Positions 1-64,000 of a stretch of 64,000 nucleotides of DNA are shown in pieces (the first letter of the stretch is position 1; each line of letters opens with the position of its first letter). The notes beneath the pieces are model-generated. The model saw only the letters and a list, made by a program, of their open reading frames with translations, did not search any database and was not told the origin of the DNA. The position numbers were made by a program, and so were the translations under genes. The stretch is from Fodinibius salinus. GTDB taxonomy: Bacteria; Bacteroidota; Rhodothermia; Balneolales; Balneolaceae. The DNA lies in NCBI RefSeq assembly GCF_008124865.1, contig NZ_VNHY01000002.1:682001-746000 (forward strand). Direction: 5' to 3'.

Positions 1-402
1 AAATCCGGCTGTGCCTATGATCATGCTATCCCGAAGGCTTAAATTATCAGGCAAGGGGACAATCCAGTTTGCCGGCACGCGGATATATTGACCAAAACCG
101 CCGAATGTATTTTGACCGAGGTCGTAGCCGGTTACCAGTACCTTATCCCCCTCATCAAAGGTAGAATCACCGGGACTTTCAATAATCCCCGCCGCATCGA
201 TGCCGGGCACATGGGGATACGTTTTGGTAACGCCCTTGTTACCTGTGGCCGAAAGGGCATCTTTATAATTTAAGGATGAGTAATGGACCCGTACCAGTAC
301 TTCGTGGTCGGGAAGTTTGTCGATAGGCCAGTCGCGCACGGATTGTGAGATGGTTCCTTCTGAATCTTCATCGACGACAAAGGCTTTAAAAGAATCAGTC
401 AT
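1..402 (-). CDS. YhdH/YhfP-family quinone oxidoreductase (AcuI-like), N-terminal part
   Basis: Partial gene running off the left edge of the window; about 134 N-terminal residues are present. The visible protein begins MTDSFKAFVV and carries the GroES-like fold of zinc-independent medium-chain dehydrogenases: SSLNYKDALSATGNKG, PGIDAAGIIES and GDKVLVTGYDLG. These segments are characteristic of the YhdH/YhfP/AcuI family, NADPH-dependent acrylyl-CoA or quinone reductases. The start ATG at 402 overlaps the TGA stop of the upstream aldehyde dehydrogenase gene in an ATGA arrangement, so the two are probably translationally coupled and share a role in reducing reactive carbonyl or enoyl compounds. 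The Rossmann half lies outside the window, so the exact substrate cannot be judged. Confidence 0.88.
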   Translation of the reverse strand, partial: MTDSFKAFVVDEDSEGTISQSVRDWPIDKLPDHEVLVRVHYSSLNYKDALSATGNKGVTKTYPHVPGIDAAGIIESPGDSTFDEGDKVLVTGYDLGQNTFGGFGQYIRVPANWIVPLPDNLSLRDSMIIGTAGF

Positions 403-1766
403 AATAAGTCAGTAAATTTTTTGAGCCATTTCAAATTCCCCTCATAAGGCGGATAGCGCAGTGGTATTTGGGGCCAGCCGGATTTTTTCATGATGCTTTT
501 CTGATGCGAAAACTCATCAAAACCACTCTTCCCATGATATTGACCAAAACCGCTGTTACCGATCCCACCGAAAGGTAAATTAAGGTTTGCCAGGTGTGCA
601 ACCGTGTCATTGATGCATCCGCCGCCGAATGGAATTTCATTAATTATTTTTTCTTGATTGTCGCTATCCGTACTGAACAGGTAAAGGGCCAGCGGACGGG
701 AATGGGAATTGATAGTAGTGATTACGTCATCGAGATCGGCAAATGGAAGTACTGGGAGCAGAGGACCAAAAATTTCTTCTTGCATTACTGAATGGTTCCA
801 GTCGGCGCGCGGCAAAATAGTGGGTTCAATATAAAGATCCTCCTCATTATATTGTCCCCCGATTACTTCGGACTGATCTTCCAGAAGACCGGTAATCCGA
901 CTAAAATGGTTACGATTGATGATGCGTGCGTAGTCGGGACTTTGGCTGGGATCGTCCCCGTAAAATTCTGTTACATACTCCTTAAGATGTTGCAAAAAAG
1001 TTTTTTTCAGGCTCTTGTGAACATATACATAATCGGGACTGACGCAGGTTTGTCCCGCATTAATAAACTTACCCCAGCAAATGCGTTTGGCTGCAGTGGC
1101 AATATCAGCCGACTGGTCTACGATGGCGGGCGATTTACCACCCAGCTCGAGAGTTAGTGGAGTGAGCTGCTTGGCGGCAGCATGCATGATTTTTTTGCCT
1201 ACGGTAGTGCTGCCGGTAAAGAAAATATAGTCAAGTGGCTGATCCAGCAGAGATTGTGTGACCTCCGCGTCACCCTCAATGGCATGCAAAAATCCGGCTT
1301 CAAAATTTTCATTGATCATATTGGTCACCAGCCGAGAGGTATGTGAGGCGTGCTCCGATGGTTTAATGATGGTGGTATTGCCGGCTGCGATTGAGGACAA
1401 AGCGGGATTGAGACTGAGTTGTAGCGGATAGTTCCAGGCACCGATCACCAGCGACACACCATATGGCTGGGGATGAATATAATTTTGGGAAGGAAAGTTA
1501 AAAAATTCGCCGCTTACTTTGGTAGGGCTGGCCCAAGACGACAGGTTCGATAGCAGGTGGTCAATTTCATGTTTTAGGATAAGCAGCTCGGTCTCATAGG
1601 TTTCGAAGACCGGCTTTTTCAGATCTGCGAAGAGGGCGTCAAAAATATCGTCTTCATAAGTGTTGAGCAGCTTTTTAATTTTGCGCAGCTGTTCTTTGCG
1701 GAAATCCACATCACGAGTATGCCCTTGTTTGAAAAACTGCTGCTGTATGTTGACGATTTCTTCCAT
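399..1766 (-). CDS. ALDH3-type aldehyde dehydrogenase
   Basis: 455-residue NAD(P)-dependent aldehyde dehydrogenase, the length of family 3 (fatty or aromatic aldehyde) enzymes rather than the roughly 490-residue ALDH1/2 type. It oxidises aldehydes to carboxylates through a cysteine thioester. Visible landmarks: VIGAWNYPLQLSLNPA near residue 108, cofactor-loop FTGSTTVGKKIM near 183, general-base Glu207 in LELGGKSP, catalytic Cys241 in NAGQTCVSPDY, EEIFGPLLPV and the C-terminal LPFGGIGNSGFGQYHG. It lies 4 bp downstream of an SDR gene and overlaps the following quinone oxidoreductase gene by 4 bp, forming a three-gene leftward operon. Family assignment is secure; the physiological aldehyde is not known. 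Confidence 0.95.
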   Translation of the reverse strand: MEEIVNIQQQFFKQGHTRDVDFRKEQLRKIKKLLNTYEDDIFDALFADLKKPVFETYETELLILKHEIDHLLSNLSSWASPTKVSGEFFNFPSQNYIHPQPYGVSLVIGAWNYPLQLSLNPALSSIAAGNTTIIKPSEHASHTSRLVTNMINENFEAGFLHAIEGDAEVTQSLLDQPLDYIFFTGSTTVGKKIMHAAAKQLTPLTLELGGKSPAIVDQSADIATAAKRICWGKFINAGQTCVSPDYVYVHKSLKKTFLQHLKEYVTEFYGDDPSQSPDYARIINRNHFSRITGLLEDQSEVIGGQYNEEDLYIEPTILPRADWNHSVMQEEIFGPLLPVLPFADLDDVITTINSHSRPLALYLFSTDSDNQEKIINEIPFGGGCINDTVAHLANLNLPFGGIGNSGFGQYHGKSGFDEFSHQKSIMKKSGWPQIPLRYPPYEGNLKWLKKFTDLL

Positions 1767-1770
1767 ACTA

Positions 1771-2583
1771 TTAGTCTGAGTTTCGACCCGTGAACGTATC
1801 CATAGAGTGATAGGCTTTAAAGAGCTTGCCAGCTACAAAATCAAAAACTTTTGTGGGCAGTATGCCTTTTAAAAACGGGAGTATTTTTACCATGAATGGC
1901 GTGCGGAGATGCATTTTATTTTTCTCAACGGCCCGAAGGATGCGTCGGCTTAAATTTTCGGGATCCAAAAGGGGGGTGAGCAGCGGTGGTGTTACTCCTT
2001 TAAACATCCCGGTATCAATATAACCCGGTTCTACAGATGTTACGGTGACATTTTGGTTGTTTAACTCAATACGCAGCGATTCTGACCATCCCCTAACGCC
2101 CCATTTGCTGCCTGCATAAACTGACATATTGGGATTGCCCATGTGGGCCACAGCAGAAGCTATATTGACGATATGCCCTGTAGAACGTTCGATCATCTGG
2201 GGCAAAAAAGCGCGGGTGGTGTGCATAACGCCCAACAAATTGACGGCAATAGTTTTGTTGATGTTTGCCATATTCTGTTTCTGAAATGGTTGGCCCACAA
2301 CAACACCGGCATTGTTAATAAGAATATCAAGATGATTAATTTCTGCTTGCAGTTTTTTCGCCGACTGGTAGATTTGTTCAGGATCTGATACATCCACTTT
2401 ATAGGTGTGGATTCGATCCCGAAAATTGGCAAGTTGTTTGTTGCATTCTTCCAGCTTTTCGGTATTTATATCCCAGATAACCAGTTTTGAGGCTCCTCGT
2501 TCAAGGGCATTTTTCCCCATCTTTAGTCCAATGCCGCTTGCGCCGCCGGTTATAAGGATATGGCTGTTTGCAATTGTACTCAT
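1771..2583 (-). CDS. SDR family NAD(P)-dependent oxidoreductase
   Basis: 270-residue classical short-chain dehydrogenase/reductase. The nucleotide-binding glycine motif TGGASGIG is at residues 12-19, NNAG is near 90, and the catalytic Ser143, Tyr156 and Lys160 are intact (YAGSK). The C-terminal extension, with a hydrophobic stretch around KILPFLKGILPTKVFDFVAG, resembles membrane-associated retinol/steroid-type SDRs. The gene is first in a leftward operon with an ALDH3 enzyme and a quinone oxidoreductase; an alcohol-to-aldehyde step feeding the ALDH is a reasonable inference. The start is an ATG at 2583, directly following an AT-rich leader. Confidence 0.93.
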   Translation of the reverse strand: MSTIANSHILITGGASGIGLKMGKNALERGASKLVIWDINTEKLEECNKQLANFRDRIHTYKVDVSDPEQIYQSAKKLQAEINHLDILINNAGVVVGQPFQKQNMANINKTIAVNLLGVMHTTRAFLPQMIERSTGHIVNIASAVAHMGNPNMSVYAGSKWGVRGWSESLRIELNNQNVTVTSVEPGYIDTGMFKGVTPPLLTPLLDPENLSRRILRAVEKNKMHLRTPFMVKILPFLKGILPTKVFDFVAGKLFKAYHSMDTFTGRNSD

Positions 2584-2698
2584 AGAAATATCTTGTCTTA
2601 GAACACAGAGTATAGTAATAATATACTGTGATCAATAGAGAAGAAGCAGAAAATTTTGTATATCAGTATTCTAGAAAAGTGGTTTATTATAAAGTTAA

Positions 2699-2758
2699 GA
2701 CATGATGTTATTCTAAGTCCTTGTGCTGATCTTGAGGTAGCATCTCTTTCAGCATGTC
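2699..2758. repeat. Degenerate inverted-repeat relic
   Basis: Intergenic sequence bounded by GACATG and its complement CATGTC (2699-2704 and 2753-2758), containing GTTATTCTAAG and CTTTCAGCATGTCA. The wording resembles the better-preserved element at 17091-17171 (TGTCATTCTGAAC...TTTCAG). It lies between divergent genes and has no coding potential. I read it as a decayed member of the same interspersed family; similarity is by eye only. Confidence 0.35.
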
Positions 2759-2794
2759 AAATAATTTTATTAGTAGTTGAACAAAATATATTGA

Positions 2795-4525
2795 GTGGTG
2801 GGTGATCAAAAAGAAAATAATTTATCGTCGCGCATTGATGAGCTAGAAAAAAGGGTAAAGGCTTTGGAGGAGGAAAAGGGAGTACCCTCCAAAAAAGATG
2901 AGTCGAATATTTCTACTCCTGCTCTCCGACAGGAGGAAGCAGCGCCCCCTGATGACGATGTGACGGAGGAATCAAAAGGTTTTGAGCTTAATGAACAGTG
3001 GTTGAACCGCATTGGTATTACATTACTACTGATTGGGGTGGCTTTTCTGTTTAAATACTCCGTTGATCAGGGATGGCTGATTCCTCCAATCCGAAGTGCC
3101 ATTGGCCTGGGCATTGGGGTGACACTTTTCTTTGGTGGACTGCAGATGAATACAGATCAAAGTCCACTTAAACAAATATTGATGGGTGGTGGAATTGCGG
3201 CCTTCTATATTACCGGTTTTGCAACATTTCAGCTGTATTCATTTCTACCGAGTACTGTTGTTTGGTCGTTTATGATCATAGTTACACTGCTGGCGTTATC
3301 GCTGTCGCTGCAACAGGATGAAGCGGTACTTTCGGTGGTGGGAACGCTGGGTGCTTTTGGTACGCCATTTATGCTGCATACCGGGGGTGGAAGTGTAGTG
3401 CTGCTGATGATTTATACTATGCTGGTACTGGCGGGGGTTATCGTAATCTATATGCAAAAGGGATGGAAGTCGCTACTTTGGACGTATTCACTGGGCAGTG
3501 CAGCGGTAATAGTGGTGGGAATTGCCACCGCGGATACTTCACTTGAGTCCTGGATGTTGCAGGCCGGAGCCGTGGTTTGGCTGCTGGGATCATGGCTGTT
3601 GCCGGTATTTCGTAATGTATTTTGGGTATCTGATAGCAAAGGTTGGGGCGATCCGGGAAAAGAGCAAAAACGTAGCCAAAAGAAAATTCGTCCGAACCCA
3701 AGCGTTCAATTCATGGTTGTTTTTGCTCCATTGCTGATGCTTGCTGTGACAATAGGTATTTGGGAGTTATCGATGGTCCATGCAGGCTATGTTGCAATGG
3801 GATTATCAGCTCTGGCAGCATTGCTTTATCGTCCGCTTACGAATAACCAATGTACCGGGCTTGCATCAACGCACATGCTGTTGGGACTGGGTATGCTCAC
3901 TATTGGGTTTATGCTTCTGCTGGAGCAAAGCATTCTTTTTGTAACGCTTACTGTTGAGGCCGTATGCCTGCGTTATATCGCCCACCAAACAGGAGATGGG
4001 AAACTCAATATTGCCGGCCATATACTATTTGGTATAGTTGTTTTATGGGTTGTCGAGGCATTTGCTTATCGGCCAGGTACTGATCCACTTCTTTGGAATG
4101 TTCGTCCCTTCACGCAGCTTGGTGTCATTGCGGTGGGTGCACTGGTAATACCGCGCTGGTTGTCACAAACAAAGCTGAAGAAAGGGTATCGTATAGTTAG
4201 CCACCTGGTATTTTTGATTTGGATGTACCAGCAGCTTTCACTGATAGAAAACGGCCAGCCATGGATCACCGTAGCGTGGGGAGCCTATGCCACCATCTTA
4301 TTAATATTAGGGTTTATACAGTTCGGACGACTGATGCGTCTGACAGGGATGGCCACCATATTATTAGTTGTTGCCAAGCTGTTTATTGTTGATTTGTCAC
4401 AGCTGCAGGCTATATGGCGCATCTTTCTTTTTATTGGTTTTGGTGCTGTCTTTTTACTGTTGGGCTACTATGGACAATCACATTTTATGGACAAAAAAGA
4501 TGGCGGAGAACTTAGCAATAAATAA
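2795..4525 (+). CDS. DUF2339 domain-containing polytopic membrane protein
   Basis: 576-residue inner-membrane protein of unknown function. The N-terminus (about residues 1-65) is a hydrophilic coiled coil (SSRIDELEKRVKALEEEKG). It is followed by the family signature LNEQWLNRIGITLLLIGVAFLF and FKYSVDQGWLIPP. From there to the end are many closely spaced hydrophobic segments, consistent with more than a dozen membrane helices. This combination of coiled coil plus a long multi-helix tail is typical of DUF2339. The start is GTG at 2795; no strong ribosome-binding site is visible and no in-frame ATG fits better. It is followed by an independent gene after a 90-bp gap. Confidence 0.85.
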   Translation: MVGDQKENNLSSRIDELEKRVKALEEEKGVPSKKDESNISTPALRQEEAAPPDDDVTEESKGFELNEQWLNRIGITLLLIGVAFLFKYSVDQGWLIPPIRSAIGLGIGVTLFFGGLQMNTDQSPLKQILMGGGIAAFYITGFATFQLYSFLPSTVVWSFMIIVTLLALSLSLQQDEAVLSVVGTLGAFGTPFMLHTGGGSVVLLMIYTMLVLAGVIVIYMQKGWKSLLWTYSLGSAAVIVVGIATADTSLESWMLQAGAVVWLLGSWLLPVFRNVFWVSDSKGWGDPGKEQKRSQKKIRPNPSVQFMVVFAPLLMLAVTIGIWELSMVHAGYVAMGLSALAALLYRPLTNNQCTGLASTHMLLGLGMLTIGFMLLLEQSILFVTLTVEAVCLRYIAHQTGDGKLNIAGHILFGIVVLWVVEAFAYRPGTDPLLWNVRPFTQLGVIAVGALVIPRWLSQTKLKKGYRIVSHLVFLIWMYQQLSLIENGQPWITVAWGAYATILLILGFIQFGRLMRLTGMATILLVVAKLFIVDLSQLQAIWRIFLFIGFGAVFLLLGYYGQSHFMDKKDGGELSNK

Positions 4526-4614
4526 AATTTATGTTACTTTTAGTGCTGTTTAGAATATGTGAGACGGGTTGTCATATTTTATGAATATATGATTTAAATG
4601 AAATAATACTGATT

Positions 4615-6273
4615 ATGAAAAGGCTGATATTTTTAGTTGTTGTTTGTATTTCACTGGCGGGCTGTATAAAGTCACCGATAGATCAGGCCGCAAAATCAAT
4701 CACAGAAGAAAAGCTGATAGAGCCCATTGAGAAACTGTCTTCAGATAGCTTTAAAGGGCGTGCTACAGGAACTGAGGGTGCAGAAAAGACAGTTAACTAT
4801 TTAGTTAGTAAGCTGAAAGAACATGATATAAAGGGTGGGGCGTCGGATAGTGGATACGTACAGGATGTGCCGCTGGTTGGTCAAAAGACAGCCGAGGATG
4901 CTATTATTCAAATTACAAAGAATGGCCGTACGGTACGCAGTTTTGAATATTACTCTGATTTTATGGCTTGGCCCAGTAATCTGGCCGAGAATGTATCCAT
5001 TGATCAGGCAGAATTAGTTTATGTGGGATACGGTATTCAGGCGCCCGAAGAAAACTGGGATGACTTTAAAGAAGCCGATGTGAAAGGAAAGGTTCTGGTC
5101 GTAAAAAATAATGATCCCAGTAAGAAGGCTGATCTTTTTGAAGGAAAGACAAGGTTGTATTACGGTCGGTATGACTATAAGTACGAGAAAGCGCGCGAAA
5201 TGGGTGCTGCAGGTGTACTTATTATTCATACTACTCCGTCGGCGGGATATGGCTGGAATGTGGTGGCCAACAGCTGGAGCCGTGAGCGATTTTATTTGCG
5301 CGGAAATGACTCAATGGAACAATCACCTACAAAAGTAAATGGATGGCTTACCAAAGAGTCCAGCAGAGCGTTATTTGAAAGTGCGGGTCTCAACCTGCAG
5401 GAACAGTTGGCTGCAGCTGAAAGCCGATCGTTTGAGCCGGTACCGCTCGAGGGATTGCGACTGAACTTAGATCTTGAAGCCAGCTACCGAAACCAAGATG
5501 CTCAAAACGTGTTGGGTGTTGTGGAGGGAACGAGTGATCGTCTTAAAGATGAGTATTTGGTATTTACCGCCCATCACGATCATCTGGGTATTACAAAAGC
5601 TGTTGAAGGAGACTCTGTTAATAATGGGGCTTTGGATAATGCAGCGGGAGTAAGCGCTGTCCTTAACATGGCCCGTGCTTACAAAAAGTTGCAGCCACAG
5701 CTTAAGCGAAGCGTATTATTTTTATTCGTGGGAGCAGAGGAAGTAGGATTGGTGGGTTCTAAATACTGGGCCTCAAATCCCACAGTTCATCCCGGAAAAG
5801 TAACGGCAAATATTAACCTGGACGGTATGAATGTCTATGGTAAAACCAAGGACTTGGTATTGGTGGGATATGGACGAAATACGGTAAGTGACCAGATCCA
5901 AAAGCTGGCCGAAAAGCAGGGTCGTACGGTTAAACCGGATCCGCATCCCGACCGCGGATACTTTTATCGTTCGGATCATTTTCCGCTGGCCAAGAAAGGG
6001 ATTCCTGCTATATTTCCTAATTCAGGTACGAATTTTATCGACAAGCCGGAAGGCTATGCAGAGACTGTGGACAGTCTGCAAAATGCAAACTATCATACGG
6101 TCAATGACGAAATTAACAAGTATTGGGATCTGGCCGGCATGGTGCAGGATGTACGCTTGTTTTTTGATGTCGGATACCGCATCATTAATGCCGAAGACAT
6201 GCAGCGTTGGCAAAAAGGTGATGAGTTTAAACAAGCGCGTTTAAATATGATTGAAGATGCATCGTCCCAATAA
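4615..6273 (+). CDS. M28 family metallopeptidase lipoprotein with PA domain
   Basis: 552-residue exported zinc aminopeptidase. A signal peptide ends in the lipobox LAGC (lipidated Cys17), so the enzyme should be anchored in an outer or inner membrane facing the periplasm or surface. A protease-associated (PA) insertion lies at about residues 130-270. The M28 catalytic domain shows the metal ligands and base in order: His320-His321-Asp322 in AHHDHLG, Asp341 in GALDNAAG, Glu375-Glu376 in GAEEVGLVGS, Asp in NLDGM near 403 and His in RSDHFPLAKKGIP near 455. All ligands appear intact. Probably supplies amino acids from peptides in the envelope; the exact specificity cannot be read from sequence. 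Confidence 0.93.
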   Translation: MKRLIFLVVVCISLAGCIKSPIDQAAKSITEEKLIEPIEKLSSDSFKGRATGTEGAEKTVNYLVSKLKEHDIKGGASDSGYVQDVPLVGQKTAEDAIIQITKNGRTVRSFEYYSDFMAWPSNLAENVSIDQAELVYVGYGIQAPEENWDDFKEADVKGKVLVVKNNDPSKKADLFEGKTRLYYGRYDYKYEKAREMGAAGVLIIHTTPSAGYGWNVVANSWSRERFYLRGNDSMEQSPTKVNGWLTKESSRALFESAGLNLQEQLAAAESRSFEPVPLEGLRLNLDLEASYRNQDAQNVLGVVEGTSDRLKDEYLVFTAHHDHLGITKAVEGDSVNNGALDNAAGVSAVLNMARAYKKLQPQLKRSVLFLFVGAEEVGLVGSKYWASNPTVHPGKVTANINLDGMNVYGKTKDLVLVGYGRNTVSDQIQKLAEKQGRTVKPDPHPDRGYFYRSDHFPLAKKGIPAIFPNSGTNFIDKPEGYAETVDSLQNANYHTVNDEINKYWDLAGMVQDVRLFFDVGYRIINAEDMQRWQKGDEFKQARLNMIEDASSQ

Positions 6274-6340
6274 ATATAGAATCTTTTGGTCTAATCCATC
6301 GTTATAATTAGCGAATAATTTTCATTAACAGCAGAACCTT

Positions 6341-6931
6341 ATGAAGTTACTTATCAAAACAGCAGCTCTCATTGCAATCTTGTCACTAAGCGTTGGTATG
6401 TCCGAAGCTGATGCCCAGGACACTGAAACTAAAAAGCCAACAATAACAATTACTGAGTACAGTGATTATCAATGTCCGGCATGTGCATACTATAATCCGA
6501 TTGTAAAAAAACTGAAGGATAAATACGGTGACCAGATTAATCTGAAGCTGCGTTTTTATCCGTTAAACAGCCATCAGTTTGCGGCTTTGGCGGCACGGGC
6601 AGCACAAGCGGCGAAGAACCAAGGCAAGTTTTTGGAAATGCATAATATGCTGTATAAGAATCAAAAACGATGGTCGGAATCTGTAAATCCTATTCCCACT
6701 TTTAAGCGGTATGCCAAAAAGCTAAACTTAGATATGGAGCAGTTTAAAAGTGATCTTAATGATGCTGAGACGCAGCGTATTGTAATGAATCAAAAGCAAG
6801 AAGGGATGAATATGGGCGTAAATTCTACGCCTACCTTTTTTATTGAGGGCGAAAAGTTGACCCAGCTTCCCCAGAATTATGAGGAATTTGAAAAAGTAGT
6901 TGAAAAGTATCTTGGAAAGAAGGAAAACTGA
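6341..6931 (+). CDS. DsbA-like thioredoxin-fold protein, exported
   Basis: 196-residue thiol-disulfide oxidoreductase of the DsbA/DsbC-Gcluster type. An N-terminal signal peptide (MKLLIKTAALIAILSLSVGM, cleavage probably after ADA) directs it to the periplasm. The active site CPAC is at residues 45-48 in SDYQCPACAYY, with a helical insertion and a cis-proline loop NSTPTFFIEG near residue 165. The architecture matches proteins in which a thioredoxin fold flanks an alpha-helical domain. It would form or shuffle disulfides in exported proteins. It stands alone, followed by a hairpin that may be its terminator. Confidence 0.9.
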   Translation: MKLLIKTAALIAILSLSVGMSEADAQDTETKKPTITITEYSDYQCPACAYYNPIVKKLKDKYGDQINLKLRFYPLNSHQFAALAARAAQAAKNQGKFLEMHNMLYKNQKRWSESVNPIPTFKRYAKKLNLDMEQFKSDLNDAETQRIVMNQKQEGMNMGVNSTPTFFIEGEKLTQLPQNYEEFEKVVEKYLGKKEN

Positions 6932-6951
6932 TATTCTAGTTTTATAAAAAC

Positions 6952-6992
6952 TTTTATCCTATGGTTCCCAGCTTGCATTGCATGGGATAAAA
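6952..6992 (+). terminator. Hairpin downstream of the DsbA-like gene
   Basis: TTTTATCCTATG (6952-6963) pairs with CATGGGATAAAA (6981-6992), a 12-bp stem with one G-T pair. It lies 20 bp after the DsbA-like stop codon and before the riboswitch. No clean T-run follows, so it may be an imperfect or bidirectional terminator. Confidence 0.45.
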
Positions 6993-7028
6993 GGCTAGCT
7001 TCCCTTTTACGTAGAAATTACGTATTGC

Positions 7029-7113
7029 TTGTCGTTAGGAGTGCTGCAGGAATGCGGCTGAGATGAAATCCTGGTAACCTGATCTGGTTAGCACCAGCGG
7101 AGGGAAACGACAA
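7029..7113 (+). promoter_or_regulatory. TPP riboswitch (thi-box)
   Basis: Folded RNA element sensing thiamine diphosphate. The closing helix P1 is TTGTCGTT (7029-7036) against AACGACAA (7106-7113), a perfect 8-bp pairing. Inside are the family's conserved words: GGCTGAGATGAAATCC (pyrimidine-sensor arm), ACCTGATCTGG and AGCACCAGCGGAGGGAAA (pyrophosphate-sensor arm). It sits 55 bp upstream of the ATG of thiL and heads the thiamine operon. No T-run terminator hairpin is obvious between the element and the start codon, so control of translation initiation is the likelier mode; this is inference. Confidence 0.96.
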
Positions 7114-7168
7114 ATCATTGGTACTGATTTTTCCTGCCCTTCTGGCGGCGAGCAGCATAATATTTTAT

Positions 7169-8206
7169 ATGGCTGATTCGCTGAATTCCCCAAATATAAG
7201 TGACTTATCAGAAGAGCAGATTATTGCTCTCTTTGCTGATTCTCTATCCTCTGCAGATGGCATTGGTATAGGGGACGATAGCTCCGTAACAGAAGGACCC
7301 AGCGGACTTAAGCAGTTTCTAAGTACGGATCTTATTGTAGAGCATGTCCATTTTAGGCGCCAAGATATTTCGGCCCATTTTCTGGGACATAAAGCACTGG
7401 CCGTAAACCTCTCTGATATTGCAGCAATGGGCGGCCGTCCCAATGGCTTTTACTTATCGCTGGCTCTGCCCAAAGAGCTATCTGTAAGTTGGCTTAGGCA
7501 GTTTCGAGATGGATTACTCGCTCTTGCCAAAAAGCATAATATCTTACTATTGGGGGGCGATACTACTCGGTCACAGAATGATATTATTGTCAATATTACG
7601 ATTACGGGTGTTGGGAAACCCCGACAGGTAAAATTGCGAAGCGAAGCAAAAGTCGGTGATGTCTTATGTGTAACCGGAACATTGGGAGATTCCGCAGCCG
7701 GCCTTAAAATACTATCAAATCCCGATCAATATGCTCATCTAACGAAATCAGAGCGCCAGCAGTTATTAGAGAGTCACCAACAGCCAAAGCCGGAAGTGGA
7801 AAAAGGGCAGTGGCTGAGTCAAGAAAAAGCGGTACATGCCATGATCGATGTCTCCGATGGGTTGTTGAGAGATGCTCACCACATAGCCCAACAAAGCCAG
7901 TGTCGTCTTAATATCGAATTAGAACAGCTGCCGTTGTCGCAGGCTTTCAAGTCTTTTTATGAAAAAAATGGTATCAATAAACAGGCACAGGAGTTTGCCG
8001 TGGCAGGAGGAGAAGATTATAGGCTCCTCTTGGCAGTAGCCGAAGATGCTGTTAAGGATTTGCAAAAGCGATACAAACAGAAATTTAGCACTATTCTACA
8101 TCAGATAGGAAGTGTCAGCAAAGGTGATTCTGAAGTTGAAATACTTCGAGATGGATCGCCGGTAGAAGTCAAAGAACAGGAGTTCAAACACTTTAAGGAA
8201 TCTTAG
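7169..8206 (+). CDS. thiL: Thiamine-monophosphate kinase ThiL
   Basis: ATP-dependent kinase converting thiamine monophosphate to the active cofactor thiamine diphosphate. I place the start at ATG 7169 (345 residues, the usual family length); an upstream TTG at 7118 would add 17 residues encoded in the riboswitch's expression region. Motifs: GIGDDSSV near residue 34, STDLIVEHVHF, AVNLSDIAAMGG, GDTTRS, MIDVSDGLLRD and VAGGEDYRLLL, covering the metal/ATP and substrate sites of the PurM/ThiL fold. First gene after the TPP riboswitch, with thiD starting 4 bp after its stop. Confidence 0.96.
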   Translation: MADSLNSPNISDLSEEQIIALFADSLSSADGIGIGDDSSVTEGPSGLKQFLSTDLIVEHVHFRRQDISAHFLGHKALAVNLSDIAAMGGRPNGFYLSLALPKELSVSWLRQFRDGLLALAKKHNILLLGGDTTRSQNDIIVNITITGVGKPRQVKLRSEAKVGDVLCVTGTLGDSAAGLKILSNPDQYAHLTKSERQQLLESHQQPKPEVEKGQWLSQEKAVHAMIDVSDGLLRDAHHIAQQSQCRLNIELEQLPLSQAFKSFYEKNGINKQAQEFAVAGGEDYRLLLAVAEDAVKDLQKRYKQKFSTILHQIGSVSKGDSEVEILRDGSPVEVKEQEFKHFKES

Positions 8207-8210
8207 TTTT

Positions 8211-9038
8211 ATGCAAAACAATTCGAAACGATCGTATGATAGTGTATTGACTATTGCCACTTCTGATAGTGGGGGTGGGGCCGGTGTACAAGCAGATCTA
8301 AAGACTATTTCGGCTTTGGGATGTTACGGTATGTCAGCGTTTGCTGCTCTTACGGCCCAGAATACACAAGAAGTACGGGCTATTCATGAAGTGCCGCCAC
8401 AGTTTTTAAAAGATCAAATCGATGTGGTGATAGAGGATTTTGAGGTCGATGCCGTAAAGATAGGAATGTTGTTTACCGGGCCTCTTATGGAGGTGGTCGC
8501 GGATCGCATTAAAAAACATGATCTGAAGAATATTGTATTAGATCCGGTCATGGTTGCTCAAAGTGGTGCTCAGCTTATACAGGATGAGGCTATCGAAGTG
8601 ATAAGAGAAGAATTATTTCCTCTTGTTGATCTTATTACGCCAAATATTCCGGAGGCAAAACGATTACTGGGGCGTGATATAAACGGCGATGAGTCGATGA
8701 AGCAAGCCGCCCAGAACCTCTTGGAAACTGGCACTGGCGGAGTGTTACTGAAAGGCGGACATTTTGAGGAGGATGAAAGCATCGATTATTTATCAATCGC
8801 ATCAAAAGATCCGGAGCTACATCAATTTAATGCAAAACGTATAGAAACGAATAATACCCACGGTACAGGTTGTACCCTCTCTTCCGCTATTGCCGCTTAC
8901 TTGGCAAAAGGATACCCCATGCCTAAAGCAGTTGAACAGGCAAAACTATATATCACACAGGCTATTTCGGCAGGTAGTCAATATAATATGGGCGGGGGCA
9001 GTGGACCGTTACATCATTTTCACCAATTTTGGATTTAA
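8211..9038 (+). CDS. thiD: Hydroxymethylpyrimidine/phosphomethylpyrimidine kinase ThiD
   Basis: 275-residue ribokinase-fold enzyme that phosphorylates HMP and then HMP-phosphate to HMP diphosphate, the pyrimidine half of thiamine. Evidence: SDSGGGAGVQADLKT near the N-terminus (substrate-binding glycines), DPVMVAQSG, LITPNIPEA and the anion-hole motif NNTHGTGCTLSSA near residue 218. It follows thiL by 4 bp and precedes tenA by 28 bp. With TenA and the YkoE transporter it forms a salvage route for pyrimidine precursors. Confidence 0.96.
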   Translation: MQNNSKRSYDSVLTIATSDSGGGAGVQADLKTISALGCYGMSAFAALTAQNTQEVRAIHEVPPQFLKDQIDVVIEDFEVDAVKIGMLFTGPLMEVVADRIKKHDLKNIVLDPVMVAQSGAQLIQDEAIEVIREELFPLVDLITPNIPEAKRLLGRDINGDESMKQAAQNLLETGTGGVLLKGGHFEEDESIDYLSIASKDPELHQFNAKRIETNNTHGTGCTLSSAIAAYLAKGYPMPKAVEQAKLYITQAISAGSQYNMGGGSGPLHHFHQFWI

Positions 9039-9066
9039 TATTTTAACCTAAAAGAATTGAAAAGGA

Positions 9067-9741
9067 ATGAAATTTACTGATGAACTTTGGCAAGAAATTG
9101 AATCTATTTACGATCGTATTTTAAAACTCCCTTTTATTAAAGAGCTTACTGATGGCACTTTGCCGGAAGAGGTCTTCACCTTTTATCTGAAACAGGACAC
9201 CTTATATCTTTCTGATTATTCTCGGGCACTTTCGATGGCTGGTATTCGATCCGACAGTAATGAGCAGGCTCGACAGTTTCTTGAATTTGCTACTAATGCT
9301 ATTGATGTGGAGCGGGAACTGCACGGCGAGTTTTATGAGAGGCTAGATGCCGGTAACCCACTACAAAAGTCCCCATCTTGTTTTGCTTATACTAACTTTT
9401 TGCTTGCTACTGCAACGATGAAAGATAATGCCGTTGCTATTGCAGCACTCCTCCCCTGTTTTTGGATATATCGTGAGGTAGGGCTCCATATTTATGAAAA
9501 TGCCGCTCCCGATAATCCCTATCAGGATTGGATTGATACCTATGCGGGAGAAGAGTTTAATGAGGGCGTTGAAAAGGCTATCACAATAACAAACCGCGTT
9601 GCGGAAGAAGAGCCCAAACATCGTCGCCAGCAGATGCTGCATGCTTTTGTGCGTTCTTCGCAGATGGAGTGGAAATTTTGGGACAGTGCTTATGAGATGG
9701 AGCAGTGGCCCCACGAACCGAAAAGTGCCGTGCCGGCATAG
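9067..9741 (+). CDS. tenA: Aminopyrimidine aminohydrolase TenA (cysteine type)
   Basis: 224-residue TenA/thiaminase II. It hydrolyses aminomethyl-HMP, a thiamine breakdown product, to HMP. Active-site residues can be aligned with the Bacillus enzyme: Asp44 in KQDTLYL, Tyr51, catalytic Cys131 in AALLPCFWIYREVG and Glu in MEWKFWD near residue 206. The presence of the cysteine puts it in the TenA_C rather than TenA_E group. A ribosome-binding site AAAAGGA precedes the ATG. Next to a YkoE-type transporter gene, whose known ligand in Bacillus is a hydroxymethylpyrimidine, supporting a pyrimidine salvage role. Confidence 0.95.
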   Translation: MKFTDELWQEIESIYDRILKLPFIKELTDGTLPEEVFTFYLKQDTLYLSDYSRALSMAGIRSDSNEQARQFLEFATNAIDVERELHGEFYERLDAGNPLQKSPSCFAYTNFLLATATMKDNAVAIAALLPCFWIYREVGLHIYENAAPDNPYQDWIDTYAGEEFNEGVEKAITITNRVAEEEPKHRRQQMLHAFVRSSQMEWKFWDSAYEMEQWPHEPKSAVPA

Positions 9742-9753
9742 GTGCATAAAACG

Positions 9754-10335
9754 ATGAAGAATCGATATCAACTTAAACTTTCAGACATCTTAGTTACCAC
9801 AGTTGTAGCCCTTGTTTTTGGGGTGATCTATAAGTTGTGGGGACCTTTATACTACGCCATAAAGCCGCTCGGTATGCATCTTGAGCAATTGATCTATGGG
9901 ATGTGGTTTATTGCAGCAACGGTGGCTTTCCTGCTTATTAGAAAACCCGGCGTGGGACTATTGGCAGAGATTGCAGCAGCTTCGGGCGAATTTTTTATGG
10001 GATCCGAGTGGGGCTTGGCCGTCTTGCTGTCAGGAGTGGCCCAGGGACTGGCCGCAGAGCTCGTGTTTGCTGCGGTAGGCTATCGGAAGTATTCTGTTAG
10101 TGTAGCTGTGGCAGCGGCGGCGGCAGCAACAGTTGGGTCTCTCTTGTTGGATTCACTGCAGGGTTATATCGGTGACCTTGCCTTGTGGAATCTCTCCCTG
10201 TTGATTCTGTTTCGGTTATCGGGTGCCGTCATTATTGCCGGCTGGATGGGCCACTGGTTGGTTTCGGCTCTGGAAGATGCTGGTGTAGCTGATCTGGTTC
10301 GTCCGGTGGGCACTGCAACGGTAGACTCCAATTAG
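9754..10335 (+). CDS. ykoE: ECF transporter S component, YkoE-like (HMP uptake)
   Basis: Integral membrane substrate-binding (S) subunit of an energy-coupling-factor transporter; about 193 residues with five to six hydrophobic segments. MKNRYQLKLSDILVTTVVAL, VFGVIYKLWGPLYYAI and AAASGEFFMGSEWGLAVLL match the YkoE family. I prefer the ATG at 9754; a GTG at 9742 immediately after the tenA stop would add four residues. Followed directly by the fused ATPase and the EcfT gene, completing the transporter. The substrate is inferred from homology and from the riboswitch-controlled thiamine context. Confidence 0.88.
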   Translation: MKNRYQLKLSDILVTTVVALVFGVIYKLWGPLYYAIKPLGMHLEQLIYGMWFIAATVAFLLIRKPGVGLLAEIAAASGEFFMGSEWGLAVLLSGVAQGLAAELVFAAVGYRKYSVSVAVAAAAAATVGSLLLDSLQGYIGDLALWNLSLLILFRLSGAVIIAGWMGHWLVSALEDAGVADLVRPVGTATVDSN

Positions 10336-10338
10336 TAT

Positions 10339-11844
10339 ATGAAAGCACCTGCATCACATAGCGATACGGAATATTTAGCGGCGCGAATAAAGGATCTGAG
10401 GTTTCGGTTTTCGAGCAGAAATACGTTGCTGTTTGATGGCTTGTCACTAAATATTCTTAAGGGACAAAAAGTGCTGTTGCTGGGACCCTCAGGTTCGGGG
10501 AAGTCTACTTTATTGAAGGTGATAACAGGGCTTATTCCCGAAGCTATTGAAGAACCTATTGAATGGGAAGAGCGAAAAACCCTGGAGTCGTGGGGCTATG
10601 TTTTTCAAGATCCCGATTCGCAGTTTTGTATGCCGTATGTGGATGAGGAGATCGCTTTTGTGTTGGAGAATATGGGCGTGCCACGCGCTGATATGTCGAG
10701 TGATATCGAGTACTATCTACAGCAGGTTGGCTTGGGGTTTACAGATGCGCACCAGCCTATTTCATCATTATCACAGGGACAGAAACAGCGACTGGCATTG
10801 GCTTCGGCACTGGCTCTAAAGCCGGATACGCTAGTGTTGGATGAGCCTACCGCCTTGCTGGATCCTGAAGGAACCTCGGAAATTTGGCAGCATGTACGTA
10901 CATTGGGTCGTGATAAGACATTGTTGATAGTCGAACACAAAATTGAAGAGATTGTCGAATTTGTAGATCGGGTATTGGTACTGAATCAAGAAGGGAGATT
11001 GGTAGTTGATGGTTCTCCGGAGGAGGTACAACAGAATCATCGCTCCTTACTAGATAGGTACGGTATCTGGCATTCAGAAAGCTGGAATGTTCACGATCAG
11101 GAATGTGAAATAGGTGTAGAGCCCAATACCAATTTTTTAGATAAGTCTGAACCTCCATTGCTCGGTATTGAACATCTTAAAGGGTTTTATGATGAGAAGG
11201 CTTGCATTACCATGCCTGAGGTTAAGGTCCAGGAGGGAGAATGGATTACTATTACCGGTCCCAACGGTGCGGGCAAGAGCTCGCTGTTGATGGCACTAAT
11301 GAAACTAATTACCACAGAAGGAGCAGTAAGCCTGCAGGGGCAACTGATTAGTGATACCGCAGAAGTGGCATCTGAGATTGGTTTTATTTTTCAGAATCCG
11401 GAGCTTCAGTTTGTTGCTCAAAGTGTTTATGAAGAGGTGGCTTTTACGTTACAGAAAGAGCAGCTGCCAGATCAACAAATAGACAGTAAAGTAGAACAGG
11501 TTTTAAAACGGTTTGGCTTAAAAGAATTAGCTGATGAAAATCCCTATCGGTTATCTACCGGCCAACAACGTCGTCTTAGTGTAGCATCCGCACTGGTTGC
11601 AGATCGCAAATTGTTGTTGTTGGATGAGCCTACATTTGGGCAGGATGCGGGCAATACCTTTGCCATTCTTGAGGAACTGGAGAGGTATCGGGCCCAGGGT
11701 ACATCCCTGTTAATGGTTACGCATGACCCGCAAATTGTACGACGATACGCCACACGTGTTTGGGAGGTTGAAGGTGGTAAGCTACAGGCTGATCACATGG
11801 GAGACCGTTTTCAAGTAAAAGAGGGGACGAGCCATGTTGTATAA
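10339..11844 (+). CDS. ykoD: ECF transporter duplicated ATPase, YkoD-like
   Basis: 501-residue protein with two ABC ATPase domains in one chain, matching YkoD. Domain 1: Walker A GPSGSGKST at residues 49-57, signature LSQGQKQRLALA, Walker B LVLDEPTALLDPEG, then the H-loop IVEHK. Domain 2 (from about residue 270): Walker A GPNGAGKSS, signature LSTGQQRRLSVA, Walker B LLLDEPTFGQD, switch VTHD. Both nucleotide sites look complete. Powers vitamin precursor uptake together with the flanking YkoE and YkoC. Its last 11 bp overlap the start of the EcfT gene, indicating coupled translation. Confidence 0.94.
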   Translation: MKAPASHSDTEYLAARIKDLRFRFSSRNTLLFDGLSLNILKGQKVLLLGPSGSGKSTLLKVITGLIPEAIEEPIEWEERKTLESWGYVFQDPDSQFCMPYVDEEIAFVLENMGVPRADMSSDIEYYLQQVGLGFTDAHQPISSLSQGQKQRLALASALALKPDTLVLDEPTALLDPEGTSEIWQHVRTLGRDKTLLIVEHKIEEIVEFVDRVLVLNQEGRLVVDGSPEEVQQNHRSLLDRYGIWHSESWNVHDQECEIGVEPNTNFLDKSEPPLLGIEHLKGFYDEKACITMPEVKVQEGEWITITGPNGAGKSSLLMALMKLITTEGAVSLQGQLISDTAEVASEIGFIFQNPELQFVAQSVYEEVAFTLQKEQLPDQQIDSKVEQVLKRFGLKELADENPYRLSTGQQRRLSVASALVADRKLLLLDEPTFGQDAGNTFAILEELERYRAQGTSLLMVTHDPQIVRRYATRVWEVEGGKLQADHMGDRFQVKEGTSHVV

Positions 11845-12634
11845 AGAAGAATATTCGTCGTGGATTTCTCGTATTAATCCATCACTAAAACTGGTGCTTA
11901 TGATGGGGGGTATTTTTGCAGTACTCTTTATTCATAATATTAATGTTATGATACCACTGGTAGCAGGATTGGTCGGAATGCTACTGTTGGGATCGGGACA
12001 GCCCCAAAGCAGGGTGCTACTGTTTACGTTACCTTTTCTGTTTGTTTTTCTTTCAACAGGAGCTTCGATGATTCTTTTCGGAAAGGGAGATACGGTATGG
12101 TGGCAATGGGGGCCGGCGGTGGTAAGCCGGGAAAGCTTTTATAGAGGGGTTCATATTGGACTTCGTGCCCTCAGCTTCGGATTAATTGGACTGCTTTTTG
12201 CCCTTACCACCCGACCGGTATTACTGTTCTATTCAATGATGCAGCAATTGAGGCTGCCTCCGCGTTATGCGTATGGTTTTATGGCATCATTGCGTTTGCT
12301 CCCTCTTATTTTTGAAGAGTTTAAGACATTACAAAAAGCGTATAAGGTGAGAGGTGTTACGTCAAACAGAGGATTGAATGGGTGGTGGCAGAAAATACGG
12401 CGATATGCTATTCCTCTGTTGGCCCAGAGTATAAGAAGAGCACAGCGTATTGCTGTTGCTATGGAAGCACGTCGTTTTAATAGCAGTGTACAACGAACAT
12501 ATTACTATCAACCCGGTTTTTCGTCCGCAGATGGACTCATGGTCATTTGTTGGGTTGGTATTTTCGTGGGGGCATGGACCGTAGGCGTACAATGGCCGTT
12601 ATTTGAAATAACAGATGTGCGTTTTAACAGCTAA
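11834..12634 (+). CDS. ykoC: ECF transporter T component, YkoC-like
   Basis: 266-residue EcfT transmembrane coupling protein. Several hydrophobic helices come first, followed by the long cytoplasmic coupling helices that dock on the ATPase. These include LRLPPRYAYGFMASLRLLPL and the conserved Ala-Arg-x motif AMEARRF near residue 210. The start ATG overlaps the end of the ATPase gene. Together with YkoE and YkoD it makes a dedicated (group I) ECF transporter, not a shared module. Confidence 0.92.
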   Translation: MLYKEEYSSWISRINPSLKLVLMMGGIFAVLFIHNINVMIPLVAGLVGMLLLGSGQPQSRVLLFTLPFLFVFLSTGASMILFGKGDTVWWQWGPAVVSRESFYRGVHIGLRALSFGLIGLLFALTTRPVLLFYSMMQQLRLPPRYAYGFMASLRLLPLIFEEFKTLQKAYKVRGVTSNRGLNGWWQKIRRYAIPLLAQSIRRAQRIAVAMEARRFNSSVQRTYYYQPGFSSADGLMVICWVGIFVGAWTVGVQWPLFEITDVRFNS

Positions 12635-12645
12635 TAAAAGTAATT

Positions 12646-13773
12646 ATGAGTAATAAGACAGAACATATAGCAATTATTGGTGGCGGTATTATCGGTCTGG
12701 GTATCGGCTGGCAGCTGGTACGTCGCGGTGCAAATGTTACAATTTTTGAAAAAGGCAAAATAGGAAAAGAGGCCAGCTGGGTGGCAGGTGGTATGTTAGC
12801 ACCCTATGCCGAGGCGGGGTTTGAAGAGATCAAGCTTATGCGCTTTGGTGAGCAGAGCTTGAACATGTATCCCCGTTTGTTGGATGAGCTTTCTGAGGAT
12901 ACAGATAATGTGCCCGTTCTCGATACCTGCGGTACCCTCATGACCGGTATCGATCGCGATGATACAGAGAAGCTAAAACGTTTGTACGAATTTAGAAAAG
13001 AGTTAGAACTGGATGTAGAACTCTTTACCGGCACAGAAGCCCGGGAGCGCGAGCCGCTGTTGTCACCCAATGTGGTGTCGGGACTGTGGCTGCCTGATGA
13101 TGCCCAGATTGATAACAGAAAGTTGTTAAAGGCGATGGAAAACGCTTTTGAAAAGCTGGGCGGTACTGTCAGAGAGCATACAAAAGTTGAGGAAGTTGAA
13201 ATTAAAAGAGAGACCGCGATGAACGTTATTGCGGAAGAGGAGGAACACGCTGTTGATCAGGTTGTTGTTGCGGCAGGTTGTTGGTCACAACAACTAGCTG
13301 GCATACCTGGTCAGCAGTTACCTCCCATAAGGCCCGAAAAAGGACAAATTTTAACGCTTGAACAAACGGATGATTGCCCGCTCAAAGGAATTATTCGCTC
13401 CCCACGGATGTACCTGGTACCTAAAGAAGATGGTACTATTCGTCTTGGGGCAACAGCCGAAGAGAAAGGGTTTGATAAACGGCCCACTGCCGGCGCGCAG
13501 AAAGAATTGCTGGAACATGGTTGGGAAATGGTTCCGGCTATTTATGAGCTGCCATTGGTAGAAACGGTTGCAGGTCTGCGACCCGCCGGCAAAGATCACC
13601 GACCTATAATAGGAGAAAGTGATATATCGGGATTATATTATGCAACGGGACACTACCGCCATGGAATTATGTTAATGCCGCTAACCGTTTATGCCTTGGT
13701 TAATGAAATATTAGATGAAGAAGTATCGGATTGGCTTGCTCCTTTCCGTCCACAACGATTTAATGCAAATTAG
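12646..13773 (+). CDS. thiO: Glycine oxidase ThiO
   Basis: 375-residue FAD-dependent oxidase making iminoglycine (dehydroglycine) for thiazole synthesis. The N-terminal FAD site is IIGGGIIGLGIGWQLVRRGA (residues about 8-27) with the family's AGGMLAPYAEA following. The C-terminal ATGHYRHGIMLMPLT is the usual closing FAD motif. The use of ThiO rather than the radical-SAM enzyme ThiH signals an aerobic thiazole pathway. It is followed closely by thiS and thiG. Confidence 0.95.
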   Translation: MSNKTEHIAIIGGGIIGLGIGWQLVRRGANVTIFEKGKIGKEASWVAGGMLAPYAEAGFEEIKLMRFGEQSLNMYPRLLDELSEDTDNVPVLDTCGTLMTGIDRDDTEKLKRLYEFRKELELDVELFTGTEAREREPLLSPNVVSGLWLPDDAQIDNRKLLKAMENAFEKLGGTVREHTKVEEVEIKRETAMNVIAEEEEHAVDQVVVAAGCWSQQLAGIPGQQLPPIRPEKGQILTLEQTDDCPLKGIIRSPRMYLVPKEDGTIRLGATAEEKGFDKRPTAGAQKELLEHGWEMVPAIYELPLVETVAGLRPAGKDHRPIIGESDISGLYYATGHYRHGIMLMPLTVYALVNEILDEEVSDWLAPFRPQRFNAN

Positions 13774-13786
13774 TGAAGATATAGTG

Positions 13787-13990
13787 ATGGAATTAACAGT
13801 AAATGGAGAACAGGAAAAGACGGAAGCAGAGACATTACAAAAATTACTTCAGTCTTTTGATATTGAACATAGCGAAAAAGGGGTTGCCGTTGCTGTAAAC
13901 AGCACGGTCATTGCACGAGAGCAATGGCAGGACTGCCAGCTAAACGACGGCGATAAGGTTGAAATAATCCGGGCTACCCAAGGCGGATAA
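13787..13990 (+). CDS. thiS: Sulfur carrier protein ThiS
   Basis: 67-residue ubiquitin-fold sulfur carrier ending in the essential Gly-Gly (ATQGG), which is adenylated and thiocarboxylated to donate sulfur to ThiG. The true start is ATG 13787 (MELTVNGEQE). The frame stays open upstream into the end of thiO, but that extension is not ThiS-like. VNSTVIARE and LNDGDKVEII are typical. No ThiF (adenylating enzyme) is encoded nearby, so activation must depend on a gene elsewhere. Confidence 0.94.
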   Translation: MELTVNGEQEKTEAETLQKLLQSFDIEHSEKGVAVAVNSTVIAREQWQDCQLNDGDKVEIIRATQGG

Positions 13991-14011
13991 ATATAAAAGG
14001 AGCAGATTTTT

Positions 14012-14800
14012 ATGAGTTCATTACAAATTGCTGACCGAGAATTTGATTCTCGATTAATTGTAGGCAGTGGTCGATTTCCCGATCCGGAAACGATGCGCGA
14101 GGCTTTGCGGGCCAGCGGTACCGAAATGGTGACTGTGGCTCTACGCCGTGCCAATCTAAATACGGATGAGGGCGAAAATGTTCTTAAGTATCTCCAGGAT
14201 GACGGCTACTTTTTGCTGCCCAACACGGCTGGATGTTATACCGCCGAAGAAGCTATTACCACGGCCAAACTTGGACGCGAAGCCCTGGGAACCAACTGGG
14301 TGAAGCTGGAAGTTATTGGGGATGACGAAACCCTGTTCCCCGATGTGCCGGAGCTTTTAAAAGCTGCCGAAAAGCTCATTCTTGAGGATTTCGTAGTCCT
14401 GCCTTACGCCAACGATGATCCTATTACCTGCCGTAAATTAGCAGATATGGGGTGTGCCGCCGTGATGCCCTTGGGTGCACCTATTGGTTCGGGGATGGGG
14501 ATCCGAAATCCTTATAACCTGCGCATCATAAAAGACTTGGTGGACGTGCCGGTTATTGTGGATGCAGGAGTAGGAACGGCTTCGGATGCGGCAATTGCTA
14601 TGGAGCTGGGAATGGATGCGGTTTTGATGAACTCCGCAATTTCTCAGGCGAAGCATCCGGTAAAGATGGCTGAAGCGATGAAGAAAAGTATAGAGGCCGG
14701 GCGTCTGGCGTTGGAGTCGGGACGTATGCCTAAGAGGTTGTATGCCAAAGCTTCGAGCCCGGAAGAAGGGCTAATTGAGGTGGATCGTGAAGAACAGTAG
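14012..14800 (+). CDS. thiG: Thiazole synthase ThiG
   Basis: 262-residue TIM-barrel enzyme combining DXP, iminoglycine and ThiS-thiocarboxylate into the thiazole phosphate. Evidence: [28 protein letters not shown], the catalytic lysine in [11 protein letters not shown] near residue 98, [33 protein letters not shown] and [15 protein letters not shown] good ribosome-binding site (AAAGGAG) lies 8 bp before the ATG. Its 3' end overlaps the start of tenI. Confidence 0.97.
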
Positions 14801-15419
14801 TATCAATTTTCGTTATTATTTGATTACGAATCGCAAAGCTCCTGACAAACGATCGCTCTTGGAAACGGTGGAACGTGCTTGTAAAGCCGGAGTGCGGGCT
14901 GTTCAGTTGCGAGAAAAGGATATGACTGATAAATCGCTTGTTGCTTTAGGCAAGAAGATGAGAAGTATTACCAATGAATACAACACCAGGTTGTTTGTTA
15001 ATCGTCGCGCAGATATAGCACAGTTGCTGGACGCTGATGGTGTACACTGTCCTGAGAATGGGATTCCTCCCATGGCTATAAAAAGCAGTTGGCCGAAACT
15101 TACGGTAGGGATGAGTGTACATTCGAAGAAGGCGGCTAAGCGTGCAGAGAAAGAAGGAGCAGACTTTTTGCTTTTTGGGCCGGTGTACTACACGGCATCA
15201 AAGGCAAAATATGGTGATCCGCAAGGAATTAATAAGTTGAAGGAAGTTGCTGAACAGTTCTCAGTTCCGGTTTTTGCTGTGGGAGGGATAACTCCTGAAA
15301 AAGTTGACCCCTGTTTGCAGGCCGGTGCTTTCGGGGTAGCAGGAATTTCAGCAGTAATGAAAGCGGATAATGTGGTTCAACAAGTGAATAGTTTTAAAGA
15401 GCATCTCGGGCAGCTCTGA
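14787..15419 (+). CDS. tenI: TenI-like thiazole tautomerase (ThiE paralogue)
   Basis: Thiamine phosphate synthase-fold TIM barrel of about 210 residues. I choose GTG 14787, preceded by GAGGTGG; a TTG at 14775 is also open. It differs from the true ThiE at 15780: the family's NDR...VHLGQ.D is replaced by [20 protein letters not shown], and the phosphate/pyrophosphate loop is [18 protein letters not shown]. TenI proteins, which aromatise the ThiG product, show the same kind of substitutions and accompany thiO-thiS-thiG in Bacillus. TenI is therefore the better call, though a divergent ThiE cannot be excluded. Confidence 0.75.
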
Positions 15420-15779
15420 ATTGAATTTTGAATTGTACTAGTGGTATTACCAGTAAGAAAGTAAAGTCATTATCCCAGTGAATGTATCTATCTGCGTCAA
15501 CGATTTTGTTATTGGTTATCAGTTATTTGTTCATTGGAAGCTGGAGGTTGGGGGCGTTGGTTGTCCATAGCCCGCTAGCGGTCATCCGTCCACCGTCAGC
15601 GGTTTTACTTTGTAGCTTTGGTGCCCTGTGGTCACTTAACACTTAATCACTAAAATACTAAGGTCACCCACCCAGCCCAGAACTCCGAATATGGCAAACG
15701 CTCATTTACCTGACTACATACCGGGGACAACAAAATAACCACTTTACCAATTAACCAATAACTACACTAGGTACCAGAA
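15420..15779. other. 360-bp non-coding gap inside the thiamine cluster
   Basis: No convincing ORF. It contains short recombined 'words' such as GTTATTGGTTATCAGTTATT (15508-15527), AACACTTAATCACTAAAA and TTAACCAATAACTACAC. A perfect 10-bp inverted pair is GTTATTGGTT (15508-15517) and AACCAATAAC (15753-15762). Another motif is GTCCACCGTCAGCGGT. The region separates thiE from the otherwise tightly packed operon. It may be a decayed repetitive insertion; it could also house a promoter for thiE. Confidence 0.5.
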
Positions 15780-16406
15780 ATGAGAAAGAAGATGTTGCAA
15801 GGAATATACTTAATAACAGATGTGGAAGGGCAAGATCGCTATTCCCACGTTGAGTTGGCAGATGCTGCTTATCGGGCCGGAATACAGATGGTTCAGTATC
15901 GGGATAAGAGACGGTCAGACCGAAAAGTGCTGGCAGAGATTCGAGAGATTATGAATCTCAAAAGCAAAGGGTCGCAGCTGTTGGTCGTAAATGATCGGCC
16001 CGACCTTGCAAAGGTAGGCGGCGCGGATGGGGTACACCTGGGGCAGGATGACCTTCCTATTTCAGAAGTTAAACAGTTTTTGGGAGAGGAAGTTATAGTA
16101 GGCGGAACTTCGGCAAGTTTGGAAGAGGCCCGGCAAGTTGAAAGGGCAGGTGCAGATTATGTGGCATTGGGACACATTTTTGAGAGCTCCACAAAAGAGA
16201 AGCAGTATGCCCCGCGGGGATTGGATACCTTAAGGAGGGTGCGCCAAGAGGTCGAGGTTCCCCTGGTAGCTATAGGAGGAATAACGTTGAAAAATGCTCC
16301 GCAGGTGATTGATGCAGGTGCAGATATAATTGCAGTGAGCTCGGCGATATGCCGGGCAGAAAATCCAGAACAAGCAGCAGCTGAGTTAGTAGAGTCTTTT
16401 CAATAG
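15780..16406 (+). CDS. thiE: Thiamine phosphate synthase ThiE
   Basis: 208-residue TIM barrel that joins HMP diphosphate with thiazole phosphate to give thiamine monophosphate, the ThiL substrate. Canonical motifs are all present: QYRDKRRSDRK, VVNDRPDLA, GADGVHLGQDD near residue 80, VGGTSASLEEA, DYVALGHIFESSTKE and VAIGGITLKNA. These are the catalytic ThiE signature, in contrast with the TenI-like paralogue upstream. It is separated from tenI by a 360-bp non-coding gap and may be transcribed separately. Confidence 0.94.
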   Translation: MRKKMLQGIYLITDVEGQDRYSHVELADAAYRAGIQMVQYRDKRRSDRKVLAEIREIMNLKSKGSQLLVVNDRPDLAKVGGADGVHLGQDDLPISEVKQFLGEEVIVGGTSASLEEARQVERAGADYVALGHIFESSTKEKQYAPRGLDTLRRVRQEVEVPLVAIGGITLKNAPQVIDAGADIIAVSSAICRAENPEQAAAELVESFQ

Positions 16407-16467
16407 CAAGGGGCACGCCTTTTACCTATCTTTGACATGAAAATATTTGAGTAAAAAAGAGGTGTCT

Positions 16468-17019
16468 ATGGTTTACGAGTTTCTAAATAAAAAGCCCCAG
16501 TTTCCTGAGTCGTCTTTTGTAGCACCCAGTGCAGATGTAATTGGTGATGTCACTTTTGGGGAGGAGAGCAGCGCCTGGTTTAACGTTACTATTCGCGGCG
16601 ATGTTAACTGGATTGAAGTAGGAGATCGAACAAATGTGCAGGATAACAGTTGTATCCATGTAATGAATGAAACCGGGCCAACAAAGATTGGCGATGAGGT
16701 TACCATTGGTCATAATGCGATGATTCACGGTTGTACTATTCATGATCGAGCGCTTATTGGTATCCATGCTACTATTTTGGATGAAGTAGTGGTTGAATCG
16801 GATGTTATTGTAGCGGCAGGAAGCTTGGTGCCACCCGGCAAGCGATTGGAATCGGGATATATGTATATGGGCAGTCCGGTAGAAAAGACACGTAAACTTA
16901 CCGAAGAGGAGATTGCCTCTATTAAAGAGCATGCGGATAACTATGTAAAATATGCCCGCACTTATATGAAAAAAGATACCTACGAGGAGAATCCTTTTTA
17001 TGAAGATGATCGGAAGTAG
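16468..17019 (+). CDS. Gamma-carbonic anhydrase family protein
   Basis: 183-residue left-handed beta-helix (hexapeptide repeat) protein of the YrdA/PaaY/gamma-CA group. Zinc-ligand histidines occur in SCIHVMNE, VTIGHNAMIHGC and following turns, with GDVNWIEVGDRTNVQDN typical of the trimer. Start chosen at ATG 16468, preceded by AAGAGGTG; an upstream TTG at 16447 is less likely. Role may be CO2/bicarbonate interconversion or ferripyochelin-like acyl binding; activity cannot be predicted with certainty. Confidence 0.88.
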   Translation: MVYEFLNKKPQFPESSFVAPSADVIGDVTFGEESSAWFNVTIRGDVNWIEVGDRTNVQDNSCIHVMNETGPTKIGDEVTIGHNAMIHGCTIHDRALIGIHATILDEVVVESDVIVAAGSLVPPGKRLESGYMYMGSPVEKTRKLTEEEIASIKEHADNYVKYARTYMKKDTYEENPFYEDDRK

Positions 17020-17063
17020 ATACTGAACTTAAGTTAGAGAATAGAAACTCCTTTATTAAAGAG

Positions 17064-17190
17064 GGCTTTTACAAAAAACTATCTCCATCTTGTCATTCTG
17101 AACTTGTTTCAGAATCTCACATGCAGTGGTTGGCGTTTAAACCGAGATCCTGAACTAAATTCAGGATGACAAGCTAGGTTCTGCAAAGCC
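17064..17190. repeat. Interspersed inverted-repeat (REP/MITE-like) element
   Basis: Outer arms GGCTTT (17064-17069) and AAAGCC (17185-17190) enclose a core at 17091-17171. The left core arm is TGTCATTCTGAACTTGTTTC and continues AGAATCTC. The right arm is its complement, beginning GAGATCCTGAACTAAATTCA and ending GGATGACA. Each arm also folds on itself (TTCTGAA...TTCAGAA and TCCTGAA...TTCAGGA). No coding capacity. A degenerate copy is at 18444-18525 and weaker relics at 2699 and 28545. Confidence 0.7.
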
Positions 17191-17253
17191 TTCTATAACC
17201 AAAGTTGGTAATTGTCAAATTCGTAATTCTTAATCCTCAATTCGAAAAACAGC

Positions 17254-18378
17254 TTGTCTGGAATCTATCTCCATATTCCGTTTTGTAAGCAAGCATGCTC
17301 GTACTGTGACTTTTACTTCGTGACGCGAACATCCGAGCGGGAGCATTTTGTACAGCAACTACTAAAGGAGATTCAGGATTATGCTGATACTCGATATTCA
17401 GAAGAGACGGTAAAGACGATTTATTTCGGTGGGGGCACTCCTTCGTTGCTCGAGCCCCGGCAGGTAGAAAAAATTTTAGAAGCGCTTGAACAGACCTTTG
17501 AGGTTGACAGTCGGGAGATAACTTTTGAGATGAATCCCGATGATGTTACGGAACCTTTTTTGGCTGATTTGAGAAGCCTGGGGGTGAACCGGGCTAGTAT
17601 GGGTGTACAGAGTTTTGATCCCGAGCTGTTGGAATTTATGCACCGGGCACATTCCAGTGAAGAGGCCCTTCATTGCCTGGAGCTGTTAAGTAAGTCCCGT
17701 TTCGAATCGTACACGGTAGACCTTATTTACGGTAATCCCAACCAGTCAAATGAGCAGCTCGAAGCCGATCTGGATAAGCTGCTTCCGTTTAATCCGCCGC
17801 ATATTTCGGCCTATTCCCTGACGATTGAACCCAATACACGACTGGGTAAGCAGGTAGAGCTGGGACGCATCGCACCTCCCGAGGATGATAAAGTGGCTGC
17901 CCATTTTGAAATTGTTAATGAGCGGCTTTCTGAACAGGGAATAGAACGGTATGAAGTAAGTAATTATAGCCGTGCCGGTTGTGAAGCTGATCATAACAGT
18001 AGTTACTGGGAGCACGAAAACTATTTGGGATTGGGGCCTGGGGCACATTCATTTTGGTGGGATGAAAAAGCCTATCGATGGGAAAATGAAACTGATCTTC
18101 GCAGCTATCTACGCAATGAAGATAGCAAAGATAAGGAGCAGCTTTCCCTGGAACAACTGGCTGAAGAGCGTCTAATGATGGGCCTTAGAACTCGGTTGGG
18201 CGTTGGCTTTGAAGAGTTAGAACAAAAATATGATTATACCTTAACAGATCGTCAGCAACAGTATTTAACCAATCGACAACAAGAGGAGAAGCTAAAGGTA
18301 GATGATAGGATTAAACTGACTGGTAAAGGCATAAAAATAGCTGATGCTATTATTCTAGATTTGGTGACCCTGCATTGA
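17254..18378 (+). CDS. hemW: HemW-like radical SAM heme chaperone
   Basis: 374-residue radical SAM protein related to coproporphyrinogen III oxidase but of the shorter HemW type. The cluster motif CKQACSYCDF is at residues about 11-20 (CxxxCxxCxF), followed by FGGGTPSLL, NPDDVT and GVQSFDPELLEFMHRAH. The C-terminal domain with LRTRLGVGFEELEQKY is HemW-like. Start is a TTG at 17254, supported because the protein then begins MSGIYLHIPFC, the family's normal N-terminus. Probable role: binding heme and helping load it into proteins, rather than oxygen-independent HemN chemistry. Confidence 0.9.
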   Translation: MSGIYLHIPFCKQACSYCDFYFVTRTSEREHFVQQLLKEIQDYADTRYSEETVKTIYFGGGTPSLLEPRQVEKILEALEQTFEVDSREITFEMNPDDVTEPFLADLRSLGVNRASMGVQSFDPELLEFMHRAHSSEEALHCLELLSKSRFESYTVDLIYGNPNQSNEQLEADLDKLLPFNPPHISAYSLTIEPNTRLGKQVELGRIAPPEDDKVAAHFEIVNERLSEQGIERYEVSNYSRAGCEADHNSSYWEHENYLGLGPGAHSFWWDEKAYRWENETDLRSYLRNEDSKDKEQLSLEQLAEERLMMGLRTRLGVGFEELEQKYDYTLTDRQQQYLTNRQQEEKLKVDDRIKLTGKGIKIADAIILDLVTLH

Positions 18379-18443
18379 TTGCTTTTCTTTATCAAATGGA
18401 TGAACTTAATGGCTTCGAGTTCAACGTCTTTACAAATATTAGT

Positions 18444-18525
18444 ATGTCACTTGAATTTGTTTCAGGACCTTGTTTTACCGGAAGAAGAAACTTATGTAGA
18501 TTCTGAACCTAATTCAGAATAACAT
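18444..18525. repeat. Degenerate copy of the inverted-repeat element
   Basis: ATGTCACTTGAATTTGTTTC continues AGGA (18444 onward) and is mirrored by ATTCTGAACCTAATTCAGAA followed by TAACAT, ending near 18525. Arm sequences correspond to those of the element at 17091-17171 with several substitutions and a different spacer. It occupies most of the gap between hemW and the next gene. Confidence 0.55.
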
Positions 18526-18562
18526 GTTAATTTATTTTTGAATTAAATTTAACTTTGAAGAA

Positions 18563-19549
18563 ATGGAAGCAAGCTTAAAGGCATTCATGAAGGAGATTAT
18601 CGACTATGCAGGATTATTCCCTCCTTCTGATCTTTCGCTCGATCCGGCCATAAAAAATTACAGTAAATATCGCAGCTGCGAAGATCGCTGGATGTTGTCG
18701 AGATTTATCATTCCTGCCCTGGATCTTGATCAGTTAGCGCCCTACGGAGATACATTATTTAAAAAGGCTGACAATCCGTATTCTTTTTCGGTGCTTGGAA
18801 AGGGTACAGAAACGATGAGTGAATTTGAAGATCATTTGCAGCAAATAACTGCTGCAGTTAATCAATTCCACGATACTCATGGCAGCAGCGTACGTACCGA
18901 TATGCTGGAAATTAAGTTGCCACGGGAAGTAGTATTTGCAAATGATGCCGATTTGTTTGCGGATGCTTATACGCTTGCAGTACAAGAATTAAGCAAGTCA
19001 TCACTCACGCCTAATCGTCTTTTTTTCGAAGGGTATTTTGAGAAAAACTGGAAAAAAGATATCAGCCTGTTACTGGACACTATGCAGAGCAGTAATGAAT
19101 CCATAGATACTGACCATGTGGATTCTATTGGCTATAAATTGCGTTGTGGAGGGATAGAAGCGGATATGTTTCCTTCCGTACAGCAGGTTTCCTTTGCATT
19201 AACTGAGGCGCGCAAAAACAACGTAGCGTTGAAAGCGACTGCCGGCCTGCATCACCCGGTGCGCCATTATGCAGATTCGGTACAAACAAAGATGCACGGA
19301 TTTTTAAATGTGTTCGGGGGAGCTATGCTGGGTTATGCCCATGATTTGTCTGCAAGTGAGCTGAGCGAAATTATATCAGAAGAAGATCCAGAGCAATTTA
19401 TATTTACGGATGATGGCTTCGAATGGAATGATCTGCATATTTCTACTGATGATATTAACGAGCTACGAGAAGTGGCGCTTATTTCATATGGCAGCTGTAG
19501 CTTTGACGAACCCCGCGAAGATCTTCAAAATTTAGGATTGATGAGTTAA
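18563..19549 (+). CDS. Unrecognised 328-aa protein upstream of fahA
   Basis: I do not recognise the family. No signal peptide or membrane segment. The N-terminus (MEASLKAFMKEIIDYAGLFP) is followed by alternating helices and strands. The middle contains YKLRCGGIEADMFPSVQQVS near residue 190 and LKATAGLHHPVRHYAD near 230, a His-rich loop that could bind metal or phosphate. The C-terminal segment is acidic (SEEDPEQFIFTDDGFEWNDL). The alternating pattern would fit a TIM-barrel-like fold, but that is only a guess. It lies 75 bp upstream of fumarylacetoacetase on the same strand, so an accessory role in tyrosine/homogentisate breakdown is possible. Length, codon use and spacing argue for a real gene. 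Confidence 0.8.
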   Translation: MEASLKAFMKEIIDYAGLFPPSDLSLDPAIKNYSKYRSCEDRWMLSRFIIPALDLDQLAPYGDTLFKKADNPYSFSVLGKGTETMSEFEDHLQQITAAVNQFHDTHGSSVRTDMLEIKLPREVVFANDADLFADAYTLAVQELSKSSLTPNRLFFEGYFEKNWKKDISLLLDTMQSSNESIDTDHVDSIGYKLRCGGIEADMFPSVQQVSFALTEARKNNVALKATAGLHHPVRHYADSVQTKMHGFLNVFGGAMLGYAHDLSASELSEIISEEDPEQFIFTDDGFEWNDLHISTDDINELREVALISYGSCSFDEPREDLQNLGLMS

Positions 19550-19624
19550 GAATATGCTATGTTAATACTCGATGATTGATCTTAAGATTAAGAGATTCAT
19601 AATTTATAACCCAAAATTCCAACG

Positions 19625-20917
19625 ATGAATTCAACTAACGATCCTACTTTAGAATCATTTGTAGATGTAGATTCACAATCGCACTTTCCTATTCAAAATT
19701 TGCCTTACGGCTTAGCCAATCCCGGTGATGGAGATTCTTTTTTATGCTCCGCCATTGGCGATTATGTTGTGAATTTGGCAGCACTGGAAGCCGCCGGCCA
19801 TTTTGACGGCCCACACCTGGAGGGCGCAGAAGTATTCCAAGAACAAACGCTTAATAAATTTATGGGTCTGGGTCGTGATGCATGGACGGAGGCACGCCAA
19901 ACGATCAGCCGGTTGTTAAGTGCTGATGAAGCAACGCTGCGGGATGATGATTCGCTGCGCAGTAAAGTGCTTATCCCCATGGACGAGGTAGAAATGCAGC
20001 TGCCGGTAGATATTGGTGATTACACTGACTTTTACTCTTCTGAGCAGCATGCTACTAATGTGGGGAGTATGTTTCGGGACCCCGAAAATGCCCTCAAACC
20101 TAACTGGAAACATCTGCCTGTCGGTTATCACGGCCGGGCCAGTTCGGTGGTTATCAGCGGGACTGATCTACATCGTCCACAGGGACAAATCCTGCCGCCG
20201 GATAGCGATGATACCCCTATTTTTAGTGCATGTAAACTTTGTGATTTTGAGCTGGAAATGGGTTTTCTGACAGGTCCCGGTAATGATGTGGGATCGCCAA
20301 TTCCTATTGACGAAGCTGACGAGCACATCTTTGGGCTCACACTCGTCAATGACTGGAGTGCCCGCGACATCCAGAAGTGGGAGTACCAGCCTTTGGGCCC
20401 GTTCCTGGCGAAAAACTGGGCAACGACTGTTTCCCCGTGGATTGTTACGCTGGATGCGCTCGAGCCGTTCCGTATTTCCGGACCTGAGCAGGATCCTGAA
20501 CCACTTCCTTATCTGGATACTGATGAAAACTGGACGTTTGATATTAATCTTGATGTGTTTTTGCAGGGCAAGGATATGGACGAGGCGCACAAAATTTGTG
20601 CATCCAATGCGAAGAATCTCTACTGGAATGTAGCTCAGCAGCTGGCGCATCAGACTATTACAGGCTGTAATATCCGTCCCGGTGATTTGTATGCTTCGGG
20701 CACTATCAGTGGACCGGAAAAATCATCGTACGGAAGTATGCTAGAGCTGAGCTGGAAAGGTACCGATCCTATTGAATTTCCCAACGGTGATGAGCGAACC
20801 TTCCTTGAAGACGGCGACGAAGTAACGATGACCGGCTATGCCGAAACCGATGGCTACACAATTGGGTTTGGTGAAGTGAGTGGTAAAATTTTGCCGGCGA
20901 AAGAACTTGATGTGTAG
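19625..20917 (+). CDS. fahA: Fumarylacetoacetase
   Basis: 430-residue FAH enzyme, last step of tyrosine degradation: fumarylacetoacetate to fumarate plus acetoacetate. Key segments correspond to the mammalian active site: [16 protein letters not shown] (metal Asp and catalytic His), [34 protein letters not shown] (metal Glu pair) and [20 protein letters not shown] (metal Asp). The N-terminal FAH_N domain covers about residues 15-120. It follows the unrecognised 328-aa gene and is closed by a strong terminator. No hppD or hmgA is visible in this window. Confidence 0.96.
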
Positions 20918-20943
20918 TTTATTTGACTACTAGTAATACGTAG

Positions 20944-20984
20944 TACGCAATACGGAGGTCATGCTTCGTATTGCGTATTTTTTT
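20944..20984 (+). terminator. Rho-independent terminator after fahA
   Basis: Perfect 11-bp stem TACGCAATACG (20944-20954) and CGTATTGCGTA (20967-20977) with a 12-nt loop, followed by seven T residues. It is located 27 bp after the fahA stop and between convergent genes. Confidence 0.88.
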
Positions 20985-21023
20985 ATTAGTTCATTTTTTG
21001 TTGGCAAAACTGCCAGAATTAAT

Positions 21024-22796
21024 TTACTTAATCAGCGTCATCTTCTGGGTTTCGGCGTTACCGTCTAAAGTAAGCCGATAGAAATAAACGCCTGAAGCCA
21101 TTCCTTCTGCGGTAACCGGATAGGTGTAGATACCCGCCTTTTGAGGCCTATCGACAATAGTAGAAATCTTTCGGCCCAGTACATCAAATATCTCCAGTGT
21201 TACCTCCCGCTGTTGGGTAAGGCTATATCGAATAGTTGTCTGATTGCTAAATGGATTCGGAAAATTTTGCTCCAGTTTGTTTTCAGTTGGTTGTACAGAA
21301 CGAACTTTGAGCGTATAAACAGGATTTGGAGGGCTTTCTTTACCATTTGCAGCCACAATACCAATCTTGTTTAGCTTATCCCACTTCCACCCGGTTATAA
21401 ACTGATCGCTGATGCTGTTATGTGATGAAAAAGTTTTAAACTCAGTCGTCCCGTTTTTAAAGTAGCCCAGCACGCCAATCATAATTTTATTAACAAAATC
21501 TATTTCCGAATTGATGGCAACTGATCCCGAAAACGGAGCAGCCTGAACGGTATGATAGCCGGCTGACATTAGTTGTAGCGTATCTGGATTGGCAAGACTG
21601 TCATCCCCAAAGAAGGTTGAGGTAATGTTAGGTGAAGGGTAATCGGTGCGCTCTTCAAACCCAAAAGAAGCCGGACTGTTGGCATTGCCCGAGGCGTAAT
21701 GCCACATCTGGGACTCTACATAATTTTGCATGTATGCCTGTTGCCCGCCCAACTGTTGAGTGACGGCCTTAACCATGGTAATGTTGGGACTGTTTGAGAT
21801 AATTTGCCAAACATTTACCCAGAACTGGGAACCGAATTTTTCTTCAAAAAAAAGTGCCCAGCTGACATGTTCGTAAGAACCGGGATAGAAACTTTGCGTA
21901 GGATCGCTGAGTATAGACTGATCGGAATCAAGGTAATTGTAATAATCATTTACGTTATCATAGACTACCTCTTCCATAAGTGTGGCATCCATCTCCAGCC
22001 AAGCTCCCGTTTCTCCAGACCAGCTGTTGGCTTCATACTGGATAGCATGCTTAAATTCATGAGCCATCGTAACATTGATCGCCCCTGTTTGATTGCCATC
22101 GGGATGATCGTTGGGCGGAAATCCCTCGGCAAAATCATTTTCGATAAATATGCAAGTAGATATACTATTTGTACAATAGTATGACCTATTAGGATTAGTG
22201 GTGTTTGGGCTGGTTAATCCAAAGGTAGGTGCAACATTTTGTATTTGGATTTCATATGATGTACTAGGAGAAATGGGATCCGAATAGCCCAGGGTTTGCA
22301 CTTCGTGGCTATATGATGAGTCTGCTGCTGTTGCCACTTTTTCCACATAATCAGGAATGCCGTTGGTGTTTGTATCTTCGTTTGGTACGGCAGAAGATCC
22401 AGAAGTTTGGTAATGAATTTCAAAATTACCGGAGGGTGAGGAGTAGGTTTGGGAGGCCTGAGCAGTGGGCGCGGCCGTCATCGATTTGATTTTATTAATA
22501 GTGGCTGCAGATAGTTGCGAACGGTTGCGTTCGAAATCCATATAAGCTGGGGTACCGCACTTAATGGCGCTTTGTGCTGGGAGGCGGTATTGATCAGGCA
22601 GCTTAGAGCTGTTTTTACTGAGGTAAAACTTGTATAGTACCTTTTGGTCGAGGGTTAGTTTGCCTGCTTTGTAGGCTTGGTCAATAGTATGGTAGGCATT
22701 GTGATTATGTACAGATTCACCCTGTTGCGAATAGCCGGCTTGATAGAAGAAAAGGCAGAGCAGAAAAATTAAAATTGGTAGCCGCTTAAAGATCAT
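21024..22796 (-). CDS. Secreted MXAN_6640-type metalloprotease with T9SS sorting domain
   Basis: 590-residue exported protein. An N-terminal signal peptide (LPILIFLLCLFFYQAGYS) is followed by a region with DTNTNGIPDYVEKV near residue 140. The zinc-protease motif HEFKH is at residues 246-250 in MAHEFKHAIQYEAN, with a downstream acidic helix LEMDATLMEEVVYD, as in the MXAN_6640 putative metalloprotease family. The C-terminal 85 residues form a type A T9SS sorting domain: LEQNFPNPFSNQTTIRYSL, VTLEIFDVLGRKI, GIYTYPV and SGVYFYRLTLD. It should cross the outer membrane via the type IX system and be released or attached at the surface. Stands alone, convergent with fahA. Confidence 0.9.
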   Translation of the reverse strand: MIFKRLPILIFLLCLFFYQAGYSQQGESVHNHNAYHTIDQAYKAGKLTLDQKVLYKFYLSKNSSKLPDQYRLPAQSAIKCGTPAYMDFERNRSQLSAATINKIKSMTAAPTAQASQTYSSPSGNFEIHYQTSGSSAVPNEDTNTNGIPDYVEKVATAADSSYSHEVQTLGYSDPISPSTSYEIQIQNVAPTFGLTSPNTTNPNRSYYCTNSISTCIFIENDFAEGFPPNDHPDGNQTGAINVTMAHEFKHAIQYEANSWSGETGAWLEMDATLMEEVVYDNVNDYYNYLDSDQSILSDPTQSFYPGSYEHVSWALFFEEKFGSQFWVNVWQIISNSPNITMVKAVTQQLGGQQAYMQNYVESQMWHYASGNANSPASFGFEERTDYPSPNITSTFFGDDSLANPDTLQLMSAGYHTVQAAPFSGSVAINSEIDFVNKIMIGVLGYFKNGTTEFKTFSSHNSISDQFITGWKWDKLNKIGIVAANGKESPPNPVYTLKVRSVQPTENKLEQNFPNPFSNQTTIRYSLTQQREVTLEIFDVLGRKISTIVDRPQKAGIYTYPVTAEGMASGVYFYRLTLDGNAETQKMTLIK

Positions 22797-22873
22797 CTAC
22801 AACTATATTAGAAAGCAGAAAAATTCATTTCTTGCAAAATTACCCTTATTTTTGGGATCTGCAAATCATGAAT

Positions 22874-22897
22874 CACTAAGGCACGAAGTGCACAAAG
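22874..22897. repeat. Intergenic 'CACTAAGGCACGAAG' phrase
   Basis: The 24-bp CACTAAGGCACGAAGTGCAC plus AAAG, between divergent genes, matches a phrase (cactaaggcacgaaggcacaaag-like) that I recall recurring in non-coding DNA of many bacterial genomes. No function known; recall-based and low confidence. Confidence 0.3.
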
Positions 22898-22946
22898 AAA
22901 CTATTAATCGCTGTGCTCTAGTAGTAGTTAAAAAAGGAAATAGACC

Positions 22947-23909
22947 ATGTACGAAGTAATACTGTATTACAAATTTAATGAGATTGACGATCCCGAAACA
23001 TTTTGTGCTGAACATAAACAGTTTTGTGAGGAGCTGGGCATAAAGGGACGCATTTATATAAGTGATACCGGTATAAACGGTACGCTGGGCGGCACGCCCG
23101 AGCAGGTGGCCGAATATAAAGACCAGCTAACGAGCATCTCCGGATTTGACGGTATTGATTTTAAAACGGATACCAGTGATTACATTCCGTTTGCCAAACT
23201 GAAATGCAAGACGCGCGATGAGCTTGTAGCTATCCATAAAGAGGATGTTGATCCGGAAGACGGCGGCGAATACTTGGAGCCCGAGGAGTGGAAGCAAGTT
23301 ATAGAATCTGACGAAGATTATGTGATGATAGATGTGCGCAACGATTATGAATCTGAGATTGGTCACTTCGAAGGAGCAGTGACACCCCAAGTTGAAAATT
23401 TTTACGAATTTCCTGAGTGGCTTGAAGAATTTGAAGAAGAGGTAGGTAAAGATAAAAAGGTATTGATGTATTGTACCGGTGGTATCCGATGTGAGAAGTT
23501 TTCGGTACTCATGAAGGAAAAGGGATGGCACGATGTAAACCAGTTGCATGGTGGTATTTTAAGGTATTCCAATGAAGAGGGGGGTGAACACTATAAGGGC
23601 AAATGCTTTGTGTTCGATGATCGCCTGGTAGTGCCCGTAAATGAAGATGATATGGAGCCCATAGCAAAGTGTGAGATTACCGGCAAACCGGCAGATACCT
23701 ATATCAACTGTGCGAATATGCAGTGCAATAAGCTTTTTGTCTGTTCCGAAGAAGGAGCAAAAAAGATGGAGGGCTGCTGCAGCGAGGAGTGTCGGCAGAG
23801 TGAATATAAGCGACCGTTTGATCCGGAAAATGCGTTCCGTCCTTTCCGAAAATGGTACAACTATTTTGATGAGGACTTTAAGGAGCGAGAAATGGAGAGC
23901 AGTGGGTAA
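22947..23909 (+). CDS. trhO: tRNA uridine(34) hydroxylase TrhO (YceA-like rhodanese)
   Basis: 320-residue oxygen-dependent enzyme that hydroxylates wobble uridine 34 in tRNAs reading NNU/NNA/NNG codons. Order: an N-terminal acylphosphatase-like domain (residues about 1-95, GRIYISDTGINGTLGG), then a rhodanese domain. The rhodanese active Cys176 lies in MYCTGGIRCEK; VMIDVRNDYESEIGHFEGA comes before it. The C-terminal region is cysteine-rich (CEITGKPADTYINCANMQC, CSEEGAKKMEGCCSEEC), probably zinc-binding, as in bacterial homologues. The start is ATG 22947 with AAAGGAA upstream. Single gene. Confidence 0.93.
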   Translation: MYEVILYYKFNEIDDPETFCAEHKQFCEELGIKGRIYISDTGINGTLGGTPEQVAEYKDQLTSISGFDGIDFKTDTSDYIPFAKLKCKTRDELVAIHKEDVDPEDGGEYLEPEEWKQVIESDEDYVMIDVRNDYESEIGHFEGAVTPQVENFYEFPEWLEEFEEEVGKDKKVLMYCTGGIRCEKFSVLMKEKGWHDVNQLHGGILRYSNEEGGEHYKGKCFVFDDRLVVPVNEDDMEPIAKCEITGKPADTYINCANMQCNKLFVCSEEGAKKMEGCCSEECRQSEYKRPFDPENAFRPFRKWYNYFDEDFKEREMESSG

Positions 23910-24238
23910 TATATTTTTGTTTATCCCAACCGTAGGTAAGATCCTTATTATAATAATTCAAGATGTTACGGTTCTTTCATCTGTCCATGACTTAAAAAGC
24001 TTTTTAGCTTAAGGGATTTGTGCTTCTGATCTATAACACCTAATAGAATAGCTCCTTTTGCAACTAACTATTGGTACAAAGAAAATACTAGGCTAGTAAG
24101 AACAGTTAGCCAAGAAATTTAATCAGTGTATTTATTCAGTGAGGATGGTTAAGTGTTAGGTGAAGTCATTTTTGTTTTCAGTAATATTTGATTTGGTATT
24201 AAATAGCCTTCTTGAGATAAAATTAGTAAGATAGTTGG
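23910..24238. other. Non-coding gap downstream of trhO
   Basis: About 330 bp of AT-rich DNA. The only structure I see is the palindrome TAAAAAGCTTTTTA (23993-24006), about 90 bp after trhO, which could act in termination. No ORF with sensible codon use, no tRNA and no riboswitch core. Confidence 0.4.
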
Positions 24239-24406
24239 ATGAAAAATTTAATTATTATTTTATGTCTATATATTACCTATATCATCTATTACTATTTTAC
24301 CAGAGACAAATTCCTCGATAAATTTATTGAGACAAGTATTATTTTTGGAATTTTTGCATTAGGGCTTTTCATATATAATAAGTTTTTTGATGACGAGGGG
24401 GAATAG
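24239..24406 (+). CDS. Small hypothetical membrane protein (55 aa)
   Basis: ATG 24239 to TAG 24406 encodes 55 residues. The first segment, MKNLIIILCLYITYIIYYYF, is a membrane helix. It is followed by a charged linker TRDKFLDKFIET, a second hydrophobic segment SIIFGIFALGLFIYN, and an acidic tail FFDDEGE. A two-helix hairpin protein is plausible. There is no strong ribosome-binding site, the gene is very AT-rich and I know no family, so it may be a chance ORF. Support comes from the clean hydrophobic/charged alternation, with both ends placed in an otherwise empty 650-bp gap. Confidence 0.45.
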   Translation: MKNLIIILCLYITYIIYYYFTRDKFLDKFIETSIIFGIFALGLFIYNKFFDDEGE

Positions 24407-24564
24407 GAGTAATTTTTTGATAAACTATTTCGTTGAGTGATAGATTAATTATTTGGCATTGGCTGGAAATAGGGCATCCAACTGTTCTCTTCTATCGATG
24501 CTATGATTTGTTGTGTGAGGTGGCTGCATCCTGTCTTTTAAAGGCAGAGAGATCTATTTCTCTG

Positions 24565-25359
24565 TTACTTAAAAAACGCTTTGGCAATAGAGGTAAAATG
24601 TGATGGTCGATCCAGGAACGCATAATGTCCGGCATGATCGATGACTACGAGTGCAGCATTTTCGATTCCCTGCTCCATACGTTCGGCCTGGTAAAGCGGA
24701 GCCGCATTGTCATCACGTCCCCATAGTAATAGCACCTCATGAGGAATGTTTGGAAGGGTCGGTTCAAGATATTCGGTAACCGTTTGTACAAAGGTTTCGC
24801 GCATCACCCCGCTGAGTTTGCTGTAGTCGCTGGAGCCCAGTGCCTTCCAGAGGGCCGTTTCCCGAAGCCATTCTAATGCATTGCTGCGCCAAGATTTAGG
24901 TAATAGGTAGAACGGGGCCTTTAATGTTTTAGCAGTGTACTTTTTAAGATAAAAACCCAAACTCCGTTTGGGTTTCATGCCCGCACCGCCGGTAATGAGT
25001 ACTTTGTCAATATGATCTTGACAATCTGCTCGGGCACAGAGCTTCAGCGCAATACGTCCGCCAAAAGAGTGGACCAGCAAGTCAACGGTTTCAAATTCTT
25101 GGTCTTGGATAAATTGTTCAACCATATCCGCATAGTCATCCACGTTCCAGGGATCATTGGGGACCGATGAATTACCGAAGCCGGGCAGATCGGGTATGTA
25201 ACAATCGCGAATATCAGACAATTGTTTGGCCAGTGGTGCCATTACTTGTTTGTTGCTGCCCCACCCGTGAAGAATAAGCAGGGGCTTGTCGTTTTCCATC
25301 CCCGTGCGGGTATAGGAGACAGATAAACTTTGGTAATGGTATATTTTTACGGTTTCCAT
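24565..25359 (-). CDS. Alpha/beta hydrolase
   Basis: 264 residues from ATG 25359; an upstream TTG at 25395 would add 12 residues. Alpha/beta-hydrolase fold of the BioH/MhpC type: LLILHGWGSNKQ (oxyanion HG), IPDLPGFGNSS, nucleophile elbow VHSFGGRIAL (Ser in HSFGG), acid Asp in LLWGRDDNAAP, and catalytic His in DHAGHYAFLDRP. The whole Ser-Asp-His triad is present. Substrate unknown: ester, amide or carbon-carbon hydrolysis are all possible. Monocistronic, leftward; a weak hairpin CAGAGA...TCTCTG (around 24545-24562) lies just after the stop. Confidence 0.88.
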   Translation of the reverse strand: METVKIYHYQSLSVSYTRTGMENDKPLLILHGWGSNKQVMAPLAKQLSDIRDCYIPDLPGFGNSSVPNDPWNVDDYADMVEQFIQDQEFETVDLLVHSFGGRIALKLCARADCQDHIDKVLITGGAGMKPKRSLGFYLKKYTAKTLKAPFYLLPKSWRSNALEWLRETALWKALGSSDYSKLSGVMRETFVQTVTEYLEPTLPNIPHEVLLLWGRDDNAAPLYQAERMEQGIENAALVVIDHAGHYAFLDRPSHFTSIAKAFFK

Positions 25360-25691
25360 ATCAGCAGTCAAACATCGAATTATTTTGTATCGCAAACAAG
25401 ATTGATTTCATTCGTAATGAGAATCTGGTGATTAGCAATGTTCACGTGAGATGCTAATTGGAAATTTGCGATAGTGCTTAGACCTATCTCGATGTAGAGA
25501 AGCAGTTTTGTTAGGGTTTACAAGATCCATACAAGTAATAATATATCTCCTATTGAGAGAGATAAACTCCATGGCCTATCTATCGAGATTGGGGTTACGT
25601 TGAGTCTTCAACGAAAAACTTTTGTAAGGATTGCCGGTTACATGGGTCCTACTGTTACAGGCAGACAAAACATCCTCAGAGGTGACCAATT
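25360..25691. other. Non-coding region between divergent genes
   Basis: About 330 bp between the leftward hydrolase and the rightward HhH gene. It contains TATCTCCTATTGAGAGAGATA (imperfect hairpin near 25548-25563) and nothing that resembles an RNA gene. Probably holds both promoters. Confidence 0.4.
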
Positions 25692-26210
25692 ATGAAGAGA
25701 CGAATATTTTTCTGGTTAGAGAAGCTAAAAATTACTCCCGGCGAACGTAAAACAGTAACTTCGCTGGTGATACTCTTTGTTATATTAGCAAGTGTCAATG
25801 TTGGACTTACGCCTTCGGTACCGTTCGAGGATGAACAGTACCATGAACTTGAGCAGCAGTTTAAAGAAAGGACAGCTATGCTCAAGAAGAAAGAACAGCA
25901 ACTTATGCAGCGGTACCATCCTTCCGAAAAACAACTGGTTAGCCTTCAAAGTGATACCACTCCCGCAGACACTGCGGATGCCCCTAATGAAGAGCCAAAC
26001 GAGACGCAGTCTGCTCAAGAAAAGATTAATATTAATACAGCCAACCAGCAGGCGTTGGAGTCGCTGCCCGGTATCGGACCTGCTTATGCAAGGCGTATCA
26101 TAGTTTACCGCAAGGAAAACGGGAAATTTAAGACTAAAAACGAGCTCAAAAAAATTAAAGGTATTGCCCAAAAGCGGCTGGATAATTTGAAACCATTTGT
26201 CAAACTTTAG
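25692..26210 (+). CDS. Membrane-anchored ComEA-type helix-hairpin-helix protein
   Basis: 172 residues. Layout: short basic cytosolic N-terminus, one membrane helix ([17 protein letters not shown], residues about 22-38), a coiled coil ([20 protein letters not shown]), an acidic linker (about 90-110) and a C-terminal ComEA-like double HhH (residues about 112-172: [20 protein letters not shown], then [29 protein letters not shown]). HhH repeats of this type bind DNA without sequence specificity; tethered outside the inner membrane they often take part in DNA uptake. It lies 29 bp upstream of porX. A similar HhH module ends the protein at 55568. Confidence 0.85.
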
Positions 26211-26239
26211 GATCCAAACTAATTAAGGCGGATCCTTCT

Positions 26240-27793
26240 ATGAAAACACGCATTTTGTGGGCTGATGATGAAATCGATCAGCTGGAAGCACACATTATCT
26301 TTTTGGAGAATAAAGATTTTGAGGTGTCTCCGGTAACTAACGGCGAAGATGCTATCACGCTTATCAAAGAGGAGTCGTTCGATATTGTTTTTTTGGATGA
26401 GCAGATGCCCGGCATGGATGGTCTGGCAGTGCTCAATCGCATTAAGACGTTAGAGCCTTCGTTGCCAGTGGTGATGATTACCAAAAGTGAGGAAGAATCG
26501 ATTATGGAGGAGGCCATTGGGGGTAAGATTTCTGACTATTTGATTAAGCCGGTCAACCCAAACCAAATTGTATTGACGATCAAGCGACTGTTGGAGCAGC
26601 AGCGTATCCGCAATGAACAGTTTGCCCAATCGTATCTGCGTGAGTTCAATAAAATATCTGACCGCATTCATGACAACCTGAGTTGGAACGAATGGATTAC
26701 TATTTATAAACAGCTTACGCGCTGGGATGTTGATTTAGAGTCGGGGGAAGAATCACTTCGTCAGGTATTGGGGGACCAGTACCGGGAAGCTAACAAAATG
26801 TTTGGCGAATTTATTACCAAGCAATACCAGCCTTGGCTGGAAAAAGAAACACCAGATCGCCCCCCGCTGTCGGTTGATTTGGTAGATGAGTATGTATTGC
26901 CGCATGTAAAAAATGGACAAACCACGCTCTTCTTCATTATTGACTGCATGCGTTATGATCAGTGGATGATGTTTGAAAACCTACTGAGTGACAGTTACAG
27001 CATCGATACGGACTTTTATTACTCTATTTTGCCGACCGCTACACCCTATTCGCGCAATGCTATTTTTTCGGGATTATATCCGCTTGAGATTGAAAATATC
27101 TATCCTGATTTGTGGGACCAAGGAGAGGATGAGCGGTCACTGAACCAGTATGAAAAAGAGTTGATGCGGGCTCAACTCGACCGCAAGGGGATAGATCAGA
27201 AAATAAAATATGAGAAGGTATTAAATACCGAACAGGGGCGGGCCGTTGCTCAAGATATCCACAATTACATTCAAGAACCGTTAAGTACATTTGTATATAA
27301 TTTTGTGGATACGCTAGTGCACTCTCGCTCCGATTCAGATGTTCTCAAGGAGATTGCCCCGGATGTGCCGGCTTTCCGGTCCTTGACGAAAACATGGTTC
27401 CAACACTCAACGCTGTATGAAATTTTTCAGATGCTAGCTGAAGAAGAAGTGGTTGTTGTAGTAACCACGGATCACGGTGCGGTGCGGGCATTGCACGATA
27501 CAGAAGTAAAGGGCGATCGAAACACATCAACTAGCCTGCGCTATAAATACGGCCGCAACCTAACGGTGGAAGATAACAGTAGTATAGTTATTGAAAACCC
27601 TGAAGAATACAAACTGCCGACCCCGGGATATTCGAACAATTATATTATTGCTAAAGAGGATTATTATTTTGTATATCCCACCAATTACCATGAGTACCAG
27701 AATCGGTATCGTGATAGCTTTTTACACGGCGGAGCAAGTATGGAAGAGATGATTTTGCCCATTGCTACTCTTCGACCCAAGTCAATGTTGTGA
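26240..27793 (+). CDS. porX: T9SS response regulator PorX (receiver + PglZ domain)
   Basis: 517-residue response regulator. A receiver domain (residues 1-120) has phospho-acceptor Asp53 in [11 protein letters not shown], acidic pocket ADDE at 8-11 and the conserved Lys in DYLIKPVNP near 109. After a helical linker the C-terminal half is a PglZ/alkaline-phosphatase-like domain: [14 protein letters not shown] near 230, [18 protein letters not shown] and VVTTDHGAV near 410 for metal binding. This is the PorX architecture that controls type IX secretion genes and is conserved beside tsaE in Bacteroidota. Its PglZ domain should not be read as a BREX defence component. Overlaps tsaE by one base. 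Confidence 0.92.
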
Positions 27794-28224
27794 TGGAGGA
27801 GCAGGTAGAAATAACGAACAGCCCAGAACAGACGGTTGAGTTGGGGACAACGCTTGCGGCTAACTTCGAAGCGGGTGATATTATTTGTCTGAAAGGACCT
27901 TTAGGGGCCGGCAAAACTCATTTTGTCAAAGGTTTAGCCGATGGTTTAGGTATAAGTCCCGAAGAAGTACAGTCGCCTACCTACACACTGATCCATGAGC
28001 ATGAGGGCAAGTTGCCGTTGTATCATTTTGATTGTTATCGCATGGATTCGCCCCGTGAAGCGCTCGAAATCGGGGCTGAAGAATATTTTTATGGATCAGG
28101 TATTTGTGTGATTGAATGGCCGGAACGTATTGCTTCACTTATTCCTGCCGAGGCCACGTGGGTTACTATTGAAGAAATTGACAGGAAGACCCGAAAATTT
28201 GTCATTGCGCAAAAGGGGTCGTAA
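27793..28224 (+). CDS. tsaE: tRNA t6A biosynthesis ATPase TsaE
   Basis: About 143 residues from ATG 27793 (a GTG one codon earlier is also possible). P-loop ATPase that works with TsaB and TsaD in threonylcarbamoylation of A37. Walker A KGPLGAGKTHF near residue 36, VQSPTYTLIHEHEG, LYHFDCYRM and CVIEWPERI are the family signatures. Its start overlaps the porX stop (TGATG), implying coupled translation. Confidence 0.94.
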   Translation: MEEQVEITNSPEQTVELGTTLAANFEAGDIICLKGPLGAGKTHFVKGLADGLGISPEEVQSPTYTLIHEHEGKLPLYHFDCYRMDSPREALEIGAEEYFYGSGICVIEWPERIASLIPAEATWVTIEEIDRKTRKFVIAQKGS

Positions 28225-28243
28225 TCTGTTATATTAGTTTTCT

Positions 28244-28525
28244 ATGCCCACAAAAAAACGACTTTCATATCGACTGGATCGGCTGCCGGTTATTTATCCC
28301 TATAACCGAAGAGCAGATAATAATATACAAGTGGGAGACTTGGTTTATTATGGACCCTCCCCCGAATTTTACGGCATCGGAGAAGTGGTTCGTTCTTTTG
28401 AGGGATACTGCATTGTTGACTTTCGGCGCACGGGCATGCTCAACATTGAGAAAGACGCCATGGCTGTAAAATATTTAATTCCTATCCATAAGCTTAATCT
28501 TGGTCACATTCTTAAAAGTACATAA
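28244..28525 (+). CDS. Small hypothetical protein (93 aa)
   Basis: Unrecognised 93-residue soluble protein. The centre reads VGDLVYYGPSPEFYGIGEVV and CIVDFRRTGMLNIEKDAMAV, the pattern of a small SH3-like/Tudor-like beta barrel as found near UvrD or ClpB adaptor regions. The N-terminus is basic (MPTKKRLSYRLDRLP). It follows tsaE by 19 bp and is probably the last gene of the porX-tsaE operon. Function unknown. Confidence 0.75.
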   Translation: MPTKKRLSYRLDRLPVIYPYNRRADNNIQVGDLVYYGPSPEFYGIGEVVRSFEGYCIVDFRRTGMLNIEKDAMAVKYLIPIHKLNLGHILKST

Positions 28526-28544
28526 GGATGTATTTTGGAGTGAT

Positions 28545-28582
28545 GTTATTCTGAGCCAAAGGAGGAGTGAAGTTGAAGGATT
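28545..28582. repeat. Relic of an interspersed intergenic repeat
   Basis: GTTATTCTGAGCCAAAGGAG continuing GAGTGAAGTTGAAGGATT resembles the widely seen non-coding phrase 'cattctgagcgaaggag..gaagtcgaagaatc'. It fills the short gap between convergent genes. Recognition is by recall. Confidence 0.4.
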
Positions 28583-28641
28583 AGCCCGAAGAGATTAGGA
28601 AGTTTCATGTGGGGTCCGCCCGATCGGTATTACGGATACCA

Positions 28642-30084
28642 TTACTCAAAATCTGAGTCCTTCAAAAAGGATGTCTCTTCCAAAAGTTCTCCATTACGTA
28701 CCCGTCCGATTAGCCAAAAGATTATGCTTATAGCTAATCCCGGGTAGAACGGTTCTATGCCAAGATAGGTATATTCATAGGCTGCATCGCTGGTGATAGT
28801 ACCGAGGATAAGCCATAACAGTGATACGCCAATGCTGGCAACCATGGTGGGTAAGACCCATTTTTTTCGCAGCGAAAATAGCTTTAAATATACTCCCAAT
28901 ACAGGTATAAGTAGGCCGGGAATCATCACCGAGCCAATGACATACCACAGGTCGATAACGCTGGGATAAATAATAATGAGCAAGATGCCGATAAGTGCAG
29001 CTGCAAGCGTGCTAATTCGGGTTAGTGTATTATTCTTAGTGTTGGGAAATATTTTAACCAGCAAGTCGCGGCCCAGTGTTTGTCCCGATAAGAAAAGATA
29101 ACTATCCAAGGTGGACATGATGGTAGCTAAAAGAGCGACAAAGAATAGTCCCTTAAAGCCAATCGGCAGTATTTCATTGGCCAGATAGGGATATACCATG
29201 ATAGGTTCCGCAAGGTCGCCACCTAAAATAGCCCAGCCGTAGATACCGCTAAACATCGTCAGAAAGTCAAATAGCGACCACAACACAATAGAAATGAATA
29301 TCCCTCTTTTAGCTGTCTTGGGAGACTCAGCAGCGGCGGCCCGCTGGTGAAAGCTGGGATCGACAAAGGTCCACAGCGCAATAAAGAACCACACAAGAAT
29401 ATACTGCAGGTTATGCCCGCCGGTAATGTCGCGGTAGTCGGCCGGCATAATATTCCAAAGCTGACCAAGGCCGCCAAACTCCATCCCGGCAAAAATAATG
29501 AGAGCAGTAAAACCGACAAACATCAGTGTGATCTGCAGTGCGTCGGTACGTATTACGGCATTGAATCCGCCGAAAATGACATAGGCCACCGAAAAAAGTG
29601 CTACGGCACTGGCATACCAGAGGAAACCACCATTGCCACCCGTCAGATATTGGAAAATGAGCCCCAGCATTAAAATATATGGAGCCGGACTTACGAGTAT
29701 GAAGATCGGGATGGCAGAAAATCGGCCGGCTGTATCACCATAAAAATTACCGATAGCTTCGGGCAACGACAGGGCTTTATTCATTCTTATTTTGCCGGCT
29801 AGCAACCAAGCAAAAATAGCCGAAAAAATATAAAACGGGCAACCAAACAACAGCCACTGCGAAATGCCAAACTGGTAGCTGTATTCACCTACGCCCAGAA
29901 TGCCCCCGTACCAGGTAGAGACAAGCGTTGCCACAAAGGCCGGTAGGCTCATCTTGCGCCCCGACAGTAAGAATGATTCTTCATCTTCATCCTGCCAATT
30001 ATTCTGCCAAGTCAAATAGATGAGGAATCCGAAGTATGAAAGTATGAGTCCCCAGTCAAGCAGGGTAAATTCCAGTTCAGCCAA
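28642..30084 (-). CDS. Sodium:solute symporter family protein
   Basis: 480-residue SSS (SLC5-like) transporter with about 13 hydrophobic helices. Signature regions: YLTWQNNWQDEDEESFLLSG near residue 22, FVATLVSTWYGGILGVGEYS and the conserved FFVALLATIMSTLDSYLFLS near 318. Start is a TTG at 30084, since no in-frame ATG lies near the expected N-terminus. It lies 51 bp downstream of thiamine diphosphokinase on the same strand and is probably co-transcribed. The substrate is unknown; a thiamine-related solute is a hypothesis from context only. Confidence 0.9.
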   Translation of the reverse strand: MAELEFTLLDWGLILSYFGFLIYLTWQNNWQDEDEESFLLSGRKMSLPAFVATLVSTWYGGILGVGEYSYQFGISQWLLFGCPFYIFSAIFAWLLAGKIRMNKALSLPEAIGNFYGDTAGRFSAIPIFILVSPAPYILMLGLIFQYLTGGNGGFLWYASAVALFSVAYVIFGGFNAVIRTDALQITLMFVGFTALIIFAGMEFGGLGQLWNIMPADYRDITGGHNLQYILVWFFIALWTFVDPSFHQRAAAAESPKTAKRGIFISIVLWSLFDFLTMFSGIYGWAILGGDLAEPIMVYPYLANEILPIGFKGLFFVALLATIMSTLDSYLFLSGQTLGRDLLVKIFPNTKNNTLTRISTLAAALIGILLIIIYPSVIDLWYVIGSVMIPGLLIPVLGVYLKLFSLRKKWVLPTMVASIGVSLLWLILGTITSDAAYEYTYLGIEPFYPGLAISIIFWLIGRVRNGELLEETSFLKDSDFE

Positions 30085-30135
30085 TGGAATACCGTTGAAT
30101 TAAAAAGATGGAAAATATTTTAATAGCGGAAGGGA

Positions 30136-30774
30136 TCAAAGAGAATCTTCGAATTTTTTATGGGATATAAACATAAGAAGATCCCCATTTTTATAAGATA
30201 TCTTTATGGGATTTTCGACTACTTTGTTTGATGAGCCGTCACGCACGCCATTTTCCATTATTTCATCTTCAAGCGGATATTTTAGCCCCTCAGTGATAAT
30301 ACCATCTGCTTTGCCTGACAGTGGGAAAAGAGAAACCGTAGTACCTTTGGGCAGATCGGTACTAAATGACTTTGGTATGAGTTGTAAGACTCCGTAATCA
30401 TCAATCATAAATAACTGTTCGAATTGCGGATTAAACTGTTTGAGTACCGAAATATTCTTAAGTGTTTGATCTATGCGCTGTCCCGTGGCGGCCAGGATAT
30501 CTACATGTGTTGTTTTGCGGTTACGCAGATATGAAAGAGCTTTTTCAAGGTCATTGGATTCTTGATCAGATTTTTTGAGTGTTTCAAAAGATTCATCTTC
30601 ATAGGGAATGAAACTATCTAAATCACCGATAATAAGATCAGGGTGCGCATCAAAATCACGGGCAATATTACCACCCCCGTCGGCCGCAATAAACAGGTCT
30701 GCTTTTGCGCGATATTCACGAAACAGCGACCTGTTGGGTGGGCGTCCATTGCAAAGAATGAGTGCTCGTTTCAT
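30136..30774 (-). CDS. Thiamine diphosphokinase
   Basis: 212 residues from ATG 30774 (a TTG one codon earlier is less likely). Converts free thiamine and ATP directly to thiamine diphosphate, complementing the ThiL route encoded at 7169. Motifs: FIAADGGGNIARD near residue 32, LIIGDLDSF, SDQESNDLEKAL near 70, GQRIDQTLKNI, and the C-terminal binding-domain motif VRDGSSNKVVENP. No TPP riboswitch core is visible upstream. Downstream partner is an SSS transporter. Confidence 0.93.
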   Translation of the reverse strand: MKRALILCNGRPPNRSLFREYRAKADLFIAADGGGNIARDFDAHPDLIIGDLDSFIPYEDESFETLKKSDQESNDLEKALSYLRNRKTTHVDILAATGQRIDQTLKNISVLKQFNPQFEQLFMIDDYGVLQLIPKSFSTDLPKGTTVSLFPLSGKADGIITEGLKYPLEDEIMENGVRDGSSNKVVENPIKISYKNGDLLMFISHKKFEDSL

Positions 30775-30924
30775 CAAAAAAGTATGTTTAATCGATTTTA
30801 AGGTTGTTCGGGAACATATGATAACATAATAAGGAGTGAGAATTTATACCGAAAAAATTATTGCTTTCCTCTATGCTATACCCCATCTTAATAAGCTTAT
30901 TTTTTGGCATTTCAATACGCCTAT

Positions 30925-31908
30925 ATGTTTAATGAACTCATCCAAAAATTAAAACAATACGACACGGTAGGAGTGTTTTCGCATATCCGTCCCGATGGGG
31001 ATTGTATTGGCGCACAGGTAGCAACTTGTTTGTGGCTCCAAGAAAATGATATTCGCGCTTTTGCTTTTAATGATGATGATGTTCCATTGAACCTTAAGTG
31101 GTTGGCCGATTATTATCCGATCCGGCAGCCGGATGAAAAATCACTCCAAAAATGTGATGCATTTGTCCTGCTTGATGGTAATTCGCCTAAGCGATTTGGC
31201 AGTTATTCCGATTATATTCAGGATGATCCTAAGCCTACCTACATGGTGGATCATCATCCCGACCCGTACGACGGATTTGACTTTAGCATTTCGGTGGAAG
31301 AAGCGTCTTCAACCTGTGAGCTTATCTTTCATTTGTTTTTACAGAATGATATTTCTCAGCTTAATGAGGATGCCGCAAAGGCATTATATACTGGTATTCT
31401 TACCGATACGGGTTCGTTGCAATATGATAGTGTAACACCGGAAACGATGAGCATTGCCTCCGAGTTGCTCCGGATTGGCGGGTTTCGTCCTAATGAAGTA
31501 GCCGAACGCGTATTCTCAAACAAGAGTCTGAATCAACTGCATTTGCTTAGCAAAGCGATGGGCACGATCGAGCTTTATGAGGACAATCAAATTGCGGTGA
31601 TGTACGTTACCAAAGAAATGCTGGAAGAAACCAATACAACCAATGATGATTGTGAGGGTTTTGTGGGATATCCGCTGAGTGTAACGGGTATCAAAGCCGC
31701 TATTTTGTTTAAAGCTCTGGGCGACGGTGTCAAGATGAGTCTGCGCTCCAAAAGTAATGATGTTAACGTCAATAAATGGGCACGTAAAATTGGCGGCGGT
31801 GGACACAAAAAAGCATCCGGTGCTTGGCACCCCGGCCCCCTTGAAGAAACCATCAAAGAAGTGGTTGAAATTGGTGCCGAACAGCTTGTTAGTGTAGACA
31901 AGTCGTAA
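30925..31908 (+). CDS. DHH-DHHA1 phosphoesterase (NrnA-like)
   Basis: 327 residues from ATG 30925 (an upstream TTG at 30904 would add 7). Bifunctional oligoribonuclease/pAp-phosphatase type. The DHH domain shows SHIRPDGDCIGAQ at 19-31, LLDGNSPKRFG and the diagnostic Asp-His-His in MVDHHPDPY near 105. The DHHA1 domain closes with IGGGGHKKASGAW. Would degrade nanoRNAs and/or 3'-phosphoadenosine 5'-phosphate. The latter fits a genome that also encodes CysH, although CysH here looks APS-dependent. A deg-type protease gene follows by 21 bp. Confidence 0.92.
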   Translation: MFNELIQKLKQYDTVGVFSHIRPDGDCIGAQVATCLWLQENDIRAFAFNDDDVPLNLKWLADYYPIRQPDEKSLQKCDAFVLLDGNSPKRFGSYSDYIQDDPKPTYMVDHHPDPYDGFDFSISVEEASSTCELIFHLFLQNDISQLNEDAAKALYTGILTDTGSLQYDSVTPETMSIASELLRIGGFRPNEVAERVFSNKSLNQLHLLSKAMGTIELYEDNQIAVMYVTKEMLEETNTTNDDCEGFVGYPLSVTGIKAAILFKALGDGVKMSLRSKSNDVNVNKWARKIGGGGHKKASGAWHPGPLEETIKEVVEIGAEQLVSVDKS

Positions 31909-31929
31909 CCAAAAGTTGTTTTTCTTGCT

Positions 31930-33177
31930 ATGATTGACCGATTAATGGCCATAGTTATTGTTTCTCTGTCCGTGATGCTATTCAGCTGTGAAGAGGCCAA
32001 TCACAAGAAAGAGTTAACGGATACTACCCAGCCCACCCAGTCCCGATCCGCTAATATTTCGCAAATGGGGGGACAAGAAGAAGTCCGAAAGTCAGATACT
32101 ACCCTATCACAAAGAAGCCGCAGGCCGCAGCAGGTTTCGGCGCGAACAAATTCAATTTCCAACAGCAGGCATAATGCTATCACAAAGGCTGTGCAAGAAG
32201 TGAGTCCCGCTGTAGTGAGTATTACGGTGACAGAGGTGGTAGAAGGTGGACGCCGTCTAAAATTTAATAATTATTACAATCGTTTCTTTTCCGTACCGGT
32301 AGAGCGGGAAGTCAGTAGCATGGGATCCGGTTTTATTATTAGTAAAGATGGATTGGTGGTAACCAACCAGCATGTAGCTAACCAAAATGCAAAGAAGGTA
32401 GTGGTATCATTGACGAATGGATCGCAATATAAGGCTAAAGTACTGGGGTCGGATGAGCTGGCCGACTTGTCGCTGCTTAAGATACAGGCTGATACTACCT
32501 TTACCGCCGCCGAGTTTGGTAATTCAGACAGCGTGGTTGTGGGGGAATGGTCGTTGGCGGTAGGCAATCCTTTTGGACTGTTTAAAGCATCGCAGCCTTC
32601 TGTAACAGTAGGGGTGGTGAGTGCTCGCAACCGTGATTTTAGGCCTGATCCCAAAGAGCCGCGCGTTTATTTAAATATGATTCAAACCGATGCAGCCATT
32701 AATCGCGGCAATTCGGGTGGACCGCTGGTAAATAGTCAGGGTAAAGTTATTGGGGTCAACACTTTTATTTTTACTGGCGGAACTAGTGGTGGTAATGTAG
32801 GGTTGGGTTTTGCTATACCCAGCAACCGCGTGCAAAAAATTATTAAGCAACTTTCGTCCACCGGAGAAGTGCAGCTTGGTTACGATGCCGGATTTGAAAC
32901 AAAACAGATGACTTATAACATAGCTGCACGGTATGATTTGCCAGCTGTAATGGGGCTGCTGGTAGAAAGTGTAAACCGCGACGGCCCGGCCTTTGAAGCT
33001 GGTATTGTACCAGGAGATATTATCTTACGAATTGGTAACGAGCGCATACAAAGTAAAATGCATGCCCAAGCCTTGCTCAGAGAATATAGCGAGGGGGATT
33101 CCATGCGTGTTGAGCTTGTACGCAACAGCAAACGCTATGAGACCAAAATGATGCTGCGCCGAAAAATAAAAGAGTAA
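31930..33177 (+). CDS. Deg/HtrA-type S1C serine protease, lipoprotein
   Basis: 415-residue trypsin-like periplasmic protease with one C-terminal PDZ domain. The N-terminus ends in a lipobox-like MLFSC, so the mature protein is probably lipidated at about Cys19. The catalytic triad is intact: His148 in VTNQHVAN, Asp179 in LADLSLL and Ser262 in GNSGGPLVNS. The PDZ (about 320-410) reads GPAFEAGIVPGDIILRIGNE. A 60-residue polar linker (about 30-85, rich in Ser/Arg/Gln) separates anchor and protease. Likely degrades misfolded envelope proteins. Confidence 0.93.
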   Translation: MIDRLMAIVIVSLSVMLFSCEEANHKKELTDTTQPTQSRSANISQMGGQEEVRKSDTTLSQRSRRPQQVSARTNSISNSRHNAITKAVQEVSPAVVSITVTEVVEGGRRLKFNNYYNRFFSVPVEREVSSMGSGFIISKDGLVVTNQHVANQNAKKVVVSLTNGSQYKAKVLGSDELADLSLLKIQADTTFTAAEFGNSDSVVVGEWSLAVGNPFGLFKASQPSVTVGVVSARNRDFRPDPKEPRVYLNMIQTDAAINRGNSGGPLVNSQGKVIGVNTFIFTGGTSGGNVGLGFAIPSNRVQKIIKQLSSTGEVQLGYDAGFETKQMTYNIAARYDLPAVMGLLVESVNRDGPAFEAGIVPGDIILRIGNERIQSKMHAQALLREYSEGDSMRVELVRNSKRYETKMMLRRKIKE

Positions 33178-33285
33178 TAGTTACAAAGCTGGAGTATCGC
33201 TTTCCGGGGCTTTCACTTCTAATTTATTCTGCACATACCTTTGTGCCATCCGTAGCTAATTATTTGTCAGGGGATAAGCGATTTA

Positions 33286-34044
33286 TTACTCGTTTCGGTT
33301 CAGAAATTTCTCTACTCTTTTCTCATGTAAGTTACTTTCCCAGAACTGTGCAAAGGTGTCAAGCTCGGCTTCAATAGCCTGCCAGCGTGCTTCGGTGATG
33401 CGCATAGCGCCCTGTTTTAAATTTTTGATGAATGCGCGGTCATTCTTGGTAAGCTGCTGTGCCCAGGCCGTGGTCTCTTTCTTCAGTTGTTCGGCCGGAG
33501 CCGTGCGATTAATAAGTCCGTGTTGGAGTGCTTTTTCTGCATCTACAATACGCGCTTCGGCCAGCCACTGCAGTGCTGTTGAACGTCCCACGCATTCTAC
33601 CAGCCTGGTGAGCCCGCCCCAGCCCGGTGGAAGATAAAACTTACTCTGGGTAAAACCGAAGGTAGCTTGCTCCGAGGCAATGCGGAAATCGAAGGCCAAC
33701 ATCATTTCACATCCTCCACCATAGGCTGGAGCGTTAATGGAAGCGATGGTCCAGCAGGGCAGTTTCTCGATACGTTTCAGAATGGAAAGCATGCGCTGGG
33801 CCATCGGCTTGGCTTCTTCAGCTGTTTTTATAGTATGAAACTCTTGAAGATCCCCGCCGGATATAAATGAGTTTTCACCGGCTCCCGTAAGCACAAAACA
33901 CCGAACGTCGGAATCTGTTTCCAGATCAATCAACAAATGTTCCAGGGCATCCATCACTTCAAAGTTGATGGCATTGCGTGATTGAGGGCGGTTAATAGTA
34001 GCGCGGCAGATATGATTTTTATGTTCGACTTTTAGTACAGACAC
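33286..34044 (-). CDS. Enoyl-CoA hydratase/isomerase family protein
   Basis: 252-residue crotonase-fold protein. Oxyanion-hole segments GENSFISGGDLQEF near 58 and APAYGGGCEMMLAFDFRIAS near 105 are clear; STALQWLAEARIVDAEKAL follows. The first catalytic Glu position of true hydratases is not obvious, and SKFYLPPGWGG occupies the second. A hydratase, isomerase or decarboxylase-like role is therefore open. Start is GTG 34044. Monocistronic, leftward. Confidence 0.88.
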   Translation of the reverse strand: MSVLKVEHKNHICRATINRPQSRNAINFEVMDALEHLLIDLETDSDVRCFVLTGAGENSFISGGDLQEFHTIKTAEEAKPMAQRMLSILKRIEKLPCWTIASINAPAYGGGCEMMLAFDFRIASEQATFGFTQSKFYLPPGWGGLTRLVECVGRSTALQWLAEARIVDAEKALQHGLINRTAPAEQLKKETTAWAQQLTKNDRAFIKNLKQGAMRITEARWQAIEAELDTFAQFWESNLHEKRVEKFLNRNE

Positions 34045-34101
34045 TGTTAGGTTTATTTTCGCTATTAGAATAATGCCAATTAATCACAGGCTTGAATCTA
34101 T

Positions 34102-34758
34102 ATGAATCTCGTCAATAAAGAAAAGATCAACAAGTCGCTTTCGGCAAAAATTGTTGATGCGCGGGTGGCGCAGATTTTTAATTCTTTTGATGATGTGCTG
34201 GTTACTTCTTCATTTGGTACAACATCAGTCGTGTTATTGCATATTATCAGCCGCATACAACCGGATTGTCCCATTTATTTTATTGATACGGGATACCATT
34301 TTGAAGAGACCAAAGCTTATAAAGAACGTTTAACCTGGCTGCTTGATTTAAATGTGATTGACGTACATCCCAATAAAGCCGAACACGAAATGACAAAAAC
34401 AAACCGGTTGTGGGATAAAGATCCCGACCACTGTTGTGAGGTCAACAAAGTAAAACCGTTGGAGTCGGTAAAGGAGCAGTATAATGTGTGGATGTCGGGA
34501 TTAATCGGTTTTCAAAACCAGCATCGCAGTACCCTGGAAATTATTGACGAACAGGATGAAATGATAAAGTTTTATCCGCTTATCGAATGGAACAGCGGAT
34601 TGGTTGCTGAGTACATTGAGTCCCACAGTTTACCGCAACACCCACTCAAAGAACAGGGGTATTATTCGGTAGGATGCACGCACTGCACGGTAGCGGGCAT
34701 GGGGCGCGAAGGACGCTGGCAGGAATCGGCCAAGACTGAATGCGGGCTACATAGCTAA
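34102..34758 (+). CDS. cysH: Adenylylsulfate (APS/PAPS) reductase CysH
   Basis: 218-residue thioredoxin/glutathione-dependent reductase of activated sulfate, giving sulfite. The N-terminal PP-loop is TSSFGTTSVVLLH, followed by FIDTGYHFEET. Cysteine pairs CCEVNKVKPL (near 112) and VGCTHCTVAG (near 194) are the ligands of a [4Fe-4S] cluster, pointing to APS specificity rather than the cluster-free PAPS enzyme. The redox-active Cys is in the terminal ECGLH motif. Stands alone here; no cysD/cysN in the window. Confidence 0.93.
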   Translation: MNLVNKEKINKSLSAKIVDARVAQIFNSFDDVLVTSSFGTTSVVLLHIISRIQPDCPIYFIDTGYHFEETKAYKERLTWLLDLNVIDVHPNKAEHEMTKTNRLWDKDPDHCCEVNKVKPLESVKEQYNVWMSGLIGFQNQHRSTLEIIDEQDEMIKFYPLIEWNSGLVAEYIESHSLPQHPLKEQGYYSVGCTHCTVAGMGREGRWQESAKTECGLHS

Positions 34759-34791
34759 TTACAGCCTTACATCTTGTGCCTTGAGTTCTGC

Positions 34792-35151
34792 CTATGCATC
34801 TTCGATCTCGTAATCAATGGTTTGTTTTTGAGATTCTTCGAGCAGCCAGTGCTGATATTCTTCATTGCCCTCTTGTTCTGAGAGTTGTAGTGAAATAACG
34901 CAAGGACAATCATAGCTGTGCAGCTTTTTTACACGGCTGGTTAACTCCTTCACATTATGGTATGGGGTTTTGGCAATAAGGATAGTCTCTTCATCTTCAA
35001 CGATTTCTCCCTCCCATTGGTAGATTGCTTCCATTCCGCCAATGATATTTACACATGCTGCAAGATTTTCTTCAACCAACGTTCTGCCAATACTTTTGGC
35101 TTCTTCTTTGTTGCTTGTGGTGATGTAAACCAAGCGAAGGTTATAAAACAT
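34792..35151 (-). CDS. cutA: Divalent-cation tolerance protein CutA
   Basis: 119 residues from ATG 35151, where homology starts (MFYNLRLVYITTSN); a TTG 12 codons upstream is possible but adds non-family sequence. Trimeric ferredoxin-like fold with TLVEENLAACVNIIGGMEAI, YQWEGEIVEDEETILIAKT and YDCPCVISLQL. Associated with copper/divalent metal tolerance in E. coli, though its biochemical action is unclear. Convergent with cysH. Confidence 0.93.
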   Translation of the reverse strand: MFYNLRLVYITTSNKEEAKSIGRTLVEENLAACVNIIGGMEAIYQWEGEIVEDEETILIAKTPYHNVKELTSRVKKLHSYDCPCVISLQLSEQEGNEEYQHWLLEESQKQTIDYEIEDA

Positions 35152-35328
35152 GAATACCACTTTTTTTGCGAATTTTGTTAGAATCAAAAACTACAAAATT
35201 ACGTAAATGGTTCATAAGTCTTTTTTGAGAAATGAGATATTTATTTGTGTTGATAACAGAATAAAAAACCCGTATTTTTCGAGACTCTAAAATTCAGGAG
35301 TAGCATCATAAAGCTGAATGATACACCT

Positions 35329-35412
35329 GCGAGAGTGGCGGAATTGGTAGACGCGCTAGATTTAGGATCTAGTGTCTTTAAAGACGTGGGGGTTCGAGTC
35401 CCCCCTCTCGTA
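35329..35412 (+). tRNA. tRNA-Leu (anticodon TAG)
   Basis: 84-nt class II tRNA. Acceptor arms GCGAGAG (35329-35335) and CTCTCGT (35405-35411), discriminator A. D-arm region GGCGGAATTGGTAGACGC. Anticodon stem CTAGA/TCTAG enclosing loop TTTAGGA, giving TAG (reads CUA and family). Long variable arm TGTCTTTAAAGACG, expected for leucine. T arm GGGGG-TTCGAGT-CCCCC. CCA is not encoded. Confidence 0.97.
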
Positions 35413-35482
35413 CATATACATATTTATTGTGAATAATTTACATTCTTACCGCTTTAATTAAACACCAGTTTGGAGTAACTCT

Positions 35483-36769
35483 GTGGAAATAACAATTAAT
35501 GATATTACCTCGGTTGATAAAGAAGTTATAATTTCAGCTGTGCGCGAAGATTTAGAGCCTAAGTTTAAAGAGGCTTACAAAAAATACCGCGGACAGATAA
35601 ACATGCCTGGTTTTCGTCCCGGCAAAGTGCCGATTAAGATTATCAAAAAGCGTTTTGGCGACGAAATTGAGAGTGAAGAAATCAACAACTATGTTCAGGA
35701 AGTTTTTGAACAAGAAGTTGTGCCCGAGCATGACCCTGTAGGCGAAAGTAAAATGCTGGAACTCAGCTGGGAAGATGATGAGCTGGAAGCAAAATTCAAG
35801 ATTGGTGCACGTCCCGATTTTGAGCTGACCGAACTCAGTGAAATTACGGTTGACCAGTTGGTCCACGATGTCACTGACGAAGAAGTACAAGAAGAAATTG
35901 ACCGTCAGTTGCATCAAGCCGGTAATTGGGAAGTGGTTGACGATGAAATTGAAGATGACTTTCGGGTAACCGTTGATGCTGTTCCGCTGGATGATGACGG
36001 AGAACCGGATGAAGAAAATACCAATGAAGAGGTAATTGATCTTAGTAAAGAAGAATCAGAACAGTTTCGCGATGATCTTATTGGCCAACAGACCGGCGAT
36101 AGCGTAGCGGTTGAAATTGGTCATGATGATCATACCCATAGCTTCCACCTGAATATCAAGAAGGTGGAAAAACCACATAAGGCAGACTTTACCGATGAAT
36201 TTGCCAAGCAGCAGAGCAATGAAGAAGCAAAAAATACGGAGGAATATCGTAGTCTGGTTAAAAGTCAGATCCAGGATCAATATGATGATTCAGCAGGTGA
36301 TATTTTCAAGAACGAAATTATTGATGCACTTGTTGAAAAACATGACTTTGAGATCCCTGATGTCTTTATGAATCAGATTCTGAACCAATATGTTGAGCGG
36401 GTTAAGCAACAGTCGCAGGGAGAATTGCCCCCTGACTTTGATGAAGAAGAGTATAAAGAAAACATGCGAGAACGCGCTGAGCGAGATGGTATGTGGTTCT
36501 TTTTGAATGAGAAGCTCCAAGAAAAATTTGACGACATTGAAATTGAGCCTGAAGATATTGATCAGCATCTGGAAGGTCAGGCCGCACAATACGGTATGAG
36601 TGTTGATCAGATGCGCAATATGTTTGCCCAGAATCCGCAACAGCTTGAGAATCTGCGAAAGAGTATCCGTGAAGAAAAAGTGTTTGATAAGCTCAAAGAT
36701 GTTGTTGAGATTAACGAAATTGACAAAGAGACTTATCAGGAAAAAATGGAAGAACAAGCGGAAGCATAA
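35483..36769 (+). CDS. tig: Trigger factor (ribosome-associated chaperone)
   Basis: 428 residues, starting at GTG 35483 preceded by TTGGAGTAA. An N-terminal ribosome-binding domain contains the signature GQINMPGFRPGKVPIKII near residue 36. A divergent FKBP-type PPIase domain spans about 155-245. The C-terminal helical domain with two arms carries DALVEKHDFEIPDVFMNQ. The protein is highly acidic. It is first in a tig-clpP-clpX operon, the classic arrangement. The tRNA-Leu gene lies 70 bp upstream. Confidence 0.96.
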   Translation: MEITINDITSVDKEVIISAVREDLEPKFKEAYKKYRGQINMPGFRPGKVPIKIIKKRFGDEIESEEINNYVQEVFEQEVVPEHDPVGESKMLELSWEDDELEAKFKIGARPDFELTELSEITVDQLVHDVTDEEVQEEIDRQLHQAGNWEVVDDEIEDDFRVTVDAVPLDDDGEPDEENTNEEVIDLSKEESEQFRDDLIGQQTGDSVAVEIGHDDHTHSFHLNIKKVEKPHKADFTDEFAKQQSNEEAKNTEEYRSLVKSQIQDQYDDSAGDIFKNEIIDALVEKHDFEIPDVFMNQILNQYVERVKQQSQGELPPDFDEEEYKENMRERAERDGMWFFLNEKLQEKFDDIEIEPEDIDQHLEGQAAQYGMSVDQMRNMFAQNPQQLENLRKSIREEKVFDKLKDVVEINEIDKETYQEKMEEQAEA

Positions 36770-36816
36770 TACGTTATTAACTGTTGACAACAATTAATCA
36801 AATTATTTAGTCGCAT

Positions 36817-37470
36817 ATGCCTGAGCAACCAATATACGAAATGCCGAATATGGAAGATGGAGATTTTTCAAGAATCCAGAATAACAGCTTGGTTCCCATG
36901 GTTGTTGAAAAGACCGAACGGGGAGAGCGGGCATTTGATATTTATTCCCGCCTGCTTAAAGACCGGATTGTGTTTTTGGGAACGCCTATTAATGATGTGG
37001 TGGCAAGCTCTGTAGTAGCACAGATTCTGTACCTACAGGCCGAAGATCCCGAAAAAGACATTAATCTGTATATTAACAGCCCGGGTGGTGTTGTATCAGC
37101 CGGATTAGCAATTTACGATACCATGCAGTATGTTAGTTGTGATGTAGTAACAACCTGTGTAGGTATGGCGGCATCGATGGGTGCTGTACTGCTGACGGGT
37201 GGAACAGACGGTAAGCGTAACTTATTGCCGCATTCCCGGGTCATGATTCATCAGCCATTAGGTGGCGTACAGGGACAGGCCAGTGACATTGAAATTGAGG
37301 CACAGGAAATTTTACGCATCAAAAATCTGCTTTGTCAGATTATTGCGGATCACTGCAATCAAGACAAGGATCAGGTTATGGAAGACTTTGACCGTAATAA
37401 GTGGATGGGAGCTGAAGAAGCACAAGATTACGGTTTGGTTGATACCATCATGGAAAACGCAAATGAATAG
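36817..37470 (+). CDS. clpP: ATP-dependent Clp protease proteolytic subunit ClpP
   Basis: 217-residue serine protease forming the tetradecameric barrel. Catalytic Ser120 in [13 protein letters not shown], His145 in [12 protein letters not shown] and Asp about 194 in [37 protein letters not shown] near 83 is also conserved. Works with ClpX encoded 27 bp downstream; substrates are unfolded by ClpX and passed to the chamber. A short N-terminal propeptide is likely. Confidence 0.97.
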
Positions 37471-37497
37471 CAATTAGCATTATACTGACGTACAATT

Positions 37498-38760
37498 ATG
37501 AGCGATCAGGAGAATAATAACGAAAAAACAATATATTGTTCATTTTGTGGGCGATCGAGTCATGAGGTGAACAGTATGGTAGCTGGTCCGGATGATGTGT
37601 ATATCTGTGACCGCTGTGTGGCCGATGCATCGGGTATTGTAAAGAGCGATTTAGACTCGATGGCAAAGAAGCGTGAAAAAAATTATAAGCCAACTCTCAA
37701 GCCCGCCGAAATTAAAGCACGCCTTGATGAGTACGTTATTGGCCAGGAAGAAGCCAAGAAGACTCTTTCTGTGGCTGTGTACAATCACTATAAGCGACTT
37801 AGCTCAGAGCTGGAAGAAGAGTTTGGAGATACCGAAGTAGAAAAGAGCAACATTATGTTGCTGGGTCCTACAGGGTGCGGAAAGACACTATTGGCCAAAA
37901 CAATGGCTAATATTATTGATGTGCCTTTTACCATTGCTGATGCTACAGTACTTACCGAAGCCGGTTATGTGGGTGAAGATGTGGAAAGCATTTTGTCGAG
38001 CTTGCTACAGTCGGCCGACCATGATGTAGAGCAGGCTACCCGTGGCATTGTATATATTGATGAAGTTGATAAGGTGGCCCGTAAAAGTGATAACCCATCC
38101 ATAACGCGCGATGTTTCCGGTGAAGGCGTACAGCAGGCGTTGCTCAAAATATTAGAAGGTACTACGGCTAACATTCCACCCAAAGGGGGGCGGAAACATC
38201 CCGAACAGAGTTTTATACAGGTGGATACCTCCAATATTTTATTTATTTGTGGAGGTGCATTTAATGGGCTGGAGAAAATTATTTCTAAGCGTCTGTCGGT
38301 AAGTTCCCTCGGTTTCCACACAGAGGAGCAGGTAACGTTCGATAAAGATGATCCCGATATCTTTACGCATGTAGAAGCGCAAGATCTGCAGAAATACGGG
38401 TTGATTCCGGAACTCATTGGTCGCTTGCCGGTTATTTCAGGATTGCATCAGCTTTCGAAGGATGCAATGATTGAAATCCTGAAAAAACCCAAAAATGCGC
38501 TGGTTAAACAGTATAAGAAGCTGTTCAAGATGGAAGGGGTGGAGCTTATTTTTGAAGAAGAAGCTTTGGAAGTTATTGTAGAGAAGGCATTAAAAAGACA
38601 AACCGGTGCACGTGGACTTCGGTCCATTATGGAAAAAGCTATGCTGGATATTATGTTTAGGCTGCCTTCGATGGATAATATAGAAAAGTGTGTTATTACC
38701 CGAGAGACAATAAAAGAAGATGCGCCGCCGGTTTATGAAAAGCGGAAGGCATCTGCATAA
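37498..38760 (+). CDS. clpX: Clp protease ATP-binding subunit ClpX
   Basis: 420-residue AAA+ unfoldase. The N-terminal zinc domain has the four cysteines YCSFCGRS and YICDRCV (residues about 12-40). Walker A GPTGCGKT is near 123, Walker [10 protein letters not shown] near 185, sensor and pore loops include the GYVGEDVE segment, and the C-terminal small domain contains [17 protein letters not shown]. Completes the tig-clpP-clpX operon, ended by a strong terminator. Confidence 0.97.
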
Positions 38761-38782
38761 ATAAAGTGGTAATCGATTTTAC

Positions 38783-38812
38783 AGGCATCACCGATTCGGT
38801 GATGCCTTTTTT
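38783..38812 (+). terminator. Terminator of the tig-clpP-clpX operon
   Basis: Perfect 11-bp stem AGGCATCACCG (38783-38793) with CGGTGATGCCT (38797-38807) around a three-base loop ATT, followed by a run of T residues. It begins 23 bp after the clpX stop. Confidence 0.92.
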
Positions 38813-38865
38813 ATTTTGTAACATATCGGGTAGTTACGGTTTATCAGTATAGCTAATATTTGGGT

Positions 38866-40149
38866 ATGAAAATCCATCTTACTTCAAATAGAATAAATAT
38901 TGTTCTGGTAGGGCTTTTGGTTCTGCTAGGGATAGGATCCTTTGCTTATAACCACTATTTGATTAATCGTATCCTGGTCCAGGAACGTTCGAACGTTGAG
39001 TTATGGGCTAAAGCCATTGAATACACTAGTAATCCCATCCAGGAAGAAATCAGCCAAAACCTGCTGAAGGCATCAAATTACTTGCAACAACATACTTCGG
39101 CACCGGATAGTATTATAGCCCTTATTGATCAGGCAGAAGCGGATCGCACCTCCCAGACTTTTGTAACACAGGAAATTTTGTTGAGTGAAGAACGCTTTCA
39201 GGTTCCTCGGATTATAGTAGATGGGAGTGGTCAAATTGTGTTTAAACACCATGTTGAAGGTGAGAAAGAGCAAGAGTTGATTGATCGTTTTGCCCAAATG
39301 CATGATCCTATTGAAATAAATCTCGGCAACGAACAGTATTCACTAACTCAGTATGTATATTATGGTGAGAGTCCCACAGTGCGCTATTTGCGGTATTTCC
39401 CGTATATCCAACTGAGCCTGTTGGCATTAGTGTTGGGAATAGCGTTTGTAAGCTACCGTACGATCACAAAATCTGAACAGTCAAACCTATGGGTAGGTAT
39501 GACCAAAGAGGCCGCCCATCAGCTAGGTACGCCACTTTCCAGTTTGTATGGATGGGTTGAGCTGCTCCGCGAGGAAAAAGATGATGATTTTACCCAGCGG
39601 ATTTGTAATGAGCTCGAAAATGATGTGTCTCGTCTTCGCGGGGTGGCAGAGCGATTTAACAAGATTGGTTCCGAGCCGGAACTGAACCGGCAAAAGCTGG
39701 CCCCCATTTTAGAAAATGTACTTGAATATATGAAGCGTCGGCTGCCACAACTCGGCAAAAATGTAGAAGTGTTGCAGCAGTTGGATGAAGGAGTACAGGC
39801 AAAGGTAAATTCTGATTTGTTCCAATGGGCGGTCGAAAATATCATCAAAAATGCAATGGATGCTATTAAGGCTAGTGCCAGCAGTCCTTATGTGTCCGTT
39901 AAGTTATACCGCGTAGAAAATGAAGTGTATATTGATGTTAAGGATACAGGATCGGGCATCGACAAGAAATTTCACGGTGAAATATTTAAGCCCGGTTACA
40001 GTACTAAAAAAAGGGGCTGGGGGCTGGGACTAAGTCTTACAAAACGAATTATTGAGGAATATCACAGCGGAACTTTGTTTATACATGAATCAGAGGTGGG
40101 GCGTGGCACAACCATGCGTATTATTTTAGAGGCGCCCAAAGGAAATTAG
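38866..40149 (+). CDS. Sensor histidine kinase
   Basis: 427 residues from ATG 38866. Two membrane helices (about 13-30 and 178-198) flank a periplasmic sensor region of roughly 145 residues. The kinase core follows: phospho-acceptor His218 in TKEAAHQLGTPLSSLYGWVE, N box ENIIKNAMDAIK near 325, G1 DTGSGID, and G2 GWGLGLSLTKRIIEE. No HAMP or receiver domain. No adjacent response regulator gene; an ECF sigma gene lies convergently next to it, and the orphan regulator PorX is 11 kb upstream. A PorY-like partner role is possible but unproven. Confidence 0.93.
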   Translation: MKIHLTSNRINIVLVGLLVLLGIGSFAYNHYLINRILVQERSNVELWAKAIEYTSNPIQEEISQNLLKASNYLQQHTSAPDSIIALIDQAEADRTSQTFVTQEILLSEERFQVPRIIVDGSGQIVFKHHVEGEKEQELIDRFAQMHDPIEINLGNEQYSLTQYVYYGESPTVRYLRYFPYIQLSLLALVLGIAFVSYRTITKSEQSNLWVGMTKEAAHQLGTPLSSLYGWVELLREEKDDDFTQRICNELENDVSRLRGVAERFNKIGSEPELNRQKLAPILENVLEYMKRRLPQLGKNVEVLQQLDEGVQAKVNSDLFQWAVENIIKNAMDAIKASASSPYVSVKLYRVENEVYIDVKDTGSGIDKKFHGEIFKPGYSTKKRGWGLGLSLTKRIIEEYHSGTLFIHESEVGRGTTMRIILEAPKGN

Positions 40150-40179
40150 AGGCGGCCTCTTTGCCAAATCCTTTCTTTG

Positions 40180-40755
40180 TTAATCAGGTTGGTAGCCGCG
40201 CTCTTTGGCATATTCCATAAGCTGAGACTTCAGCAGGTTACGTCCACGGTGCAGACGCGACCGTATTGTGCCGATGGGCACATCCAGCATATTAGCTATC
40301 TCTTCGTAGGTAAAATCCTCAATATCACAAAGTAGTACTACCGTGCGGAAATCTTCAGGCAGTTCATCAAGGGCGTTAGAGATGTCATCGTCGATAAGAT
40401 CGCGGAACATCTTATCTTCCAGGTCCGAGGTATCCGTGCGTTCGGCTCGAATAGTTTCGTAGAAAGTTGCAACCTCATCATAGTCAACTTGGTTAGGCTG
40501 CTTAGACTGCTTGCGATAGTTATTGATATACGAATTTTTGAGGATCCGGAAGAGCCATGCCTTGGCGTTAGTTCCCTTTTCGTAGCTGCTAAAAAACCGA
40601 AATGCTTTTACAATGGTATCCTGAACCAGATCCTCGGCGTCGCTGGGATCGGAGGTCAGGCGTAGTGCAAAATTATACATTGCATCCAAGTGTGGAATAA
40701 TTTCATCCTCAAAATCTTCCTGCTTCTGTATTTCCTCTTTTGTTAGTTGTGCCAT
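40180..40755 (-). CDS. ECF sigma factor (sigma-70 family)
   Basis: 191-residue extracytoplasmic-function sigma factor. Region 2 (about 25-95): YNFALRLTSDPSDAEDLVQD and KAWLFRILKNSYINNYRK, for -10 recognition and core binding. Region 4 (about 130-185): LDELPEDFRTVVLLCDIEDF, YEEIANMLDVPIGTIRSRLH, a helix-turn-helix for -35 recognition. No anti-sigma factor gene follows. It is convergent with the histidine kinase gene, 30 bp apart. Confidence 0.95.
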   Translation of the reverse strand: MAQLTKEEIQKQEDFEDEIIPHLDAMYNFALRLTSDPSDAEDLVQDTIVKAFRFFSSYEKGTNAKAWLFRILKNSYINNYRKQSKQPNQVDYDEVATFYETIRAERTDTSDLEDKMFRDLIDDDISNALDELPEDFRTVVLLCDIEDFTYEEIANMLDVPIGTIRSRLHRGRNLLKSQLMEYAKERGYQPD

Positions 40756-40969
40756 CCCACTGTTTTTTAATTTGTTGCCGAAGCAATAATATGGCTCAGT
40801 TGCTCAATACTTTGTTACACAGTGTCCAACTCGTGTTTAGATATTATATCAAATCTGTTTCCAAAACGTTAATCGTTTTCACTAATGAACCTTATAGGCA
40901 ATGTTTAATACGATAAGTTTCTCTTTCTGGATTTATACAGACGATATAAATCAGTATGATCTTACCAAA

Positions 40970-41704
40970 TTACCAAAGAATAATAACCAGTAGGTCATAG
41001 AGGGCATGTGTCCAAGCCGCCGTTCCAAAGCCACGCCACAAGTAGATAGCGTTCAGCGCCAATCCAAATAAAAAACGAAACAGAAGTCCGGCCCAGCTAA
41101 AAGGATATCCCATATCACCTACAAAATGGACGGCACTGAATAACAATGCTGCCAGAACTATCGCACAACCGTAAGCTATATATTTTTTCGAGATGAATTT
41201 TTGAAGCACATATAAAAGAGCGGATACCAAAATTACACGAAAAAAAAGTTCTTCATATAAGCCTGCTCCCAGTGACAGTGCAAACTGTTGTAGCAGCGGG
41301 ATACTCTCTATAGGGGCAGAAGGTAACAATTGCAGGAGATTACTAATCGCCGCTCCAATGAGTAGAGCAAGTACCACAGCATACACCATTGATTCAATAA
41401 TCATGTATCCAAAATAGCGCATAGAGAGCGTAGATAGCTTATCGCGTTCGCGATATAAAATGATAATACCCAATAGAGCTACAAAAATGAGCGTAATAGA
41501 AAGTACGTGCTGCCCCATAAATGAAAGCAATGTCTTGATCCACACATCAACTGAAATACGTACCACCTGCTCAGCATCCGGCTGACTGATAAAGATGAGC
41601 ATTTCGTAAAGCAACAACAGCGGCAGGCTGATTAGGTAGCTGTATAGCAAAGAATGCGTAGAAGAAAAATACTGTCGGGCGTTATTGCGCAGCTGTTTTA
41701 TCAT
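40970..41704 (-). CDS. CPBP family intramembrane metalloprotease
   Basis: 244-residue polytopic membrane protease (Rce1/CAAX-like). Motif 1 is GLYEELFFR with Glu151-Glu152 and Arg156; motif 2 FSAVHFVGD near 194; motif 3 WTHALYDLL near 232. All expected metal-site residues are present, with about seven membrane helices. Its ATG overlaps the stop of the LysM gene (ATGA), so the two are translationally coupled. Substrates unknown. Confidence 0.92.
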   Translation of the reverse strand: MIKQLRNNARQYFSSTHSLLYSYLISLPLLLLYEMLIFISQPDAEQVVRISVDVWIKTLLSFMGQHVLSITLIFVALLGIIILYRERDKLSTLSMRYFGYMIIESMVYAVVLALLIGAAISNLLQLLPSAPIESIPLLQQFALSLGAGLYEELFFRVILVSALLYVLQKFISKKYIAYGCAIVLAALLFSAVHFVGDMGYPFSWAGLLFRFLFGLALNAIYLWRGFGTAAWTHALYDLLVIILW

Positions 41705-42816
41705 TGCTGATAGATTGTGATTTGTGGTGACGAGCTGCTTAAATCAAGAGACTCCCAGGCAGCATCCGAAAGTTTTAGGGCATTTCCCGAAGTACGGTCG
41801 TTAATACGGACAAAAATACCTATCCCATTTGCCGGGTTTCTAATAAAGACCACTGATCCCAAAGCCATGTTTGAATGTGCTGCCGTCAGCGCATCTGGAT
41901 TGTAAAGTTCGCCATTTGTGGTAGGATGAGCTTTGGCAGTGGTATCATATTTTGTAACCGAAGCAGATCCCAGGTTTTGAAGGCTCAGCCGATCCAGAAA
42001 GGGATTTTTGTGTACTTTGGTAGGCGGTGCTAATACCGTAACCGTCTGTCCACTCCGCAGCGAATTAATATTTGTTCCGGTGTTCAACGCCTTAAACTCT
42101 TGTTTATCCATATTAAACTTATCAAGGATATCCTGAAGGCCCTCGGAACTGTTGCTTATTTCATAGGAAATGAATTTACCCTGCGGTGCCGATCCCACAG
42201 CTTCGGCTACAGATGGCGGGACGTCTGTACCAGTATCGCGAACCGTAAGTTCTTGCCCTACTCTGATAGTGTTCGAAGCCAAATTATTCAGTTTTTTTAG
42301 CTCCTCAACCGTCATGCGGTGTTGTTGTGCAATGCGATATAACGTATCCCCGTTTTTAACGGTGTAATAAGTATTTTGATCCGATGGTTCATCTACAACA
42401 ATTGATGACTCATTAGAAGATTTTTTCTCTGCCGGATAAATCGTCAGCTTTTGTCCAACAGCTAACTGATTTGATGATAGATTATTCCACGATTTGATTT
42501 CCGCGATACTTACATTGTAAGATTTAGAGATCGAAAAAAGAGTTTCATTTGCTTTAACAGTGTGGGTAAGCTGGTTTTTATCAGTGGGTGTGTTGTCCCG
42601 GATGATCAGTTCTTGTCCCACCGAAAGATTGTTGTTGGTCAGGCTGTTCCAACCCTTTACCTGCTGGACTGTTACATCATACTGCTGGGCAATACTAAAG
42701 AGCGTTTCGCCTTCCTGAACGGTATGTGAAGTTCCTTGAGCTAAAACACAAGAAGAAGCTCCTACCGTTAGAAAGCCAATGCAGAATATTGTAATCAATA
42801 TTTTTTGATAACTCAT
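41701..42816 (-). CDS. LysM-repeat protein with C-terminal RlpA-like domain
   Basis: 371-residue exported peptidoglycan-binding protein. After the signal peptide (ending near VLAQG) come three clear LysM repeats, each beginning HTVQEGETLFSIAQQ / HTVKANETLFSISKS / YTVKNGDTLYRIAQQ (about 32-75, 85-128, 150-193). A fourth, degenerate one lies around 215-260. The last 100 residues look like an RlpA-type double-psi beta barrel (TKYDTTAKAHPTTNGELYNP, GIGIFVRINDRTSGNALKLS). A septal or cell-wall remodelling role is likely; an intact Asp for lytic activity is in the INDRT segment. Followed by a coupled CPBP protease gene. Confidence 0.88.
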   Translation of the reverse strand: MSYQKILITIFCIGFLTVGASSCVLAQGTSHTVQEGETLFSIAQQYDVTVQQVKGWNSLTNNNLSVGQELIIRDNTPTDKNQLTHTVKANETLFSISKSYNVSIAEIKSWNNLSSNQLAVGQKLTIYPAEKKSSNESSIVVDEPSDQNTYYTVKNGDTLYRIAQQHRMTVEELKKLNNLASNTIRVGQELTVRDTGTDVPPSVAEAVGSAPQGKFISYEISNSSEGLQDILDKFNMDKQEFKALNTGTNINSLRSGQTVTVLAPPTKVHKNPFLDRLSLQNLGSASVTKYDTTAKAHPTTNGELYNPDALTAAHSNMALGSVVFIRNPANGIGIFVRINDRTSGNALKLSDAAWESLDLSSSSPQITIYQQ

Positions 42817-42825
42817 TATTCTTTC

Positions 42826-43167
42826 TTAGTGGTCTTCAATTTCGGTTTCAACCAGCTGTAGTGCTTCCTGCAGCTCCGTCTTTGTCCGGTTCTCGTCCTG
42901 TTCTTCAGCTTTGGGAATTCCCTGCTGGTACAACTCACGGGCATCTGCCAGTCGACCTATTGCTTCATATAGTTTGCCAAGATGGTAATAGACGCCCACA
43001 TAATCGGGATCAGTGGAGAGAATATCCTCAAAGAGGATACGCGCCTTTTTAAATTCGGCCTCTTTGCGAAACTCCAGCGCTAAGGCAAACTTTGAAAATG
43101 AGTCCCCGGGATTTTGTTTAATCTGCCGGGCAAGTTGCTTTATTTTTGGTTTATCTTCTTCGCTCAT
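42826..43167 (-). CDS. Tetratricopeptide repeat protein
   Basis: 113-residue all-helical protein with about two TPR units: DSFSKFALALEFRKEAEFKKA and YVGVYYHLGKLYEAIGRLAD, followed by ARELYQQGIPKAEEQ. No signal peptide. It lies 9 bp upstream of the LysM/RlpA gene, first in a three-gene leftward operon. Likely a small scaffold or adaptor; partners unknown. Confidence 0.88.
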   Translation of the reverse strand: MSEEDKPKIKQLARQIKQNPGDSFSKFALALEFRKEAEFKKARILFEDILSTDPDYVGVYYHLGKLYEAIGRLADARELYQQGIPKAEEQDENRTKTELQEALQLVETEIEDH

Positions 43168-43348
43168 AACCGTTAGTAATAACGTATATCAGACCAGACT
43201 ATTTTATGTTCCATTGATAAGATACGGAAATTGCGGAAGGGAAAAAGGGTTCTTCTGGAACCTACGCTCGTTTATTTGGCCGCACTTTGTAACTTGTGAT
43301 GAGGGCTGCTGGTTGTATGTGAACTTCGTCCCGCAGATGCGATATTGC

Positions 43349-43371
43349 CCTCAACCTGATCTCAGTTGAGG
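43349..43371 (-). terminator. Hairpin downstream of aroC
   Basis: CCTCAAC (43349-43355) pairs with GTTGAGG (43365-43371), loop of nine bases. It lies 75 bp past the aroC stop on the minus strand; there is no T-run, so termination is uncertain. The rest of the 277-bp gap (43168-43444) shows no gene. Confidence 0.35.
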
Positions 43372-43444
43372 ACAATGAGGGATCTAATATTAGATGTATA
43401 TCAGTTGCTTATCAAAAGCTGATAAAGAAAAGTATGACTTCCAT

Positions 43445-44623
43445 TTACTGATCAAGCCGTTCTTCAATTTCTTCAATAGAGTCACCACCGAATTTTTCCA
43501 AAAAGGCATTGGCCAGCACGGGGGCAATTACACTTTCTGCTACCACAATGGCCCGCGGGAGCGCACAGACATCTGACCGTTCATAACGTGTGTCGGTTTT
43601 TTCTTTGCTGTGGATATCAACTGTATCAATCGGTGTAAGCATAGTGGGGATAGGCTTCATTACGCCGCGGATGATTAGCGGCATGCCAGTAGTTACACCG
43701 CCTTCCAGTCCACCCATGCGATTAGTTCGGCGCTTAAATGTACCATCCTCATGGATAATCTCATCGTGCACTACTTGTCCATGGCGTCGGCCAGACTCAA
43801 AACCCTGCCCGATTTGCACGCCCTTCATGGCTTGGGTGCCGATGATGGCTTGTGCCAGCTGGCCGCCGAGTTTGCGGTCCCAGTGGACAAAGCTGCCGAG
43901 TCCTGCAGGCAGGCCGGTTACCACAACCTCCCAGTGTCCGCCTAGTGAGCTTCCTTCTTTGCGTCGTTTGATAATTAGATCACGCATCTGTTGGGTCAGA
44001 TCTTCGTCGAGGCAGCGCACCGGTGATTCATCGGCGGTTTTGAATATGGTTTCTGCGCCATCTTCGAGCATGGGATCCACGCGGTCGCGCACATCCTCCC
44101 ACGGCTGTTCATATCCTACCTTGCCAATGCGGGTTACATGACCGCCAATTTCAATACCAAAATGTTTTAAAAACTTGCGAGCGATAGAGCTGCAGGCTAC
44201 GCGCATGGCTGTTTCACGGGCGCTAGAACGTTCGATAGCGGGTCGAATATCATCGTACCGGTATTTTTGTACACCCGTCAGATCGGCATGGCCGGGTCGC
44301 GGGACGGTAATGGGATCTACATCGTCACCGTTGCCCTCCTTGGCTAGCACTTTGGGCCAGTTAGAATCGTCTTTTTCATGCGCGCGGTTGGGCATCTGCA
44401 TAGCAATGGGGGCACCGGTTGTTTTACCGAATCGTACGCCGGACGAGATGGTAGCCTTATCTTTTTCAAAGGCCATACGTCCACCGCGGCCGTAACCTTT
44501 TTGACGGCGTGCTAGGTGTAGAGCAATTTCATCTTCAGTTATGGGCAGGCCGGCGGGCACGCCTTCGATGATGCCGGTAAGTTTAGGGCCGTGCGATTCG
44601 CCGGCGGTTAAGTATCGTATCAT
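43445..44623 (-). CDS. aroC: Chorismate synthase
   Basis: 392-residue FMN-dependent enzyme of the shikimate pathway, converting EPSP to chorismate. Signatures: TAGESHGPKLTGIIEG at the N-terminus, RRQKGYGRGGRM, VPRPGHADLTGVQKYRYDDI, ERSSARETAMRVACSSIARK and NRMGGLEGGVTTGMPLIIR. Complete length. Its ATG overlaps the stop of the upstream K+ channel gene by 4 bp (ATGA). No other aro genes are adjacent. Confidence 0.97.
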   Translation of the reverse strand: MIRYLTAGESHGPKLTGIIEGVPAGLPITEDEIALHLARRQKGYGRGGRMAFEKDKATISSGVRFGKTTGAPIAMQMPNRAHEKDDSNWPKVLAKEGNGDDVDPITVPRPGHADLTGVQKYRYDDIRPAIERSSARETAMRVACSSIARKFLKHFGIEIGGHVTRIGKVGYEQPWEDVRDRVDPMLEDGAETIFKTADESPVRCLDEDLTQQMRDLIIKRRKEGSSLGGHWEVVVTGLPAGLGSFVHWDRKLGGQLAQAIIGTQAMKGVQIGQGFESGRRHGQVVHDEIIHEDGTFKRRTNRMGGLEGGVTTGMPLIIRGVMKPIPTMLTPIDTVDIHSKEKTDTRYERSDVCALPRAIVVAESVIAPVLANAFLEKFGGDSIEEIEERLDQ

Positions 44624-45726
44624 GCCGATTGGGTATTACGTTGGTGAGGATTGATGTGTTTCATAAAGTCGTGCTTAGATACACGTTCTTCTAGTGTTCG
44701 AAAATCTTTGCATCCCTCTTCGCGCAGCTTTTCAATGCGATCCACATCGCCGAGCACAATCAGCGAGTCGCCGATCGAAATTTTATCTTCACTGCCGGGG
44801 TTAAATTGGATATTCTCTTTGTCCTGAGGAATAATGGCAATAATTACTACAAAAAATTTCTGTCGAATTTGTGCTTCAGCCAGTGTTTTACCGGCTAATA
44901 CCGATCCTTCAAAAATCTTAACCTCGTCAAAAATGTGATCTTGGTCTTCATCGGTTCTGATACGGTCCATAAACTGATCAACATGAGGCCGAAGTATAAC
45001 GTTTGCCATGCGGTCGGCCCCAATTTCGTAGGGAGAGATCACCTTGTTAGCTCCAGCACGTAAAATTTTCTTTGTATTTTCGTGCTCGTTAGTACGCACG
45101 AGAATAAAAATATCAGGATTCATATCGCGGCCAACCAGAGTAACAAAAACGTTGTCTTCATCACGGGAAAGGGCACAGATTAGACCCTTTGCACGGTCGA
45201 TGCCGGCTTCTCGGAGCACACTCTCGTTTTGTGCATTTCCCTTTACATATAGCAGTTTATCGTCCTTAATGCGTTCAATACTGCTTTCTCTGTTTTCAAT
45301 GACAACTATGGGGATGTTAGCTTCCCGTAAGACTTCTGCAATGCGGTGTCCGATCCGTCCATATCCCGCTATAATGTAATGTTGTTCCATTTTTTCGCGT
45401 TGTTTTTTCATAGCACGTTTTTTGAAAATTTCGCTTTCAAATATCAGCTGGGTAGTCTGCGAAGCAATATACGAAATGACACCAATACCCATCACAAAAA
45501 TCACCATAGTAAGGATGCGTCCGGCTGGAGATAGGTTAGTTAGCTCCGAAAAGCCAATGGTGGTGATAGTAATGAAGGTCATATAGAATCCATCGAAAGA
45601 ACTCATACCTTCAATAATATTGTAGCCAAACGAGCCTACAACAAATACAACAACCAGGATACTTAGGGCAATAGCAATCCTGGTGGCTATAATGTTGTCA
45701 ATAACGTTATTATAAAATGTATTCAT
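44620..45726 (-). CDS. Potassium channel with TrkA-N (RCK) domains
   Basis: 368-residue two-helix K+ channel. The first helix (about 15-33), pore loop with selectivity filter TITTIGFSE at 53-61, and second helix (70-88, GRILTMVIFVMGIGVISYIA) form the pore. A TrkA-N/RCK domain follows (YIIAGYGRIGHRIAEVLREA near 116, dinucleotide-binding GxGxxG) and then a TrkA-C domain (FEGSVLAGKTLAEAQIRQKF, IGDSLIVLGDVDRI). The filter reads TIGFSE, a recognised variant of TVGYGD. Ligand-gated K+ flux is expected. Upstream and coupled to aroC. Confidence 0.92.
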   Translation of the reverse strand: MNTFYNNVIDNIIATRIAIALSILVVVFVVGSFGYNIIEGMSSFDGFYMTFITITTIGFSELTNLSPAGRILTMVIFVMGIGVISYIASQTTQLIFESEIFKKRAMKKQREKMEQHYIIAGYGRIGHRIAEVLREANIPIVVIENRESSIERIKDDKLLYVKGNAQNESVLREAGIDRAKGLICALSRDEDNVFVTLVGRDMNPDIFILVRTNEHENTKKILRAGANKVISPYEIGADRMANVILRPHVDQFMDRIRTDEDQDHIFDEVKIFEGSVLAGKTLAEAQIRQKFFVVIIAIIPQDKENIQFNPGSEDKISIGDSLIVLGDVDRIEKLREEGCKDFRTLEERVSKHDFMKHINPHQRNTQSA

Positions 45727-45918
45727 GCCCTCAATTATCGCGAGAATAATTTTTTATATGACGTCTTTGCAAAACTAAAAGTTAGATTATTTTGAATTTA
45801 TCGAAAAAAATTACCAACAATTTTGGTTTTAAAGTGACCTTCTTTAGCTGTATTAAGGATTAGAGCTTGAACTTTACAAAGACATCTATAATATAGTTGA
45901 AAAATTAAAGCGCACGAA

Positions 45919-46713
45919 ATGACAACCACGCTTAAATTTAATACTTTCCAGCCTTATTTTAGATTAATCCCATTTATGAAGGCACTCGAAAAGTTAGGAA
46001 AATACAGTTTACTCTTGTATCGGTCGTTACGATCGTTATATGAGTTTAATACGTATAAGAAAAACCTTGTTAACGAGCTGTTGAAAATTGGCTATGAGTC
46101 AGTACCTATCGTATTGCTCACGGGCGTATTTACCGGTGCAGTAATGACTATCCAAACGGCATACCAGCTGAATATTGCCTTTGTGCCTATTTCAGTGATT
46201 GGATCTATTACATCAGAGTCGCTGCTTATTGAACTGTCGGCGGTAATCACAAGCTTGGTGTTAGCCGGTAAGGTAGGAGCCCGCATTGCCACTGAGTTGG
46301 GCACCATGCGAGTGAGTGAACAAATTGATGCGTTGGAATCGATGGGCTTTAACTCGGTTTCTTTCCTGGTACTTCCACGCGTACTGTCGGGACTTATTAT
46401 GTTCCCCTTGCTGTATATTTTTGCCAGCGTGTCGGGTATTTTAGGTGGATTAGCAGCCGCATATTTTTCAGGAGCATTGCCGCCGGCTGAATTTATGCAG
46501 GGTGCCCGGGAGTTTTTCTTTCCCTGGGATGTGACCTTTGGTATGCTCAAAGCCTTTGTGTTTGGATATGTAATTACTTCGATCTCTTGTTTTAAAGGAT
46601 ATTATGCTACCGGCGGTGCCGAAGGAGTAGGTAACAGCACGACGCAGGCTACGGTTTTGAGCTGCATTTATGTATTATTAGCTGATTTTGTATTGGCTTC
46701 GGTATTTTTGTAA
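45919..46713 (+). CDS. mlaE: MlaE-type ABC transporter permease
   Basis: 264-residue inner-membrane permease of a Mce/Mla lipid transport system. Motifs: VLLTGVFTGAVMTIQTAYQL near 65, AGKVGARIATELGTMRVSEQ near 115, IDALESMGFN and VLPRVLSGLIMFPLLY. About five membrane helices. Start ATG 45919. Followed by mlaF (15 bp) and mlaD (12 bp) in the usual order. No mlaB or mlaC gene is adjacent. Confidence 0.95.
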   Translation: MTTTLKFNTFQPYFRLIPFMKALEKLGKYSLLLYRSLRSLYEFNTYKKNLVNELLKIGYESVPIVLLTGVFTGAVMTIQTAYQLNIAFVPISVIGSITSESLLIELSAVITSLVLAGKVGARIATELGTMRVSEQIDALESMGFNSVSFLVLPRVLSGLIMFPLLYIFASVSGILGGLAAAYFSGALPPAEFMQGAREFFFPWDVTFGMLKAFVFGYVITSISCFKGYYATGGAEGVGNSTTQATVLSCIYVLLADFVLASVFL

Positions 46714-46727
46714 ACAATGATAAACAA

Positions 46728-47468
46728 ATGATAGAGATACGCAATCTTACCAAAAGTTTTGGGTCGAACCTGGTGTGGGAAGACGTTTCTTTTAATATAG
46801 AAGAAGGGGAAACGGTAGCCATAATTGGCCGGTCGGGTTGTGGTAAGTCGGTGCTGGTAAAGCATTTGAATGCCCTTATGTATCCCGATTCGGGAGAAGT
46901 AATTATTGACGGGCGAAATGTGTTTGATTTGGAATACGTAGCCCTTCGGAAAATGCGTCAGCGTTTTGGAGTACTTTTTCAGGGATCGGCACTCTTCGAT
47001 TCGCTCAATACTTTCGAAAATATTGCTTTTCCGCTGGAGTATTTTACTGATCTTACTGAAGATGAGATTGCCGACAAGGTTGAGGAGAGTCTGGACTTGG
47101 TGAATTTGGCCGGTACGGGTGACCAATCGCCGGCGGAGCTTTCCGGCGGTATGCAGCGCCGGGTGGCACTTGCACGTGCTACCATCCTAGAGCCCGATTT
47201 TTTAATTTATGATGAACCTACGTCGGGTTTAGATCCCAAAACATCAGAAGAAATAAACGAGTTAATCATCTCGATGGCCCAAAATTTGAATATTACTTCT
47301 ATTGTGGTGACGCATGACATCCACAGTGTGCTTGAGATTGCCGAGCGTGTAGTCTTTTTAGAAAATGAAAACCTAAGTTGGCATGGCACTGTTGATGAAA
47401 TGCGCGAAAGTGATAACGAAGATCTAATGAATTTTATAACAGCTAGTGAGTATCAAATAAGAAACTAA
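46728..47468 (+). CDS. mlaF: MlaF-type ABC transporter ATPase
   Basis: 246-residue ATPase. Walker A GRSGCGKS at 34-41, Q-loop near GVLFQGSALFDSL, signature LSGGMQRRVALAR near 143, Walker B FLIYDEPTSGLDP and H-loop VVTHDIHSV. The QGSALFDSL segment is typical of Mce-linked ATPases. It would drive lipid movement through the permease MlaE. Confidence 0.95.
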   Translation: MIEIRNLTKSFGSNLVWEDVSFNIEEGETVAIIGRSGCGKSVLVKHLNALMYPDSGEVIIDGRNVFDLEYVALRKMRQRFGVLFQGSALFDSLNTFENIAFPLEYFTDLTEDEIADKVEESLDLVNLAGTGDQSPAELSGGMQRRVALARATILEPDFLIYDEPTSGLDPKTSEEINELIISMAQNLNITSIVVTHDIHSVLEIAERVVFLENENLSWHGTVDEMRESDNEDLMNFITASEYQIRN

Positions 47469-47480
47469 CGAGGAGTTATT

Positions 47481-48410
47481 TTGAAAGTCAGCAATGAATT
47501 AAAAGTAGCAATAACAATATTAATAGCCATTTTTATTGGCTTTGTCGGATACCGGTTGATGAGTGATCTGCCATTATTTCGCCAGTCAAATACGGTACAA
47601 ACATATTTCAGCCGAGCTGACGGTCTATCAGCAGGAAATTATGTGTATGTTAATGGTGTAAAGGTAGGCTCGGTGAAAAAGATTAAGCTGCTATCCAACG
47701 ATAGTGTAGGCGTTACCATGAGCTTTGATTTGGATGTGGATATTCCCAAAAATTCAGTGGCATATCTTGAATCGACGGGTCTGCTGGATGGTAAGGCTAT
47801 TGTCGTAGAGCGAGGCGATGCCAAAGAAAATCTACATTATGGTGATACCATTGAAGGTGAATACCGGGCCGGGGTTATGGAGACATTTGGAAAGAAAGGG
47901 GATGAGTTGAGTAAAGATGTATCCGACTCATTTGGAAAGTTGAACAAACTGCTTGCCCGCCTAAACAGTATGATGGATGAGGAGTCTAAGAAAAATGTGA
48001 AGGGCATATTGCGAGATTTAGAGACCACATCAAAGGAGGTGTCAACCTTATTCAAGAACAAACGAAGAAATCTTGAAAACAGCATTAACCATGCCGAACG
48101 GTTTTTGGCGAATGTGGATACAGTTAGCATGCGCAATAAGTCGCGCATAGATTCTGTGATGACGGGGCTGGATCGGTCACTAACCCAGCTGGAAACTCTC
48201 GCACAAAATTTAAAGAGCACGAACAGTAAACTCGATCAGATTTTGACAAAAATTAACGACGGGGAGGGCAGTCTGGGTAAACTGGTCAATGATCCCGGAT
48301 TATATAATAATCTGGAAAGTCTCACTGGCGAAATGGATACGCTAATCAACAATATCAACAATAATCCCCAGAAATACCTTAAGGGAATGAAGCTGATTGA
48401 GGTATTTTAG
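47481..48410 (+). CDS. mlaD: MCE family lipid-transport protein (MlaD-like)
   Basis: 309 residues starting at TTG 47481, preceded by the ribosome-binding site GAGGAG. One N-terminal membrane helix (ITILIAIFIGFVGYRL), an MCE domain (about 37-115: RADGLSAGNYVYVNGVKVGS, STGLLDGKAIVVERGD) and a long C-terminal helical region (about 130-300). This length is greater than E. coli MlaD, and the helices may form a periplasm-spanning bundle. Forms the substrate channel with MlaE/F. Confidence 0.93.
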   Translation: MKVSNELKVAITILIAIFIGFVGYRLMSDLPLFRQSNTVQTYFSRADGLSAGNYVYVNGVKVGSVKKIKLLSNDSVGVTMSFDLDVDIPKNSVAYLESTGLLDGKAIVVERGDAKENLHYGDTIEGEYRAGVMETFGKKGDELSKDVSDSFGKLNKLLARLNSMMDEESKKNVKGILRDLETTSKEVSTLFKNKRRNLENSINHAERFLANVDTVSMRNKSRIDSVMTGLDRSLTQLETLAQNLKSTNSKLDQILTKINDGEGSLGKLVNDPGLYNNLESLTGEMDTLINNINNNPQKYLKGMKLIEVF

Positions 48411-48588
48411 ACGTTGTTTTGTGTGCACAACCTGTTGTACAACTGATTGAAGAAGGCAACTATTTTCGATTTCGCAATATTGCTGTTAGCACAGGTGTAT
48501 TGTATATTTAGAAGCTTATGGACAGGCAGAATATGTTTGTCTAACAAATTTTTTTATTAATTAAGATGTAGTTACGAGGTTTACGAAT

Positions 48589-50364
48589 ATGGGTGTAATG
48601 GAAAAAATGAGAAAAGGGACCGGCGTTATTTTGTGGGTGCTTATTTTCTCATTCGGAATATTGTGGATGCTTCAAGACACCGACCTTTTTAGTGTGTTAC
48701 AAAAGGGTCCCCGATCTTTGGGAGCGGTTAATGGAGAAAAAATTTCGTTGGACGAATACAACAGCCGCATGCAGTATTTTACGCAGCAACATACACGCCA
48801 AACCGGCAATTCTATGAATCCAGAGTTGCGGGCTCAATATCAGCAGCGTGCTTGGGAGGCTCTTGTAAACAGCAAGCTGATACAGCAAAAAATGGATGAT
48901 CTGGGTATTACTGTAACTGATCAGGAAGTAGTGGATATGATTAGCGGTGAAAATCCGGTACAGTTTATCAGACAACAGTTTCAGCGTGAGGATGGGACCA
49001 TAGATCGCGCTGCTTTACAAGCTGCTATTGATGCTCCTGAAAATACACAGATGTGGATTCGGGTAGAACAGCAACTGCGCCAGCAGCGCCGTCAGCAAAA
49101 AATGAGCAATTACTTGCAGTCGTCTATGAGAGTTAGTGATTATGAGGTGGAGCAAGAATATATTCGCCGAAATACTACGGCTGATGTTTCATTTGTTCGA
49201 TTTTCTTATGGCGATGTTGATAAAAGTGAGATTTCTGTTAGCGAAGAAGATCTTCGGACGTATTATGAAAATCATTCCGACAAGTATAAGCGCAAAGAGT
49301 CGTACCGATTTGAGTATGTAAGTTTTGACAAGACCCCTACAAAGCAAGATACCATGCGTACGCTCAATGATATTAAAGAGCTTCGCTCTGATTTTGCCAG
49401 TGCTGAAAATGATTCCTTGTTTTTAAATCGATATCAGTCAAGCACCGATTATACTGCAGAACTGGTTCCCAAAAGCGATATACGGGAGCTCTACCGTTCG
49501 GTACTTGATGTAGCCGAAGGCGAGGTAACAGAGGTTATAAGGGACCAGGGACGAATGTATTTGCTAAAAAAGAAAGAGGAGACAGCAAGTAAAGTCAGGT
49601 TTGTCGTTTTTAGTTTGGATGTAAAAGCAGATCCTGTTGCTACGCTTGATAAGCGAGCTAAAAAGGCTGATGATTTCAGTTACTTTGCTGAGCAGGAAAC
49701 CTTTACCGGTGAAGCTGAAAGACGTTCGTTATCGGTGCAAGAAGGGTTTGCAACCAAGGGGAATAACTTTGTTTCAGGTATTGGACAAAGCCGGCAGATT
49801 CTCAACTTTTTAGAGTCCTCAGAGCCCGGAGCTATTTCGAAGACTATAGAACTTCCCAACCTGTTTGTAGTGTTGCATGTTACCGAAGTTACCCCGGCTG
49901 GCACACAACCGTTCGAGGAAGTAAAAAAGCAAATTCGCACGGTTGTTAAAAACAATAAGCTTAAGCAACATGCGGTAAAACAAGCTAATACACTGGCCGA
50001 ACAATATGATAACTTGGAGACGATTGCAGAAAAGTCCGGTAATGAGGTTATGACCGTTTCTTCATTGTCAATGAATGATGCTACCATCGAGGGGGCCGGC
50101 CGGGAACCGAAGGTTGTAGGTGCTATTTTTGGTCTGAAAAAAGGAGCCTACTCCGCTGCTATTGAAGGCACGAATGCCGCTTTTATTGTGAAGGTAAACG
50201 AACTTCGTAAAGCTGATGTACAGAATCTGACGCCCCAGGTTCGGGAACAAATTCGACGTGAATTGGAGCAAAGCAAAAATCAGGTATTTATGAATACCTG
50301 GATTGAACAGCTTAAAGAAGAAGCTGACATTGAAGATAACCGAGACCGGTTGCTCAGCGGATAA
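48589..50364 (+). CDS. ppiD: Peptidylprolyl isomerase, PpiD-like (SurA N-terminal domain)
   Basis: 591-residue periplasmic chaperone anchored by one N-terminal helix (GVILWVLIFSFGILWMLQDT, residues about 12-31). A SurA-N-like helical domain follows (about 40-190: NGEKISLDEYNSRMQYFTQQ). Then come two parvulin-like regions; the first is around 230-335 (RELYRSVLDVAEGEVTEVIR), the second around 350-470. PPIase residues are divergent, so chaperone activity may prevail. It probably helps outer-membrane proteins fold, consistent with LptD nearby. Confidence 0.9.
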   Translation: MGVMEKMRKGTGVILWVLIFSFGILWMLQDTDLFSVLQKGPRSLGAVNGEKISLDEYNSRMQYFTQQHTRQTGNSMNPELRAQYQQRAWEALVNSKLIQQKMDDLGITVTDQEVVDMISGENPVQFIRQQFQREDGTIDRAALQAAIDAPENTQMWIRVEQQLRQQRRQQKMSNYLQSSMRVSDYEVEQEYIRRNTTADVSFVRFSYGDVDKSEISVSEEDLRTYYENHSDKYKRKESYRFEYVSFDKTPTKQDTMRTLNDIKELRSDFASAENDSLFLNRYQSSTDYTAELVPKSDIRELYRSVLDVAEGEVTEVIRDQGRMYLLKKKEETASKVRFVVFSLDVKADPVATLDKRAKKADDFSYFAEQETFTGEAERRSLSVQEGFATKGNNFVSGIGQSRQILNFLESSEPGAISKTIELPNLFVVLHVTEVTPAGTQPFEEVKKQIRTVVKNNKLKQHAVKQANTLAEQYDNLETIAEKSGNEVMTVSSLSMNDATIEGAGREPKVVGAIFGLKKGAYSAAIEGTNAAFIVKVNELRKADVQNLTPQVREQIRRELEQSKNQVFMNTWIEQLKEEADIEDNRDRLLSG

Positions 50365-50387
50365 TTACACAAAGAGATATTGATTGC

Positions 50388-50420
50388 AAAAGGGCAAGGA
50401 GAAATTCTTGCCCTTTTTTA
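50388..50420 (+). terminator. Terminator after ppiD
   Basis: AAAAGGGCAAG (50388-50398) pairs perfectly with CTTGCCCTTTT (50407-50417), eight-base loop, T-run following. Lies 24 bp after the ppiD stop. Confidence 0.88.
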
Positions 50421-50461
50421 ATTGTTGATAACTTCTTATTGATTTTTAAAAGTAGTGAAAG

Positions 50462-51589
50462 ATGGCTGACACAACGACCGATATAGATAGAAAATGGATG
50501 AGCCACGCGCTGGATCTTGCCGAGCAGGGGGCTGGTTATGTGTCACCCAATCCCATGGTGGGTTGTGTTATTATATCTACCGAAGGTCAAAAGATTGGGC
50601 AGGGCTTTCACGAACGCCACGGCGAAGCTCATGCCGAAAAAAAAGCGCTGGATGATATTGCTGATAAAAGTTCGCTTGAGGGAGCTACCGTTTATGTTAC
50701 GCTGGAACCCTGTGCTCATCACGGCAATACGCCACCCTGTTGCGAATTGCTTGCCGAACAACCTATTGATAGGGTAGTAGTGGCAATGGAAGATCCCACC
50801 CCTAAGGTAGCTGGCAAAGGTATTACGCACCTTCGCGACCATGACATTACCGTTGATGTAGGACTGATGCAGGAAGAGGCCGAAGATCTTAATGAGTTTT
50901 TCTTGTATCACCAGTCGTTAAACCGACCTTTTATAACACTCAAAATTGCACAGACGCTGGATGGCTATACGGCAGCACCTGATGGCAGTTCAGAGTGGAT
51001 TAGCGGTCCCCAGTCTCGTGCGCTGGTCCACCGCTGGCGCAGCCAGTATGATGCCGTAATGGTCGGACGAAATACAGCACGTCTCGACAATCCCCGACTG
51101 ACGGTACGCCATGTTGAAGGGCGGCAGCCGCGTCGTATTGTGATTGATGGTCCGCTGGAACTTTCCGAAGATTTGAATTTATTTTCTGATCAATATGAAG
51201 AAAAGACCATTGTGCTGACCCATAACAGGCAAAAGTATGAGAATGAAGCTGATCCGATGCTTGATATGCTGCAGTCAGACTATTTTCATGGGGAGACGTT
51301 ATTAGTGGATGAGAAAGATGGACATACTGATTTACGCCAGGCATTTCGCCAATTAGGACAACTGCCGCTTACCTCAGTATTAGTTGAGGCCGGACAACAG
51401 TTGTCATCGGCACTGTTGCATGAGCAGTTGGTGGATAAGGTAGAGTGTTTTATTGCCCCTAAAATGCTGGGAGGGGGCACAAAATCAATTATCAATCTGG
51501 ATATCAATCGCATGTCTGAAATTATGGAGTTTCATGATCTGGAATGGAAGCAGGTGGGTAATGATTTGCTATTCCGTGGGTATCTTTAG
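50462..51589 (+). CDS. ribD: Bifunctional riboflavin biosynthesis deaminase/reductase RibD
   Basis: 375 residues. The N-terminal deaminase (about 1-145) has zinc ligands in HGEAHAEKKAL (His) and LEPCAHHGNTPPCC (two Cys). The C-terminal reductase (about 155-370) includes LKIAQTLDGYTAAPDGSSEW, YDAVMVGRNTARLDNPRLTV and VEAGQQLSSALL. Performs two consecutive steps from the GTP-derived pyrimidine towards riboflavin. ribE follows after 119 bp. Confidence 0.96.
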   Translation: MADTTTDIDRKWMSHALDLAEQGAGYVSPNPMVGCVIISTEGQKIGQGFHERHGEAHAEKKALDDIADKSSLEGATVYVTLEPCAHHGNTPPCCELLAEQPIDRVVVAMEDPTPKVAGKGITHLRDHDITVDVGLMQEEAEDLNEFFLYHQSLNRPFITLKIAQTLDGYTAAPDGSSEWISGPQSRALVHRWRSQYDAVMVGRNTARLDNPRLTVRHVEGRQPRRIVIDGPLELSEDLNLFSDQYEEKTIVLTHNRQKYENEADPMLDMLQSDYFHGETLLVDEKDGHTDLRQAFRQLGQLPLTSVLVEAGQQLSSALLHEQLVDKVECFIAPKMLGGGTKSIINLDINRMSEIMEFHDLEWKQVGNDLLFRGYL

Positions 51590-51708
51590 GAAATAATATA
51601 CCTGCTAATACCTCTGCCGGTACCTTAATATCTGGGGTTCCGCTATAGCATGTTTCCACGGATAGTCTTAGGTTTATGTGTATGTAATCAGAACTTAACT
51701 TATCTGCG

Positions 51709-52302
51709 TTGTTTACAGGAATTATAAAATCAGTCGGTACAGTACAGAATATTATCTCACTTGACGGTGGTAAAGAAATAGCCATTGCAGCCGATTTCGC
51801 CGGAAAGTTGTCGGTGGATGAAAGTATCAGCATTAACGGCGTATGCCATACCGTAACGGCTTGTGATAAGCAAACTTTTACCGTTCAGAGCGTGGAAGAG
51901 ACACTCCGCAAAACAACTATTGGTAATCTTGGAGTAGAATCACCGGTCAATTTAGAGCGGTCTATGAGTCCTGACCAGCTGCTGGACGGACATATTGTAC
52001 AAGGGCATGTAGATGTCACGGGGATTATTAAAAATATTGAACAGGAAGGCAGTGACTGGTTATTTACAGTTGAATATCCGAGAGAACATAGCAGTCTTAT
52101 TGTTGGACGCGGGAGTATTGCTATTGATGGAATAAGCTTAACAGTAGCTGAAGAAACCGGGAATAGGTTTACGGTGGCTATTATTCCCTATACCTATGAG
52201 CATACGAATTTATACTCCAAATCAGTCGGTGATGCGGTAAACCTAGAGTTCGACATCTTGGGAAAATATGTGCAAAAACATTTGCAGAGTAGAGAAGACT
52301 AA
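51709..52302 (+). CDS. ribE: Riboflavin synthase alpha subunit
   Basis: 197-residue riboflavin synthase, made of two similar lumazine-binding barrels. Starts at TTG 51709 because the product then begins MFTGIIKSVGTVQ, the invariant family N-terminus (MFTGII). Second barrel: GHIVQGHVDVTGIIKNIEQE and SIAIDGISLTVAEE. Dismutates two 6,7-dimethyl-8-ribityllumazine molecules to riboflavin. No FMN riboswitch was found upstream. Its stop overlaps, on the opposite strand, the end of lptD by 4 bp. Confidence 0.95.
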   Translation: MFTGIIKSVGTVQNIISLDGGKEIAIAADFAGKLSVDESISINGVCHTVTACDKQTFTVQSVEETLRKTTIGNLGVESPVNLERSMSPDQLLDGHIVQGHVDVTGIIKNIEQEGSDWLFTVEYPREHSSLIVGRGSIAIDGISLTVAEETGNRFTVAIIPYTYEHTNLYSKSVGDAVNLEFDILGKYVQKHLQSRED

Positions 52303-55061
52303 AAGCCGCGAGGTGTTCGTCCGGCTTGATCAGAACCTCGTTCTAGATTATTAAGTCCCGGTAATTTTTGAATAATGCTTTGCAGCCGACCTGCATTAAT
52401 CCGCAGTGAAAAGAAATAATATTTTTTATCTCCAAAAGGATTCATGGTGAATGAAAAATCCCAGCAGTGGAGTTTGCGGGTAAGATTAAATTGTGAAGGG
52501 GTTAATTTTTTCCGAATAAAATCATAACCAATCTGGGTTTTGAAATTCCACTTTGGTGTAAGTTTCAGGCTGATGTTATTGGCATTAATGGTTGCTGACT
52601 TGTTGTTGGACTGATTGGGATTGGGGTTCAGTGACCAGCGATAGCTAAGGTTTATCGAAAATGAAAATGGTGTTTTAAAATCCTGTACGGGCTGTTGGTT
52701 AAAATATTGATCTACGGGATGAAAAATACGTTGGTTAAGAGGGTTATAATTCTTCGGATAATTAGGTCGATCATCTGCTTGCAATCCCTGTTCGCCCAAT
52801 TTCACCGAATAACTGGTTCCCGTAGAAAAGCTGGTTAATTCTGCAAGCTGCCGGGAGTTAGAAATTCGGAAATGATCAATTTTTTGTCCCTGGGCATTTC
52901 GTTGGTAAAAGTTAAAATTGGCATCAGCCCTGATATCCAGCCCCGGTAAGATGCTGGCCGTTAAGTTTGTTTGCAGGTTGGCAAGTTTAAGACTGTCGGC
53001 CGCAAAATTGTAGCTGGAATTTATATTAAACTGGTCAATAAGCCGTACAACTTCTTCTTTCTTTTCACCGGTAGAATCGCGGCTTACTTTTTTCATTTCA
53101 AAGACATTGCCGATTCCAAACCCGACTGATCGTTGTTCACCGGCTTGGGGACCGCTAAAGACTTCATTTTCAAAAATTGAATATTCTCGGCTGGGTAGTG
53201 TTCCATCGGGTTTCCGAGTAGTGTCGGTTTGTACTGTGCGATAGTATCCCCAGTAATCGCTGCTAAAATCTGGGCGGTAATTAAGTGAAAATTGTGGGCG
53301 CAGAGTATGACGAAAGCTTGTGATATTTCCGATGTTTGCATTCATAATACCATAAACGGTTGTGGTAAAACTAAGTCCGGCACTAAAATCCCGGGCCGAG
53401 GTAAAACCGCGAACTTGCTGATCTACTACCTGATTGGAATCGGCATTAAAAGATTTACGTATGGTGGTGGGAAACCAGTATTCATTATATTGCCCGTTAA
53501 GGCTAACGTTTAAAAATTGGCTGGGTAAAATTTGATTTACACTTAGATTTGCTCGTTGTCGGAATCCGAATTTATAGTGATCGGTATCATCTGTAGATTG
53601 GCGATATTTAGTGGGATCTCGCAGGGCCTCAAACCAATTAATACGGGCAGAGTCCTTGCGAACAGGATCAAACTCGTAATCGGAGTTAAAACTATTTTGA
53701 TACCGTAAAGATATTTTTTCGTACCACTTTGATTCGTTGCCAGAGGTTTGCTCGTTTTCAAAAGGTGAAAATTGTTTTACACTGAAGTTCAAGTCGGGTC
53801 CTTGAACACGGGTTACATTAGTCAGAAAATTTTGGTTTTGCTGGATAGATGCATCAAAATTGTAGGTGTTATTGGGATGTCGATATCGATAATTAATACT
53901 GGAGCTCGTGCTGGTCTCAGCGCGTTCAGTGGGATTAAAAGAGTTTTGTTGATTAAAATCTTCAGTACGTAGGTTTATATTGGTATTAAAGTTGGCGTAA
54001 GGTGAAAACTGTTGCTGGTGTGAAATTCGTAGTTCCTTTTCTACCCTCGATGTATAATCGGGATCCGTCGGTTCCAACCCGCTATTTCTCTTAGAGTATC
54101 CTACTTGTACATTTCCGTTTAGCTTATTGCGAATTCGGTAATTAGTCTGTGTATCTATAAAATAGGTACCCGAAGTAAAAATATCGATAGAGGCGCGGGC
54201 CGTCAGGTAATCGTTGAAGTACTGAAACCAGCCAAAATCTTTCAGTCCAATTCCCCGTCGTTGTTGGTCTTGAAATACATAGGTTGGCTGTAGGAGGCCT
54301 GATTGTTTCTTATCAAATTTGCCCGGAAGATAACCGAAAGGAAAAATTAGCGGATAAGGAATATCCAGAATAAATAGTCGCGCATTTTGGAAAAATATTT
54401 TTTCTTGGTCAACAACCTTCATTCTATCTGCCTTAATATAATAATGTGGGTGGTCGAGCTGACAGGTTGAGTACTTAGCATTTTCCAGGAAAACAACATT
54501 GGGGCCGGTATTTTTAACCTTATTGCCGATAAGGTTACCATCTTGAACATTTACCCGAGCTACCTCGAAACGTCCGCTTTCACTTTCATAATTAAAGTCG
54601 ATTTTATTGCTTCGAATACGTCGGTCATCTCTAATTAGTACCGGTTGGGAAAGCGTATCCTGCGGAGTTTGGGTTTTGGCACTTACCAGATTTTGGTCAA
54701 GGTTCATGGATATTTTGCCGGACTGTAGTTCACCGGATGTATGTACTACTGATGAAGAACCATAAAGGGTAGCAATGCGATCTTCTTTAAACTCAAAGAT
54801 CAGCGAGTCGCTTGCCTGAAAGTTCACTTGTCCCTCTTGCTCAGGCGCGCCTGCGTTACCACGCCCGGATTGATTGTTTGATTGCTTATTTGGGGTGTTC
54901 TGACGCTGATCGTTGGTTTTCGTAGTATCCAGTTGCGAAGAGCGATTAAGGAGATTATCTACTCCCGTGCTATCTTGGGCTGAAAGTGGCTGAATAACAG
55001 CCAACAAAAATACCAGCAACAGCCCCAGAGACCAAGCCTTGTATGTAAACATTCGTTTCAT
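52299..55061 (-). CDS. lptD: LPS-assembly protein LptD (outer-membrane beta barrel)
   Basis: 920-residue exported outer-membrane protein. Signal peptide (about 1-29: SLGLLLVFLLAVIQPLSAQ), Ser/Asn/Gln-rich segment (30-75), OstA-like periplasmic jellyroll (about 80-230: EFKEDRIATLYGSSSVVHTS) and a long C-terminal beta barrel (about 245-900) containing LPGKFDKKQSGLLQPTYVFQ and YKFGFRQRANLSVNQILPS. The central loop region has many Asn/Arg. The long barrel and low sequence conservation are typical outside Proteobacteria. Inserts lipopolysaccharide into the outer leaflet. The FtsB-like gene lies directly upstream. Confidence 0.88.
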   Translation of the reverse strand: MKRMFTYKAWSLGLLLVFLLAVIQPLSAQDSTGVDNLLNRSSQLDTTKTNDQRQNTPNKQSNNQSGRGNAGAPEQEGQVNFQASDSLIFEFKEDRIATLYGSSSVVHTSGELQSGKISMNLDQNLVSAKTQTPQDTLSQPVLIRDDRRIRSNKIDFNYESESGRFEVARVNVQDGNLIGNKVKNTGPNVVFLENAKYSTCQLDHPHYYIKADRMKVVDQEKIFFQNARLFILDIPYPLIFPFGYLPGKFDKKQSGLLQPTYVFQDQQRRGIGLKDFGWFQYFNDYLTARASIDIFTSGTYFIDTQTNYRIRNKLNGNVQVGYSKRNSGLEPTDPDYTSRVEKELRISHQQQFSPYANFNTNINLRTEDFNQQNSFNPTERAETSTSSSINYRYRHPNNTYNFDASIQQNQNFLTNVTRVQGPDLNFSVKQFSPFENEQTSGNESKWYEKISLRYQNSFNSDYEFDPVRKDSARINWFEALRDPTKYRQSTDDTDHYKFGFRQRANLSVNQILPSQFLNVSLNGQYNEYWFPTTIRKSFNADSNQVVDQQVRGFTSARDFSAGLSFTTTVYGIMNANIGNITSFRHTLRPQFSLNYRPDFSSDYWGYYRTVQTDTTRKPDGTLPSREYSIFENEVFSGPQAGEQRSVGFGIGNVFEMKKVSRDSTGEKKEEVVRLIDQFNINSSYNFAADSLKLANLQTNLTASILPGLDIRADANFNFYQRNAQGQKIDHFRISNSRQLAELTSFSTGTSYSVKLGEQGLQADDRPNYPKNYNPLNQRIFHPVDQYFNQQPVQDFKTPFSFSINLSYRWSLNPNPNQSNNKSATINANNISLKLTPKWNFKTQIGYDFIRKKLTPSQFNLTRKLHCWDFSFTMNPFGDKKYYFFSLRINAGRLQSIIQKLPGLNNLERGSDQAGRTPRGF

Positions 55062-55180
55062 GCAGAAGCTGTTGCTGACACAGGATTTTATGTAATATTG
55101 AGGGTTATAATAACTCTTTATTTTGGTTTATAGTATAAGAAAGACAAGCGACAGTCGATGGTTCAAGATAAGTGAGCAGC

Positions 55181-55486
55181 CTAATCTGAAACCTTCACCT
55201 TATAAATAAGTTCTCCCTCTTTTTTCATACCATACTCTTCGCGGGCAATACGCTCCAGTAAAAAGGGATCAGATTCGAGATTCGAGATATTTCTTTTGAG
55301 TACAGCTGTTTCCTTTTTTAATTGCGTTTTCTTTTTCTTTAACTCAGCTTTACGCTGATTAAGTTCAATACGTTTCCAGATACTGTAGGTATCTATAAAG
55401 CTGAACCAAACAACCACGAAGCCTCCCAGGATGAAGAGAAGGAACGATTTCCGCCATCGTAAGGGATTTAAAAGCTGTAAATTCAT
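55181..55486 (-). CDS. FtsB/DivIC-type septum formation initiator
   Basis: About 101 residues from ATG 55486 (a GTG one codon earlier is possible). One membrane helix (SFLLFILGGFVVVWFSFI), a coiled coil rich in Lys/Glu (KAELKKKKTQLKKETAVLKR), and a C-terminal motif LLERIAREEYGMKKEGELIY, the signature of FtsB/DivIC proteins. Part of the divisome FtsQ-L-B complex. It lies 120 bp upstream of lptD on the same strand. Confidence 0.9.
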   Translation of the reverse strand: MNLQLLNPLRWRKSFLLFILGGFVVVWFSFIDTYSIWKRIELNQRKAELKKKKTQLKKETAVLKRNISNLESDPFLLERIAREEYGMKKEGELIYKVKVSD

Positions 55487-55567
55487 CACTCAAATTGCTT
55501 TATGGCCCATTAAAACTGTACATTACAACTCGAAAATACGATAAAAAACGGATGAAAAACAACAGGA

Positions 55568-57517
55568 ATGATACTACAACGTCGGGTCGTTGGATTTTTG
55601 ATTATTGCGGCAGCGTTGTTACCTCTGCAAAGTAAAAGTCAAACAACAGCAGACAGTAGTACCACCGAGTGGATCAAGGTATATTTCAATATGCCGGCTG
55701 ATTATTCAGTAGCACTACCCGGCAATATGAGTAATAGCCGTGAAGATTTGATCGGAATATTGGAATCGCTCATTCGGGACGCCCGATACAGCGTTGATTT
55801 GGCTATTTATGATCTTGAACACCAGCGCATAGGGCAAGCGTTGGCTGCAGCACATCAAAGAGGGATAGATGTTCGTATTGTTACTGATAACTATAATCGA
55901 TCCGATGCTGCACACATTGATTCTGTAATGTGGGCTACGTTGCGCCAGGCCGGTATTACATCTATTGATGATGACGGCGATATCTATCAGCCCAACGGCG
56001 GTATCTCGGATCACTCGCTGACAAATTCTGGGGCAGATATGCACCACAAATTTGCCGTCATCGATGGACGCAATGATTCTCCCAATGATGATTTAGTATG
56101 GACCGGATCGACCAACCTTACCTATACCGGTGCCTATAACACTAATAATATTATTGTTATTAAGGATGATGGAATAGCCAAAGCCTATACACGGGAATTT
56201 GAACAAATGTGGGGAAGTGAAACAGACACTCCCAATGCAGGCCGGGCAAAATATCATAAGGATAAAAAGGGAGTCAGCGATCACATTTACTATGTAGATG
56301 ATACCAAAGTGGAGCTGTATTTTGCGCCTATCAATCGTAATGATACCAAGCCCAGTGTAATGAACAGACTGGTAGAGGTTGTTCAGGCCGAAGTCCAACA
56401 TGATGTTGCTTTCCAGGCTTTTGCCATTACTCCCAGCATACCGCTTAGCCGCACAATTTGGAAGATGTCAGCCACCGGGAATATTGCACTTAGCGGTATT
56501 ATTGATCCGCTGTTTTATGGTCGCTACAAAAGTAATGGTGATATCTGGGCATCACCCGAAGCAAACGTAACGAACCGTGAGATTCTACCGGCCAACGAAA
56601 TGCGTAAGTTGCATCATAAGGTGATGTTGTTGGATGCCGCCCATCCGGATTCTACCGACAAGGGAGTGACGTTAACCGGTTCATATAACTTTTCAAAAAA
56701 TGCGGAAGTCAATAACGATGAAAATTTATTGATCATTTATTCTGATGAAATTACCAATCAGTATTATCAGGATTTTCGAGGAGTACTGCGCCGAGCAAAA
56801 GGCGAAGAGCAACCACCGGCACCGCCGCTTAATGCTGATCAGTGGTATGCAGTTCAGGAAGTGCAGGATGGCAGTGAATTTAGCATTGAGATAGCCCCTA
56901 GCTTTGAATACGAGGTAGAGTTTTTGGGTGTTAAAGTGCCTCGTATGTATGCCGGTAACGACTCTTCGGAATATTATAGTAGCGAAGCTGCAAAACGTGT
57001 GCGTAACCTCATATCAGAATCACAAGTCAAGCTGCAGGGCCCCTCGGGTGGAACGCCACAAGCAGGGTACGGAGCGTTTCAAGCCTATGTGACACTTAAA
57101 AAAGATGGACAGGAAATTGTAGTAAACAAGTATTTGCTGCAACAGGGACTGGGACAGCCGGAACCGTATTATGCTCAGCACCCCGATTCTGTAGAAGCCT
57201 TTAAAAGATATACAGAAAAAGCTCAGCAACAGAATAAAGGGATCTGGGAACATCCCGAGAAGATTGCTCAAAAGATGCCCCGGACCATGATTGAAGATAA
57301 GGATCCGGATCCCGCCGAGGCCTTCCCTATTAATATCAATACGGCTGACAAATCACAGCTTGATCACTTACCCGGCATTGGTCCGGCTTATGCCCAGCGC
57401 ATTATTGATTATCGAAAAGAAAACGGAGACTTTACGGATGTGGAGCAGCTCAGGAAAGTGAACGGCATTGGTCCGAAAACAATGGAAAAGCTGCGCCCCA
57501 ATGTGGTGATAGAGTAA
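55568..57517 (+). CDS. Secreted PLD + SNase-like + helix-hairpin-helix fusion protein
   Basis: 649 residues with an N-terminal signal peptide (FLIIAAALLPLQSKS). Two phospholipase D HKD motifs: His159-x-Lys161 with Asp166 in HHKFAVIDG (closing GSTN), and His349-x-Lys351 in LHHKVMLLD (closing GSYNFS). A staphylococcal-nuclease-like domain follows (about 425-560: VEFLGVKVPRMYAGN, YGAFQAYVTL, VNKYLLQQGLGQ). At the end is a ComEA-like HhH (about 588-649: ININTADKSQLDHLPGIGPA). The PLD part resembles endonuclease-type PLDs. The combination suggests an exported DNA-processing enzyme, perhaps for nutrient DNA or DNA uptake; that is inference. Unlinked to the similar HhH gene at 25692. Confidence 0.85.
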   Translation: MILQRRVVGFLIIAAALLPLQSKSQTTADSSTTEWIKVYFNMPADYSVALPGNMSNSREDLIGILESLIRDARYSVDLAIYDLEHQRIGQALAAAHQRGIDVRIVTDNYNRSDAAHIDSVMWATLRQAGITSIDDDGDIYQPNGGISDHSLTNSGADMHHKFAVIDGRNDSPNDDLVWTGSTNLTYTGAYNTNNIIVIKDDGIAKAYTREFEQMWGSETDTPNAGRAKYHKDKKGVSDHIYYVDDTKVELYFAPINRNDTKPSVMNRLVEVVQAEVQHDVAFQAFAITPSIPLSRTIWKMSATGNIALSGIIDPLFYGRYKSNGDIWASPEANVTNREILPANEMRKLHHKVMLLDAAHPDSTDKGVTLTGSYNFSKNAEVNNDENLLIIYSDEITNQYYQDFRGVLRRAKGEEQPPAPPLNADQWYAVQEVQDGSEFSIEIAPSFEYEVEFLGVKVPRMYAGNDSSEYYSSEAAKRVRNLISESQVKLQGPSGGTPQAGYGAFQAYVTLKKDGQEIVVNKYLLQQGLGQPEPYYAQHPDSVEAFKRYTEKAQQQNKGIWEHPEKIAQKMPRTMIEDKDPDPAEAFPININTADKSQLDHLPGIGPAYAQRIIDYRKENGDFTDVEQLRKVNGIGPKTMEKLRPNVVIE

Positions 57518-57603
57518 TTGTTGGGGGTATACATTTACCGCCTTGAACTCTTTATTCTTAGCTTATTTAACTTCCCTGGAAACCGAAAAATAATTATTGA
57601 TTA

Positions 57604-58530
57604 ATGGCTGAATCCTTAGACGCGATCCGCATAAATCTAGATGACAGTGGTTTGCTGGCAATGAATATTTCGCTGGCAATTATCATGTTTGGAGTGGCAC
57701 TGGAACTTTCTGTCAATGATTTTAAGCGGCTGCTGAATGATCCCAAGCCTACCTTAGTGGGCGTTTTTTCACAGTTTGTGTTGCTGCCTGCACTTACTTT
57801 TTTATTGATATTAGGATTTGAACCAAAGCCGAGCCTGGCGCTGGGTATGTTCATGGTTGCGGCTTGTCCCGGTGGAAATATTTCAAACTTTTTTTCTCTT
57901 TTAGCTGAAGGTAATGCAGCTCTTTCGGTAAGCATGACGGCTATTGCTACTCTTTTTGCCATTGTAATGACCCCCTTTAACTTTACCCTGTGGGCCAGTT
58001 TTTATGAGCCAACAAATCTTATTTTAAAAGATATTCATCTAAATTTGTGGGAGGTTTTTAAGATTGTGGGGCTCATCCTGGGAGTGCCTCTTGTTGTGGG
58101 TATGCTCGTACGGTCTTGGAAAGAGCCACTGGCTGATCAAATATCATCCTGGATTAAAGGATTTGGGATATTGTTTTTTGCCGGTTTTGTATTGGTAGCC
58201 TTTAGTATGAATATTAACAACTTTTTGAATTACGTGCATTTGGTGGTCGGCTTGGTGTTTTTTCACAATGCCTTTGCACTAAGCAGCGGATATGGATTGG
58301 CCTGGCTCTTTAATCTTGACCGCAAAGACCGTAAATCCATTGCCATAGAAACCGGTATTCAAAATTCAGGATTGGGGCTGTTGCTTATCTTTACCTTTTT
58401 TAACGGCCTTGGAGGCATGGCTTTGGTCGCCGCTTGGTGGGGCATCTGGCATATTATTACCGGTCTGGTCATAGGCTGGTACTGGTCAATTGGCAAGTCA
58501 GCCCTGCAGCGGGTATTTCAGAAGGCTTGA
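57604..58530 (+). CDS. Bile acid:sodium symporter (BASS) family transporter
   Basis: 308-residue membrane protein with about nine helices. Family features: LAIIMFGVALELSVNDFKRL near 28, LGMFMVAACPGGNISNFFSL near 83 and AIETGIQNSGLGLLLIF near 255. These are the two crossover regions binding Na+. The substrate could be bile-acid-like, pantoate or other organic anions; not decidable. Followed by an AT-rich 300-bp intergenic region. Confidence 0.92.
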   Translation: MAESLDAIRINLDDSGLLAMNISLAIIMFGVALELSVNDFKRLLNDPKPTLVGVFSQFVLLPALTFLLILGFEPKPSLALGMFMVAACPGGNISNFFSLLAEGNAALSVSMTAIATLFAIVMTPFNFTLWASFYEPTNLILKDIHLNLWEVFKIVGLILGVPLVVGMLVRSWKEPLADQISSWIKGFGILFFAGFVLVAFSMNINNFLNYVHLVVGLVFFHNAFALSSGYGLAWLFNLDRKDRKSIAIETGIQNSGLGLLLIFTFFNGLGGMALVAAWWGIWHIITGLVIGWYWSIGKSALQRVFQKA

Positions 58531-58747
58531 TCCATATTAAAAATCCTCTATTTTGCAACGCTGTCAGGATCCCGAATTTCGACAAGATTTGATATTTGAA
58601 TCTCATTTCTCCATCTTTTTCCTGTACGTGCTATAATAATATCTGTAGAGAGAGGAGGCTTGTATGTCCCGCAAGGTTAGCAAAAATACTACCACCACAT
58701 TTATTTTTTTACTCTAGATCAACATCCATTGATTTGACCCCCTTTAT
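58531..58747. other. Intergenic region before the duplicated lipoprotein unit
   Basis: About 217 bp of AT-rich DNA without a convincing ORF, terminator or RNA structure. TATAATAATATCTG (around 58631-58644) could be a promoter element; nothing more can be supported. Confidence 0.4.
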
Positions 58748-58834
58748 GTTTGGGATTACGCATATTATAATGAATACCAAAAATATTTCTGTGATTACTT
58801 TACATTACAACAATCAATATAATCAACTATCATT
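58748..58834 (+). promoter_or_regulatory. Leader of propeller lipoprotein copy 1 (duplicated)
   Basis: TATTATAATGAATACC near 58763, TTCTGTGATTA near 58787 and ATAATCAACTATCATT directly before the ATG recur before copy 2 at 60169-60246. Conservation of this untranslated segment across the duplication suggests a shared promoter and ribosome-binding region. Confidence 0.5.
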
Positions 58835-60022
58835 ATGAGACGACCAATACAACTAGCGACCTTATTTTTGACCATCCTATTGGTGGCGGCTTGTGGCGAT
58901 GACGGCCATAGCCCGACCAATGGCAACAACAATGACGACCCCACCGGGGCACTGGAAGTGACCGCCAACAACACCGGTGACGACATTGACGCCGACGGCT
59001 ATACCGTCAGTGCGGGCGGGGCCACCAAGAGCATGCCTTCGTCGGGCAGGGTAACCTTGGCCGGCCTCTCCGAAGGGGACGTGGATGCCAAGCTGTCCGG
59101 GATCGCCGGCAACTGTTCGGTCAACGGCAGCAATCCCCAAACGGTGACCATTACGGCCGGAGATACCACCTCCACCTCCTTTGCCGTGAGCTGCCAGACC
59201 GTGGCCGACGGCCAAATTGCCTTTATCAGCGACCGGGACGGGGACGGGGAAGTCTTCCTGATGAATACCGACGGCTCCTCACCGACGAAACTCACCGACA
59301 ACTCCGACACTGATTTTGCCGGGCCGATTTCTCCGACCGGCACCAAAATTGCTTTTGTCAGTGACCGCGGCGGGTCTACAACTCACCTGTATGTGATGAA
59401 TGCTGACGGGTCGAACGTCCAGCAGCTGACATCCTCGGGAGCGAGTGTGAATCTATTACTAGCAGGGATTAGCTGGTCGCCGGACGGTTCCACTCTGGCT
59501 TTTGTGGACAGCCGCAGCGGGAATGGGGAAGTTTATACGATCGGGGCCGACGGCAGCGGCGAGCAGCGGCTGACCAACAACAGCGCAACGGATACCTGGC
59601 CCCACTGGTCACCGGACGGCTCCAAGATTCTCTATGCCAGCGATACCGACGGGGATTATGAGATTTACACCATGAATACCGACGGGACCGGCCGCCAGCA
59701 GCTCACCACCGACAGCGATAATAATGGTATGGCTCGTTGGTCCCCCGATGGCAGTAAGGTAGCCTTTGCCAGCAACCGTTCAGGGAACCTAGAAATTTAC
59801 ACCATGAACCCTGACGGCACCGGCGTGCAGCAGGTAACTAGCGACCCGGGGTCGGATGAGTTCCCCAGCTGGTCGCCGGATGGCAGTGAGCTGGCCTTTT
59901 ATACTGACCGTGCTGGGAATGATGAAGTGTATAAAATTAATGCTGACGGTAGCGGGATTCCGACTAACCTGACGGCCAACAACGCCAGTGACGTTAACCC
60001 CTACTGGAGCCCGGTGGAGTAA
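58835..60022 (+). CDS. TolB-like beta-propeller lipoprotein, copy 1
   Basis: 395 residues. Signal peptide with lipobox VAACG (Cys20). A beta-sandwich-like domain with conserved NC and SC cysteines spans about 38-125 (TGDDIDADGYTVSAGG, SGIAGNCSVNGSNPQTV). Then come about six PD40/WD40-like blades, each with WSPDGSKIAF-type and EIYTMNTDGTGRQQLT-type strands, ending YWSPVE. It lacks the N-terminal domain of true TolB. The gene is rich in GAC/GCC/ACC codons, unlike its neighbours. Duplicated 224 bp downstream. Probably a surface or periplasmic binding protein; ligand unknown. Confidence 0.85.
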   Translation: MRRPIQLATLFLTILLVAACGDDGHSPTNGNNNDDPTGALEVTANNTGDDIDADGYTVSAGGATKSMPSSGRVTLAGLSEGDVDAKLSGIAGNCSVNGSNPQTVTITAGDTTSTSFAVSCQTVADGQIAFISDRDGDGEVFLMNTDGSSPTKLTDNSDTDFAGPISPTGTKIAFVSDRGGSTTHLYVMNADGSNVQQLTSSGASVNLLLAGISWSPDGSTLAFVDSRSGNGEVYTIGADGSGEQRLTNNSATDTWPHWSPDGSKILYASDTDGDYEIYTMNTDGTGRQQLTTDSDNNGMARWSPDGSKVAFASNRSGNLEIYTMNPDGTGVQQVTSDPGSDEFPSWSPDGSELAFYTDRAGNDEVYKINADGSGIPTNLTANNASDVNPYWSPVE

Positions 60023-60054
60023 ACGACGGACCATTTTTTCGAATAATAACTTTT

Positions 60055-60090
60055 ACCCGCAGTGGCATCACAGCCGCTGCGGGTTTCTTT
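60055..60090 (+). terminator. Terminator of lipoprotein copy 1
   Basis: 12-bp stem ACCCGCAGTGGC (60055-60066) and GCCGCTGCGGGT (60073-60084), one T-G pair, six-base loop, then TTTCTTT. An almost identical hairpin ends copy 2. Confidence 0.85.
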
Positions 60091-60168
60091 ATGTTTATTT
60101 ATCAGCTATGAGCATTCTCCTATGCTTATAGCTACGATATGTCACTCATTTGAGCTCATTTTGTTCAG

Positions 60169-60246
60169 AATCACGTATATAATAATGAATACTACAGAAG
60201 TAGTTCTGTGATTATCCTACATTCATTACAATAATCAACTATCATT
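60169..60246 (+). promoter_or_regulatory. Leader of propeller lipoprotein copy 2 (duplicated)
   Basis: AATCACGTATATAATAATGA near 60169, then GTTCTGTGATTATCC and ATAATCAACTATCATT just before the ATG, aligned with the copy 1 leader at 58748-58834 with several substitutions and small indels. Confidence 0.5.
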
Positions 60247-61434
60247 ATGAGACGACTAATACAACTATCGACCTTATTTATGACTTTGCTATTGGTGGCT
60301 GCCTGTGGCGATGACGGCCCAACCAATGACAATAATAATGATGACGACCAGCCCACCACCGGGGCGGTGGAAGTGACCACCAGCAGCACCGGTGATGACA
60401 TTGACGCCGACGGCTACACCGCCAGCGCCGATGGGGCAAGCAAGAGCGTATCGTCGTCGGGCACCGTGATCCTGGCCGGCCTCTCCGAAGGGGACGTGAA
60501 TACCGAACTGTCCGGCATCGCCGGCAACTGCTCGGTCAGCGGCAGCAACCCCCAAACGGTGACCATTACGGCCGGGGATACCACCTCCACATCCTTTACC
60601 GTGGAGTGCCAGGCCGTGGCTGATGGCAAGATTGCCTTTAGCAGTAACCGCGACGGGGATACGGAGGTGTTCCTGATGAATACCGACGGCTCGTCCCCGA
60701 CGAAACTAACCGACAACACCGCCGCTGACTTTGCCGGACCCATTTCTCCCGACGGCACCAAGGTTGCCTTTACGAGTGACCGCGGGGGTTCTACGACCCA
60801 CCTGTATGTGATGGATGCCGACGGGGCAAATGTCCAGCAGTTGACGGCCGCGGGAGCGCAAGTGGTTCCGACAGATATAGCCAGCTGGTCCCCGGACGGT
60901 AGCGAACTGGCCTTCGTGGACAGTCGCAGCGGGAATAACGAAATTTATACGATCGGGGCCGACGGCAGCGGGGAGCAGCGGCTGACCAACAACAGCGCTC
61001 GTGATGCCTTCCCCCACTGGTCCCCGGATGGTTCCAAGATTGTCTATGCCAGCAATACCGACGGGGACTATGAGATTTACACCATGAATCCCGACGGGAC
61101 CGGCCGCCAGCAGCTCACCAGCGATTCTTATAATAATGCCACGCCCCGGTGGTCGCCGGATGGCAGTACAATTGTCTTTGACAGTAACCGTTCAGGGAAC
61201 CAATTGCTTTATACGATGAACCCCGACGGCACCGGCGTGCAGCAATTGACTAACGACCCGGCGACAGATGCCTACCCCAGCTGGTCCCCGGACGGCAGTG
61301 AACTGGCCTTTACCTCTTACCGCGATGGGAATGGGGAAATCTATAAAATTAATGCTGACGGCAGCGGAATTCCGACTAACCTAACGGCCAACGGCGCCGG
61401 TGATCTTATTCCTTATTGGAGCCCGGTGGAGTAA
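60247..61434 (+). CDS. TolB-like beta-propeller lipoprotein, copy 2
   Basis: 395 residues, the same length and nearly collinear with copy 1; by eye most positions are identical. Lipobox VAACG at the signal peptide end; beta-sandwich domain (TGDDIDADGYTASADG); six propeller blades with SWSPDGSELAFVDSRSGNNE-type repeats; terminal YWSPVE. Differences cluster in the linker after the lipobox (DDDQPTTGA) and in blade loops (residues about 200-210 and 325-345), where ligand contacts would lie. The GC-rich codon pattern is shared. Suggests recent duplication with diversification of the binding face. Confidence 0.85.
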   Translation: MRRLIQLSTLFMTLLLVAACGDDGPTNDNNNDDDQPTTGAVEVTTSSTGDDIDADGYTASADGASKSVSSSGTVILAGLSEGDVNTELSGIAGNCSVSGSNPQTVTITAGDTTSTSFTVECQAVADGKIAFSSNRDGDTEVFLMNTDGSSPTKLTDNTAADFAGPISPDGTKVAFTSDRGGSTTHLYVMDADGANVQQLTAAGAQVVPTDIASWSPDGSELAFVDSRSGNNEIYTIGADGSGEQRLTNNSARDAFPHWSPDGSKIVYASNTDGDYEIYTMNPDGTGRQQLTSDSYNNATPRWSPDGSTIVFDSNRSGNQLLYTMNPDGTGVQQLTNDPATDAYPSWSPDGSELAFTSYRDGNGEIYKINADGSGIPTNLTANGAGDLIPYWSPVE

Positions 61435-61467
61435 ACGACGGACCTATTTTCCCGTAGGATACTTTGT

Positions 61468-61505
61468 ACCCGCAGTGGCGTCGTAGCTGCTGCGGGTTTC
61501 TTTAT
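61468..61505 (+). terminator. Terminator of lipoprotein copy 2
   Basis: ACCCGCAG (61468-61475) pairs with CTGCGGGT (61490-61497), followed by TTCTTTATG. Homologous to the terminator of copy 1, including flanking TAAACGACGGACC just after the stop codon. Confidence 0.82.
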
Positions 61506-61797
61506 GTTTAATCTTTTTCCTGGAGAGGTGATCGACACATAAGCAATGTACTGATCGGGATAACCTTTATATATTAGTTTGTTGGCATTGGTTATTCTGC
61601 CTTCCTGACCGAATGAAAAGGTTATCCCAGGTAAATAGGTATTAATAAACGTTCTACATTTATCAACATTTTGTTTCAAGCGTGGATGCGTAAAAACAGC
61701 CCAAGACAGCGGGAATTATACTCCCGAATAGTTGTCCTATATTGAGTGCAGTAAAGTGAGGGGAATGGCTTCTCCTTTATGTTTATGTGGTAAATAC
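61506..61797. other. Intergenic region downstream of the duplication
   Basis: About 290 bp with no gene. A small hairpin CGGGAATTATACTCCCG (near 61708-61724) could belong to transcription termination from the leftward yraN side. No other signal seen. Confidence 0.4.
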
Positions 61798-62175
61798 TTA
61801 TCGCCCTGGTCGAAACGCATTTTCATAGTGCGAAATGTCTGGAGCTTGCCCCTTTTGTTGTAAGATACCAATCACATCAAAGCGAACAGGAGCCCCGTCC
61901 ATTTTGCGTTCATACAGCCAGGCCTCGGCGGCCTTATAGACATTGGCAATCTTTTCATCATCCACATATTCTTCAGGTTCACCAAACTGATTGGAAGAAC
62001 GGGTTTTTACCTCCACAAAGATAATGTAGGCTTCATTATCATAAGCGACGATATCCACCTCAGCATGTTCAAAATGGTAGTTACGCTCCAGGATAGTGTA
62101 TCCTTTGGATTCCAGATAAGCGGCGGCCAGCTCTTCGCCCTCATCGCCAATTTCGCGGTTGGATTTATTACTCAT
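61798..62175 (-). CDS. YraN/UPF0102 family nuclease-fold protein
   Basis: 125-residue PD-(D/E)XK-fold protein. The core EVDIVAYDNEAYIIFVEVKT contains the family's Asp and Glu-x-Lys, preceded by GEELAAAYLESKGYTILERN. Often proposed as a Holliday-junction or endonuclease-like protein, but function is unproven. Its start overlaps the end of the GbsR-like gene by 8 bp, so it is co-transcribed. Confidence 0.92.
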   Translation of the reverse strand: MSNKSNREIGDEGEELAAAYLESKGYTILERNYHFEHAEVDIVAYDNEAYIIFVEVKTRSSNQFGEPEEYVDDEKIANVYKAAEAWLYERKMDGAPVRFDVIGILQQKGQAPDISHYENAFRPGR

Positions 62176-62752
62176 CCTCAGGAGGTTGGTTGGGTTCGGT
62201 GATGTTGTTTTTCATTTCTGCAAGCTTCACCAAATGTTTCAAGAACTTGAGATTACTTTTGCTGATATAGGGCAACAGCGCTTCGGTAAAGCGTTCAAAC
62301 ATTTCCAGAAAGGTAGTGAAATTTTCTATCCGTTCTTTGAATGCTTGTTCTTCCCCCGAAAGTGAATCCGGCTCATCAAAAAGAGCAAGGGTCTCATTAA
62401 GATTTTCACGGATGGGTGCTACCTCACGTTGTTGTCGCTCGCGTATGATAGTAGATACAATATTCCAGACGTCTTTCTCGGCGGTGAAAAAATCCTTTCG
62501 TTTGCCCTTAAAATGTACCTTGTGGATGAGCTGCCACTGCACCAGTTTACGCAGGTTCATATTGGCATTCCCTCGGCTGATATCCAAGTGGTTCATGATT
62601 GTGTCAGTATCCAACGGATCAGCCTCGGCATACAGTAGGGCATGAATTTGTGCCATTGTTTTATTGATACCCCAAGCGGAGGCCATTTCGCCCCAAAGCA
62701 ATACAAATTGTTCTAATGCTTCTTCATGCGTTTTCGAGTGTTTTGAATCCAC
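62168..62752 (-). CDS. GbsR/MarR-family transcriptional regulator
   Basis: 194 residues from GTG 62752. Winged helix-turn-helix (about 30-95): GINKTMAQIHALLYAEADPL, DTIMNHLDISRGNANMNLRK, typical of GbsR-like proteins. The C-terminal dimerisation helices (about 120-185) are acidic. Regulates an unknown target; in Bacillus GbsR senses choline, but ligand and target here cannot be inferred. Overlaps yraN and lies 3 bp after the FmdB-like gene. Confidence 0.9.
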   Translation of the reverse strand: MDSKHSKTHEEALEQFVLLWGEMASAWGINKTMAQIHALLYAEADPLDTDTIMNHLDISRGNANMNLRKLVQWQLIHKVHFKGKRKDFFTAEKDVWNIVSTIIRERQQREVAPIRENLNETLALFDEPDSLSGEEQAFKERIENFTTFLEMFERFTEALLPYISKSNLKFLKHLVKLAEMKNNITEPNQPPEDE

Positions 62753-62755
62753 AAC

Positions 62756-63055
62756 TTAATCAGATGTGTTATTGTCAGTAGCGGTCTTGTTATTCGAAGT
62801 ACTGTCGTTAGAGTCAGCAGAATCAGTGGTCCCGTTCTTTTTTTCGGCTGCTTCGGCCCGCTTTTCTTTACGGTCACTGTCTTTATAATCAGTGACGTAC
62901 CAGCCGTCGCCTTTATAGACTACGCCGCCTCCGCCGCTGATAACCCGCTTAACTTTTTGGCCCGTATCGGGACATTCTTCGAGGGCATCATCATTAATAC
63001 TTTGGCGGGTTTCAAAGGTGGTTCCGTCTTCTCGTTTGTATTTGTATGTAGGCAT
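62756..63055 (-). CDS. FmdB-like protein lacking zinc-ribbon cysteines
   Basis: 99 residues. The N-terminal 55 align with FmdB-type small zinc ribbons: MPTYKYKREDGTTFETRQS, then ECPDTGQKVKRVISGGGGVV, YKGDGWYVTDYK. In the family two CxxC pairs bind zinc; here the first pair is replaced by RED-G and the second retains only Cys28 (C-P-D-T). So the fold may be kept without metal. The last 40 residues are a low-complexity Asp/Ser/Thr/Asn tail. First gene of the leftward FmdB-like/GbsR/yraN group. Function unknown. Confidence 0.85.
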   Translation of the reverse strand: MPTYKYKREDGTTFETRQSINDDALEECPDTGQKVKRVISGGGGVVYKGDGWYVTDYKDSDRKEKRAEAAEKKNGTTDSADSNDSTSNNKTATDNNTSD

Positions 63056-63143
63056 GGGTTGTTTTCGAATGATTCAAAATCGTATTAGCATAAATGTATA
63101 GCATATTTAATGCCAAATGCAGGTATTATTGCAAATTGACATA

Positions 63144-64000
63144 TCAGGATAGTTCTTGCAGTCCTTTTTTCAGCCGGCTTATGGCTTCTTTAAGCTGGTC
63201 CATGCCAGCGGCGTAGCTCAGCCGTATGCCATTGGGTTCGCCAAAAGCATCACCGGGTACTGCAGCAAGTCCATGTTGCTCAATAAGGTACATGCACAGC
63301 TCTGTGCTGGATTCAATAGTGGTTCCGTTATCATCCGAGCGTCCAAAATAATGGCTGATATCAGGGAATACATAAAAAGCACCTGAGGGGGTAAAGCATT
63401 TGACACCTTCGATTTCAGATAATGCACCAACGATGTAGTCGCGACGTTTCTTAAAAGCTTCTCGCATTTTTGTTACTGCATCAAGAGATCCTCTATAGGC
63501 GGCTTCACCGGCCTTTTGAGAAATAGCCGAAGGAGCTGAAGTTTCCTGGCTTTGAATTTTGGCAACGGCATCAGTAAAATCCTGAGGTGCTGCCAGGTAA
63601 CCCAGTCGCCAGCCCGTCATAGCAAACCCTTTGGAAAAACCGTTAATGAGTACCGTGCGTTCTTTAAGTTGGGGAGCTACATTCAAGATCCCGACATGCT
63701 CATCCTCAAAAACGATATATTCATAAATTTCGTCTGAGATAATATTTACTTGGGGATGATCATCCAAAACGTCTGCCAGTGCCTTTAATTCCTCTCTGCT
63801 ATAGCAAGTGCCCGTAGGATTGGAGGGAGAACAGAGCATTACGGCTTTGGTCTGTTCGGTAATGGCGTCTTTTAGCTGCTGGGCCGTTATCCGGTAGTTA
63901 TTATCAAAAGAAGTGCGTACCGTCACGGGCGTCCCGTCGGCTACGTTTACCATTTGTGGATAGGAAACCCAGTAGGGAGCAGGTATAATAACTTCATCAC
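63144..64000 (-). CDS. Pyridoxal-phosphate aminotransferase (class I/II), partial
   Basis: The 5' part lies beyond the right edge; the frame is open to position 64000 (DEVIIPAPYWVSYPQMVNVA, so the internal Met at 63953 is not the start). Fold type I aminotransferase of the aspartate/tyrosine type: SNPTGTCYSREELKALAD, NIISDEIYEYIVF (PLP-contact Asp and Tyr), and the Schiff-base lysine in NGFSKGFAMTGWRLGYL. C-terminal Arg in GIRLSYAAG contacts the substrate carboxylate. Probably aspartate aminotransferase or a broad-range relative. Confidence 0.93.
   Translation of the reverse strand, partial: DEVIIPAPYWVSYPQMVNVADGTPVTVRTSFDNNYRITAQQLKDAITEQTKAVMLCSPSNPTGTCYSREELKALADVLDDHPQVNIISDEIYEYIVFEDEHVGILNVAPQLKERTVLINGFSKGFAMTGWRLGYLAAPQDFTDAVAKIQSQETSAPSAISQKAGEAAYRGSLDAVTKMREAFKKRRDYIVGALSEIEGVKCFTPSGAFYVFPDISHYFGRSDDNGTTIESSTELCMYLIEQHGLAAVPGDAFGEPNGIRLSYAAGMDQLKEAISRLKKGLQELS

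Follow-up and report, generated by a model that had tools for sequence, protein, structure and literature searches.

Families of surface lipoproteins that recombine with one another exist, for example in Borrelia and in mycoplasmas. A passage in PMC5266723 describes domain exchange among surface proteins of Porphyromonas gingivalis. The lipoprotein family described here, represented by a tandem gene pair in a window of 64,000 nucleotides of the Fodinibius salinus genome, resembles these systems in that paralogs swap segments and carry differing outer domains on a common anchor. It differs from them in that all assembled copies have intact frames with leaders of their own, and by showing no silent cassettes, no single expression site and no sign of phase variation. 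An antigenic-variation system with one expression site and truncated silent cassettes does not fit the assembled copies, which are all full-length open frames with their own leaders.

With PD40/TolB-type propellers (PF07676) the units share five PD40 repeats above cut-off and a fold onto which the TolB propeller superposes at 2.0 Å. They differ in being predicted lipoproteins with a CnaB/transthyretin-like stalk, in scoring below the TolB equivalog cut-off and in forming a multi-copy family. The predicted stalk fold (Z 7-9) resembles the CnaB/prealbumin-like stalks of bacterial surface adhesins such as SdrD, UafA and pilins, although here it would be held by a Gram-negative-type lipoprotein anchor and belongs to no convincing Pfam family. 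FecI-FecR ECF sigma systems have a counterpart in F. salinus as well, where a TIGR02985 sigma gene, FecR and a CarboxypepD_reg/TonB-plug protein are clustered and a promoter-like element occurs inside the cluster and at nearby lipoprotein genes; unlike in the known systems, the predicted targets include dispersed propeller lipoproteins beyond the local operon. The pair is genuine, and the reading preferred here takes it as one array within a dispersed family that recombines with itself, its members alike in anchor and stalk but with TolB-like propellers that differ.

The tandem pair and its family

Two head-to-tail frames of exactly 395 codons each, copies A and B, lie between a symporter gene and a UPF0102 gene (Table 1). 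The first-pass annotation had described them as a whole-unit tandem duplication, and this proved real: leader, gene and a terminator hairpin of 12 pairs are all doubled head to tail, in units of 58732-60097 and 60148-61510 that are 81% identical over 1381 columns. With a dS of 0.48 and a protein identity of 79% between the copies, this is not a very recent event. The leaders are AT-rich (30-32% GC), and only the coding parts are GC-rich. In the pair region the Rfam search gave no match, sigma-70-type promoter matches occurred at chance level only and PADLOC found no defence model.

Table 1. Features of the tandem pair, its flanking genes and family copies elsewhere in the genome (window positions, or contig and start where a contig is named)
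Feature	Location	Strand	Basis or remark
Flanking sodium/bile-acid symporter gene (SBF)	57604-58530	+	Pfam SBF E 3.9e-37
Copy A leader	58732-58834	+	Repeat boundary; promoter element of other family copies deleted
Copy A, 395 aa lipoprotein, PD40 six-bladed propeller	58835-60022	+	
Copy A signal peptide, lipobox LLVAAC (Cys20)	58835-58894	+	Read off translation
Copy A stalk	58943-59200	+	CnaB/transthyretin-like by homology with copy B (alignment and copy B domain model)
Copy A propeller	59207-60019	+	Pfam PD40 E 1.7e-46; aligned to copy B model
Copy A terminator, also upstream boundary of unit B	60055-60084	+	Hairpin; repeat D10
Copy B leader, same deletion as copy A	60148-60246	+	Leader alignment, repeat boundary
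Copy B, 395 aa lipoprotein, PD40 six-bladed propeller	60247-61434	+	
Copy B stalk	60355-60612	+	AlphaFold2 pLDDT 93.2; best Z 9.1 = SdrD
Copy B propeller, TolB-like	60622-61431	+	AlphaFold2; TolB 1crz superposition
Copy B terminator	61468-61497	+	Hairpin
Flanking UPF0102 (YraN) gene	61798-62175	-	Pfam PF02021 E 3.9e-29
C3a	C3:197365		
C3b	C3:198828		Tandem with C3a
C1a	C1:969839	-	
C2s	C2:291		
C4e	C4:337463		Stalk duplicated

That the pair belongs to a larger family was borne out by a search of the rest of the genome, which found further copies dispersed at other loci. The close family comprises seven assembled copies, A and B included, with 62-100% protein identity to B. The five outside the window (C3a, C3b, C1a, C2s and C4e) are full length, and two distant relatives, C1b (46%) and C3e (31%), are present in the same genome. 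Units occur both singly and in tandem, and every assembled copy is a full-length open frame with its own leader. Contigs C3 and C4 each end 33 nt into a further copy, with leaders 99% identical over 116 nt, and the ends of contigs C1 and C2 have in common 99 nt from the 3' side of that copy. Such overlaps are the usual signature of collapsed identical copies, from which we infer two, X1 and X2. Gene order in the congeners G004 and G008, where a conserved reductase-like gene lies near the sigma locus or a C3e-like gene, suggests that the true arrays would be C3e-X2-C1end and C4e-X1-C2s. The total would then be about nine close-family copies (seven assembled, two inferred) at five loci, plus the two divergent relatives. 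Four assembly breaks, at the contig ends of C1, C2, C3 and C4, fall within family copies, so that copy number is underestimated from assemblies of this kind. C4e (L066 15464-16921) encodes 485 aa with two stalk domains in tandem, 87% identical in DNA, which suggests that it arose through stalk duplication.

The site in the window is lineage-specific. The same symporter and UPF0102 flanks are found in seven congeners, none of which has the pair between them, and the pair is therefore a derived insertion or replacement. Between these flanks two congeners have a gap of 51-56 bp and five have a frame of ~420 codons (L164-L168), acyltransferase-like by eye, which may have been replaced by the lipoprotein pair in F. 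salinus. The C3a/C3b locus is syntenic with the locus that holds the congeners' own family genes, and adjoins a Ser/Thr kinase gene and a TIGR02999-type ECF sigma gene. Genes for a TIGR02999 ECF sigma factor and a large Ser/Thr kinase (TPR) flank two family loci (L063 10074-13499; L065 9117-14943), and kinase-sigma pairs of similar type flank family genes in congeners. The congeners' syntenic locus (L082, L084, L085, L086, L088, L091) is a lipoprotein-rich variable region with repeated lipoproteins carrying collagen-like EGPxGPxGP stretches and, beside propeller genes, lipoproteins with PDSGPPGT (IPT-like) segments.

Exchange and variation among copies

The clearest case of exchange is C3b. 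Its identity to C1a is 90-100% per 50 columns from L063 ~8589 to ~9188, a stretch that takes in the preceding unit's terminator, the leader and the stalk, and about 40-78% thereafter, the drop falling near L063:9188-9200, at the stalk/propeller border. Protein trees place the propeller of C3b beside genes of the sister species G003/G005 (support 1.0) and its stalk beside C1a inside the F. salinus clade (support 0.93-0.99), and GC3 shifts from 0.77 to 0.33 at the same border. Judged by alignment, tree and composition, C3b is a chimera with leader and stalk as in C1a, a propeller orthologous to the sister-species genes and a switch at the domain border; it is the only clear-cut chimera among the copies. 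A PHI-like site-compatibility test gave p about 0.001 both with and without C3b. The coding sequence of copy A, moreover, is 87% identical to that of C3a, which lies on a different contig, and 81% to that of its neighbour B, despite which the leader deletion is common to A and B only, among the aligned copies. An orphan family terminator stands upstream of C1a, as if C1a had been cut out of an array. The chimera, the PHI-like signal, the conflicting leader and coding histories of A and the orphan terminator, as read from the aligned sequences, together show exchange among loci, for which homologous recombination would be the mechanism. Copies would be added by the copying of array segments to other places in the genome and by unequal exchange within tandem arrays, and ectopic gene conversion would hold the anchor halves similar to one another without erasing the differences between propellers. 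We regard it as likely that the pair forms one array in a lipoprotein family which has expanded in this lineage, is dispersed and recombines with itself.

Each four-stranded blade points its AB and CD loops to one face and its DA and BC turns to the other. Amino-acid differences between A and B affect 35 of 88 loop sites (AB and CD), 20 of 114 strand sites and 3 of 62 turn sites (DA and BC). The first-pass statement that differences concentrate in blade loops thus holds for one propeller face and not for the other. The same order was seen across six GC-rich paralogs, with 2.74 residues per site in the AB and CD loops, 1.35 in the DA and BC turns and 1.63 in the strands (permutation p 5e-5). 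When mapped to sites, the substitutions between A and B, estimated at 109 non-synonymous and 98 synonymous, were not uniform: dN/dS, 0.28 overall, was 0.53 in the AB and CD loops, 0.09 in the DA and BC turns and 0.16 in the strands, and even the highest class quoted, the CD loops with 0.73, stayed below 1. By these estimates selection on the pair is purifying. The proposal that the copies are diversifying can be kept in so far as the loop variation suggests a diversification of the variable propeller face; positive selection, with dN/dS below 1 everywhere, cannot be claimed. The loop bias is also present, less strongly, among orthologs of different species (1.5-2.3x vs 2.1-3.7x), and is therefore partly relaxed constraint.

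These values have to be weighed against our reading, since a plain tandem duplication with relaxed loops, yielding ordinary paralogs without functional diversification or selective exchange, would equally give a dN/dS of 0.28 and values below 1 in every structural class, and would agree with orthologs that also change mainly in loops. It does not account for the dispersal of the copies, the recombination signal, a chimera breakpoint that sits at a domain border or the conflict between leader and coding histories, and we hold it to be possible but doubtful.

Codon composition and the question of transfer

GC3 is 0.69 in A and in B and 0.34-0.52 in all other major ORFs of the window, in agreement with the annotation's remark on GC-rich third positions unlike those of the flanking genes. 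This is 5.7 SD above the host sample (0.404 ± 0.050; 103 ORFs from eight other genome stretches, a 159-kb sample). Third positions are raised only in Gly, Ala, Thr, Ser, Pro, Val, Asp, Asn and a few other codons. For Phe, Ile and Tyr, GC3 is 0.24, 0.27 and 0.40 in the family, 0.24, 0.26 and 0.33 in the host and 0.48, 0.53 and 0.55 in the GC-rich congener G001. Within the units, GC3 is 0.76-0.83 in the stalk versus 0.33-0.69 in the propeller.

The composition had been taken as a sign of recent transfer. A cassette recently acquired from a GC-rich donor, then multiplied and drifting towards host composition, would explain the raised GC3, and in codon usage the family has a correlation of 0.79 with G001 and a lower one, 0.58, with the host. 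Synonymous changes among copies, counted for the raised amino acids, went from S to W 62 times and from W to S 23 times; this drift to AT leans towards decay from a GC-richer ancestor and fits simulated decay over stationarity, if weakly, as parsimony bias could give much of it. A first simulation had given a clearer decay signal, which became weaker when limited to the raised amino acids. No donor was found, however. Outside the species the family is matched best by congeners (55% and 53%), and none of 296 phylum genomes held a closer relative. The viral contig collection contained no relative and the plasmid collection no close match, with only PD40 relatives below 50% identity among the matches listed, and a GTDB-wide scan with narrow peptide patterns found three distant loci only. 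Congeners hold the family at a syntenic locus, the host-like third positions of Phe, Ile and Tyr would not be expected of a GC-rich donor and differ from those of G001, and the leaders are AT-rich. Inspection by eye of the ORFs adjoining the copies recognised no gene resembling a transposase or an integrase. The transfer idea is possible, although weaker than the annotation held, and we consider a recent acquisition unlikely.

GC-biased gene conversion could be invoked for a family that is multi-copy and recombining and whose most homogenised part, the stalk, has the highest GC3, but recent synonymous changes go to AT and not to GC, the Phe and Ile codons are spared and converted leaders are still AT-rich, which makes it quite improbable as the source of the rise. 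Ordinary high-expression codon choice is disfavoured by the GC3 of the host ribosomal/RNA polymerase region (0.29-0.40). None of the three causes considered for the GC3 (transfer from a GC-rich donor, conversion biased to GC, codon choice linked to expression) agrees with every observation. This odd pattern, GC-rich for some amino acids and host-like for Phe and Ile, is a puzzle for the use of GC3 as a sign of gene transfer. As for the first-pass interpretation overall, dispersal, derived site, GC3, one-face loops and architecture were supported, and recent transfer as such and diversification in the sense of positive selection were not.

Predicted protein architecture

Copies A and B are alike in having a lipobox signal peptide, an acidic/Asn linker, a domain of ~85 residues and six PD40 blades of ~44 residues. 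By eye, both show the lipobox LLVAAC with its +1 Cys and are predicted lipoproteins. The residues from this Cys on are CGDDG, acidic at +3/+4 but lacking a preceding K, Q or S; the surface-exposed lipoprotein (LES) signal of Bacteroidetes, tested in other genera, is C-X-K-(D/E)2 or SDDDD-like after the Cys (PMC5080379). PD40 was matched in five stretches of each copy, with 155.7 (A) and 160.5 bits (B) vs a cut-off of 20.9. The AlphaFold2 model of copy B, built with 17 family sequences, had a mean pLDDT of 89.9, and its propeller superposed on E. coli TolB (1crz) with Z 35.8 and an rmsd of 2.0 Å over 263 residues. TolB chains aligned over the propeller only (model residues 126-395). Modelled alone (pLDDT 93.2), the N-terminal domain was CnaB/transthyretin-like, with SdrD at Z 9.1 and CnaB2 and other prealbumin-like domains at Z 7-9; the structure matches listed for it include no TolB row, an absence that is not decisive. 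The Pfam search of this domain gave no family at a convincing score. The unit is thus predicted to consist of a lipobox anchor, a CnaB/transthyretin-like stalk and a six-bladed TolB-like propeller. That the copies might be TolB paralogs acting in the Tol-Pal system, as the propeller fold could suggest, is very hard to maintain with 224.0 (A) and 228.8 bits (B) against the NCBIfam TolB equivalog cut-off of 343.15, a predicted CnaB-like stalk where the N-terminal domain of TolB would be, a lipobox and many dispersed copies.

The family would instead be made of binding proteins anchored in the outer membrane that present a variable propeller face. The surface recognition family proposed in the annotation is compatible with this predicted architecture, exposure and ligand being inferred.

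Regulation

A promoter-like element, TTAGGGGTA-N13-TGTGTATAA, is found in the leaders of most family copies outside the window. Its exact form occurs six times genome-wide, always before family members including C3e (reversed control 0), and C3b and C4e have degenerate versions. In an alignment of ten leaders, a gap of ~75 nt takes the element out of A and B; the best match to it in the copy A leader has 6 mismatches. Two further sites, each with two mismatches, stand before lipoprotein-like genes, one of which comes right after a FecI-like sigma gene. A third such site, found with a relaxed pattern, was discounted as being at chance level. The FecI-like sigma gene (TIGR02985) is followed in its cluster (L067 8732-14423; G000:C3:336731-342422) by the lipoprotein-like gene, FecR and a CarboxypepD_reg/TonB-plug protein, with the element inside the cluster. 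Cluster and element recur together in three congeners. Orthologs of the sigma factor in G004, G006 and G008 (68-70%) have the element, with 1-4 mismatches to the strict motif, before the gene following sigma; in G006 and G008 another lipoprotein-like gene is preceded by it too, as is a C3e-like PD40 protein in G004. The congeners' family copies are without it, and the predicted regulon membership of the family is therefore specific to F. salinus.

The distribution of the element supports the view that the family at large was drawn into a putative FecI-like ECF sigma regulon in F. salinus. This ECF sigma/FecR/TonB-plug envelope-signal system probably activates, through the element, the majority of copies outside the window; the window pair has lost the element by deletion and is probably expressed independently of the FecI-like system. 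More tentatively, and with the odds rather against it, the copies may form a kit of surface lipoproteins, spread over the chromosome, in which ectopic conversion repeatedly re-pairs one anchor-stalk with different propeller heads under a common FecI-like sigma signal, some arrays such as the window pair having been released, so as to give a head-swapping surface diversification in free-living bacteria. If true, gene conversion would here diversify surface proteins module by module, and their genes would have been both recruited into an ECF sigma regulon and, in part, freed from it. The copies offer a natural series for studying the re-pairing of anchor and head modules.

Elsewhere in the window, a thiamine-biosynthesis-like cluster was seen by eye at 12646-16406, with two adjoining ThiE-like frames at 14775-15419 and 15780-16406.
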